Shown here: positions 1-41,937 of the stretch, piece by piece
Numbering within the stretch: position 1 is the stretch's first letter
Layout of the letters: each line of letters begins with the position of its first letter
NCBI GenBank assembly: GCA_030247525.1
Contig: JAOTSC010000008.1
Span: 1 to 41,937 of the forward strand
Length of the DNA stretch: 41,937 bases
Source: a bacterium
Lineage (GTDB): Bacteria; Electryoneota; JAOADG01
Reading direction: 5' to 3'
Notes under the pieces: model-generated
Told to the model about the DNA's origin: nothing
The model's database searches: none
What the model saw: only the letters and a program-made list of their open reading frames with translations
Position numbers and translations under genes: made by a program

Positions 1-58
1 TCTCTCAGAGAATGCTCGTATTTTATTTTGGGTATGAAACCAACAAGACCGCTTTTGT

Positions 59-1102
59 TTGTTCGCTTCCTTTTCGCTACTTTTTCGCAAGTTTCCTTTT
101 GTGAGTAATCCTTTGACACTATTGACCATCGCATCAACCGTTCAATCCGCCACCGCCGCCAGCGAGAACATTGCCGCTCCGTGGTGGATGTGGGTGATTT
201 TTCATGTCGTAATTTTTGCTCTGTTGGCAATCGATTTAGGATTCGGTCAACGGAAAGCCCATGCCCCGACGTTCAAAGAATCGTTAGGGTGGGTCGGATT
301 TTATGTCGGATGCGCCGCGCTCTATGCCGGTTGGATTTTTTATCAATATGGCGCACAACCGGCAATCTTGTTCACCACCGGATATGTCGTCGAGTATTCG
401 CTCTCAGTCGATAATCTGTTTGTGTTTATCGCACTGTTCCGGTTCTTCTCGGTTCCTGAGACAGTGCGGCATCGGGTACTTTTTTGGGGTATTCTCGGCG
501 CGTTGGTTTTCCGCGGCATCTTTATCGCGGTTGGCGCTTTACTCATCAGCCAGTTCCAGTGGATTCTGTATATCTTCGGCGCGTTTTTAGTCTACACCGG
601 ATGGAAACTACTACGTTCCCATGACGATGCCGACGTCGATCCCGCCAACAATCCAATTCTGAAATGGTGTAAAAAGCAGTTCCCGGTTACTATCGACTAT
701 CACGGGGCAAAGTTTGCGATTCGTGATCACGGCAAGTTTTTGCTTACACCACTCGCTTTGGTGTTAATCACAGTCGAAACGACCGACATCATTTTCGCGG
801 TCGATTCGATTCCGGCAATTTTCTCAATCACTTCCGATCCATTCCTCGTGTACACTTCCAACGTATTTGCGATTCTGGGATTGCGCTCACTTTTCTTTGT
901 CCTTGACCGACTGTTGCCGTTGTTCCGTTATCTGAAGCCGGCGTTGGCGTTGGTGCTCGCATTCATTGGTGTGAAGATGTTGATTCATCATTGGGTGAAC
1001 ATCACCCCCGGGGTTAGTCTTTCGATTGTTGTCACGACACTGTTCACTGCGGTGCTTATCTCAATCGCCGCCGACAAAATCGAAAAGCGAAAACGGTTAT
1101 AG
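59..1102 (+). CDS. TerC/Alx-family integral membrane protein
   Basis: Predicted polytopic inner-membrane protein of the TerC/Alx family, members of which are linked to tellurium resistance and, for Alx-type proteins, manganese export. Both family signatures are visible: EYSLSVDNLFVF near residues 112-123 and TTDIIFAVDSIPAIF near 241-255, whose aspartates (D118, D249) are the expected metal-site residues. About eight or nine hydrophobic segments run from residue 44 to the end, and the protein closes with a basic tail (KIEKRKRL). At 347 residues it is near the usual Alx length. The start is uncertain: the longest frame uses TTG at 59, but GTG at 101 and ATG at 187 are in frame, and no clear Shine-Dalgarno is seen before any of them. 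It looks monocistronic, followed at once by a strong terminator. The substrate is not established by the sequence. Confidence 0.9.
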   Translation: MFASFSLLFRKFPFVSNPLTLLTIASTVQSATAASENIAAPWWMWVIFHVVIFALLAIDLGFGQRKAHAPTFKESLGWVGFYVGCAALYAGWIFYQYGAQPAILFTTGYVVEYSLSVDNLFVFIALFRFFSVPETVRHRVLFWGILGALVFRGIFIAVGALLISQFQWILYIFGAFLVYTGWKLLRSHDDADVDPANNPILKWCKKQFPVTIDYHGAKFAIRDHGKFLLTPLALVLITVETTDIIFAVDSIPAIFSITSDPFLVYTSNVFAILGLRSLFFVLDRLLPLFRYLKPALALVLAFIGVKMLIHHWVNITPGVSLSIVVTTLFTAVLISIAADKIEKRKRL

Positions 1103-1115
1103 AAATGTTAACGTG

Positions 1116-1148
1116 AAAAAAGAGCGCATCACCCGATGCGCTCTTTTT
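1116..1148. terminator. Rho-independent terminator after the TerC gene
   Basis: A perfect 9-bp stem (AGAGCGCAT pairing with ATGCGCTCT) with a 6-nt loop is flanked by an A-run on the left and a T-run on the right. It can therefore act on both strands: for the TerC gene and for the small minus-strand gene ending at 1164. Confidence 0.9.
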
Positions 1149-1163
1149 CGTATTTTGCCAAAA

Positions 1164-1553
1164 CTATACTTCTACAAGGTTGTCGGGTAATTCGTGACTG
1201 CGGAGAATCTGCAGCACTTCCCGTACCCACCTCATATCACATTCGGCGGCACATGGTTCGATATCATTTGAATTCAGACATCTACCTTCGCAACTCACCT
1301 TACCGGTATTCCTCACCAGAAACGTCGTCCCTTGATACAGCTGCTTTAACTCACCAGCTTTGACAGCAAGGGTAGAGTGGCAATTCTCATCTAAATGGGT
1401 GAAGAGAATCAGACCCTCTTCTACCGATTTGAATGAAGCTTGATATCCAGCGATATCAAGCGAGCGATCCTTCACCAGGTCGGACAATTCATTCCAACAA
1501 TGTTGACATACCCGACACTGCTTAAACGGTTGATGTTTCGAATATAAATCCAC
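1164..1553 (-). CDS. Small eight-cysteine conserved-type hypothetical protein
   Basis: A 129-residue soluble protein with no signal peptide. It has eight cysteines in a regular layout: C13-x2-C16-x2-C19 at the N-terminus, C58 in the middle, then C88-x3-C92 and C101-x3-C105. This suggests a zinc- or iron-sulfur-binding fold. From memory, similar proteins with a GLILFTH-like centre and a C-terminal C-x3-C pair occur in other anaerobic bacteria, but I cannot name a family or function. The start is GTG, supported by a GAGG Shine-Dalgarno five bases upstream. It lies downstream of the secreted protease on the same strand, with a hairpin between them, so cotranscription is uncertain. The bidirectional terminator at 1116-1148 closes it. 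Confidence 0.7.
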   Translation of the reverse strand: MDLYSKHQPFKQCRVCQHCWNELSDLVKDRSLDIAGYQASFKSVEEGLILFTHLDENCHSTLAVKAGELKQLYQGTTFLVRNTGKVSCEGRCLNSNDIEPCAAECDMRWVREVLQILRSHELPDNLVEV

Positions 1554-1589
1554 GTCATCCTCACAACGAGTTATGGTGTTACTCGCAAT

Positions 1590-1619
1590 ATACCGGAGGC
1601 AATCATTTGCCTCCGGTAT
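1590..1619. terminator. Perfect 13-bp hairpin downstream of the S8 protease gene
   Basis: A 13-bp perfect inverted repeat (ATACCGGAGGCAA and its complement) encloses a 4-nt TCAT loop, seven bases past the protease stop codon. No T-run follows on the minus strand, so this may be a weak terminator or an mRNA 3'-end stabiliser rather than a classical intrinsic terminator. Confidence 0.65.
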
Positions 1620-1625
1620 GTTTCA

Positions 1626-4600
1626 TTATCGTAACAGTAGAATCTTCTGGGAAGATTGCCATTTCGCTCCTGCTGAAACGACAACGAAGTAAACGCCACT
1701 CGGTAGCGGTGTACCCGCCGTGTTGTTTGCGCGCCATGCTAACGAATGGAATCCTGCCGGCAATTCGCTTTGCAGCGGGGTTGCAACCAATTGCCCCATC
1801 GCATTATAGACCGCTACGGTTACATTTGCCGTTAACGGAATCGCAAACCGAAGATTGGTCTCCGGATTGAATGGATTCGGTGCCGCCGGATCGAGGGCAA
1901 ACGCCACTGGAGTACCTGAACGATACTCCCGCACTGCCGTTGTCCCGATGACAAAATGACTATCGCTGGTATCGGCATACGCTGCTCCGAATTCATGAAC
2001 GATTCGAATACGAGCTGTGCTTGTCATCGGACCCGTTACCGACCACGGGAATACGCCATCATTCGGTGTACCGTATTCGAGCAACTGCCATTGTCCGGAG
2101 GGGTATTGGCGATCCAAATAAATATTCACCGTTCCACCCATATTGGAGTTCCAGCGAATATCACGCAGTTGATTGATTGGCCAGACTTCACTGCCGTTCG
2201 GACTGGTTACGTGAAGAATCGGATCGGCAATCGTGAAGTTATTCGCAGACAAACCAATCACCGTCGGATCGCTGATTGAAGTAATACGCAGGCGAGCGGA
2301 GGTTGTATTAGCGCCAGCTACCGGCCATGCCTGTACGCCATCGTTTGCTACACTGGCAAACAACGTTTCCCAAGTACCGCTCGGATAGTTGCGATTTAAC
2401 TCGATTCGTACATTTCCACTCACTCCCAACGATGACCATGACAGTGATGGGATGCGAGTCTGGAAAATCGACTCACCACCATTGGGATAAACAATCGTTA
2501 TCGATGGATTTATGATATTGAAGTTCGCATCGGATGTATCGCCTTGAACAGGGTTGGTTGTGCTTACCAATCGAATCCTTGCCGCACCAGTAATCGTACC
2601 AGCAACATTCCAGGTAAAGCTGCCACTGGCGGTCGGATAAGTGGCTGACAACACTTCCCATGTGCCCGTAGGATAATTACGGTTCAATTCGACCCGTACT
2701 GTTGGGATTCCTAATGGTGTCCAGCGAACTGTCTGTTGCGTTAACAACGTCCAATTCTCACCACCGTTGGGACTCCCGATAAGAATATCCGATGGCAATA
2801 CTGAGAAGGATGCATTCGATGTGTCGGCATTGGTTGAGTCATTCGTGTTTGAAACGCGAATCCGACAGTTCGGCGATTCGGGACCATTGACGGTCCAGTT
2901 ATATCTACCGTTACTAATTGCACTGGTTACGATACGCTCCCAAGTGCCACTCGGATAATTGCGATCGATATCGATATTTACACGGGCGGTGCCGAGCGAA
3001 ACCCAATTGACTTGATGGACTGTTCCGATGTTCCAAGCTTCACCGCCGTCAGGCGCGGTCATTGTGATACCGGGTGTTAGTAAAACAAAGTTTGAGTCGG
3101 ACACGTCTGAAAACTGCAAGGTGCCATGCTTAGAAACACGGATTCGCGCATTCATCGAAGCTGGTCCAGTGACCATCCAAGTAAAGATGCCCGTATTGCG
3201 AATATTCGAAGCGATTGTTTGCCAAGTTCCAACGGGATAATTTCGATTGATATCAACATCGACACTATCGCAACCGCCGCTCATCCATGTGATATCTTCC
3301 GCAATCGCTTGCCGATAGGTCTCACCGCCGACCGGGCTGGTTACTTGAATCCATGGCGATTTGATTTTAAAAACACCGTCGGTAGTATCGGTGTATTGCG
3401 GGTGTCCTACCCACGAAATTCTCATTGCAGCACTATCAGTCGTGTCACCGGCAACTGTCCAGAATTCCGAACCATCGTTTGTCGTACTGGCGAAAATCGT
3501 TTCCCAGATACCAGATGGATAATGACGATCTAACTCAATTCTTACATAGTCAACCGAGTCGACTGCCATCCACCGCAATTCGCGATTCTGCGCTGCCCAC
3601 CATACTTCGTTGCCGTTCGGTGAACGCATTGCAATTACTGGCAACGGCACCGCATTGATTAGTGCCTGGGCATTGATAAGCCCAGCTCCTAACTGAAATT
3701 CAAATCCGGGATTCAGCGCATCTATGTTGGTGGCAGTCCCTAATACAAATTGTTCTAACCGATCATCAGATAAAGTTGGATTTTTCGACAATGCAAGTGC
3801 AGCGACCGATGCTGCATTCGGGCTAGCCATTGAAGTGCCATCCCAACTTTGATAGGCTGCAGGATTGTAAGCGTTGGTCGGTGTCGTCGACCAGATGCTT
3901 ACACCCGGTGCGCTAATGTCGATCCACTGTCCATAATTCGAGAAATCGGCTTTGATATTACCACCACCGGTTGCAGCAACCGCCATTACACCATTGTAAT
4001 TCGCGGGATAGCGCGGCGCGGTATTTCCGTTGTTTCCAGCCGCAGCAAATACTAAGCAGTTGGAGGCGCGAGCGTACAATATTGCATTTTGATAATCGGT
4101 GTTGGTCGCGGTGCCGCCAAAACTGATGCTGATAATGCGAGCGCCACGGTTTACTGCGTATTGAATTGCCGGCCAGAAGTTATCGGTGAAACCTACGCCA
4201 GCAAGACCGCCATTGTAAATACATCCAAATCCGGCACGAAGTCCTAACGTACGGATGTTATAGCTGGCAGCGGGTATACCTACACCGTTGTTGGTGCGGG
4301 CGGCAAGGGAACCGCAGACGTGAGTTCCGTGTCCATGAACGTCGGAGGGGGTGTTGTCGGGCGGTCCGTAGTCTTCGCCATCGGCTGCTTGTGCACCGGT
4401 AATCTCATCGAACGAGTGGCTAACAAAATCCCAACCGATGACATCGTCGATGAATCCATTCAAATCATCATCGACACCATTGCTATCAACCGCGGTAAAG
4501 CGACCGTCGCCATTTAAATCTTCCGCTGTATTCATTTGAAAATTCTGAATCAGATCAGGATGATCATACATGACACCGGTATCGATTGTCACCGCTAACA

Positions 4601-5171
4601 CCGAGTCGACGCCGCGCTGTGCATCCCAAGCCTGACGGCAGTGCATCGAGTCAAGCCCGTACATATTGCCGGTTGTCGCCCAATCGTTCGGAGTATGAAA
4701 AGCAAAAGCAATACCAATCGGTTCGGCTTTTTCAATGCCGGGGATATTCGCAATCCGATCTATCAAAGTTTCAATCTCTTGCGTAGTTCTCACAACGGCA
4801 AACTTATCATCGATTATACGAAACAGGTATGAACGATCCATTCCTAATTCATGAAAAGCCGGATTGCGTAACGAAATCGGATCATGGGTAAACGATGGTC
4901 TTAACATCCGAACGTTATATTCGAGCATGATGCGATCCAGTTCCGTAAGTCCAGTAGGATAGGAAAGGGAACCATCCGGTGCGCGCGTCATCCAACTAAT
5001 CTGCGCCGGCGTGAACTTCAACCACGCATTATTCGGGCAATAGAGTTGTTCTTCGGCCTGGGCCATCGGAACAAACAACAAAAGCGTTAGGAAAGCCAAC
5101 ACAGGAAAGATCATCGAGTGGGAAGACCGGCACAGTAGAAGAGAGAAATTCGTGCGGTTCAAAGAGTTCAT
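1626..5171 (-). CDS. Secreted S8 subtilisin-like protease with six Ig-like repeats and C-terminal sorting domain
   Basis: Predicted exported serine endopeptidase of 1181 residues. A signal peptide spans about residues 1-39 (hydrophobic 20-36, AQA before the likely cut). The catalytic domain shows D197 in IDTGV, H281 in HGTH, oxyanion N380 in AAGN, and S447 in GTSMASP, so the full triad is intact. Residues about 512-1085 form six tandem modules of about 94 residues, each opening with a PNGGE-like motif and carrying an N-x-YPxGxW motif; these resemble Kre9/KNH-like Ig domains. The last 90 residues are a FlgD-like/Por-type sorting domain (PNPFNPET, then SGVYFVV), suggesting cell-surface delivery by a type IX-like route. 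A GGAAGGAG Shine-Dalgarno precedes the ATG. A promoter-like pair lies at 5256-5284. Substrate unknown; probably extracellular protein degradation. Confidence 0.93.
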   Translation of the reverse strand: MNSLNRTNFSLLLCRSSHSMIFPVLAFLTLLLFVPMAQAEEQLYCPNNAWLKFTPAQISWMTRAPDGSLSYPTGLTELDRIMLEYNVRMLRPSFTHDPISLRNPAFHELGMDRSYLFRIIDDKFAVVRTTQEIETLIDRIANIPGIEKAEPIGIAFAFHTPNDWATTGNMYGLDSMHCRQAWDAQRGVDSVLAVTIDTGVMYDHPDLIQNFQMNTAEDLNGDGRFTAVDSNGVDDDLNGFIDDVIGWDFVSHSFDEITGAQAADGEDYGPPDNTPSDVHGHGTHVCGSLAARTNNGVGIPAASYNIRTLGLRAGFGCIYNGGLAGVGFTDNFWPAIQYAVNRGARIISISFGGTATNTDYQNAILYARASNCLVFAAAGNNGNTAPRYPANYNGVMAVAATGGGNIKADFSNYGQWIDISAPGVSIWSTTPTNAYNPAAYQSWDGTSMASPNAASVAALALSKNPTLSDDRLEQFVLGTATNIDALNPGFEFQLGAGLINAQALINAVPLPVIAMRSPNGNEVWWAAQNRELRWMAVDSVDYVRIELDRHYPSGIWETIFASTTNDGSEFWTVAGDTTDSAAMRISWVGHPQYTDTTDGVFKIKSPWIQVTSPVGGETYRQAIAEDITWMSGGCDSVDVDINRNYPVGTWQTIASNIRNTGIFTWMVTGPASMNARIRVSKHGTLQFSDVSDSNFVLLTPGITMTAPDGGEAWNIGTVHQVNWVSLGTARVNIDIDRNYPSGTWERIVTSAISNGRYNWTVNGPESPNCRIRVSNTNDSTNADTSNASFSVLPSDILIGSPNGGENWTLLTQQTVRWTPLGIPTVRVELNRNYPTGTWEVLSATYPTASGSFTWNVAGTITGAARIRLVSTTNPVQGDTSDANFNIINPSITIVYPNGGESIFQTRIPSLSWSSLGVSGNVRIELNRNYPSGTWETLFASVANDGVQAWPVAGANTTSARLRITSISDPTVIGLSANNFTIADPILHVTSPNGSEVWPINQLRDIRWNSNMGGTVNIYLDRQYPSGQWQLLEYGTPNDGVFPWSVTGPMTSTARIRIVHEFGAAYADTSDSHFVIGTTAVREYRSGTPVAFALDPAAPNPFNPETNLRFAIPLTANVTVAVYNAMGQLVATPLQSELPAGFHSLAWRANNTAGTPLPSGVYFVVVSAGAKWQSSQKILLLR
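1925..3635 (-). repeat. Six tandem Ig-like (Kre9/KNH-type) coding repeats
   Basis: Six degenerate coding repeats of about 285 bp lie inside the protease gene. Each encodes a PNGGE/PNGSE opening, a central W, a [NDL]-x-[NDQH]-YPxGxW core and an ARIRI-like strand near the end. Boundaries are approximate. One more copy of the same module occurs in the LVIVD-repeat protein at 33399-34988, which points to module shuffling among secreted proteins of this organism. Confidence 0.8.
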
Positions 5172-5255
5172 TGAGCGCTCCTTCCGGAAAAAAACAGTGC
5201 ATCACAGGGTAAGCAAACCAACTTTCCGAAGTCACCAACGGAGTCATGGTATAGG

Positions 5256-5284
5256 AATATGTCTTCTTGCGTAGCATTAGTCAA
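5256..5284 (-). promoter_or_regulatory. Candidate sigma-70-type promoter of the S8 protease gene
   Basis: On the minus strand, TTGACT (5284-5279) and CATATT (5261-5256) are separated by exactly 17 bp, about 85 bp upstream of the protease ATG. The match is 5/6 and 4/6 to the E. coli consensus. No other good pair was seen nearby. Promoter consensus may differ in this phylum. Confidence 0.4.
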
Positions 5285-6001
5285 GCTAAACTCGTTTTTT
5301 TTTCGTTAGTCGTTAAAATCTGTCTCTGCGGGTAATAAACGACAGCACCAGTCGAGTTTCCAGCAATAGAGAGAAACATTGTAAATCAAAAACTGTAGTG
5401 AATTGTTTCACAACTATAACATCCTTTCCTTTGTTTTCTTTTGTTTGCAGTGATAGTATTCTTTTGAAAATGTGTGCCGCATCACTTTGGTGAGTAGAGC
5501 AGAGCACATTATATTTTATAAGAAATCTATAGCACTTAATTAACGACATTATAACATGTTGTAATATGTTTTATAACAAATCATCATTAATGAGTTGATT
5601 CTCCAGAAAAACTGTCTTGGCGAATGACTTGATACTACTCATTGCTTCTACGTATATTGTATTTGTTCACAAGACGAATTTGGCGAAGACGTTTTACGGG
5701 AAGCTGTGATTTCGCTCTGGCATGGATTCGATGGGAAGTATTAATATTTTCGAATGATACTTAGACTCCCTGAACTTCCGATCAATCCCGGTTTGTTACA
5801 GATGTGTTGATTGATAATTAGTAGTAACGTCAAATCTTGTCGTGTGAGGGACGCTTTGTCGTTGCGGAATCCCTGCACCTGTAACACGTAGGCGGGTATA
5901 GCTTTTAAGAACACGATTGGTAGGCTTTGATCATATATAACTGTTCATTCCCCTTTCGTTCGTATAACCGTTAGTTGCCTTGTTTTGAAAGGAGTCAGTA
6001 A
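5285..6001. other. AT-rich intergenic region between divergent genes
   Basis: About 700 bp without a convincing gene separate the leftward protease from the rightward MarR gene. The part from 5290 to 5640 is markedly AT-rich compared with the rest of the window. A 78-codon minus-strand frame (5313-5549) lacks a Shine-Dalgarno and has unnatural composition, so it is not called. One imperfect inverted repeat (5549-5576) stands out. No RNA gene or repeat family member was recognised. Confidence 0.6.
5549..5576. promoter_or_regulatory. AT-rich inverted repeat, possible operator
   Basis: TTATAACAT at 5549-5557 faces ATGTTTTATAA at 5566-5576, an inverted repeat with a two-base insertion in one arm and an 8-bp spacer. 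It sits about 430 bp upstream of the MarR gene, so a link to that regulator is only a guess. Confidence 0.25.
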
Positions 6002-6535
6002 ATGGCACACGATGATAATAAAGTGACAACCGATCAAATAGACCGTTTGATGTCGGCATTTCCTGTTCTCATGTCGGCGATGCACCGTTATGGCGCAAGC
6101 TTTGCACGGGAACGGGAACTTTCGGTTGCTCAATTTAAAGCATTGCTGTTACTTGAGCATCATGGTCCGTTGTCGATGAGTGAGTTAGCTCATCTTCTCA
6201 GTATTAGCCCCTCCACCGCTTCGTTAACAACTGAGCGGATGGTAAAACACAATTTGGTGAAACGTCGTCACGATCTGCCCGACAAGCGGATGGTTCGTGT
6301 ACACCTTTCTGCTGCCGGCGCCGCTTATTTGACTGCCCATCGGGAACATGCCCGTGAAGTCTTTAAGCAAACCCTCGAACGGTTACCGAACGACGACCGA
6401 AAACGATATGTCGATTCTTGGGAATTCTTAGTAACAACTACCCAAAAAGTAACCGAAGAGTACTTGGCAGGCGAGCGCAAACGTCACGGAATGAAAGACA
6501 GCGCAAGCCAACCGGCGTATGACGACGAAGATTAA
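6002..6535 (+). CDS. MarR-family transcriptional regulator
   Basis: A 177-residue winged helix-turn-helix regulator. The recognition helix region reads SMSELAHLLSISPSTASLTTERM (about residues 59-81), followed by the wing with the D-x-R-D-like element LPDKRMVRVHLSAAG (98-112), both typical of MarR proteins, which act as dimers that often lose DNA binding on contact with phenolics or oxidants. The C-terminal tail is long and acidic (ends AYDDED) and is not part of the usual fold. A GAAAGGAG Shine-Dalgarno lies seven bases before the ATG. The gene appears monocistronic with a strong terminator; its target genes and ligand are unknown. Confidence 0.9.
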   Translation: MAHDDNKVTTDQIDRLMSAFPVLMSAMHRYGASFARERELSVAQFKALLLLEHHGPLSMSELAHLLSISPSTASLTTERMVKHNLVKRRHDLPDKRMVRVHLSAAGAAYLTAHREHAREVFKQTLERLPNDDRKRYVDSWEFLVTTTQKVTEEYLAGERKRHGMKDSASQPAYDDED

Positions 6536-6562
6536 TCGATTGTACCGGTTTTTTAGAAAGTA

Positions 6563-6592
6563 GACACCCGCGGTGGCGGGTGTCTTTTTTTT
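6563..6592 (+). terminator. Rho-independent terminator after marR
   Basis: A 9-bp perfect GC-rich stem (GACACCCGC with GCGGGTGTC), a GGTG loop and a run of eight T residues immediately after it, 27 bp past the MarR stop codon. Confidence 0.95.
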
Positions 6593-6683
6593 ATGAAAAC
6601 AATGTTACCAAACCGACGATTCTCTTCGTATTATTAGCGTGACATTGCGTTAGCACGCCGAGTGGCAGATAACAGGGAAGGAA

Positions 6684-7811
6684 ATGGCGGAACATACCGT
6701 TACCAGTGAACAGGAACTTTGGGAAGTGGTCGACGAAATCGAAGCGACCCCGGAGACGCTTGCCCGCATTGCCGATGCGAAAATTGCGTTAGGAAAGCGA
6801 CTGCTGATTCTCGGCCACCATTACCAACGCGATGAAATCATCGCCTTTGCTGACCGAACTGGAGATAGCTATGGACTATCGGCGTATGCAGCAAAGGAAC
6901 GTGAAGCTGAATTCATCGTTTTCTGCGGAGTTCACTTCATGGCGGAAACCGCAGATATCCTGACCAGCGACTCGCAAGCGGTTATCCTACCTGACCTTTC
7001 CGCCGGTTGCAGTATGGCGGATATGGCTACCCTCAGCCAAGTGAAACGGGCTTTCCGACAAATAAAAGAACTATGCGGCGAAGCGCCGATACCGTTAACA
7101 TATATGAATTCCTCCGCCGATATCAAAGCGTTCTGCGGGGAACAAAACGGTGCGGTCTGTACGTCGTCAAATGCGGAAGCAGCATTGAAGTGGGCTTGGT
7201 TATTGGGTAACCGGATAATATTTTTACCCGATGAACATTTGGGTCGCAATACGGCATTCAAACTGGGAATTCCCTTAGAGGAGATGGTTGTATGGGATCC
7301 CTTGCAACCGTATGGCGGCGTAACAAAAAAACAACTTATGGACGCGAAGATTGTGTTATGGCGAGGCTATTGTTCCGTTCATCAACGGTTCCTACCTAAC
7401 CATATCGACTACTTTCGCGAACAGTTTCCCGATACGAAAGTGATTGTACATCCGGAATGCCGCTTTGAAGTTGTTCAAAAAGCGGACTTTGCCGGTTCGA
7501 CTGATTATATTATCAAACGCATCGCGAAAGCGGCGGAAGAAGAAAAAGGCTCACGTTGGGCGATTGGAACAGAGCATCATTTGGTGGGACGATTACAAAA
7601 ACAATACAACGGTATTCTACACATATCCAATTTGGCATTTACTACCTGTAATTGCGCAACGATGTCAAGAATCGACCCGGTGGATCTTGCCGATTCGTTG
7701 GAAAAATTGGTACAAGGGGAAATAACTAATCAGATTCGTGTGAATGATTCTGTAAAAAAGTGGTCGCGGGTTGCACTCGACCGAATGTTAACCATTGCAA
7801 CCGGCAGTTAG
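6684..7811 (+). CDS. nadA: Quinolinate synthase NadA
   Basis: Condenses iminoaspartate with dihydroxyacetone phosphate to give quinolinate in de novo NAD synthesis, using an oxygen-sensitive [4Fe-4S] cluster in the cytosol. The 375-residue length and spacing match the longer Bacillus-type NadA. Cluster cysteines are C109 (SAGCSMADM), C230 (RGYCSVH) and C322 or C324 (TCNCATM), almost identical in position to the B. subtilis ligands. Other family motifs present are GHHYQRDEI (44-52), FCGVHFMAETA (80-90) and HPECRFEVV (256-264). A GGGAAGG Shine-Dalgarno lies just before the ATG. The gene stands alone: nadB and nadC are not in the window. Confidence 0.96.
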   Translation: MAEHTVTSEQELWEVVDEIEATPETLARIADAKIALGKRLLILGHHYQRDEIIAFADRTGDSYGLSAYAAKEREAEFIVFCGVHFMAETADILTSDSQAVILPDLSAGCSMADMATLSQVKRAFRQIKELCGEAPIPLTYMNSSADIKAFCGEQNGAVCTSSNAEAALKWAWLLGNRIIFLPDEHLGRNTAFKLGIPLEEMVVWDPLQPYGGVTKKQLMDAKIVLWRGYCSVHQRFLPNHIDYFREQFPDTKVIVHPECRFEVVQKADFAGSTDYIIKRIAKAAEEEKGSRWAIGTEHHLVGRLQKQYNGILHISNLAFTTCNCATMSRIDPVDLADSLEKLVQGEITNQIRVNDSVKKWSRVALDRMLTIATGS

Positions 7812-7905
7812 CCGCAGAAAACAATTCAGTACCTGATTTTGTAATCGTTTGTGAATAGTTCACCTGTTGAGAAACTTTACTTTCCATTGATCCCTCGGTG
7901 AGTTG

Positions 7906-7923
7906 CGATACCACATGGTATCG
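7906..7923. other. Short perfect hairpin in the nadA-mutY gap
   Basis: CGATACC and GGTATCG form a 7-bp perfect stem around an ACAT loop, about 95 bp after the nadA stop. No T-run follows. It could be a weak 3' structure or an operator. The rest of this 190-bp gap shows nothing recognisable. Confidence 0.3.
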
Positions 7924-8001
7924 TTAGGGAAAACTCTTTACGCCGCCTGACTTTTTCTTCCGTCAGATGATTCCCGATGCACTCTCAGAATTTTCCTGAT
8001 T

Positions 8002-9234
8002 GTGAATTGCGTTGTCGTGTACCAAAAATCTGAAATTCCTAAATCGAAAACACAACGAGTAAAAAAAACTCGCCGGATTCTCTTCGATCCATCCGTGATC
8101 GATCGGGTAGAAGTTGCGGTTTTAGGTGTGTCGATCAATCGGTTACTACTACGGTGGTTCCAGCGGGAAGGTCGCGATTTACCCTGGCGAAAAAACCGGT
8201 CGCCATATGCGGTTTGGGTTAGTGAGGTGATGTTACAACAAACCCGGGTCGCCACGGTGGTTCCCTATTTTGAACGCTGGCTGCAACAGTATCCCGATGT
8301 TAACACCTTGGCGAACGCCACAGAACAAGCCGTATTGAAAGCGTGGGAAGGGTTGGGGTATTACACGCGGGCGAAAAATCTTCATCGGGCGGCTCAGATT
8401 CTTTGTGAGAAATATGACGGCGAACTACCGGAAACCGAACATGAGTTATTAAAACTGCCTGGCTTAGGCAAATACACTGCGGCGGCAGTTGCGTCATTTG
8501 CCTTTCGACAACCTTCCTTAGTCGTCGATGGCAATGTTGCGCGGGTGCTGTCGCGCTGGTTGCAAATTCCGGTCAGTTATACCGAACCGGAAGCGCAAGA
8601 GATTTATCGGAAAGTGTTCGCAACCATCGCCCAAGAGGAATCAAAAAATCTTCCGCAGTGGAATGAAGCGATCATGGAATTAGGCGCAATGGTTTGTACG
8701 CCAAGTTCACCCGATTGCAAAAACTGTCCAATGAAAAAACAGTGTGGCGCTTTTCGAGCAAACACTGTTTCAATTTTTCCACCGCCGCGAAAAAAAACGG
8801 AGGTTCCACATTTTGATATCGCAGTCGGTATTCTATTCGATGAGCAAAAAATACTGATGGGATTGCGAAAACGCGATGGATTACTTGGTGGTTTATGGGA
8901 GCTGCCGGGTGGCAAATGCGAACTTAACGAATTTCCGGAAACAGCGGTTGTCCGTGAATTCCGGGAAGAGACCGGTATCACGGTCGAAGTTGTCGATGCC
9001 GTGCCGGTTGTGAAGCACGGCTTCACCCATTTCAAAATAACGATGTACCCGTTCGTCCTCCGCCGGGTTGGCGGTGTCGAACAAGCCCATTCCGCGGAAC
9101 GATTGGAGTGGGTAACGAAAAATCAAATCACTCAGATGCCGCTTCCGAAAGCGACGAAGGAAGTCCTTCGCCGTATTGGATGGGATAATGCTGCAGTACG
9201 AGATAACCTCTTTACGAAGGAGCAAAAAACATGA
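8002..9234 (+). CDS. mutY: A/G-specific adenine DNA glycosylase MutY with a canonical Nudix box
   Basis: Removes adenine mispaired with 8-oxoguanine. The HhH-GPD domain has LPWR at residues 60-63, catalytic E75 (VSEVMLQQT), HhH loop LPGLGKYTA (152-160) and catalytic D176 (VVDGNVAR). The [4Fe-4S] ligands C232-x6-C239-x2-C242-x5-C248 follow. The C-terminal domain carries the FTH loop (residues 341-343) used for 8-oxoG recognition. Unusually, residues 304-326 fit the full catalytic Nudix consensus G-x5-E-x7-REUxEExGU, which most MutY C-terminal domains have lost. The GTG start at 8002 is uncertain: in-frame GTGs at 8095 and 8128 would give an N-terminus nearer the E. coli enzyme, and none has a clear Shine-Dalgarno. 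The stop overlaps the next gene by 4 bp. Confidence 0.93.
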   Translation: MNCVVVYQKSEIPKSKTQRVKKTRRILFDPSVIDRVEVAVLGVSINRLLLRWFQREGRDLPWRKNRSPYAVWVSEVMLQQTRVATVVPYFERWLQQYPDVNTLANATEQAVLKAWEGLGYYTRAKNLHRAAQILCEKYDGELPETEHELLKLPGLGKYTAAAVASFAFRQPSLVVDGNVARVLSRWLQIPVSYTEPEAQEIYRKVFATIAQEESKNLPQWNEAIMELGAMVCTPSSPDCKNCPMKKQCGAFRANTVSIFPPPRKKTEVPHFDIAVGILFDEQKILMGLRKRDGLLGGLWELPGGKCELNEFPETAVVREFREETGITVEVVDAVPVVKHGFTHFKITMYPFVLRRVGGVEQAHSAERLEWVTKNQITQMPLPKATKEVLRRIGWDNAAVRDNLFTKEQKT

Positions 9235-12200
9235 TGACCTACGACCCTCAAACGCAAAACAGTACTGAACTGATCGACCGCATCATCGAGCAATCCACTC
9301 AGACGCTGGAACTATTAACCAGCGACGATCACGACCAATTAAAAGAACTCTTGATCGCTGCTACCAATACCGTATTAAATTGGCGTCAAAAACCCCTTGA
9401 GTTTCATCGTGAGACTGTAATATCCGAAGTCACCGGTTTAGCCTATCGTTTATCGAATGCCTTGTATGAAGAAAGCCAATGGGATGCGTGCGAACGATTA
9501 TCGTTTTTGTCCTATCAATTAGCCGCCGCCGTCGATTGGCGGGAACGTGCCTTAGGGGCGTTGAAGTTGGCATTGTTGGCGGGAACCTCCCAACAACGGC
9601 TTGACGACCTTGACCGCTTGCGCAGCCGTGTCCGGCAACGGATCCGGCGTCTGCTTGGCGTTCAGGCATCGTTTGACCGGTTGCCAAGTGGTATCGATTT
9701 GAACCGGTTAGCTGACGACATTGTCTGGAAAATTTGGGATCGGTTGTGGCTTGCTCAAAGTGACGACGATTGCCGCCGAACGTTGTTGCGAAAAAATCTC
9801 CGGTTTGGTTGGAACTACACATTCAGTCATGCCGGTCATCCCGCCCGAACGATGTTTCGCGAACAGGCGCGGAGTTTTCTCTCCGGCGATATTGCTGGTC
9901 GAATTGCCACCGGTGAGATCGAAGCGGAATGGCGTGATTTATTCGATGAAGAGATGTCGGCGAAGATATCCGAATGGTCAATCACGGTCGATAACGATAC
10001 TGTAATTGCTCAAATTGGTGGCGTCGCCGAATCGCTGGAAAACCGTTTGACCCGCGGGTTAGAACGTTGGCTCGAATGGTGGCGTCCGTTGAAGACGCTG
10101 CGGGAGGGCGACCGCGAAGCGATTGATTTATTCCGCGAAGCGCAACAGAGTTTGTTTGAAGAAGATGCGTTACCGCGTGCGGTCGATACGTTCCGCGCCG
10201 CCTTCGATCTTGCTCCAAGCGATTTAGGCGTAAAAGAGTGGTTCGCTTACTCGCTCATTCTTACCCAGGATTATGTTTCCGCCGAGCGGTTGTTGCAACA
10301 AATCATCGCCGCCCGCCGCCAGGACTTTGCGACGATTGTTAATCTCGCCGGGATTTATGTTCGTACGGGACGAATGCAGGACGCTGCCGAATTGTTGTGT
10401 CCAGTCGAATTATTCGACCGTAATTTGCATCGCCGTCCTTATGTCGCGGCGGTAATGGGTCTACTCCTCTCGCTGAAACGTACCGAGGATTTACCCGCCC
10501 GCATCGTCCGGCTGGAAACAGCGGAGTGGTTGCCACTCGGGTTGTTCTATGCAATCCAACACAACACCGATCCGATGATAAAAGATCGATTGCTGCACCG
10601 CATCATCGATGAAGCGGGCTTAACAGTCGGTAAAAAAGGGAGTGACCTTTCCGATCCAAACGATGCATTGGTTCCCATCGCACGACTCGAAAAAGATTTC
10701 GCTTACTTCCAGACCGAAGGATTACTCGAAGAAGGCATCGCGCATTTCCGTGCTCGTACCGAGCGTTATCCGTGGTTCTGGGCAAATTGGCACTACCTCG
10801 GCAAATTAAGCGAAATGACTGGGAACATCGAGGAAGCAAAGTACTCGTTCATGCGGAAAGCGGAAGCGACTGCCTCGAGTAAAGCGCCACAAAAATCGAA
10901 ACAGGAAAATTGGCATTACTATCTCGAATTCTGTTTCCGGAACGAGTTGTACGACGATTTACGGGTCGGAATTCAAGGGGCTGCCGAAGCGGGGATGGCG
11001 GATGCCAAGCTTGCTCGTTACCGCCGCGCACTGCAATCGACCGAACCGACGTCCTATCAAGCGCCGCTCGAGTATAAGCCGTCCATTTATGATGATAGCG
11101 ATACTGAAGAAGGCGAAGAGTATGTCGCGCCGAATGCGAATGCTGGCTTAATCGGATTCACGTTTGCCGAGCCTTATCCTGAGAATACGGATTGGCGGGT
11201 CTATGCGAATCCGGAATGGCATGGCAGCGTTTCGGTACTTCCGGTAAGTAAACAAGACCCCGCTCGTCACGAAGTCGCTGTTCATTGGTCAACCAAAGAT
11301 GGCACACAGCCCTCATCGGTGACGTTACACTCGGAGAACAGTGGTATCGAAGCCGTGGTCAAATTGTATCGTACTGATCGCTCGCCGGCACCATTAGAGC
11401 ATCAAGGTCCGGTACGACTCCTCGAATTGTATCACGAAATTCAAAACCGCATCCGCCGCCATCTGGTTACGACACTACCCGGCGAAGTCCTCGCCATCGA
11501 AGCTCCTGCTGGCTTTGGCGTGAATACTCTAACGTCCGAAATCGCCGGACTCAGTAACTCGGTGCAATGTCCCATTCACTTGGTTCGTGCACCCGAAGGG
11601 ACCCTCAGCAGCGAGAAAATCGTAAAGTGGTTACGCGAAGTATCATCGAAGTGCTTTACGAACATCCCGCTTCCCGTTGATCAATCGCCGGCAGGATTCA
11701 GCCGATGGATCGAGCAACTTCGCGCGGCGCCCGGCACCCACACCAAGCAAGCAGTAGTGTTGCAAGGATTTGCCGAGCATTGGAACATCGCGACACATGA
11801 ACAGGTGATGTTACTCACGAGTTTCCTCGACTTGTTACTCAAGCTCACAGATATGCCCGAATTGGTTTGGATCGTTGGCAGTAACGACCTGTTTTACTTG
11901 CGGCGCCAACTTCCCCATCCATTCTGGCGGTCGTTGCAGGTGTTGCGGCTCCCCGCCATGAATGAGGACTTGGCAAAACGCTATCAACAGATCTGGTTTG
12001 ATGAACGCAAAGCGCTCTCTGAAACCGCCTCGACTTTGCTGTACCAACAGAGCGGCGGTTTAGCGGAAATCTACGCGTTACTGTTACGGGAAGCCGCTCG
12101 CGATGCGAATGGTTTACAGCAGCAGCGAATTCTTGCCGCGAATGTGTTAAGTGTCGCGAATTGGACCGCATCCGGCGCGACCTATTTCTCCGATTGGGCA

Positions 12201-12911
12201 CGGTTGCAGCTCCCGTCGAATAAAGTAGCGCGGATTGTGCTTGACCGATTGTACCATGGTGAGGCATTCAACGATCACGATCCGGATATCATGTATCTGC
12301 GCGAGATTGGAATCGTCACGATTCGTGACAACGTTGTGCAAATATCAACGCCATTATACCGGCCACAATTGGCAGGCGATGAAGTCGCATCCGATCCCAC
12401 CGAACCGAAATCGCATGCTGTCTTGTTGGTTGATCATGAAAATCTGTTCCTCGGTCTAAAAGACACCGCCGTAAAAAACTCGCGTCCCTGGAACGACCGC
12501 GACGGTTCGCGGATCGCCGGGATTGCCCATAAATTGATCGAATGGGTCAAGAAGGAACACAAAATCATTTCCTACCCATTAGCGATTGCGAATTGGGATA
12601 ACGATCCATTCCTTTATCACATGCGGCCGTATCAGGGTTCCGGGTTTTATACGATGATACCGGAAGGCTCGAAAGAGAACAGCGCCGACTTTATGATTTA
12701 TCTCGAATGTTCACGTCTCCTGCGCGAACACACGGAGGTGGATACGGTTGTACTTGTGACCGGTGACGGCGATTTCACGATGCTCGTCCGTTCGCTCAAG
12801 AGCCAAGGGAAGCGGGTGCGGGTACTGGCGGTGAATGGCAGTACGTCGTTGGCTTTACGCTCCGCGGTCGGCAGCGATTTTCAATTCATCGAACCATTGA
12901 TTGAGAGTTAA
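9231..12911 (+). CDS. TPR / degenerate NTPase / NYN-nuclease fusion protein
   Basis: A 1226-residue cytosolic protein I do not recognise as a named family. Residues about 1-600 are helical, with TPR-like units near 300-400 and 485-600. A charged linker (620-640) and a beta-rich stretch (640-720) follow. Residues about 745-1045 look like an AAA/STAND-type NTPase: APAGFGVNT at 758-766 sits where Walker A belongs but lacks the lysine, AVVLQGF (841-847) replaces Walker B without an acidic residue, LVWIVGSND (878-886) resembles sensor 1, and SGGLAEIYALL is lid-like. The C-terminus (1062-1226) is a NYN domain, a PIN-like metal-dependent RNase fold, with D1068 (VDHEN), D1153 (SADF), D1179 and D1181 (TGDGDF) all kept. 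AAGGAG precedes the ATG. It overlaps mutY by 4 bp and lies 9 bp before lutA. RNase activity is inferred; the target is unknown. Confidence 0.8.
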   Translation: MMTYDPQTQNSTELIDRIIEQSTQTLELLTSDDHDQLKELLIAATNTVLNWRQKPLEFHRETVISEVTGLAYRLSNALYEESQWDACERLSFLSYQLAAAVDWRERALGALKLALLAGTSQQRLDDLDRLRSRVRQRIRRLLGVQASFDRLPSGIDLNRLADDIVWKIWDRLWLAQSDDDCRRTLLRKNLRFGWNYTFSHAGHPARTMFREQARSFLSGDIAGRIATGEIEAEWRDLFDEEMSAKISEWSITVDNDTVIAQIGGVAESLENRLTRGLERWLEWWRPLKTLREGDREAIDLFREAQQSLFEEDALPRAVDTFRAAFDLAPSDLGVKEWFAYSLILTQDYVSAERLLQQIIAARRQDFATIVNLAGIYVRTGRMQDAAELLCPVELFDRNLHRRPYVAAVMGLLLSLKRTEDLPARIVRLETAEWLPLGLFYAIQHNTDPMIKDRLLHRIIDEAGLTVGKKGSDLSDPNDALVPIARLEKDFAYFQTEGLLEEGIAHFRARTERYPWFWANWHYLGKLSEMTGNIEEAKYSFMRKAEATASSKAPQKSKQENWHYYLEFCFRNELYDDLRVGIQGAAEAGMADAKLARYRRALQSTEPTSYQAPLEYKPSIYDDSDTEEGEEYVAPNANAGLIGFTFAEPYPENTDWRVYANPEWHGSVSVLPVSKQDPARHEVAVHWSTKDGTQPSSVTLHSENSGIEAVVKLYRTDRSPAPLEHQGPVRLLELYHEIQNRIRRHLVTTLPGEVLAIEAPAGFGVNTLTSEIAGLSNSVQCPIHLVRAPEGTLSSEKIVKWLREVSSKCFTNIPLPVDQSPAGFSRWIEQLRAAPGTHTKQAVVLQGFAEHWNIATHEQVMLLTSFLDLLLKLTDMPELVWIVGSNDLFYLRRQLPHPFWRSLQVLRLPAMNEDLAKRYQQIWFDERKALSETASTLLYQQSGGLAEIYALLLREAARDANGLQQQRILAANVLSVANWTASGATYFSDWARLQLPSNKVARIVLDRLYHGEAFNDHDPDIMYLREIGIVTIRDNVVQISTPLYRPQLAGDEVASDPTEPKSHAVLLVDHENLFLGLKDTAVKNSRPWNDRDGSRIAGIAHKLIEWVKKEHKIISYPLAIANWDNDPFLYHMRPYQGSGFYTMIPEGSKENSADFMIYLECSRLLREHTEVDTVVLVTGDGDFTMLVRSLKSQGKRVRVLAVNGSTSLALRSAVGSDFQFIEPLIES

Positions 12912-12920
12912 TCCAACGCT

Positions 12921-13643
12921 ATGAACGTCAAACTATTCGTACCGTGCTTTGTCGATTGGCTCTTCCCCGACGCCGCTTGGGCATGTGTAAAACTGCTCGA
13001 GCGCGCCGGGTGTACAGTACGATTCGATCCGAGGACGACCTGTTGCGGTCAACCGGCATTCAATTCCGGATATCCCGGCGAGGCGGCAAAGGTCGCATCG
13101 CAATTGATCCGGTTGTTATCAGAAGACGATTTACCGGTAGTGATTCCCTCCGGTTCCTGTACTTCGATGATTGAAAAACATTATGCGGAGTTACCGCTCT
13201 CTGATAATGATAGAATTTTGTGGGAAACGCTGCGCGGGCGAGTTTTTGAATTCACCCAATTCTGGGTTACACAACTACACGCACCGGATTTGTTAACGCC
13301 GTTTCCGGGAAAGCTCATGCTGCACCGTTCCTGTCACGGTCTGCGCGAAATTGCGGTAACGCAATACACTGAACAAATTCTCCGCAGCATTCCCGAACTT
13401 GAATTGGTGGAAAGCAACGACCGTGACGCTTGCTGTGGGTTTGGTGGAACCTTCTCGGTGAAATTTCCCGAACTCTCGGTTTCAATGGCGGATGCGAAAA
13501 TTGCTAAAGCCACCGAGCAGAAAGTCGAAGGAATTGTTGCAGGTGATGTTTCCTGTTTGATGCATCTTTCGACCCGGGCGAGCAAACAAGCGAACCCGTT
13601 GCGATTTTTTTATGTCGCGGAAGTGATGGCGGGCAGACCATGA
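12921..13643 (+). CDS. lutA: LutA/YkgE-type iron-sulfur protein of lactate oxidation
   Basis: Subunit of the LutABC complex that oxidises L-lactate to pyruvate. The 240-residue protein consists of two CCG domains (also found in glycolate oxidase GlcF and heterodisulfide reductase HdrB): the first CCG at residues 41-43 (TTCCGQPAFNSG), the second at 171-173 (DACCGFGGTFSV), with further cysteines in SGSC (80) and HRSCHG (138) that complete cluster sites. The ATG lies 9 bp after the NYN-fusion stop with no obvious Shine-Dalgarno, suggesting translational coupling. Its last codons overlap lutB by 4 bp (ATGA). No lactate permease gene is nearby. Confidence 0.92.
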   Translation: MNVKLFVPCFVDWLFPDAAWACVKLLERAGCTVRFDPRTTCCGQPAFNSGYPGEAAKVASQLIRLLSEDDLPVVIPSGSCTSMIEKHYAELPLSDNDRILWETLRGRVFEFTQFWVTQLHAPDLLTPFPGKLMLHRSCHGLREIAVTQYTEQILRSIPELELVESNDRDACCGFGGTFSVKFPELSVSMADAKIAKATEQKVEGIVAGDVSCLMHLSTRASKQANPLRFFYVAEVMAGRP

Positions 13644-15037
13644 GCGAATCGCATTTTCATCCCGAGCGGTTTCCTGCCGCCGCCCGTGCCGCTGTTGCAA
13701 ATGAGTATTTGCAGCGGGTATTAAAAAAAGCGACCCATCACTCACTCGGATTGCGCGACGAAGTTGTCAAGGATTTTCCCGACACTTGGGAAACCATGCG
13801 CGACGCCGCCCATCGCATTCGTCATTTCGCCATCGACCACTTGGATGAAATGTTAGAGCAGCTTACCGCTTCCTGTGAACAGAACGGCGTTGTGGTTCAT
13901 TTTGCTCGCGATACGCAAGAAGCGCGTAACATCACACTTGAAATTCTACAGCAAAATCACGCCACAAAAATCGTAAAATCGAAATCGATGACCACCGAGG
14001 AAATCGAATTGAATCCGTTCCTCGAAGCGAACGGTTGCGAAGTCGTCGAAACCGATTTAGGCGAATACATCGTTCAGTTGAATAACGAGCCGCCTTCTCA
14101 CATCACGGCACCAGCTTTGCATTTATCACGCCAGCAAATTGGGAAAATATTTCAAGACAAATTGGGCATCGAGTACTCGGAAGACCCTGAGGAACTTACG
14201 CTGAAGGCGCGGGGCATTCTGCGCAACAAGTTTCTCCATGCTGAGGCGGGGATCAGCGGGGTGAATTTTGCCTGCGCCGATACCGGTCGATTGGTTGTCG
14301 TCGAGAACGAAGGGAATGCCAGATTAACGACTTCTTTACCGAAACTACACATCGCGATTTGTGGCATCGAAAAAGTGATTCCCAAAGAGAAATTCTTAGC
14401 GATCTTTCTGCGAATGCTTGCCCGTAGCGCAACCGGACAGCGACTCTCGACCTATACGAATTTTCTTTCGCACCCATCGCCGAACCGGGCGGCGGGACCG
14501 CAGATAATGCACTTGATTCTATTGGATAACGGGCGAACGAAGATAATGGCCGATCCGGCATTGCGGGAATCGCTATTATGTATTCGCTGCGGCGCATGTT
14601 TGAATGTCTGTCCGGTGTATCAGCGGGCGGGTGGTCATGCTTATGGCTCGGCATATATGGGGCCGATTGGCGCGGTGTTGACACCGCAGTTTCGCGGCCG
14701 GGAAATCGCACAATCGCTGCCGTTTGCCTCTTCGTTGTGCGGTGCCTGCGGAGAAATATGTCCAGTGAAGATTCCGTTGCCGCAACAGCTTTGGACATTA
14801 CGAAGTCGAATCGCGGAAGGGGATCAATTACGTCCGGCATTTGAGCGAGTGGGAATGCAACAGTGGCGAGAAACAGTACTCAATCCTGCGCGCTATGAGC
14901 GGTATGGAAAACTGTTCCGGCTGTGTTCACGATTGGGATTGACAAAAATTCTACCGGGCTGGACGCCACAGCGTTCGCCGTTAACGCCGGCTCCCAGCAG
15001 TTTTCGCGAACGTTGGCGGAAGGAAAAGAAACAGTAG
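13640..15037 (+). CDS. lutB: LutB-type iron-sulfur/LUD-domain protein of lactate oxidation
   Basis: Electron-transfer subunit of the LutABC lactate oxidation complex. The N-terminal LUD domain (about residues 60-300) includes KSKSMTTEEI (113-122), the EYIVQL strand, and GISGVNFACADTG (204-216). A ferredoxin-like part follows with C314-x2-C317-x2-C320-x3-C324P and C367-x2-C370-x3-C374P, giving ligands for two [4Fe-4S] clusters. At 465 residues it matches the family length. The start overlaps the lutA stop by 4 bp, the usual coupling in this operon type. Confidence 0.93.
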   Translation: MSESHFHPERFPAAARAAVANEYLQRVLKKATHHSLGLRDEVVKDFPDTWETMRDAAHRIRHFAIDHLDEMLEQLTASCEQNGVVVHFARDTQEARNITLEILQQNHATKIVKSKSMTTEEIELNPFLEANGCEVVETDLGEYIVQLNNEPPSHITAPALHLSRQQIGKIFQDKLGIEYSEDPEELTLKARGILRNKFLHAEAGISGVNFACADTGRLVVVENEGNARLTTSLPKLHIAICGIEKVIPKEKFLAIFLRMLARSATGQRLSTYTNFLSHPSPNRAAGPQIMHLILLDNGRTKIMADPALRESLLCIRCGACLNVCPVYQRAGGHAYGSAYMGPIGAVLTPQFRGREIAQSLPFASSLCGACGEICPVKIPLPQQLWTLRSRIAEGDQLRPAFERVGMQQWRETVLNPARYERYGKLFRLCSRLGLTKILPGWTPQRSPLTPAPSSFRERWRKEKKQ

Positions 15038-15075
15038 GACTGTTACTTCTGTCTGAAAAAAATGATAAGGCGAAT

Positions 15076-15100
15076 GGACAGACAAGAGTGTCTGTCCTAC
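15076..15100. repeat. Short palindromic dispersed repeat, GGACAGACA family, copy 1
   Basis: GGACAGACA and TGTCTGTCC form a perfect 9-bp stem around an AGAG loop, followed by TAC. A second, partly decayed copy lies at 27200-27224. The element fills the lutB-lutC gap, so any lutC start upstream of it would translate the repeat. Confidence 0.7.
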
Positions 15101-15130
15101 GCAGAAATGCAACAAGACTGCAAAGAAAAT

Positions 15131-15757
15131 ATGGATGCAAAAACCGAAACTTTGATGAAAATCCAATCCGCATTGCGTAGCATCGACGCGATGGATACCC
15201 GAATACCCGAGCACACCCGGTGGGGCTTGCCCATTGAGGGTGTTGAACAACGGTTTTGGTTTGAGTGGCAGAGAAACGGCGGCGAGCAGATTGCGTTCGA
15301 TAATTCACAAGGCGATGTCAATTCTGCCCTTGTTGCCTATATTACCGCCTCGTTCGATGTCAAACGAATTTGGCTTGCGCCGGAATTGGCGGAGTTTAGC
15401 GAGCCACTCGCACAAATTCCCGGTTCACTCGTATCAATTCAAATGGAGCCTGAGAATCCCGGTCTCTTCGATCTCGGAATATGTTCTTGCGAGCTGTTCC
15501 TGGCGGAAACCGGAACGATTGCGCAAGGGTGGCACAACCAGCGTCCGCGCGCAATTTCGCTGCTGCCGCCCAACGTCATCTTTATTGCCAAACGAACACA
15601 AATCGTTGCTCATTTGGAAGATGCCTTGGAACAGCTACCAATATTATCGCCGAATGGTTGGGTTTGGATTGGCGGCCCATCGCGTACCGCCGACATCGAA
15701 AAGGTATTAGTAAAAGGGATACACGGTCCAAAACGTACCGCAATCCTTTTACTGTAG
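15131..15757 (+). CDS. lutC: LutC-type LUD-domain protein of lactate oxidation
   Basis: Third subunit of the LutABC L-lactate oxidation system. The LUD-domain hallmarks are present: FLAETGTI about two thirds along, RAISLLPPNVIFI, and the C-terminal GPSRTADIEKVLVKGIHGPK block. I place the start at ATG 15131 (208 residues). The frame is open back to 15062, but that extension translates the palindromic repeat at 15076-15100. Neither start has a strong Shine-Dalgarno. The TAG stop codon is part of a GTAGGGG repeat element at 15754-15776, so the present 3' end was probably set by insertion of that element; the last residues (TAILLL) still fit the family. Confidence 0.9.
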   Translation: MDAKTETLMKIQSALRSIDAMDTRIPEHTRWGLPIEGVEQRFWFEWQRNGGEQIAFDNSQGDVNSALVAYITASFDVKRIWLAPELAEFSEPLAQIPGSLVSIQMEPENPGLFDLGICSCELFLAETGTIAQGWHNQRPRAISLLPPNVIFIAKRTQIVAHLEDALEQLPILSPNGWVWIGGPSRTADIEKVLVKGIHGPKRTAILLL

Positions 15758-15776
15758 GGGCGTATGGCATTCGCCC
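15754..15776. repeat. GTAGGGG-family palindromic repeat at the lutC stop
   Basis: GTAGGGGCG opens the element, and GGGCG (15758-15762) pairs with CGCCC (15772-15776) around a near-palindromic centre. The TAG in its first bases is the lutC stop codon. Related elements lie at 26164-26216, 30193-30290 and 38341-38365. Confidence 0.65.
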
Positions 15777-15837
15777 GCGTGTAAAAAGATAACCGATACT
15801 TACATGGATAGGTAATCTATCACAAAACGGAAACAAA

Positions 15838-16821
15838 ATGACAATCGATAAAGAACTGGCGTACAAATTCTTGCGGGAGATGATCCTGCTGCGCCGCTTC
15901 GAGGAAAGAACCGCTCAAAGCTATCAGCAAGGGAAAATCGGCGGTTTCTGCCATTTGTATATTGGACAGGAAGCGGTCGCAATTGGTGCGGTTGGCGCAC
16001 TGCGTGAGACCGATTACGTCCTCACCGCCTACCGTGACCATGGCCATGCATTGGCAAAAGGAATGTCTTCGCGCGAAGTGATGGCGGAATTATACGGAAA
16101 GGTCACCGGATGTTCCCGCGGTAAAGGCGGCTCGATGCACATGTTTTCCGAGCAGCTTCGCTTTTTAGGGGGCAACGGTATTGTCGGCGGACAAATTCCG
16201 GTTGCAACAGGCGTCGGTTGGGCAATCAAATATCGCAAACTCGACGATGTCGTACTTTGCTTTTTCGGCGAAGGGGCGATCAACCAAGGGGCGTTCCACG
16301 AATCGTTAAATCTCGCCGCGATCTGGCGGCTGCCGGTCATCTACATTTGCGAGAATAACCGGTTTGGAATGGGTACCCCGGTTGAACGCGCCTCATCGAT
16401 TTACGACCTGTCGCAGAAAGCGTATGCTTATGATATGGCACGCTCACACGTCGATGGGATGGATGTATTGGAAGTCTACAATACTGTCAATGAAGCAATT
16501 TCACGCGCACGCGGGAGAAGTCTGCCGACCCTCATCGAAGCGCGCACCTATCGCTATCGCGGACATTCGATGTCCGATCCGATTCACGGTCACTATCGTT
16601 CGAAAGAGGAAGTGGAAGAGCAGAAGAAGCAAGACCCGATTACGCTGCTGCGAGAAAAAATGATTGCGGCAGGCATCTACGACGAAGCGGAAGAGAAACG
16701 CATCGAAGCGGAGATAAAAGCGATTGTCCTCGATTGTGCGACCTTCGCCGAAGAGTCGCCGGAACCGCCGGACGATGAATTATTCAAACATGTCTATGCA
16801 ACGGAGGCGTATCATGGCTGA
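15838..16821 (+). CDS. pdhA: Pyruvate dehydrogenase E1 component, alpha subunit
   Basis: ThDP-dependent alpha chain of an alpha2beta2 2-oxoacid dehydrogenase E1, most likely for pyruvate, decarboxylating it and handing the acetyl group to E2 lipoate. The 327-residue protein shows the ThDP-binding motif from GEGAINQG (144-151) to CENN (171-174), with GEG in place of the common GDG. It also has YRDHGHALAKG (65-75), GGSMHMF (97-103) and YRYRGHSMSDP in the region corresponding to the phosphorylation loop. The substrate could be a branched-chain 2-oxoacid, but the lut context and sequence style favour pyruvate. ATG with GGAA upstream; the 3' end overlaps pdhB by 8 bp. Confidence 0.93.
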   Translation: MTIDKELAYKFLREMILLRRFEERTAQSYQQGKIGGFCHLYIGQEAVAIGAVGALRETDYVLTAYRDHGHALAKGMSSREVMAELYGKVTGCSRGKGGSMHMFSEQLRFLGGNGIVGGQIPVATGVGWAIKYRKLDDVVLCFFGEGAINQGAFHESLNLAAIWRLPVIYICENNRFGMGTPVERASSIYDLSQKAYAYDMARSHVDGMDVLEVYNTVNEAISRARGRSLPTLIEARTYRYRGHSMSDPIHGHYRSKEEVEEQKKQDPITLLREKMIAAGIYDEAEEKRIEAEIKAIVLDCATFAEESPEPPDDELFKHVYATEAYHG

Positions 16822-17794
16822 GCTTACCGTTCGCGAATCGCTCAATCAGGCAATGGCGGAAGAGATGGAGCGCGATCCCGATGTATTCCTGATGGGCGAA
16901 GAAGTCGGGTTTTACAATGGCGCATACAAAGTAAGCCAAGGGTTACTCGACCGCTTTGGTCCAATGCGTGTGATCGATACGCCGATTACCGAATTAGGAT
17001 TTACCGGCGTTGGTGTCGGTGCGGCGCAAGTTGGTCTACGTCCGATTATCGAAATGATGACGTTTAACTTCTCGCTGCTCGCGCTCGACCAAATTCTCAA
17101 CAATGCGGCGAAGATGAGGTACATGTCGGGTGGACAATTCAAAATGCCGCTCACCGTACGCGGCGTGAATGGCGCTGCCCACCAACTCGCATCCCAACAC
17201 AGTCAATCGTTTGAGTCGATATTCTGTCATTTTCCCGGATTGAAAGTGATTGCGCCGGGTATGCCAGCCGATTTCAAGGGATTGCTGAAAAGCGCAATTC
17301 GCGACGACGATACCGTCATTTTCATGGAAGCGGAAACGCTGTATGGCTTCAAAGCGGAAGTGCCCGACGGAGAATTGTTGATTCCCATCGGCGTCGGCGA
17401 TATCAAGCGCGCCGGCACCGATTGCACGGTGGTGGCGTGGGGTAAAGCGTTGCATACGGCGCTCGCGGCAGCCAAGGAACTTGCCGAACGCGGGATCTCG
17501 ATTGAAGTGGTCGATCCCCGTACTTTACGGCCGCTCGATGAGGAACTCATCTTTACCTCAGTACGAAAAACCAATCGATTGGTAATTGTCGAAGAGGCGC
17601 TGCCGTTTGCCGGGGTCGGTGCGGAGATTGCCTATCGCGTCCAACGCAGCGTGTTCGATTCGCTCGATGCGCCGGTGGAACGAGTGACCGGAAAAGATGT
17701 GCCGATGCCATATAACCGGCATTTGGAGCATAATGCATTGCCGCAAGTCCCCGATGTTGTGGAAGCGGTCCTTAAGGTTTCCTACCGGGGATAA
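16814..17794 (+). CDS. pdhB: Pyruvate dehydrogenase E1 component, beta subunit
   Basis: Beta chain of the E1 heterotetramer. The family signatures are clear: ALNQAM-like SLNQAMAEEM at the N-terminus, GEEVGFYNGAYKVSQGL (28-44), DTPITELGFTGVGVGAA, and the C-terminal transketolase domain with EVVDPRTLRPLD and HLEHNALP. I chose ATG 16814 (326 residues) because GGAGG lies seven bases upstream and the N-terminus then matches the family; the longer open frame from 16724 only reads through the end of pdhA. The stop is two bases before the methyltransferase start. Confidence 0.94.
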   Translation: MAELTVRESLNQAMAEEMERDPDVFLMGEEVGFYNGAYKVSQGLLDRFGPMRVIDTPITELGFTGVGVGAAQVGLRPIIEMMTFNFSLLALDQILNNAAKMRYMSGGQFKMPLTVRGVNGAAHQLASQHSQSFESIFCHFPGLKVIAPGMPADFKGLLKSAIRDDDTVIFMEAETLYGFKAEVPDGELLIPIGVGDIKRAGTDCTVVAWGKALHTALAAAKELAERGISIEVVDPRTLRPLDEELIFTSVRKTNRLVIVEEALPFAGVGAEIAYRVQRSVFDSLDAPVERVTGKDVPMPYNRHLEHNALPQVPDVVEAVLKVSYRG

Positions 17795-17796
17795 CA

Positions 17797-18549
17797 ATGG
17801 AAACTACAGACGAATCGAGCGACCGGTTACAACGGGAAAAAGAGTTTCACAATGAAGCATTCTCCGACAAACGCCGTTCGTCGTTAGGAAAATTCTATCG
17901 AGTTTGCCGTTCGATGTACCGGGAGTACGAGAGTACGTTGCAAGACCAATGTTCGGGAAAACGTGTTCTCGAATTCGGTTGCGGTATCACGGGTAGAGCG
18001 TTTGAAATTGCGAAATTAAGCACGTTTGTTGTTGGAATTGATATTTCCGATGTGGCAGTGCAACAATCGCGGCAACAGGCACAACACCTTGGAGTGCAAG
18101 GAAAGACCGAGTTTATCGTGATGAATGCCGAAGCAATGTCATTTCCCGATGGTGAATTCGACGTGGTTTTCGGTTCGGGGATTTTGCATCATCTCAATTT
18201 GGCAACGGCAGCGAGCGAACTCCATCGTGTCCTCAAACCAAACGGTGTTGCGATTTTTACCGAGCCGTTAGGCCACAACCCGGTCATCAATTTATTCCGA
18301 AAACTGACACCGAAGTTGCGCACTGCCGATGAACATCCATTATTGATGCGTGACTTAGCAATGCTGAAACGACAATTTCCCGGAATGGAAGTAAGTTGGC
18401 ATAGTTTAACGACACCGTATGTGGCGGTACTGCCAAAGCTGCTGTGGAAATGGGCGCTGCCAATGGCCGAAGCGGCGGATCGGATGTTATTTACCATCCC
18501 TTGGATTCGCCCGTTGGCTTGGTTCGCTGTTATTAAAATGGCGAAGTAA
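17797..18549 (+). CDS. Class I SAM-dependent methyltransferase
   Basis: A 250-residue cytosolic Rossmann-fold methyltransferase. Motif I is VLEFGCGITG (57-66), the acidic ribose-binding residue follows in VVGIDIS (78-84), motif II/III are FIVMNAEAMSFPDGEFDVVF (106-125), and GSGILHHLNL (126-135) plus LKPNG (146-150) complete the Methyltransf_11 pattern. A C-terminal EPLGHNPVINLFRK segment resembles small-molecule or lipid methyltransferases, but the substrate cannot be read from the sequence. It is inserted between pdhB (2-bp gap) and pdhC (35-bp gap), an unusual place in a PDH operon. Confidence 0.88.
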   Translation: METTDESSDRLQREKEFHNEAFSDKRRSSLGKFYRVCRSMYREYESTLQDQCSGKRVLEFGCGITGRAFEIAKLSTFVVGIDISDVAVQQSRQQAQHLGVQGKTEFIVMNAEAMSFPDGEFDVVFGSGILHHLNLATAASELHRVLKPNGVAIFTEPLGHNPVINLFRKLTPKLRTADEHPLLMRDLAMLKRQFPGMEVSWHSLTTPYVAVLPKLLWKWALPMAEAADRMLFTIPWIRPLAWFAVIKMAK

Positions 18550-18584
18550 TCGCTGCGGAAAATTAATACTCATTAGGTGATAAA

Positions 18585-19913
18585 ATGGCAACGAATTTAA
18601 CGATGCCGCGGTTATCCGATACGATGACTACGGGAAAAATCCTCAATTGGAAAGTGAAGCCGGGCGATAAAATTGAACCGGGAAGCGTATTAGCTGAAAT
18701 CGAATCCGATAAGGCGACGATGGAGTTTGAAGCATTCGAGGAAGGGGTAATTCTCGAAATCCGAGTGCCTGCCGGCGAATCGGCACCGGTTGGTGAAGTC
18801 CTCGCGGTTTTGGGCGAAGCCGGCGAAGTGGTTGCTCCGGTGACGGCAAAACAAGAAGAGAAGAAGCCGGAAGCAAAGAAAGAAACCAAAGCAGCAAAAT
18901 CGGAACCGAAGGCGAAGAAAGAAGAACCGAAACCAGTTCCCGCGCCAGTTCCGACACCAACCCCAGCTGTCGTGCCAGCACCAGTGCAACCAGTCGCAGA
19001 AGCAACATCGAGTCGATTGGTGGCGTCACCGGTGGCGATGCGATTAGCGATGGAGATGGGGGTCGATTTACGCGCTGTAGCCGGTACCGGTCCCGATGGT
19101 CGGATCACCCGCGCCGATGTCGAAGCCGCCGTTGGCAAAGTTCCACCACCGCAGCGTCCCGTTGCTCCTGCGCCCGCACCGAAACTTGCCGTCGCGCCGT
19201 TGGCACCCGCTCCGATGAAGACGACTGCTCCGGCGATTACACATACTGGTACTGAACCGATGTCGCAAATGCGCACAGCAATTGCCCGCCGGATGAGCGA
19301 TGGTTGGCAAGCGCCGATGTTTACGGTAACGGTGGAAGCGAAAATGGATCGTATCGTCGATCTGCGTTCGCAATGGAAGCATTTGGAAGGAAAGTCGCCG
19401 TCGATTAACGATTTTATCGTCGCGGCGTGCGCCCGAGCATTGCAAGTGTATCCGCAGGTGAATGCCAGCTTTGCCGGAGATGCGATAACCTACCACGAGC
19501 AACAGGATATCGCGATTGCCGTTGCATTGGACGATGGTTTGATAACGCCGGTGATTCGTAATGCTGGGAAGAAATCGCTCAAGGAAATTGCCGATACCGC
19601 TCGCGAGTTATCGGAAAAAGCAAAAGCGAAAAAATTGCAGCCGGAAGAATTCAGCGGTTCGACATTTACCGTTTCCAATTTAGGAATGTTCGATGTTGTT
19701 CATTTTACTGCGATAGTGAATCCCCCGGAAGCGGCGATATTAGCGGTGGGCAGTGTTAGGGAAATCCCTTGCGTAGTGGATGGTGAGCTCAGTATCGAAC
19801 GACGCATGTTGATGACAATTAGCGGTGATCACCGCGTCATCGACGGTGCTACCGGAGCAAAATTCCTGAATGAAGTGAAACGTCTACTCGAAACACCACT
19901 CGCGTTGTTGTAG
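18585..19913 (+). CDS. pdhC: Dihydrolipoamide acetyltransferase, PDH E2 component
   Basis: Core E2 subunit: its lipoyl arm takes the acetyl group from E1 and passes it to CoA. The 442 residues comprise one lipoyl domain (1-80, lipoylated K43 in ESDKATMEFE), a Lys/Glu/Pro/Ala-rich flexible linker (about 85-143), a peripheral-subunit-binding domain (144-182, with GTGPDGRITRADVE), a second Pro/Ala linker, and the catalytic acetyltransferase domain (about 215-442) ending with HRVIDG (H416, D420). AGGTGA precedes the ATG. It ends the long plus-strand gene run; the E3 gene needed to complete the complex is not in the window. Confidence 0.94.
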   Translation: MATNLTMPRLSDTMTTGKILNWKVKPGDKIEPGSVLAEIESDKATMEFEAFEEGVILEIRVPAGESAPVGEVLAVLGEAGEVVAPVTAKQEEKKPEAKKETKAAKSEPKAKKEEPKPVPAPVPTPTPAVVPAPVQPVAEATSSRLVASPVAMRLAMEMGVDLRAVAGTGPDGRITRADVEAAVGKVPPPQRPVAPAPAPKLAVAPLAPAPMKTTAPAITHTGTEPMSQMRTAIARRMSDGWQAPMFTVTVEAKMDRIVDLRSQWKHLEGKSPSINDFIVAACARALQVYPQVNASFAGDAITYHEQQDIAIAVALDDGLITPVIRNAGKKSLKEIADTARELSEKAKAKKLQPEEFSGSTFTVSNLGMFDVVHFTAIVNPPEAAILAVGSVREIPCVVDGELSIERRMLMTISGDHRVIDGATGAKFLNEVKRLLETPLALL

Positions 19914-19971
19914 TGTTGGAGCGATTCGTAACGCCGCTTATATCCAACGTTTACGAACAGGGGGGAGAAAA

Positions 19972-20340
19972 ATGACGAATACAATCGATTATACCGAATT
20001 CTGGTCGAATGATCCGGCGGTATTAGGAAAGTTTTTACAAGATGTTTTTGGTTGGTATGTCGACCCGCCGCATACGGAGTATATGCACTTCCGCTATCAA
20101 GAAGCGGAGAAACCGACCGCGGGCGGTATTCATAACGGCGGTGGGAAATTACCGGAACACGGTACCCGCACCCAAGTCTATATCAATGTCGCCAATCTGG
20201 ACGAAACAATCGAAAAAGTGAATACACATGGCGGGAAAATCATCTATGGCCCCTATGACATTGGAGACGGCACCTTGATCATCAATTTCACCGCCCCCGA
20301 AGGCACCCCGATTGGGGCATGGAGCCATCCGGAAAAGTAA
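19972..20340 (+). CDS. VOC-superfamily (glyoxalase-like) protein
   Basis: A 122-residue single betaalphabetabetabeta-type vicinal-oxygen-chelate domain: YTEFWSNDPAVLGKFLQDVFGW at the N-terminus, QVYINVANLDETIEKVNTHGGKIIYGP in the middle and FTAPEGTPIGAW at the end, as in PhnB/CFP-30-like VOC proteins. Family members can be dioxygenases, glyoxalases or resistance proteins; the reaction here is unknown. A strong GGGGAG Shine-Dalgarno precedes the ATG. An imperfect inverted repeat (TTCGTAA at 19925-19931, TTACGAA at 19951-19957) lies directly upstream of the ribosome site and might be regulatory. It precedes a MarR/FMN-reductase pair. Confidence 0.85.
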   Translation: MTNTIDYTEFWSNDPAVLGKFLQDVFGWYVDPPHTEYMHFRYQEAEKPTAGGIHNGGGKLPEHGTRTQVYINVANLDETIEKVNTHGGKIIYGPYDIGDGTLIINFTAPEGTPIGAWSHPEK

Positions 20341-20397
20341 GAGTAAAACATTAGCGTCCGTTTGTAACGGAGAGGGACAGTAAAGTGCACTTGATCC

Positions 20398-20547
20398 TCA
20401 TAGAGGATAATCAAACTCTGCCATTCCTCCATTTGGATATCCCAGCGACATACAAATGTAAAACTCACCTACCTGATTCATCGAATAGAACATCAAATGA
20501 AAATTGGGTTGATATACGGTGAAGCTCCAATCAATCCCCATTTTCAT
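20398..20547 (-). CDS. Possible 49-residue small protein
   Basis: A short minus-strand frame with ATG at 20547 and TGA at 20398-20400, in the gap between the VOC gene and the second MarR gene. It starts MKMGIDWSFTVYQ and ends AEFDYPL, with an aromatic-rich, protein-like composition. A GGAG Shine-Dalgarno lies five to six bases before the ATG. It would be transcribed divergently from the MarR gene and could be its target. No family is recognised, and at this length it may be chance. Confidence 0.35.
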   Translation of the reverse strand: MKMGIDWSFTVYQPNFHLMFYSMNQVGEFYICMSLGYPNGGMAEFDYPL

Positions 20548-20564
20548 GATCTCCAACAATATTC

Positions 20565-20600
20565 GTTCGATATCGTATTAATAAATACATAACGATTGAT
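20565..20600. promoter_or_regulatory. Imperfect AT-rich dyad upstream of the second marR
   Basis: The span contains the palindrome CGATATCG and facing elements ATCGTATTA and TACATAACGAT, just before the MarR start and between it and the divergent small frame. MarR proteins usually bind such dyads in their own promoters; binding here is a guess. Confidence 0.25.
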
Positions 20601-20611
20601 ATGGAGTGACG

Positions 20612-21061
20612 ATGCCGACTCATTACCCCGGTACCCGGGAAGAAGTACTTGCGCTTAACACATTTATCAAATTTACCCGTGCTTATGAGGCGTTGCAGAC
20701 CCGACTTTCGCATCGCGGCACCACCGGTGATTTGACGTTAAGTCAATTCGGCGTTCTTGAAATGCTGCTTCACTTGGGACCGCAATGTCAGCGCGCTATC
20801 AGCGATAAGCTGCTGACCAGTAGTGCCAACATCACCACTGTTATCGATAATCTCGAGAAGCGAAAGCTGGTGAAGCGGGTTCGCGATAAGTACGACCGGA
20901 GAAAGTTGTCGGTCGACCTGACTGCTAACGGCAGAAAGCACATTGCCAAGCTATTTCCGGAACACGTGCAATCGATCCTGCAGGAAATATCAGTCCTCAC
21001 AGACAGTGAACAGGAACAGATGGCGCGGTTGTGTAAAAAGCTGGGAAATGGTGCTGCGTAA
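20612..21061 (+). CDS. MarR-family transcriptional regulator
   Basis: A 149-residue winged helix-turn-helix protein. LTLSQFGVLEMLLHLGP leads into the HTH (QRAISDKLLTSSANITTVIDNLEKRKLV) and the wing with RDKYDRRKLSVDLTANG, in which the DRR-like element is typical of MarR/MhqR proteins. I start at ATG 20612, which has GGAG five bases upstream; a GTG two codons earlier is also in frame. It is followed after 56 bp by an NADPH-dependent FMN reductase, the classical arrangement in which a MarR repressor senses quinones or electrophiles and controls a detoxifying reductase. Confidence 0.9.
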   Translation: MPTHYPGTREEVLALNTFIKFTRAYEALQTRLSHRGTTGDLTLSQFGVLEMLLHLGPQCQRAISDKLLTSSANITTVIDNLEKRKLVKRVRDKYDRRKLSVDLTANGRKHIAKLFPEHVQSILQEISVLTDSEQEQMARLCKKLGNGAA

Positions 21062-21117
21062 AAAAACGTCGCGAAAGTATCGGAACGGGAAATATTGCAA
21101 CGATTGGGAGTGTTCAA

Positions 21118-21684
21118 ATGACAACAGGAAAAACGATCAAAGTATTAGGAATTGCCGGCAGCCTCCGCACCGGCTCTTTAAATGCGGCATTGTTGCGCAC
21201 CGCAGGCGAGTTACTGCCGGAATATGCCACGATGGAGACATACTCACTTGCAAACATTCCGCTCTACAACGGCGATATCGAAGCGAAGGGATTTCCGGAA
21301 CCGGTAATCGATTTTCGGATGAAAATCGCGAACGCCGACGTACTGCTCATTGCCACGCCCGAGTATAACTACTCGGTACCGGGTGTCTTGAAAAATGCGA
21401 TTGACTGGGCTTCACGTCCGCCATCGCAGCCGTTCAATGGAAAGCCAACCGGAATCATCGGCACTGGTGGAATGTTTGGTACGGTGCGTTCGCAAGCCCA
21501 CTTGAAGCAAATCCTGATTGCCCTTAATGCGCAATTTTTCCATAAACCGGAAATACTCGTCACGAGTGGTATCAAGAAATTTGATGCGAATGGAACGTTG
21601 ACCGATCAAGCTACGCGGGAGTTATTGCAGCAGTTTGTCAAAGGTTTGGTCGATTGGAGTCTGCTCTTCTCACACCCCAAATGA
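21118..21684 (+). CDS. NADPH-dependent FMN reductase (ChrR/YieF-like quinone reductase)
   Basis: A 188-residue flavodoxin-like reductase using FMN and NAD(P)H. Motifs include the phosphate-binding loop GIAGSLRTGSLNAALLR (residues 10-26), ATPEYNYSVPGVLKNAIDW (about 80-98) with the PEYN flavin-contact sequence, and the GIIGTGGMFGTVRSQ segment. Relatives reduce quinones, azo compounds or chromate by two electrons. GGGAG precedes the ATG. Cotranscription with the upstream MarR gene is likely from the short gap. The physiological substrate is not defined by sequence. Confidence 0.9.
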   Translation: MTTGKTIKVLGIAGSLRTGSLNAALLRTAGELLPEYATMETYSLANIPLYNGDIEAKGFPEPVIDFRMKIANADVLLIATPEYNYSVPGVLKNAIDWASRPPSQPFNGKPTGIIGTGGMFGTVRSQAHLKQILIALNAQFFHKPEILVTSGIKKFDANGTLTDQATRELLQQFVKGLVDWSLLFSHPK

Positions 21685-21700
21685 TTCTTCTACCCAATCA

Positions 21701-21752
21701 TCTCTGCAGTTACCTTGCAAGGAGTTTTCCTCAAGCTTAGTAACTGCAAAGA
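21701..21752. terminator. Long two-part hairpin between convergent genes
   Basis: TCTCTGCAGTTAC faces GTAACTGCAAAGA (one mismatch), enclosing a second set of complementary pieces (CTTG/CAAG and GGA/TCC). It lies between the FMN reductase and the convergent chemoreceptor gene, where a bidirectional terminator is expected, but there is no T-run. Confidence 0.55.
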
Positions 21753-21767
21753 TGTATGAGTATTCAT

Positions 21768-23918
21768 TTAGAACTGGCTTAAGTCGTCATCGGATAGTGG
21801 AATAACATCTTCCGGTTTCACCATTCGCCCGCCGCCGTGAGAAATTGCCCGCGGTTGACGACGCTCGCCACCGCCGCTATTACTCATTAACTGATGCTTG
21901 GGGGCTTGATTGGTTGTCCGCTTTCGACTGGTGCGGTCAGACAAATCAAATGAGCCAACCAGTTGATTTACCTCATTCGCCTGGCTGTTCAATGTTTCGG
22001 TTGCACTGGCGGTTTCTTCCGTGTTTGCCGCATTTTGCTGAGTCACCGAATTTAATTGAGTGACTGCAGTGGTTACTTGCGAGACGCCGTTCGATTGTTC
22101 GTCAGAGGCGACTGAGATACTCTCGGCGATTTCGGTTACTTGCGCAATATCATTCAGAATTTCACTGAAATGTTTCGCAACAGCCGTTGTTATCTGAACG
22201 CCACTCTCGGCATTGCGACTCGACTCCTCGATTAACTCGGAAGTGTTTTTCGCTGCGGCGGCGCTTCGTTGTGCCAGATTACGAACTTCCTCGGCGACCA
22301 CTGCAAATCCTTTACCGGCTTCACCAGCGCGGGCTGCTTCGACGGCAGCATTTAGCGCAAGCAGATTTGTTTGGAAAGCGATTTCATCGATGGTCTTAAC
22401 GATTTTCGCGGTTTGATCGGCAGACCGTTTAATTTTGCCGATTTCTACCGTCATATCCTCAACCGCTTTGTTTCCGGTTTTCGCATTACTGAGGGTCTTA
22501 CTCAGCATCAACTTGGCGTCTTTTGCACTGGAAGCATTTTGCTTTGTCATTGCCGACATTTCTTCCAGGGTAGCCGAAATTTCTTCGAGTGATGAAGCTT
22601 GTTCGGAAGCGCCTTGCGCCATCGATTGGCTGCTGTTACTGATTTGCGAGGCTGCAGAAACCACCTGCTCGGCAGTCATTGCAACCTGCTGCATCCCTTG
22701 GTCGAGATTGTCGATTGCCGTATTCAAGGCAATCTTGATTTTCTCATGGTCACCCCGGTAGTCTTGCGTCACCCGTGCTGTTAAATCACGGTTCGCTACC
22801 CGATCCAGTACGCGGGAAGCGTCATGAATGGGATTCAACACTTCATCAAGGGTTTTATTAACGCCGGACACAATCGCCCGGAAGCCACCCTGGAACTTTG
22901 CTTCGTTGCCACGGGTGGAAAGCCTGCCATCGACCGCTGCCGATGTTAGTAGTTCAGCTTCCGACACCAAACCCTGCAAATTCGCTACAGTAGCATTTAA
23001 TGCCGGGGCAATCTCATCCTGACTATCGGCGGGAGGAATCTTGACGTTTAAATCGCCTTGACTGATTTTCTTCAATCCATCCACCATACTTGCGAGACGG
23101 TCGGTAAAAGAGTCCATCGCTTTCGCGAGCATCCCTACTTCATCGGTACGCATCATGTTCAGCCGCGTCTGAAGATGTCCCTTTTCCATTTCCTTCATCA
23201 TCTCTAAACCGCGGGACAACGGGTTGGTAATGCTTCGAGTCAATACAAGCCCGAAGGAGACACCGAAAATCGCGCCGAGGATGATGACAATCCAAAGGTT
23301 TCGTGCGCCAGACTTTGCTCTGATATCGGCATTCGCGTCCGCCTCCACAGCCGCTTTTGAATTGAGAATGCGAACTTCCTTGAGTTTTGCCAGCGCTTCA
23401 TCGCGTACGGCACGGGACTTTTGTCCATGATCCCACGTATCGGCTTCCAACGCTGCGATTTGCTTTTCGACGTCTTTTTTACCGGATTCTACGAGGCGAT
23501 CCTTATCATGGTTTAACTGAATAAATTCAGCATTACTGCGCCGCCATTCCTCAACCAATGGAACGACCTGATCCCAGACTTGCTTCTCCTCCGGGGTTTG
23601 CGGTATGGGTTCATAGACTGCCTTTGCTGCATCATAGTGCTCCCACGCCTCTTTCATTTTTCCATATTGCGATTTACGATCATCACCAACCATTCGTCTC
23701 AACAACAGAGCTCGCTCAAACAGAGAAACTTCAACCAGCGCTACCTGCATTTGCAGTGTTGCTTGCACACTCGGTAGGTTAATTTGAGCGATGTCGTCTT
23801 GGGCTTTCATCGTCGTCTTTTGCACCGACTGGGCATAAAAACCAACGAAGACGGTAATAAGCGTTGCCAATAGGAAAGCGCCGACCAATTTGTTACCGAG
23901 CTTGATGTTATCCAACAT
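21768..23918 (-). CDS. Methyl-accepting chemotaxis protein
   Basis: Membrane chemoreceptor of 716 residues. TM1 spans about 11-30, an all-helical periplasmic domain of the four-helix-bundle type spans 31-205, and TM2 spans 206-228. A HAMP domain (229-281) is followed by further HAMP-like segments (about 282-410). The signalling coiled coil (about 411-660) has the highly conserved tip [21 protein letters not shown] (510-530), which binds CheA/CheW. Glu/Gln-rich heptads such as [17 protein letters not shown] are candidate methylation regions. The basic linker ends in an acidic tail ([10 protein letters not shown]), which might tether CheR/CheB-like enzymes. AGGAGG lies five bases before the ATG. 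No other chemotaxis gene is nearby, so the ligand and cluster are unknown. Confidence 0.95.
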
Positions 23919-24402
23919 GGTTCCTCCTGATCAATGGGTTTGATGAGTTCTTTGCGAACAGGCGAATACGGGTGTGGCGAGGGTTGTGCATCAATGTCAA
24001 TGTCAATGCGCAGTTCGACCAACTCGCAAGAAAAGCGATAAGGAAATTATTGCATTGGCAAAATCGTTGTTTTAGAGAAAACTCTTCCCCACATGCAATT
24101 GGTTGCACGTAACAATCCAGAATCGAAACCGCACTTTAAAAGGGAGTTTTACCTACTGAGAACAACGCATCGTTTTGCTTTACGAATGGATATGTACTTA
24201 CGAAAAACTAAAAGTACCACAAAGTATTCAATTATATTTATTTATAGGAGGTGCTTCGCAAGGTAAGTGATGTCAGGATAAAAATCAACACAGGAGAGGT
24301 GATTTTAGAAAATAATCGTGGAGCATCATTCAAGTAGTGAACTTGCAGAATCCCAGAGAAATAGGATATACTTAAGAATATTACTTTTAAGCGGGTTGTT
24401 AC
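23919..24402. other. Intergenic region between divergent genes
   Basis: About 480 bp between the leftward chemoreceptor and the rightward KOW protein. The stretch 24170-24245 is AT-rich and ends in an isolated AGGAGG at 24246-24251 without a plausible gene behind it. A 7-bp arm pair (AAAATCA / TGATTTT) encloses a second AGGAGAG near 24280-24306. No promoter, RNA gene or repeat-family member could be supported. Confidence 0.5.
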
Positions 24403-25524
24403 ATGGCACACAGTTATACCCCCGGGTTACGGGTTGCAGAACAGACGAAGATCGAAAAGTACCGGCAACTCCCCACGGAACCGGACAAAACAAACGTTTT
24501 GGTGAAGAAAGGCGAAAAAGTTTCGGCGGAGAAGATTGTCCTTCGCAGCGAGATGCCGGGGAATGTACAACCGGTTAATGTTGCTAATTTGTTGCAAGTA
24601 CCTCCGCAGGATGTCCCCGGATTGCTGAAGAAATCCGAAGGCGCTGCCGTACAAAAGGACGAAATAATTGCTGAATCAAAAGGACTCTTTGGTCTATTCC
24701 GTTCGGTAGTAAAATCACCGATTACCGGATTCATTGAATCGGTTTCAGCGGTTACCGGACAGATGATGTTGCGGGAGCCGCCGGTACCCATCGAGTTAGC
24801 TGCCTATGTCGATGGTTTGGTCACCGAAGTGACGCCCGATCGTGAAGTAACGATTGAGACTCACGGAGTGTTCATCCAGGGGATTTTCGGAATCGGTGGC
24901 GAAGCTGTCGGAAATCTGCGTATGATTGCGAAAGATCCGACCGATGTTACCGAAGTCAAAGACATTCCATCCGATGCGAAAGGGCAAGTCTTGGTCGGCG
25001 GTGCCTATGCATCGTTGGCTACGGTACGGAAAGCGATTGAAGTGGGTGCCGCTGGTCTTGTCATTGGTGGATTCTCGAATAGCGATTTGAAAGAACTGCT
25101 TGGCTATGAGCAGGGTGTAGCGATTACCGGGACCGAGCAAATCGGCATCACCTTGATTCTCACCGAAGGGTTCGGTAACATCGCCATGGCAGATCCTACC
25201 TTCAAACTTTTTACCAAATACAATGGCAGGAAAGCTTCGATCAATGGTGCGACGCAAATTCGCGCCGGTGTTATTCGACCGGAAGTTGTGATTCCCCATA
25301 GTGAGAAAGCGGTAGAATCCATTCACACTGTAAAGGGATTGGAAATCGGCGATGTCATTCGGGTGATCCGCGAACCGTACTTTGGTCAAATTGGGAAGGT
25401 TGTTAGTCTTCCGCCCGAACTACAAGTACTCGAATCCGAAGCGAAGGTGCGAGTCATGGTCGTCGAACTTAAAGGGAAACATGCGACCGTTCCCCGCGCC
25501 AATGTCGAAGTCATCGAATCGTAA
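24403..25524 (+). CDS. Uncharacterised barrel-sandwich/KOW-like protein
   Basis: A 373-residue soluble protein that I recall as a recurring but unnamed family in FCB-type and other candidate phyla. Residues about 30-135 have two lipoyl-like strand pairs (LVKKGEKVSAEKIVLRSEMPG and VQKDEIIAESKG, then SPITGFIESVSAVTGQ) like the barrel-sandwich hybrid of RnfC-type proteins, but no lipoylation lysine is evident. A glycine-rich core follows (GIFGIGGEAVG 160-170; QVLVGGAYAS 195-204; GLVIGGFSNSDL 218-229; VAITGTEQIG; ASINGATQIRAGVIRPEVVIP 278-298). The C-terminal 60 residues (IGDVIRVIREPYFGQIGKVVSLP) are a KOW-type motif, usually RNA- or ribosome-binding. No signal peptide or membrane segment. The ATG has no clear Shine-Dalgarno. 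Function unknown. Confidence 0.75.
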   Translation: MAHSYTPGLRVAEQTKIEKYRQLPTEPDKTNVLVKKGEKVSAEKIVLRSEMPGNVQPVNVANLLQVPPQDVPGLLKKSEGAAVQKDEIIAESKGLFGLFRSVVKSPITGFIESVSAVTGQMMLREPPVPIELAAYVDGLVTEVTPDREVTIETHGVFIQGIFGIGGEAVGNLRMIAKDPTDVTEVKDIPSDAKGQVLVGGAYASLATVRKAIEVGAAGLVIGGFSNSDLKELLGYEQGVAITGTEQIGITLILTEGFGNIAMADPTFKLFTKYNGRKASINGATQIRAGVIRPEVVIPHSEKAVESIHTVKGLEIGDVIRVIREPYFGQIGKVVSLPPELQVLESEAKVRVMVVELKGKHATVPRANVEVIES

Positions 25525-25550
25525 GCTGGATTGGGTGATAGTTGATAGGT

Positions 25551-25585
25551 AATGGGCAGGGGTTACTCCTTGCCCATTTCTCTGT
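25551..25585 (+). terminator. Hairpin terminator after the KOW protein gene
   Basis: AATGGGCA and TGCCCATT form the outer 8-bp stem, extended inward by GGGG/CTCC-type pairs around a TTA loop, followed by a pyrimidine-rich TTCTCT. It lies 27 bp past the stop codon. Confidence 0.6.
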
Positions 25586-25648
25586 GGCTGTTCGACAACA
25601 GTGAGTTAACAAATTGGAAACATGGCTATCGAAATTGGAAGGTAAGCG

Positions 25649-26167
25649 ATGAAGAAAGCAATTGTGTTTATAGCAACGAGTTTAGATGGCTACATTGCCC
25701 GTGAAGATGGTAGTTTCGAGTGGTTGTTTACCGATCAGGATTACGGCTACACGCCGTTTAGCACCGGGATTGATACGGTGGTGATGGGCAGGAAAACATT
25801 CGATGTCACGATGAGTTTTCCGGAGTATCCCCATGCCGGTCAACAGGTGTATGTCTTTTCCCGCACTCGAACCGAAGCGCCAAGGGATGACATCGTTATC
25901 GTGAATCGCGATCCCGGTGAATTTCTCCGGGAACTCAAACAACAGGAAGGAACCGGTAACATCTGGATAGTCGGCGGCGGCGAACTCTTACGCGATCTTC
26001 TCACAGCGGGCGAGATCGATGAATTTCAGATTGCGGTTCATCCGGTACTGTTAGGCGGCGGGATTTCACTGATTGCCCCGAAAGCGAAAACCAGTTGGCT
26101 CAATTTGAAAGCCTGTCAACCGTATGAAACGGGACTCGTGATGCTAAAGTACGAGGTTATTAAGTAG
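25649..26167 (+). CDS. Dihydrofolate reductase-like (RibD C-terminal) family protein
   Basis: A 172-residue cytosolic oxidoreductase of the DHFR/RibD C-terminal superfamily, like YwjB/YyaP of Bacillus. IATSLDGYIAREDGSFEWL at residues 8-26 is the substrate-loop signature, TVVMGRKTF (46-54) the NADPH-phosphate contact, and IWIVGGGELLRDLL (109-122) the second nucleotide loop. Genuine folate reduction is unlikely for this subfamily; the substrate is unknown. GGAAGG lies six bases before the ATG. The TAG stop is provided by the GTAGGGG repeat at 26164-26216. Confidence 0.9.
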   Translation: MKKAIVFIATSLDGYIAREDGSFEWLFTDQDYGYTPFSTGIDTVVMGRKTFDVTMSFPEYPHAGQQVYVFSRTRTEAPRDDIVIVNRDPGEFLRELKQQEGTGNIWIVGGGELLRDLLTAGEIDEFQIAVHPVLLGGGISLIAPKAKTSWLNLKACQPYETGLVMLKYEVIK

Positions 26168-26216
26168 GGGTTCGATTCATCGAATCCGCCGGACGCAATG
26201 AATTGCGCCTCTACTA
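26164..26216. repeat. GTAGGGG-family composite repeat between two stop codons
   Basis: The element opens GTAGGGG, contains hairpins ATTCGATgaATCGAAT-like (TTCGAT / ATCGAA) and GCAAT / ATTGC, and closes CGCCTCTACTA. Its left end gives the TAG stop of the DHFR-like gene; its right end, read on the minus strand, gives the TAG stop of the DUF92 gene. It exactly fills the gap between these convergent genes. Confidence 0.7.
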
Positions 26217-27008
26217 CAGGTTCCACCACACCACAATTGCACCCAGAACCGCCGTTACGATGAGATTTACGCCGGCATTCGATACCGGAAGTCCGTGGAT
26301 TACGGTTCCTTTGGCGTTGCAGTGGCGAGAAAATTCACTTTCAAAACCACATTTCTCGCAACGGTACGTTGCTTGCACGAATGCGCCGAGTAGTGAATCG
26401 AGGAGATTGCCCGCGAAAGCGATCATCGCAAGATTCGCATCGGTATCGCGGGGAAGGATACCCAACTTTGTCGCGAGAAACGGAATGGTAAAAGCGGCAA
26501 GTGCGCCAATCGCCAGCCCGAATAGCATCATGCCGCCGCTTTGACCCGGTTCCAGTTGCTTTCCGAAGAGCAGTTTGCGAGGCGTTCCGCCATAGCGGCT
26601 GCCGAGTTCCGCCGAGAGCGTATCGGAGAACGAAGCCGCCAGAACAACCACGATACCGGACACAAACGCTCGTTGCCACATCGCATCCTGCCACCACTGC
26701 AATTGCATCGCCACCGCCAACAGTTCCGCCACGCCAACGGTCGGGAACACTTGAAAACCACCACGGAGGCCATGTTGATCCGCTTTCGGTGAATCAGTTT
26801 TCGGGAGTTTGGCAAAGAGCGCGCCGAATCCGACAAACAGTAGCAGCAAGAGAAACAGCGGCAGCCCGCCGGAATAGAGGATTGCGACGGCAACTGCGAA
26901 TCCCACCAGTGCGCCGCCGATGGTGATTGCTTTGACTCCATAGGCGAGTAATGCCAGGATAGCAGCCAATCCGGTGGATAACAAGAGATTCGCTTGAAAC
27001 CATTCCAA
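26214..27008 (-). CDS. DUF92 family polytopic membrane protein
   Basis: A 264-residue protein with about six hydrophobic segments, matching the DUF92/TMEM19/VTE6 family. Eukaryotic VTE6 acts as a phytyl-phosphate kinase; the bacterial role is unclear. Signatures visible are ITIGGALVGFAVA near residue 28, the SDTLSAELGSRYGG motif near 128-141 and AGNLLDSLLGAFVQA near 199-213. A cysteine pair (CEKC) and a further Cys/His (RHCNAKGT) occur after the latter motif, as in many homologues. The start is TTG at 27008 with only a weak purine stretch upstream, so the exact start is uncertain. The stop codon lies in the GTAGGGG repeat. Confidence 0.87.
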   Translation of the reverse strand: MEWFQANLLLSTGLAAILALLAYGVKAITIGGALVGFAVAVAILYSGGLPLFLLLLLFVGFGALFAKLPKTDSPKADQHGLRGGFQVFPTVGVAELLAVAMQLQWWQDAMWQRAFVSGIVVVLAASFSDTLSAELGSRYGGTPRKLLFGKQLEPGQSGGMMLFGLAIGALAAFTIPFLATKLGILPRDTDANLAMIAFAGNLLDSLLGAFVQATYRCEKCGFESEFSRHCNAKGTVIHGLPVSNAGVNLIVTAVLGAIVVWWNL

Positions 27009-27034
27009 GATGTTTTTCCGCTTTGACTCTAATG

Positions 27035-27057
27035 GTAGCCGCAGGCTTTAGCCTGCG
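27035..27057 (-). repeat. GCRGGCTAAAGCCYGC palindromic repeat, copy 1 (inverted)
   Basis: Read on the minus strand it is CGCAGGCTAAAGCCTGCG followed by GCTAC. Relative to copy 3 the stem carries A/T where copy 3 has G/C at paired positions, a compensatory change. Confidence 0.7.
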
Positions 27058-27078
27058 ATTATTAAAATTTGGTAACAC

Positions 27079-27102
27079 GCGCGAGCTAAAGCCCGCGGCT
27101 TC
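27079..27102 (+). repeat. GCRGGCTAAAGCCYGC palindromic repeat, copy 2
   Basis: GCGCGAGCTAAAGCCCGCGG then CTTC. Same core as copies 1 and 3 but with an uncompensated A in the left arm, so its stem has one A-C mismatch. Confidence 0.6.
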
Positions 27103-27169
27103 GGTGTAGTATCACCTGAAAACATTTAGTGCTAAGCCATTAGCACGCGTGTCACTTACTTGTTCCAAT

Positions 27170-27193
27170 GCGCGGGCTAAAGCCCGCGGCTAC
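27170..27193 (+). repeat. GCRGGCTAAAGCCYGC palindromic repeat, copy 3
   Basis: GCGCGGGCTAAAGCCCGCGG followed by CTAC; the stem is perfect. With inverted copy 1 it bounds a 159-bp block with 23-bp inverted termini (27035-27193). Confidence 0.7.
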
Positions 27194-27199
27194 CCACGT

Positions 27200-27224
27200 G
27201 GACAGACAAGAGTATCTAACCTAC
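27200..27224 (+). repeat. GGACAGACA family repeat, copy 2 (decayed)
   Basis: GGACAGACAAGAGT is identical to the copy at 15076; the right arm has diverged (ATCTAACC for GTCTGTCC), and the closing TAC is kept. It directly abuts the STAS gene stop codon. Confidence 0.6.
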
Positions 27225-27566
27225 TTAGACGACTGCTTGCAACGCTTCTTCCAACGATGTGCGAATAGTAAAGACTGACGATAGATGGCTTATATCGAGC
27301 AATTCCTGAATGTCGCTTGGGATTCGGGCAAGCACCAGCTTTGCATCGGCTGAACGGACGGAAGTTAATACCGCGGCGAGCGCGCCGATGCCGGTTGAAT
27401 TCATCCAAGTTACATGCAACAAATCGAGTACGATGGATTTGCCGCCATTCATGAGTTCGCCGCGAATGAGTTCGGCGAGCTGTTGCGCCTCGTTGCTGCT
27501 CATCCATTTGCCGGCGAGGGCAACTACCATGACATCGCCTTGCTTGGAAGTTGTGATCATATCCAT
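27225..27566 (-). CDS. STAS-domain anti-sigma factor antagonist-like protein
   Basis: A 113-residue single STAS domain of the SpoIIAA/RsbV type. The phosphorylation site region is LDLLHVTWMNSTGIGALAAVL (residues 48-68) with S57 at the position phosphorylated by an HPK-like anti-sigma kinase. In the dephosphorylated form such proteins bind the kinase and free its partner sigma factor or other target. GGAG lies eight bases before the ATG. No kinase, phosphatase or sigma gene is adjacent, so the partner is unknown. Palindromic repeats lie directly downstream. Confidence 0.9.
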   Translation of the reverse strand: MDMITTSKQGDVMVVALAGKWMSSNEAQQLAELIRGELMNGGKSIVLDLLHVTWMNSTGIGALAAVLTSVRSADAKLVLARIPSDIQELLDISHLSSVFTIRTSLEEALQAVV

Positions 27567-27648
27567 GATGAAATCTCCGTGATGTTTGATCGAAATTGTA
27601 TTAGACCGAGTAAAATAGATTGCAAGTGCATCTTCTCCAATCGTACTT

Positions 27649-27657
27649 TGCTATAAT
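27649..27657 (+). promoter_or_regulatory. Extended -10 promoter of the first M14 peptidase gene
   Basis: TGCTATAAT is a perfect extended -10 element (TGnTATAAT), placed about 60 bp before the peptidase ATG. No good -35 hexamer is seen at 17 bp, as is usual for extended -10 promoters. Confidence 0.5.
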
Positions 27658-27717
27658 ACGTAAATCTTCTTCCCATCGAATACTCACATTCAATTCATCC
27701 CGTTTTCGGAGGATGCT

Positions 27718-30189
27718 ATGAAGTTCGTTCTTGCAGTTCCGAAGTTTCGCTTCTTGTACGTGTTTTACGTTATTGTTTTCTATAGTCTTACCTTTGCTGG
27801 TGGGGTCGGTTCCACAATGGAAGGCGCGAAGCTATTCCGCTTTCCTGCCGAACACAAGGCGATTCAACGCTTGGAGTGCGACCATCCCGGCGTCATCGTC
27901 GATGAACTTACCCGGTACAATGAGGCGTATGTCTGGGCTACTCCACAGGGAGTTGCTTCGCTCACGAGTGCCGGGCATCCGGTGGAGCCGGTAATCGATG
28001 AAACCGATTGGTGGACCCAATACCCCACCTATCGACAGGTGACCGATTCCCTCGTGGCATTGGCTGCGCGGCATCCGACCGTTGCGAAAATCGATACGAT
28101 TGGCTATTCCTTCAACCGCCACCCGTTGGTTGCGATTACCATCAGCAATCAAATCACTGCACCCGATGTCGGCAATAAGCCGGGTATCATGTTGATCGGC
28201 GCGATCCACGGGAACGAAAAACCAGGCACGGTACTGCTAATGAATTTTGCCGAATGGCTGCTCGATTCGGTGAATGTCGATGGGCGGATGGTGTGGCTGC
28301 GGCAGTATTGCCGGTTCCAGATACTCCCGATTTTCAATCCGGACGGTTACTTGACCAACAACCGGATGAATGGACATAGTGTCGACTTGAATCGGAATTA
28401 TCCCGATAAAACTTCCAACGATTCCAACGATGTGACAACCGGCAGGGAACCGGAAACCCAGGCGATGATGAATTGGACGCGACAAACGAAGCCGATGCTT
28501 GCTATTGATTTTCACGATGGCATAACCGCAGCGGTCTATCCGAATTTCGCCGATATCGATGTCGGTGCAAATGCGTCTTTCCCGCCGCAACCGGATCGAA
28601 AATGGTACACTGCCGCTGCCGATAGCTACGCGGTCTATAACCCGCCAATGTGGAATAGCAACACGCCGCCGTTAGTGAATGGTACCGTGAATGCGGTGCA
28701 GCTCTACCAAGCGCACAACTCGTTGCCCGACTACCATTATTACTACCATTGGTGCCGCCACATCACCGTCGAGTTGGCGAATGAACATACCCCTGCACCG
28801 GAATGGTTGCCAACAATGTGGGAAACCAACAAGAATTCGATACTGGCGTTTAGTTCATTGATTCAACAAGGAGTCGAACTCACATTAGTCGGATTGGTAC
28901 CCTCCGATTCGGCGATTGCCGATTTAAATTGGGGCTATCCGAGGTATGTTAAGAACGGCACGCTGAATAGCTGGCGCTTCTTACTACCACCGGGTGAGTA
29001 TTATCCCCGTATCTTCGATTCGCATACTCACTCGACCTATCGGCAGGATGGTCCGATCTCGCAATATTATCCATCGACAGTATTAGTTAGCCCAAACTTT
29101 CTTCGCCCAATTAGTGGAAACTTGTTTCCGTCGTATAGAAATTGGGAAACTACTTTTCCTATCGGACCTTCGTATCGATTAGATAGTCTTCGGGTAGCAC
29201 TAGATTCACTGTCGCTTTCGCCGTTAGACGATTACCCACTAATTTGGCATGGGGTAACCCTCGGTACGTATGCTACCCTATCACTGAGACCAGTACCTGA
29301 TGCGATGCCACTTTTACTCGAACGAAGGTGGTTGCTTTGGGATCATCGTCCCGATGGTGTTTATCTCCCTGTAAAGTTTATGCGTGACAATTTCAACCCA
29401 CCATTGCGGAGGGACAATCGATTGCACATAGATACGAGTATCGCATATACTTCCGATGGTACTTATGGAACGGGTACCGCGTTGCAATTCACAGCAAACG
29501 GGAGGCAGGGTGGCGGTTTAACAGATTCGCCAACTGGGAACTATGAGAATAATGTAAATAGTGAGTTTACATTTGGTCGTTTCATACTTAATGAAGTAAG
29601 ATGGGACTCTGCCCATTCCCCAACATTATCATTTACCTATCGGGGAAATATGGAAACCTGGGCAGATTACTGGGCGATTTCCTATAGTATAGATGATATT
29701 GCATACCTCCCATTAGATACTCTTACTGGTGTGGTTCCTGCTTGGCGATTGTACCAGAAAGATATTCCTTTGATTGATATACCATTGCTTTCCACATCGC
29801 TGTACTTAAAGATTACCGTTCATACTGATGAAAGTGATGCACGGGATGGTTATACCATGGATGATTTAGCGGTAACTCACTGGGGTTATGAATGGGTTGA
29901 TGCCCCTGAAGAAATTGTCACCATTCCTCAACGGTTCTCACTATCGACTGCGCCGAATCCATTTAATGCGATTTCGAATATTACAGTAACGTTGCCGCGT
30001 GACGGTATCGCCAGCGTTGTAGTGTATGATGTTACGGGACGGATGGTCGAGACGTTGCAGCAAGGGCGTATGGCGGCAGGTTCACACACTATGCGATGGA
30101 ATGCCCAAGCCTATTCGTCCGGAGTATATTTCATCCGGGCGTCTTCCCTGAACGAAGTCCGAACCACGAAAGTCGTGCTATTGAAATAA
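27718..30189 (+). CDS. Secreted M14 zinc carboxypeptidase with C-terminal sorting domain, paralogue 1
   Basis: An 823-residue exported metallocarboxypeptidase. A signal peptide covers about residues 1-28. The catalytic domain (about 100-375) has zinc ligands H164 and E167 in GAIHGNEKPG, H266 in DFHDG, substrate-binding DLNRNYP (223-229) and the general base E352 in ITVELANEH. An unassigned beta-rich region (about 380-740) follows, then a FlgD-like/Por-type sorting domain (PNPFNAISNITVTLPRDG, ending SGVYFIRA and TTKVVLLK). GGAGG precedes the ATG. The next gene encodes a close full-length paralogue, so the pair arose by tandem duplication. Likely acts on peptides at the cell surface or outside. 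Confidence 0.93.
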   Translation: MKFVLAVPKFRFLYVFYVIVFYSLTFAGGVGSTMEGAKLFRFPAEHKAIQRLECDHPGVIVDELTRYNEAYVWATPQGVASLTSAGHPVEPVIDETDWWTQYPTYRQVTDSLVALAARHPTVAKIDTIGYSFNRHPLVAITISNQITAPDVGNKPGIMLIGAIHGNEKPGTVLLMNFAEWLLDSVNVDGRMVWLRQYCRFQILPIFNPDGYLTNNRMNGHSVDLNRNYPDKTSNDSNDVTTGREPETQAMMNWTRQTKPMLAIDFHDGITAAVYPNFADIDVGANASFPPQPDRKWYTAAADSYAVYNPPMWNSNTPPLVNGTVNAVQLYQAHNSLPDYHYYYHWCRHITVELANEHTPAPEWLPTMWETNKNSILAFSSLIQQGVELTLVGLVPSDSAIADLNWGYPRYVKNGTLNSWRFLLPPGEYYPRIFDSHTHSTYRQDGPISQYYPSTVLVSPNFLRPISGNLFPSYRNWETTFPIGPSYRLDSLRVALDSLSLSPLDDYPLIWHGVTLGTYATLSLRPVPDAMPLLLERRWLLWDHRPDGVYLPVKFMRDNFNPPLRRDNRLHIDTSIAYTSDGTYGTGTALQFTANGRQGGGLTDSPTGNYENNVNSEFTFGRFILNEVRWDSAHSPTLSFTYRGNMETWADYWAISYSIDDIAYLPLDTLTGVVPAWRLYQKDIPLIDIPLLSTSLYLKITVHTDESDARDGYTMDDLAVTHWGYEWVDAPEEIVTIPQRFSLSTAPNPFNAISNITVTLPRDGIASVVVYDVTGRMVETLQQGRMAAGSHTMRWNAQAYSSGVYFIRASSLNEVRTTKVVLLK

Positions 30190-30192
30190 ATC

Positions 30193-30290
30193 GTAGGGGT
30201 CGAACCCCATTCGCTTTTTGCAAACAACACAACGGGCGGCTGCCAGCCGCCCCTACCATCACCAATCGGGCGTGCGCGGCACGCCTCTAC
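30193..30290. repeat. GTAGGGG-family composite repeat between the M14 paralogues
   Basis: Three hairpins in a row: GGGGT/ACCCC at 30196-30208, GGGCGGCTG/CAGCCGCCC at 30234-30252 followed by CTAC, and GGCGTGC/GCACGCC within 30268-30290 ending CTCTAC. The whole block opens with GTAGGGG and closes with CGCCTCTAC. The third unit is nearly the reverse complement of the element at 38341-38365. It fills the gap between the two M14 genes. Confidence 0.7.
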
Positions 30291-30300
30291 AGAGGCTCCG

Positions 30301-32727
30301 ATGAACCGCTTTGTGAATCTTCTAACAATTACGTTGCTGCTTGCGCTATCCGCCATGGCGAATGTGAATGGGCAGGACATGACCGGTGCGAAACGCTACC
30401 GTTTCACTGCCGACCATAAATTCATTCGTGCGCTGGAGTTAAATCATCCCGGCGTTATCATCGACGAAAAAACGCGCTACGGACGTGCAGTCGTTTGGGC
30501 AACATCGGAAGGGGCGGCTTCGCTTGCCGCTGCCGGGTTTGCTCTCGAGCTATTTCCCGACGATGAATCGATGGTCGATTGGTGGAATGCGTATCCGACC
30601 GCGCAACAAGTCACCGATTCGCTCAATGCGCTCGCATTGCGCCATCCCGAGCAAACCCGGATTGATACCATCGGCTACTCGGTACAAAATCGCCCGTTAG
30701 TTACAATCACCATCGGCAACAATATCAATAGCGCCGGCTTCGACAATCGCCCGGGGATCATGCTCAGCAGTACGCTCCATGGCAATGAGAAACCGGGAGT
30801 ACCGTTGCTCCTGAATTTTGCCGAATGGCTACTCGATTCGACTGCCGCCGATGCCCGCTTAACCCGACTACTCAATGAATGCCGGGTGCTGTTGATGCCG
30901 CTGTCGAATCCCGACGGCTATACGTTGAACCAACGGGCGAATGCGAATGGAGTCGATCTGAATCGCAACTACCCCTGCAAAACCTCCGCCGATTCGCTCG
31001 ATTCCCCGGCAGGACGACAGCCGGAAACGCAGGCGATTATGGCATGGGTAGCGCATACCCAACCGCTGCTCGCAGCAAATTACCATACCGGTACCATCGT
31101 TGTGAATTGGCCCTTCGATACCGATTTCGACGCTGGCGCGAATGCTTCGTACCCCCTGCAACCGGATCGGATGTGGTATCAAGCCGCTGCCGATAGCTAC
31201 GCCGTCCACAATACCCCGATGTGGAATAATAACGAATCGCCGTTTACTCACGGTACGGTCAATGGCGTGTTGTGGTATCAAGCGATTGGCGGATTGCAGG
31301 ATTATCAATACCGTTACCACAATATTCGCAGTGTGACGGTTGAATTGCATGATACCTATACCCCGGCGGCGAGCTGGCTCCCGACGATGTGGGAGACCAA
31401 TAAATACTCAATCCTTGCGTATTGTTCGACAATCTGGCAAGGAGTCGATGTAACGATTCAAAATCCGGAACGCATCACCAATCGGACTGTCGCCCAGACA
31501 TCGGCATGGGGACCGTTTTATAAGAAGTTGGGTGATACGCCGACCTATCGCTTTCTACTCCCTTATGGTTTTTGGCCAACTCGGGTCTATTCTCCGTTAC
31601 GGCATTCGACCGGATATGCGAATCAAACGATTGAAACTCCCACGTTGCAAAATGTAAACTACACTCTGATGGTGCACACCCGTTTTCAAAACGATTCGGC
31701 AAATGTGTTGTCCTTGATGTTTGCCAATGGTGGAAGTATCTCCAGCGATTCGGTGCGATTCTCGCCCTACGAAGATTTACCGGGTAGATGGTTTTCCTCA
31801 ACGATGCAACCCGATAGTTTTTTCTTCGCAGAATACCGATTAAACAACGATTCGATTGGGTTACTATACGAACGCGATTGGTTGGCGTTCGATTCGCCGA
31901 ATGGCGTATTTGTTCCGGTACGGGCGTTACGCAGTGAAGTCTCCATTCGCCAAACCAACGCCATCTGGATGTATGAACCGATTACGCCCGAGCTGCCCGG
32001 TACGGGGACGGCTTTGCAGTATACAAACTCCGGCTATCGATTGGGTGGATTGACCGATTCGCCGACCGGAAATTATGCAAATAGTTTGCAACAAGATTTT
32101 GTATTCAATCCCACTACAATCATGAATACTACCCCTAATCGAGCTTTACTCACCGAAGATGTTGCCCGCATTTCGTTTCTGTATCGCGGGAATATGGAAG
32201 CGTGGTTCGATTATTGGGTAGTTTCCTGCCGGATTGGGGAACAACCGTTTATCGTACTGGATACTCTTACTGGAATTGTCAGCAATTGGCAACTTTGGAC
32301 AAAAGAAGTATTTCTCACGAATCAATTGCCAACCGATCTTCAAGTGAAGATTACCGTCCACACCGATAACTCCGTTACCCGTGATGGTTTCACAATGGAT
32401 GAGTTATCGATTACAACTACAGCTTTAGTAAGTATCGACGCTCCCGAGTATCCCTCTACACTACCAAACCAATTCCAACTTACTTGCGCGCCGAATCCGT
32501 TTAATCCGACGACCCGGGTATCGCTTTCGCTTCCCCGCGATGCAATGACGAAAGTCGCGCTCTACGATGTGATGGGACGCGAAGTACAATTGCTGCTCAA
32601 TGAACGTAAAATCGCCGGAACGCACACCATGACACTAAATGCAACGGCACTATCCAGTGGTGTATATTTCCTGCGCGCCCAGCAAAACCGCGAAGTGAGA
32701 ACGCTGAAAGTCGCGTTGGTGAAATGA
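30301..32727 (+). CDS. Secreted M14 zinc carboxypeptidase with C-terminal sorting domain, paralogue 2
   Basis: An 808-residue paralogue of the preceding gene, alike in order and motifs over its whole length. Signal peptide at about 1-25 (ending NVNGQ). Catalytic residues are kept: H160 and E163 (TLHGNEKPG), H262 (YHTG), DLNRNYP (219-225) and E349 (VTVELHD). The middle beta-rich part differs most from paralogue 1. The sorting domain is clear: PNPFNPTTRVSLSLPRDA, then SGVYFLRA and TLKVALVK at the end. GAGG lies upstream of the ATG. The substitution DFHDG to NYHTG near the third zinc ligand hints at altered specificity. Extracellular peptide processing is inferred. Confidence 0.93.
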   Translation: MNRFVNLLTITLLLALSAMANVNGQDMTGAKRYRFTADHKFIRALELNHPGVIIDEKTRYGRAVVWATSEGAASLAAAGFALELFPDDESMVDWWNAYPTAQQVTDSLNALALRHPEQTRIDTIGYSVQNRPLVTITIGNNINSAGFDNRPGIMLSSTLHGNEKPGVPLLLNFAEWLLDSTAADARLTRLLNECRVLLMPLSNPDGYTLNQRANANGVDLNRNYPCKTSADSLDSPAGRQPETQAIMAWVAHTQPLLAANYHTGTIVVNWPFDTDFDAGANASYPLQPDRMWYQAAADSYAVHNTPMWNNNESPFTHGTVNGVLWYQAIGGLQDYQYRYHNIRSVTVELHDTYTPAASWLPTMWETNKYSILAYCSTIWQGVDVTIQNPERITNRTVAQTSAWGPFYKKLGDTPTYRFLLPYGFWPTRVYSPLRHSTGYANQTIETPTLQNVNYTLMVHTRFQNDSANVLSLMFANGGSISSDSVRFSPYEDLPGRWFSSTMQPDSFFFAEYRLNNDSIGLLYERDWLAFDSPNGVFVPVRALRSEVSIRQTNAIWMYEPITPELPGTGTALQYTNSGYRLGGLTDSPTGNYANSLQQDFVFNPTTIMNTTPNRALLTEDVARISFLYRGNMEAWFDYWVVSCRIGEQPFIVLDTLTGIVSNWQLWTKEVFLTNQLPTDLQVKITVHTDNSVTRDGFTMDELSITTTALVSIDAPEYPSTLPNQFQLTCAPNPFNPTTRVSLSLPRDAMTKVALYDVMGREVQLLLNERKIAGTHTMTLNATALSSGVYFLRAQQNREVRTLKVALVK

Positions 32728-32795
32728 ACATAGTTCACTTTGTGGCTGGGAACATCGTAACACTAAGTACTATACCAAGGAAAGAGGATTTTGTG

Positions 32796-33296
32796 ATGTT
32801 ACAAACGAAACGATTTTTTTTCACCATCGGCATTGTGCTGCTGCTGGGTGCCGCCGCATTTGGTCAAACCGAGCAGAAGCGCAACAAATTAGGGATCGGA
32901 TTTCAAGCGACTGCACCATCGGTGGGAATGAGTTTGAAGTATGATGTAACGGAGATGTTGAATGCCCAAGCTGCATTTGCTGTATTCGGTGACTTGACGA
33001 CCTACTCGATTCGTTGTAACATCGAACGGAAACGCCCCTATCATAACGCGATGTTGTATCTCGCTTATGGCGGCTTCGATTACGATAATAATTCCGATAT
33101 TAATGCTCGTGGCGCGGGTGCCGGATTTGGATTAGAATGGTTCCTGCGGAAATTACCGGAATTGGGTTTTGGTGTCGATATCGGATTTGTCCGCTACTTC
33201 CACTCCGGTACGAAGTGGGATGGCTATTATACTGTTAGACAAGACGACTACACCACAATGACTGGCGGCGCCGGTATTCATTACTACATGAAGTAG
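32796..33296 (+). CDS. Small exported protein, probable outer-membrane beta-barrel
   Basis: A 166-residue protein with a clear signal peptide (about 1-24; hydrophobic TIGIVLLLGAAAFG, cut near GQ). The mature part alternates aromatic/glycine-rich strands such as LGIGFQATAPSVGMSLKYDV, GAGAGFGLEWFLRKL and FGVDIGFVRYF, and ends GAGIHYYMK with aromatics near the C-terminus, as in small barrel proteins. No named family is recognised. I start at ATG 32796, which has AGAGGA upstream and begins directly with the signal peptide; the frame is open back to 32724, overlapping the M14 stop by 4 bp. It probably belongs to the M14 transcription unit and is closed by a strong terminator. Confidence 0.7.
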   Translation: MLQTKRFFFTIGIVLLLGAAAFGQTEQKRNKLGIGFQATAPSVGMSLKYDVTEMLNAQAAFAVFGDLTTYSIRCNIERKRPYHNAMLYLAYGGFDYDNNSDINARGAGAGFGLEWFLRKLPELGFGVDIGFVRYFHSGTKWDGYYTVRQDDYTTMTGGAGIHYYMK

Positions 33297-33321
33297 AATT
33301 TCCGTAACTCTTTGTTATGAG

Positions 33322-33350
33322 AAAAACCGAAGCAACCGCTTCGGTTTTTT
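33322..33350. terminator. Rho-independent terminator after the M14 unit
   Basis: AAAAACCGAAGC and GCTTCGGTTTTT form a perfect 12-bp stem with an AACC loop; the A-run and T-run allow function in both directions. It lies between the barrel-like gene and the convergent LVIVD protein gene. Confidence 0.93.
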
Positions 33351-33398
33351 CATGTAAGAATTAGTAGAATTGTGAGTGGGCTTCTGCGAGATTTCAAC

Positions 33399-34988
33399 TC
33401 AACGAACTAACAACAGCTTTCCCGCGAAAAGCTTTGGTGCATTCTGGTTGGAAATCTCTGCCCGATAGAGATACACCCCGCTTGCCAATTCTGGGGCAGC
33501 GCGCCACGGAAAACGATGATTCCCCGCCCCGATGGCCCCGCGATACAGTTGGGCAACTTCATTCCCTTGTACGTCGAAGATTGCCAATCGGAGATTGCTT
33601 GCCTCCGGTATCGCTAAGGATAAATTCGCTGTGGAATTAAAGGGATTGGGTGCCACCGCTATCGCATACTCGGATGGCAAAATCGTTGACGAAGTAATCA
33701 CTGAATTAGTCACAATGGAAAAGTCACTATCCGACTCGTCAGTCAGAAACTCATACATATCGGACACAATCCGGATTCTGGCGTGCGTCGTATTCACCCG
33801 GTCGATAAACCATGGACTGATGCCATCGTGTTGAATATTCTCTAAAATGGGAATCCAAGTCCCATTGGGATAATCAAGGTTGATACTAACGGTGATGGTG
33901 CCCGGGAAACCGCCGCCATACCAGCGCAAAGTGTCGGTGGTTCCTCCGTCATATACTTCTCCGCCATTGGGTGTTAACAATCGTAATTCTGGTACAGCCA
34001 CTGAGTAAACGCTAAAGGAACGAAAATCGCTCACATATAACGTATTGTTAACTTTCGTAATGCCAACCGGATATGAATTGTAATACCAACCGATTAACTG
34101 CGGATCGATGGGGTTCGCAATGTTCAGCATGTACAATCCCGAGCCAGCATTTCCGACAAACAGCGTATCGCCAGACAACACGACATCATGGGTGATCCCG
34201 CCGCGACCATCGATCCAAGTGGCGGCGACGAATGGTGCTGTTGGATTCACAATATTCACAATTTTTAATCCACTTTGGTAATTTGCGACGTAGGCATAAT
34301 CACCTCGAACGACACACCTTCTTGTTAGCCCCGGAAGAGCACAAACACCGACCTCTGTCGGTTGGAGTGGATTCGAAATATCAACTATGCGAAAACCGGC
34401 ATACCAACAACTAAGGTAAGCATAGTTACCTTGTACGGCGATACCCTCCGCACGATCCGGCATTTGCAGAGTTTGCAGTATTGATGGTGAGGTTACATTG
34501 GCAATGTTTGCTATCACCAAACCGGCATTGCGGTCGCTAATGAATGCTGTTTGTCCAACAACCTCCATTTGCGTCGGATGTCCACCGGTAGTAAAGGTGG
34601 TAGTTAATAACGGTGCAGTGGGAACGCTCATATTGTAAATTTTTACATCGGTGCCGGGCGAAAATATGTAGAAATAGTTTTGTAGGCGGTAAATTGGAAA
34701 TCCTTGTTCCATCTGTAAAAATCCGACATTCTGCGGGTTGATCGGATTGGAGATATCCCAAATCTTGATACCGATGGTGTATATGCCTTCGAAGAGGTAA
34801 TTATCATACAATGTGGTCGCCCACACCTGACCGGATGGCTGCGATTCGCGAAACCGCAAAGATAAATTGAGCGAATCCTGTGCGAAGCAGGGGGTTGCAA
34901 AAGTTGCGGTTAGTAAGAAAAAGAAAAGCCTGTAGAATCGTAGGCGCGATTGCGTTGCGTTGTTACAGCTGGGTGGATAATGAGTCAT
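33399..34988 (-). CDS. Secreted LVIVD-repeat protein with Ig-like module and sorting domain
   Basis: A 529-residue exported protein. The signal peptide lies at about residues 1-37 (hydrophobic FYRLFFFLLTATFA, cut near CFAQ). The main part contains repeated LVIVD-type beta-propeller blades: IKIWDISNPINPQNVG, LVIANIANVTSPSIL, FRIVDISNPLQPTEVG, LKIVNIVNPTAPFV and LYMLNIANPIDPQLIG, about 43 residues apart. One Kre9/KNH-like Ig module follows (TPNGGEVYDGG to SDSDFSIV), homologous to those in the S8 protease, then the sorting domain (PNPFNSTANLSLAIP, SGVYLYRA, KLLLVR). ATG 34988 has GAGGG upstream; a longer TTG-started frame from 35057 would put a non-signal extension first. Probably a surface-displayed adhesive or scaffolding protein; binding partner unknown. 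Confidence 0.87.
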   Translation of the reverse strand: MTHYPPSCNNATQSRLRFYRLFFFLLTATFATPCFAQDSLNLSLRFRESQPSGQVWATTLYDNYLFEGIYTIGIKIWDISNPINPQNVGFLQMEQGFPIYRLQNYFYIFSPGTDVKIYNMSVPTAPLLTTTFTTGGHPTQMEVVGQTAFISDRNAGLVIANIANVTSPSILQTLQMPDRAEGIAVQGNYAYLSCWYAGFRIVDISNPLQPTEVGVCALPGLTRRCVVRGDYAYVANYQSGLKIVNIVNPTAPFVAATWIDGRGGITHDVVLSGDTLFVGNAGSGLYMLNIANPIDPQLIGWYYNSYPVGITKVNNTLYVSDFRSFSVYSVAVPELRLLTPNGGEVYDGGTTDTLRWYGGGFPGTITVSINLDYPNGTWIPILENIQHDGISPWFIDRVNTTHARIRIVSDMYEFLTDESDSDFSIVTNSVITSSTILPSEYAIAVAPNPFNSTANLSLAIPEASNLRLAIFDVQGNEVAQLYRGAIGAGNHRFPWRAAPELASGVYLYRAEISNQNAPKLFAGKLLLVR

Positions 34989-35057
34989 GATTTGACCCTC
35001 GAATTGTCGACTATTGCCATGATACGTATACGCTGTATCAAGCGCAAGTATATACAA

Positions 35058-35519
35058 TCAATTCTGTTTTTTTTCCCAATTCGGAACGGATTGAATTGCC
35101 GCCATCGTTTGTCGTAAGTCTTGTGTTCGCTGCTTTTGCGTTATCCATTTGATGTGCCAACGGCCATGTTGGAGGAGTTCCCGTTTTACGACCAGACCGT
35201 CGACTCCGAGGAGTCCTAATGTAAAACGTGAGAGTAGAAATACTGACTGATAATCAAAACCAGTTGAAACTAGAACAATTGCGCCTTGGTACCCCAACCG
35301 CCTCAACTTTGGTACCATGAAAAGTCCCGCGCCGGGATGTTCCATAGTGATATCGGAAAATACCGCAGTGTACTTGGCTGGATTCGCTTGAATCGTATCT
35401 ACTCCGGATTTTGCATTCCAGACATGATCAACTAAATAGCCGGCGTGTTCGAGCACCGCCCGTACCCATTCAGCGTACTTCGCATTATCGTCGACGATGA
35501 GTATTCGTTGTTCAGGCAT
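35058..35519 (-). CDS. Receiver-only response regulator
   Basis: A 153-residue CheY-like receiver domain with a short C-terminal extension and no output domain. Acid pocket D10-D11 (LIVDDN), phosphoacceptor D56 (FSDITM), switch S85/T86 (VSTGF) and conserved K112 (VVKRE) are all present. The tail (IKWITQKQRTQDLRQTM) is helical and basic/polar. Such proteins relay phosphate or control partners by binding. Its kinase is not adjacent; the upstream hemerythrin-PAS gene is separated by a terminator. The Shine-Dalgarno is weak. Confidence 0.88.
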   Translation of the reverse strand: MPEQRILIVDDNAKYAEWVRAVLEHAGYLVDHVWNAKSGVDTIQANPAKYTAVFSDITMEHPGAGLFMVPKLRRLGYQGAIVLVSTGFDYQSVFLLSRFTLGLLGVDGLVVKRELLQHGRWHIKWITQKQRTQDLRQTMAAIQSVPNWEKKQN

Positions 35520-35589
35520 TGAGGTATCTTATAAAAACCGAATGCAACATATAGATTGTAGGTGCGGTATGCAAGATGTCAAAACAAGA

Positions 35590-35617
35590 AATGAGCGAGG
35601 CTTACACCTCGCTCATT
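35590..35617 (-). terminator. Terminator after the hemerythrin-PAS gene
   Basis: An 11-bp perfect stem (AATGAGCGAGG and complement) with a 6-nt loop; on the minus strand it is followed by TCTTGTTTTG, a T-rich tail. It separates the hemerythrin gene from the response-regulator gene. Confidence 0.8.
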
Positions 35618-35642
35618 GCGAATCGATTACCGGGAAATTCGG

Positions 35643-36617
35643 TTACTTCACTTCCATGGAAGAAAGCGTTCGGGACTGTCCTTCCAAGGAACGTAACGGT
35701 GCGATATCCTGATTCATTTCGACACAGCCGAGATAATTGCCTTCGCCATCGCGTACTGCATAGTAGCTGATGTGCAGAAACATTTCTTTCTGTTCACCAA
35801 AGGGAATCCAGAATGCCGCCGAATCGCGGGTACCAGCTTTCATTTCCGTCAGGATTTGCTCCACCAGATGCACCGATTTCGGCGGGTGGCATTGTTGCAC
35901 GGTTCTGCCAACGACGGACAGTGTGCGGGGGAATATCTTTGGATCGTAGACTTTATTGAAATAACGCACGACATCGTCGGCATCGATGAAGGTGAGTTCA
36001 ACCGGGATTGCGTCGAGCATTGCGCGAATCGTATTGGTATTGAGCGATTTCAATAAATCGACCCGCCCACCGGTAGTGTTTTCCACTGCCTCCAGCAAGT
36101 TATCCCACCGTTCGATGTAACCGACTCCTTGATAAGGCATCTGCTGTGCGACTTCCGCAAATTGTTCCATCAACTTGGTGTCGTCATCCTCATCGAGTAC
36201 CCGTCGTCCCATCGGATAGAGAATATCATTCTCTTTCCAAATATGGTCTTTGGTGAGGGCGATGTATGCTGCCAATTCTTCCCGATACTTTGGCGTGATC
36301 TCGATTGTCTTCTCTTTGATGGCAAACGTGTCACGGGAAAGCTTGAGGAGATACTCTTTTTCCATTTTATGTTCGGACAACATCACCGCAATTGGCCCGC
36401 CATTCATCGGGATGCCGCGCTGCCCCAGCAGCGGGAAGAGTGCCAATTCTTCCTTTTGGTTGTGATATCGGTCGCCGTAATCGAATAGAAACTCAAGCAA
36501 TGCGCCTACGGTCGCGGCATCGAATTTGTCGGCGTTGTTTAGCTGCCGTTCAATCATCACCAGCGCCCGTTCAATCCGGGCGTGATCGTTCATTAGGTGG
36601 TCAACCCACTGTACCAT
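35643..36617 (-). CDS. Hemerythrin-like domain plus PAS domain sensor protein
   Basis: A 324-residue cytosolic protein. The N-terminal hemerythrin-like four-helix domain (about 1-160) has candidate di-iron ligands H12 (NDHARIE), H52 and E56 (YHNQKEE), H83 (SEHKME), H125 and E129 (DHIWKEND). The C-terminal PAS domain (about 197-309) has VELTFIDADDVVRYFNK at its start and FLHISYYAVRDGEGNYLGCVEMNQD at its end, as in the PAS part of DUF438-type proteins. No kinase or cyclase output is present. It may sense O2, NO or redox state. ATG 36617 with AAGGAG seven bases upstream is far better than the longer in-frame extension to 36800. A CRP/FNR-type palindrome lies 67 bp upstream. Confidence 0.9.
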   Translation of the reverse strand: MVQWVDHLMNDHARIERALVMIERQLNNADKFDAATVGALLEFLFDYGDRYHNQKEELALFPLLGQRGIPMNGGPIAVMLSEHKMEKEYLLKLSRDTFAIKEKTIEITPKYREELAAYIALTKDHIWKENDILYPMGRRVLDEDDDTKLMEQFAEVAQQMPYQGVGYIERWDNLLEAVENTTGGRVDLLKSLNTNTIRAMLDAIPVELTFIDADDVVRYFNKVYDPKIFPRTLSVVGRTVQQCHPPKSVHLVEQILTEMKAGTRDSAAFWIPFGEQKEMFLHISYYAVRDGEGNYLGCVEMNQDIAPLRSLEGQSRTLSSMEVK

Positions 36618-36654
36618 GCCAATCTCCTTTTCGTCGGTATATGCTGTATATAAC

Positions 36655-36697
36655 AAAATACGTTGGTATCCCTTGAAAAAACTTTGACGAATGTCAA
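36655..36697 (-). promoter_or_regulatory. CRP/FNR-type site and -10 element upstream of the hemerythrin-PAS gene
   Basis: TTGAC-N4-GTCAA (36684-36697) is a perfect dyad of the type bound by CRP/FNR-family regulators such as FNR-, DNR- or HcpR-like proteins. On the minus strand a TATTTT hexamer follows at 36660-36655. If transcription starts about 7 bp later, the dyad centre sits near -41.5, the class II activation position. The regulator is not in the window. Confidence 0.45.
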
Positions 36698-36823
36698 TCG
36701 CGAGATTTCTGGTTAAATTCGTAGGCATGAATAGGGAAATGTTAAACGATGTGCGGTTGCATTTGTCTATGGAGTAGTCATAACGTAAGTTATTGCACAT
36801 TATTCGGAGATGGCGGCAGGTTT

Positions 36824-38314
36824 ATGCGAATCGTTTTCTTGATGGCGTTAGTGGTTCTTCTGCTGGCGGGATGTGACCCGAACCGGCAGGAGTATGGGCT
36901 CTCGCCGATTATTTATATCTCGCCGAGTGCGCAGGAACGGCTTGCCCGGACGGTGCTCGACCGGGTTACCGAGTTGCAATGGATGGTGGAAGACGATTTG
37001 CAGCGCGGATTCGCCTTGTCGCCGCCACGGGACCCTCGCTATGAAATGACCGATAGCAGTTTTTATCTCCGGCGATTCGCGGGTGATACCCTCTACGAAC
37101 GGGTAAAATTCATTCCCGACATTTGGGCGGCAAGCGGTCAAACACTCGATTCGGTGAAATACCGGTGGGAACAAGTCACCACCGATACCATTAACAATAC
37201 CAACTACCGATACGCGATTAACGCCAAGCGAATCGCCGAAGGGGCGTTGCCACGACTGACCGGCGATTCTTACTTCCGATTTATCGCATACGCTATCGCG
37301 GGCGATGGTTACCGCTATAATTACTCCTATGCCTTAAATGGCGCTTTCAACTTCCCCGGGGGCACACCTCCGATTGGCGGCGCAACGGTGCGCTGGAGCG
37401 GCAATGGCATCACTTGGGAAGGCGACGGCATCCCCTCGAATTGGGCGTTAGCCGGTACTTCGCAAGCAGCAAGTAATGGCAACTGGACGATTTCGTTTAC
37501 GTTGGAAGGAGAAGCTTTTCTCCGTGCTACCATCGACTCCACCGGCACGGGAACCTTCCAAATCGGTTGGGATGCGTTTCGACAGGTCTTCCCCTTCACC
37601 GCGTCGAACACCCGTAATATGCGCGCATTTCTGCCATCGACAATTCTTTCGGCTACCGCACAGGAGCGACTCGCTCGAACGCTATTGGGGCGGGGAACTG
37701 AAGTCACCAATTTAGTACGCGCTTTACAGCGGGGGTATGCCATACCCCATCCCTATCAAGACAGTGCAAATTATCCGATGACCGATAGTCTCTTCTATGC
37801 CCGGTTGGATGGCGATACGTCGGAATGCGTGCGGTTCGTCCCCAATGTTTGGCGAACCGGCGGTATTGCCGATTCCGTACTGTACCGCTGGTCGGTGTTG
37901 CAGGGGGATACTGCGGCTAATGGCGTATTTGCCTACCGGATTAACGCTCGACGATTAGCACCCGATTCGCTCGCCCGGTTAACCGGATTCGCCGGATTTG
38001 ATTATCGCTATTGGTTGAACGGGTACGATTTTTCTTATAACCTCGCGTCTACGTTCGATGAACCGGGCGGCGCGCCGCCGCCGTGGAGTGGCGCCGATTA
38101 CCAATGGTCGGGTAATGTGGTTACATGGGAAGAGGAAGATGTTCCGGTGGTGTGGGAAATGACGGGTCGCTCACAACGCGACGCCAATGCCCGCTGGACG
38201 ACATCATTCTCGCTGATGGGGGATGAATTGATTCGCGCGAATACCGATACGACTGGTAATGGTAGCTTCTGGCTCGCTGCCGATGATTTTATCCAGCAGT
38301 ACATCATTCCGTAG
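36824..38314 (+). CDS. Lipoprotein with a large internal duplication
   Basis: A 496-residue lipoprotein with lipobox L-A-G-C at residues 14-17 after a short hydrophobic signal. The +2 residue is Asp, which in E. coli would favour inner-membrane retention; the rule may not hold here. The mature protein is two related copies, about 33-253 and 275-491. Each opens with AQERLART, then has YxMTDSxFYxR, a VKFIPDIW/VRFVPNVW strand, YRINA(K/R)R, a LARLTG-like segment, NFPGG/DEPGG with PP, a WSGN-x-(I/V)TWE strand, and an RATIDSTGTGTF-like end. No known family is recognised. ATG 36824 is chosen because it starts directly with the lipoprotein signal; the open frame extends to 36749. AGG lies close upstream. 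Confidence 0.8.
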   Translation: MRIVFLMALVVLLLAGCDPNRQEYGLSPIIYISPSAQERLARTVLDRVTELQWMVEDDLQRGFALSPPRDPRYEMTDSSFYLRRFAGDTLYERVKFIPDIWAASGQTLDSVKYRWEQVTTDTINNTNYRYAINAKRIAEGALPRLTGDSYFRFIAYAIAGDGYRYNYSYALNGAFNFPGGTPPIGGATVRWSGNGITWEGDGIPSNWALAGTSQAASNGNWTISFTLEGEAFLRATIDSTGTGTFQIGWDAFRQVFPFTASNTRNMRAFLPSTILSATAQERLARTLLGRGTEVTNLVRALQRGYAIPHPYQDSANYPMTDSLFYARLDGDTSECVRFVPNVWRTGGIADSVLYRWSVLQGDTAANGVFAYRINARRLAPDSLARLTGFAGFDYRYWLNGYDFSYNLASTFDEPGGAPPPWSGADYQWSGNVVTWEEEDVPVVWEMTGRSQRDANARWTTSFSLMGDELIRANTDTTGNGSFWLAADDFIQQYIIP

Positions 38315-38340
38315 TATTCCGTGTAGTGCTTTTCATCGGA

Positions 38341-38369
38341 GTAGGGGCGTGCCGCGCACGCCCTCTTTT
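38341..38369 (+). terminator. GTAGGGG-family repeat, possible terminator of the lipoprotein gene
   Basis: GTAGGGGCGTGC begins the element; GGGCGTGC (38345-38352) pairs with GCACGCCC (38356-38363) over a CGC loop, followed by TCTTTT. It belongs to the dispersed repeat family and is nearly the reverse complement of 30267-30290. The stem plus T-rich tail could terminate the lipoprotein transcript. The remaining 160 bp up to 38528 holds nothing recognisable. Confidence 0.6.
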
Positions 38370-38528
38370 CTTTGATTAAAGCATAGAACATCGATGCTTC
38401 TGCTACCGATTTGTAGGTACAAAGCTCACGTTTTGTGCAACGAGATGCGCTACAAAAGTAGACATTTGTCGCTACGAAACGTAGAACTCGACAATTTGGA
38501 CAAACATTGAAATTGTTGGTGGGGTTAA

Positions 38529-39242
38529 TTACAACAAGCAGTTTTCTGCCAACATCATTGTATTATGCAGAATGTCATTCGTTTCACCAATCGCAACCAA
38601 TTTTCCCCGATAGAGGATAATCACTCTCGTACAGAGCTTCGCAATAAAGTCGAGGTCGTGGGATGCGATGAGTTGGGTGGTCGGAAGATTTTGCAGAATT
38701 GTCAGAAGTTCTTTGCGTCCCCGGGGGTCGAGATCACTGGTCGGTTCATCTAAGAGCAGAATTTTTGCCTGACAAGCGAGCAAGCCCGCCAAACAAACCC
38801 GCCGTTTTTCCCCTCGGCTCAAGCGATGCGGTGCTCGCGCTTCATAGCCGGAGACCCCAGCCAATTGCAACGCATCGGTTACCCGCTGTTTAATCTCCGA
38901 TGTGGAAAGTCCCAATTGCGAGGGCCCGAATCCTACATCTTCTTCGACTGTCGAACAAAACAATTGATCGTCGGGATCCTGAAACAACAACCCCACTTGT
39001 TCCCGAATCGAAAACAAGTTCTGTTCGCTAATCGGAGTATTGAATATGCGAATCGGAGACAGCGTCGCGATTCGTTCGGGAAGCAGTCCGTTGAGATGTA
39101 AAAGCAACGTCGATTTCCCAGCGCCATTCGCTCCGATCAATCCAACCTTTTCCCCGTCGGCAATCTGAAATGTGAGATTCTCTAATGCGATTTTTCCATC
39201 GGGGTAACGATAGGAAAGACTGTTTACATCAATAGCGTTCAC
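38529..39242 (-). CDS. cbiO: Energy-coupling factor transporter ATPase CbiO
   Basis: ATP-binding subunit of a cobalt/nickel ECF transporter. It has Walker A GANGAGKST, Q-loop FQDPDDQLF typical of ECF ATPases, signature LSRGEKRRV, Walker B ILLLDEPTSDLD and the H-loop ASHD. About 237 residues if started at GTG 39242, which overlaps the cbiQ stop as GTGA, the same junction as cbiM-cbiQ, with GGGGGTGG upstream. A GTG three codons earlier (39251) is the alternative. It is the last gene of the cbiM-cbiQ-cbiO unit. Confidence 0.92.
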   Translation of the reverse strand: MNAIDVNSLSYRYPDGKIALENLTFQIADGEKVGLIGANGAGKSTLLLHLNGLLPERIATLSPIRIFNTPISEQNLFSIREQVGLLFQDPDDQLFCSTVEEDVGFGPSQLGLSTSEIKQRVTDALQLAGVSGYEARAPHRLSRGEKRRVCLAGLLACQAKILLLDEPTSDLDPRGRKELLTILQNLPTTQLIASHDLDFIAKLCTRVIILYRGKLVAIGETNDILHNTMMLAENCLL

Positions 39243-39859
39243 AATTGCCACCCCCGTGCGATCATCGCTTGATACACTCGCTCCGCCCGCAACGATGAGC
39301 GGAGAAAGAGTTGCGCAATCACGGTGGCGAGCGATTGCCAGCGTTGCCGGCGACGCTTAGTAAACGTACGACTCGCGCGGGCATCGTTCATCCGGCGCGA
39401 TTCTTCGATGAGGAGAAAGAGATAGCGGTATGTCAGGGCAAGAATCGTCGTTAGTATTTTCGGCAGCCGGAGTTGTCGCATCGCCTGTAATAAACCGGCA
39501 AACGGCGTCGTCGACGTTAACAGCAGCATCGTCGCAGCGCTCAGCGTACTCTTCGTAAGCAACAAGATAAAGCGGTGCAAGCCGTCCGGCTGCACCAACG
39601 CTAAGGTCGAGAGACTCACCGCAAATAATTCCAACCCGAGCAATCGCGTACAAAATTTCCACACCGCGATGCGGCTTATCAATAGAATCGTGATGAGAAG
39701 CGCCGCATAAAATAGCAATCCAATCGAATGGAAAGCGGCGGGGAGGAAGGCTACGCTAATCGTTCCGAGGATGGCGGCAAGCAGTTTAACTACTGGAGCG
39801 ATACGGTGAACCGGCGAAGCGTGCCATTCGTAAAATTCGAGCGCTGGCTGCCGACTCAC
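39239..39859 (-). CDS. cbiQ: Energy-coupling factor transporter transmembrane protein CbiQ
   Basis: A 206-residue EcfT-type scaffold protein with about five membrane segments. Coupling-helix motifs that contact the ATPases are ASRTF within NDARASRTF near residue 161 and the C-terminal ERVYQAMIARGW, matching the Ala-Arg-Gly signatures of CbiQ. GTG start overlapping the cbiM stop by 4 bp (GTGA), so the two are translationally coupled. Works with CbiM (substrate binding) and CbiO (ATP hydrolysis) in the inner membrane. Confidence 0.9.
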   Translation of the reverse strand: MSRQPALEFYEWHASPVHRIAPVVKLLAAILGTISVAFLPAAFHSIGLLFYAALLITILLISRIAVWKFCTRLLGLELFAVSLSTLALVQPDGLHRFILLLTKSTLSAATMLLLTSTTPFAGLLQAMRQLRLPKILTTILALTYRYLFLLIEESRRMNDARASRTFTKRRRQRWQSLATVIAQLFLRSSLRAERVYQAMIARGWQL

Positions 39860-40806
39860 AAACGATCCGGTGCGCGGGCGGCAAGACTGCGCGCGAGGAG
39901 GAACGCCACTGCAAACGTCGCAAGCAATCCGATTACTCCGGCGAGTATGGTTGCGGCTATCGGTGAAGTAAGTCCGGGAATTGCATAATCGGGAAGCGGC
40001 GACGCCACGAGAGGCGTTTCATGGGCAAGCTGCTCGAATCCAAGGAGACCGGCGACCCGTTCGAGTCCGTCGGGAGATGCAGAAGCGAGCGGTGCGAGAA
40101 ACACCGCCAAGCCTAACGATACCGCGATACCGTATCCGACGAACGACCACTCCGCAGCGCTATGCGTTGTTTCCTTCGATGCAGCGAACAGCTCCGGGCG
40201 CGTTTTCGATAAGGAGTAGACGACCAACGTCGTGATGACACATTCTCCGACGCCGATTAGGATGTGTATCGTCGTCATTGCGGGAAAGACGAGTCCTGCC
40301 GGCGCCGAGCCGGAGAAAGCAAGTTGTCCTGAACAGAAAAACGCTCCGGCGACCGTCGAACACCACGCCGCGAGTCCGGTTGCGAGTAATCGATTGCGCA
40401 GTGATTCACCGGTGATTTTTTGGACGAGCGAATACATAAAGTAACCGACATATACCGCGACAATTCCCATGTTGAGTATGTTTGCTCCGAGCGCCGTGAC
40501 CCCGCCATCGGCAAAGAGAAAACATTGCAGCAACAATACCGCAGTCATTACCAATACCGCGCCGTGTACGCCGAACAGCACCGCCGCCAGCGCTGCGCCG
40601 ATCAAGTGTCCCGACGTGCCGCCCATCACTGGGAAGTTGAGCATCTGAGCGGCAAAGATGAAAGCCGCGGCGAGACCTATCATCGGTACTTGACGCGCTG
40701 ATAATGTTTTCCGCAACCGAACCAGTGAGTAGGAGACGCCGGCGAGCGCGATTGCTGCCGTTGCCAAGGAAGTTTTCGGATCGAGAAAACCATCGGGGAT
40801 ATGCAT
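39856..40806 (-). CDS. cbiM: Cobalt/nickel ECF transporter substrate-binding subunit CbiM fused to a PDGLE domain
   Basis: A 316-residue membrane protein that captures Co2+ or Ni2+. MHIPDGFL at the very start provides the N-terminal metal-binding Met-His, and H67 (GGTSGHLIG) is at the position of the second histidine ligand of NikM. Residues about 1-205 are the CbiM/NikM bundle. Residues 220-316 form a CbiN-like PDGLE domain with SPDGLERVAG (244-253) and PLPDYAIPGL (270-279) between two membrane segments, replacing a separate cbiN gene. Sequence alone does not decide between cobalt and nickel. AGGA lies upstream of the ATG. No cobalamin riboswitch-like structure was seen upstream. Confidence 0.92.
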   Translation of the reverse strand: MHIPDGFLDPKTSLATAAIALAGVSYSLVRLRKTLSARQVPMIGLAAAFIFAAQMLNFPVMGGTSGHLIGAALAAVLFGVHGAVLVMTAVLLLQCFLFADGGVTALGANILNMGIVAVYVGYFMYSLVQKITGESLRNRLLATGLAAWCSTVAGAFFCSGQLAFSGSAPAGLVFPAMTTIHILIGVGECVITTLVVYSLSKTRPELFAASKETTHSAAEWSFVGYGIAVSLGLAVFLAPLASASPDGLERVAGLLGFEQLAHETPLVASPLPDYAIPGLTSPIAATILAGVIGLLATFAVAFLLARSLAARAPDRL

Positions 40807-40832
40807 CAGTTCATTCCTATTTCAAACTTCGG

Positions 40833-41276
40833 CTATTCTTCCACTTTCGTAACGATGTACTGATACTGTAAATCACTCGATCCGATATTCTCGAGCGAAT
40901 GCTTGGTATGCGGAGGTATGTAAATGACCTGCCCGGCGACTACCGTTTGCGTGGAATCGCCGTGGTGTAGTTTTGCCGTGCCGGCAAGCAAAACAATAAG
41001 CTCTTCATACCCGTCGGTCGAATGTTCTTCGCATGCCTTCCCCGGTTGAATCCGCATGAATCCCGAACGCAGTTTATGGCTGAGTGGCGGTTTTATCACC
41101 GATTGGTAGGAAACTGCGGGATCGGTGGGCAGTGTGATTACTTTTACGGCAATGTGATCAGGATCGGACGCCGATTGTTCTGTGGTTTGTGAAGGGTGTG
41201 CCATACTCGTTCCCAAGAAAATTGTAAGAAGACTGAAAAAGCTATACCAGTGGAATCTTTGACGGGAAGTTCTCAT
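40833..41276 (-). CDS. Exported cupin-domain protein
   Basis: A 147-residue protein with an N-terminal signal peptide (about 1-26, cut near SMA-H) and one cupin barrel. Cupin motif 1 is present as G-x5-HST-x4-E with the second His replaced by Thr, followed by x6-G; motif 2 is complete (G-x5-P-P-H-x2-H-x3-N). The remaining His/Glu set could bind one metal ion. It lies 26 bp upstream of cbiM on the same strand, so it is probably cotranscribed with the cobalt/nickel transporter and may bind or use the metal in the periplasm. Enzyme activity unknown. Confidence 0.82.
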   Translation of the reverse strand: MRTSRQRFHWYSFFSLLTIFLGTSMAHPSQTTEQSASDPDHIAVKVITLPTDPAVSYQSVIKPPLSHKLRSGFMRIQPGKACEEHSTDGYEELIVLLAGTAKLHHGDSTQTVVAGQVIYIPPHTKHSLENIGSSDLQYQYIVTKVEE

Positions 41277-41373
41277 CGGGTATCCTATGTATCGAAGAGG
41301 TTCTGCGAGATAATCGTGCTACGAATTATATAAAGATAACACAAATTTGGCGGCGGGAAAAGGGGAAAGAAAA

Positions 41374-41398
41374 CGGGCGGACTCTTTTAGTCCGCCCG
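41374..41398 (-). terminator. Rho-independent terminator after the peroxiredoxin gene
   Basis: CGGGCGGACT and AGTCCGCCCG form a perfect 10-bp stem with a 5-nt loop; on the minus strand it is followed by TTTTCTTTCC. It lies between the peroxiredoxin stop and the cupin gene and separates the two units. Confidence 0.88.
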
Positions 41399-41433
41399 CA
41401 TTCATTCGTTGTGAAGTATCACAATTCAATCGG

Positions 41434-41937
41434 TTATTGGCCTTCTTTTAACGCGCCGCCGTCGCCGTAGACCTTGCCGACCATGTGTGCGCCGGGGGTT
41501 AACGTCGGGTCGCCATCATCCTTCCACTTGGATGGGCACGCCTTTTCCGGGTGCTTGGCGATTAACAGCGACATCTTGAAACGGCGCATCAGTTCGTCAA
41601 TGTTCCGTCCCATCGGATCGTCATGGATTTCGACTACGTTAATTCGGCCTTCCGGCGTTACAATGAAGGTACCGCGACGGGAATAACCTTGACCATCGAC
41701 ATAGACGCCAAACAACCGGGCGATGTCGCCAGTACGGTCGCCACCCATCGGGTACTTGACATTCTTCAGACCGGCTTCATGGCGCTGCCATGCGAGGTGG
41801 ACGAATTTACTGTCGGTGCTGACGGCGAGGACTTCCGCGCCCATCGACTTCAAACGGTCGTACTGTTCGCCCAAAGCGGTTAACTCGGTCGAGCAGACAA
41901 ATGTGAAGTCACCCGGATAAAAGAATACGATTAACCA
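41434..41937 (-). CDS. AhpC/Prx1-type 2-Cys peroxiredoxin, 5' end beyond the window
   Basis: The last 168 residues of a thiol peroxidase that reduces H2O2 and alkyl hydroperoxides; the N-terminus is cut off by the window edge. The frame remains open to the last base and encodes FYPGDFTFVCSTEL, with the peroxidatic cysteine at residue 15 of the visible part. Internal methionines downstream are therefore not the start. A second cysteine (KACPSKWK, about residue 134) is the expected resolving cysteine. FVTP-like FIVTPEGRINVVEIHDDPMGR and the conserved Arg region are intact. Reductant partner (AhpF or thioredoxin) is not visible. Confidence 0.93.
   Translation of the reverse strand, partial: WLIVFFYPGDFTFVCSTELTALGEQYDRLKSMGAEVLAVSTDSKFVHLAWQRHEAGLKNVKYPMGGDRTGDIARLFGVYVDGQGYSRRGTFIVTPEGRINVVEIHDDPMGRNIDELMRRFKMSLLIAKHPEKACPSKWKDDGDPTLTPGAHMVGKVYGDGGALKEGQ

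Follow-up and report, generated by a model that had tools for sequence, protein, structure and literature searches.

STAND domains are ATP-dependent switches, and NYN domains are PIN-like metal-dependent nucleases. The locus described here raises the question of what a protein may do that joins a complete NYN domain to a STAND-like domain whose ATPase motifs have decayed. The gene lies in a stretch of 41,937 nucleotides, called the window in the following, from a draft genome of 3.6 Mb in 305 contigs. Its product, the window protein, gives the single match to the NYN profile PF01936 in this genome. The coordinates are collected in Table 1.

The first-pass annotation had read the gene as a single fusion of 1226 residues, and this was borne out: the open reading frame is intact and the same architecture was found in full length in two other genomes. 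The first, G001 (isolate SKW228, contig JAOADG010000008.1), is the sole other available genome of the window's family, and its full-length orthologue is 44% identical to the window protein. It was the sole carrier of an orthologue among the genomes of the same phylum that were searched. The second, G072, belongs to another phylum and encodes a full-length homologue of about 23% identity that also has an NYN domain at its C-terminal end. A profile of the N-terminal half of the window protein matched it with an E-value of 7.6e-38. Since three independent genomes carry the same full-length architecture, the fusion is no assembly artefact, and an assembly chimera was ruled out as its origin.

Table 1. 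Features of the window protein gene, its neighbours and two related proteins (window positions, unless a locus is named)
Feature	Position	Strand	Basis or remark
mutY (HhH-GPD and NUDIX_4), upstream partner in putative operon	8002-9234	+	Pfam; order identical in G001
Shine-Dalgarno sequence GAAGGAG of the window protein gene	9216-9222	+	sequence read
ATGA overlap of mutY stop and window protein start	9231-9234	+	4 nt
Window protein gene, fusion of TPR solenoid, beta-sandwich, inactive STAND/AAA+ (predicted) and NYN	9231-12911	+	intact ORF, 1226 aa
All-helical solenoid, residues 1-603	9231-11039	+	Pfam, AlphaFold, Foldseek
Small beta-sandwich-like domain, residues about 655-711	11193-11363	+	modelled strands, pLDDT only about 45-68
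Alpha/beta core, predicted inactive STAND/AAA+, residues 730-906	11418-11948	+	hhalign, model, Foldseek
Degenerate Walker A EAPAGFGVNTL, residues 757-767	11499-11531	+	aligned to DGIKRVGKTSL of G072
Degenerate Walker B (...VVLQGF), residues 841-847	11751-11771	+	aligned to CVLLFDEF of G072
STAND module after the core: helical bundle, then winged-helix-like end; residues about 912-1038	11964-12344	+	alignment, model
NYN nuclease domain (predicted), residues 1060-1226; catalytic D1068, E1070/N1071, D1153, D1179, D1181	12408-12908	+	PF01936, alignment, 2qip
lutA-like gene (CCG domain), 9 nt past the window protein stop, followed by lutB and lutC	12921-13643	+	Pfam; order identical in G001
G072 homologue, ORF of 1466 codons	L043:5589-9989	-	intact STAND Walker motifs and NYN; downstream of pfkA
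G142 STAND (AAA_16) protein, frame of 1481 aa	L115:5491-9933	+	STAND-profile match; helical repeats, long coiled coil

The window protein consists, in this order, of the solenoid, the beta-sandwich, a domain with a predicted AAA+/STAND fold (730-1040) and the NYN domain. Pfam recognised TPR_19 at residues 346-407 (E-value 2e-7, 31.6 bits against a cut-off of 25) and NYN at residues 1135-1216, but no domain between them apart from a weak TPR match at residues 495-526. In the AlphaFold models, which were built with family alignments, residues 6-603 form an all-alpha solenoid with a mean pLDDT of 81.8, and its top Foldseek matches are TPR superhelices. The solenoid extends beyond the recognisable TPRs. 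The helical part that had been described as TPR-like was therefore kept and its extent corrected to about 1-603. With its repeats in a modelled helical superhelix, the window protein is a TPR protein.

The region following the beta-sandwich had been described as an AAA/STAND-like module. Pfam gave no match here, and the iSTAND profile PF19995 matched neither the window nor the G001 domain up to an E-value of 10. When this degenerate pair was compared by hhalign with two intact STAND domains, those of the G072 homologue and of a protein from the genome G142, a probability of 92% was obtained over 285 columns with the P-loops in register. In the AlphaFold model, a P-loop-type alpha/beta core at about 730-906 (pLDDT mostly 65-92, lower in the helical bundle after the core) leads to a winged-helix-like tail at about 998-1038. 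Foldseek aligned the modelled region with the AAA+ proteins ORC2, RuvB and Cdc6 at E-values of about 1e-8, with low TM scores over the multi-domain query. Since the AAA+ part of the model was built from three sequences only, one of them an intact ATPase, the hhalign comparison is the more independent test. When the STAND region was searched against PDB sequences, only protein A repeats were returned, on a short helix, and these were rejected as a chance match. As modelled, region 730-1040 has the alpha/beta core of AAA+ proteins, a helical bundle and a winged helix, and an NTPase fold was thus found where the module had been placed (740-1050).

The ATPase motifs were compared by domain-wise alignments and by hhalign; a full-length multiple alignment with G072 misaligns the P-loop. 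In the window protein, the lysine and the threonine of Walker A are replaced by V764 and N765 and the acids DE of Walker B by Q845-G846, so the absence of the Walker A lysine and the Walker B acid was seen as previously noted. In G001, the Walker A site reads EAPAGFGADVC (K to A, T to D) and the Walker B site VLLTSF, with TS in place of the acids. The GxP-type motif is SGGLAE (941-946) in the window protein, SGGVYQ in G001 and TGGHPA in G072. G072 has intact STAND motifs (Walker A DGIKRVGKTSL, Walker B VLLFDEF, GxP-like GGHP) and is matched by the Pfam profiles AAA_16 and ATPase_2 at E-values of about 3e-5, under their curated cut-offs. Neither the window protein nor the G001 protein has a Walker A of the pattern [AG]x4GK[ST] or a Walker B of the pattern hhhhD[DE] elsewhere; the VGKK at 466-469 of the window protein is without S/T, lies inside the solenoid and was ruled out as an intact P-loop. 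Since these Walker and GxP residues are missing in both genera of the window's family, the loss is no sequencing error. Homology and the structure model support the prediction that the domain is a pseudo-ATPase whose ATP-binding residues are gone. The Walker loss thus extends to both close members but not to the third TPR-STAND-NYN protein. Since the ATPase is intact in the distant G072, the loss looks lineage-specific; a loss in the lineage of the window protein and G001 is the simplest reading of the alignments, its direction being given by G072 as the sole outgroup.

The NYN domain was recognised by PF01936 with 49.6 bits against a curated cut-off of 24.2. The modelled domain has a PIN-like fold (pLDDT mostly about 80-92), and Foldseek matched the modelled C-terminus to VPA0982 (2qip) with an E-value of 1.4e-7 and a TM score of 0.74 normalised to the target. 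An alignment was made of the three TPR-STAND-NYN members and twelve other proteins, and D1068, E1070, N1071, D1153, D1179, D1181 and S1206 were invariant in all 15 sequences. The C-terminus therefore fits an NYN domain with all the acidic residues expected of it, and the domain is a predicted RNase. The core acidic residues are kept in all three members while the ATPase residues are lost in two of them, which argues that the nuclease, and not the switch, is under selection.

TPR-STAND-NYN members were found in 3 genomes among several hundred, a sampling that is far from exhaustive. A homologue was not found in six other genomes of the phylum of G072 or by two further searches by phylum. Pattern scans of contigs from 84,980 species returned G001 as the only relative, and no homologue of the window protein was detected in viral contigs or in the phage and plasmid collections. 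Because so few members were seen across the genomes sampled, the family is rare or under-sampled. The G142 protein was ruled out as a member, since it has another architecture in which no NYN or nuclease domain was seen.

The gene order nadA-mutY-(window protein gene)-lutABC-pdhABC is kept in both genera of the window's family, apart from small additional genes that only one of the two has. Between pdhB and pdhC, the window has a SAM methyltransferase gene (17797-18549, plus strand) with no tblastn match in the collinear G001 region (L032). In G072, the homologous gene adjoins pfkA and is not linked to mutY, and most genomes of the window's phylum have mutY but not the window protein gene. Conservation of the mutY and lut neighbours hence holds for two genera only; the mutY linkage is family-specific. 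That the gene entered a pre-existing mutY-lut operon is unsupported, because a lutA signature was not found near mutY in the other loci of the phylum examined (about 1.5 kb flank). No MoxR, vWA or BREX genes and no recognised defence genes were found around the window protein gene, and the sole PADLOC match on the tested neighbours was to a generic subtilase model. The matching subtilase (1626-5171, minus strand) is of the secreted type; its Ig-like units are repeated, and a sorting-like domain (NPFNPET...) lies at its C-terminus.

The divergence was then compared between the window and G001. Identity is 50-58% in the solenoid, 35% in the inactive STAND domain and 38% in the NYN domain; for the neighbours it is 45% (mutY), 52% (lutA), 60% (lutB), 33% (lutC) and 81-83% (pdhA/B). 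Overall, the window protein gene diverges about like the adjoining mutY and not unusually fast. The solenoid is the best conserved part, and the scaffold is therefore under the strongest constraint, whereas the inactive STAND domain is the fastest-evolving folded part. As only three members are known, the constraint was estimated from one close pair.

Our best explanation, held with middling confidence, is that the window protein is a chromosomally fixed endoribonuclease of host RNA processing or surveillance and not an inducible, ATP-gated defence switch. The TPR solenoid would bind a partner protein or RNP, and the STAND/AAA+ domain, its ATP binding lost, would act as a nucleotide-independent module that binds or positions RNA or the partner. 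Together, the two would select a substrate or partner or keep it in place, and the selected RNA would be cut by the C-terminal NYN domain with the help of metal ions. We propose substrate selection because inactive STANDs have been suggested to keep a nucleic-acid-binding role as receptors (PMC8195603; see also PMC7159879) and, in BREX, to be paired with nucleases (PMC12839542). The conserved synteny and the ordinary rate, which is like that of mutY and unlike that of a fast-evolving immune gene, favour housekeeping RNA processing or surveillance over an inducible immune role. Against this stands the faster evolution of the inactive STAND domain relative to the solenoid, which would be expected of a sensor for foreign molecules. 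The calculated pI values of the domains all lie in the acidic to neutral range of 4.7-6.3, so that none is conspicuous as a strongly basic RNA-binding domain.

The faster STAND domain could also fit a conflict-system protein, in which the TPRs and the inactive STAND would sense nucleic acid or protein of an invader and trigger RNA degradation by the NYN domain in defence or abortive infection. In MoxR-vWA and BREX systems, a sensor role has been proposed for iSTAND modules, and a fusion of one inactive STAND with a HEPN RNase is on record (PMC8195603, PMC7159879, PMC12839542); the pairing of STAND with TPRs is typical of conflict proteins, and the distribution is patchy. We nevertheless consider a conflict role unlikely, since the neighbours are housekeeping metabolic genes in an order kept across two genera, without adjoining MoxR, vWA or BREX genes, homologues are absent from the phage and plasmid collections, and the overall divergence is ordinary. 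No support was obtained for the link with oxidative damage or with the response to phages that the first-pass annotation had suggested: the surroundings contain no recognised defence genes, phage and plasmid homologues were not detected, and the divergence is about that of mutY.

Two other explanations concern the activity of the domains. If the NYN domain were catalytically weak or a nucleic-acid-binding module, the window protein would essentially be a scaffold. E1159 stands where D is usual as the second acid of the middle motif, and G072 has ADRD instead of the GDGD loop, so some drift in the active-site loop is tolerated. With the core acids retained in all three members, including the two that lost the ATPase residues, we regard a mere scaffold as improbable. 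Little probability is also given to an altered ATPase whose non-canonical P-loop would still allow nucleotide binding. The segment EAPAGFG is identical in the window protein and G001 despite the low identity of the domain, and APAGFG resembles APAGYGKT, the P-loop of MalT-type STANDs. However, an identical run of seven residues is only weakly unusual for this alignment length, and both proteins lack the lysine and the T/S of Walker A, the two acids of Walker B and the proline of GxP. A functional tie to MutY, in which the window protein, co-expressed through the ATGA overlap, would act as RNase or scaffold upon oxidised nucleic acids, is very improbable, since the adjacency, although kept in both genera, is confined to one family, most genomes of the phylum have mutY alone, the G072 gene lies by pfkA, and the downstream lut and pdh genes are equally linked, the operon therefore being functionally mixed.

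Among known systems, the iSTAND and iSTAND2 proteins of the MoxR-vWA ternary systems (PF19995; PMC7159879, PMC8195603) are similar in their eroded Walker motifs, their proposed sensor role and their coupled effector domains. In the window protein, however, the STAND domain is fused directly to TPRs and NYN, with no MoxR or vWA genes and no PF19995 match, and a sister form with intact Walker motifs exists in G072. The inactive STAND fused to a HEPN RNase or to GT4 (PMC8195603) likewise unites an inactive STAND and an RNase effector in one polypeptide, but that system has a second STAND partner, whereas the window protein has NYN and no adjoining partner STAND gene. The BrxB/PglW/PglZ iSTANDs of BREX (PMC12839542) are paired with a nuclease effector as well; the nuclease is a different one, the window locus has no adjoining BREX genes, and the C-terminal helical bundle that is absent from BrxB-type iSTANDs is retained in the model of the window protein. 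LabA-like NYN proteins (PADLOC PDLC01154; VPA0982, PDB 2qip) have the NYN fold and the catalytic acidic set in common with the window protein, but the other NYN ORFs found, of about 180-830 aa, are unmatched by the TPR-STAND part. STAND proteins of the ATPase_2 (PF01637)/AAA_16 type with TPRs, such as the G142 protein with its helical repeat and coiled-coil region, have a homologous STAND domain; there, the ATPase is intact and N-terminal and NYN is missing.

Inactive STANDs and NYN RNases are thus known. Their combination, of which a sister with an intact ATPase exists, does not seem to have been described: the literature searched, which covered little subscription literature, contained no account of a TPR-STAND-NYN fusion. 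Tentatively, and with less than even confidence, we suggest that TPR-STAND-NYN proteins form an undescribed ribonuclease family that spans two phyla or more. In one lineage, the ATP switch may have disappeared, and an RNase gated in the manner of NLRs may thereby have become a housekeeping RNase encoded in a metabolic operon, independent of ATP and either constitutive or gated by a ligand. A STAND switch could then be compared with its natural knock-out. The intact ATPase of G072 and the dead ATPase predicted for the window protein and G001 make a natural pair, with which it can be tested whether an inactive STAND gates or aims a nuclease without nucleotide, as proposed for the iSTAND sensors of defence systems. 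Here, the STAND-nuclease protein is encoded in a stable metabolic operon and not in a defence island. Near the G072 homologue (L043), a protein of 1400 codons with repeated radical-SAM-like units was also observed.
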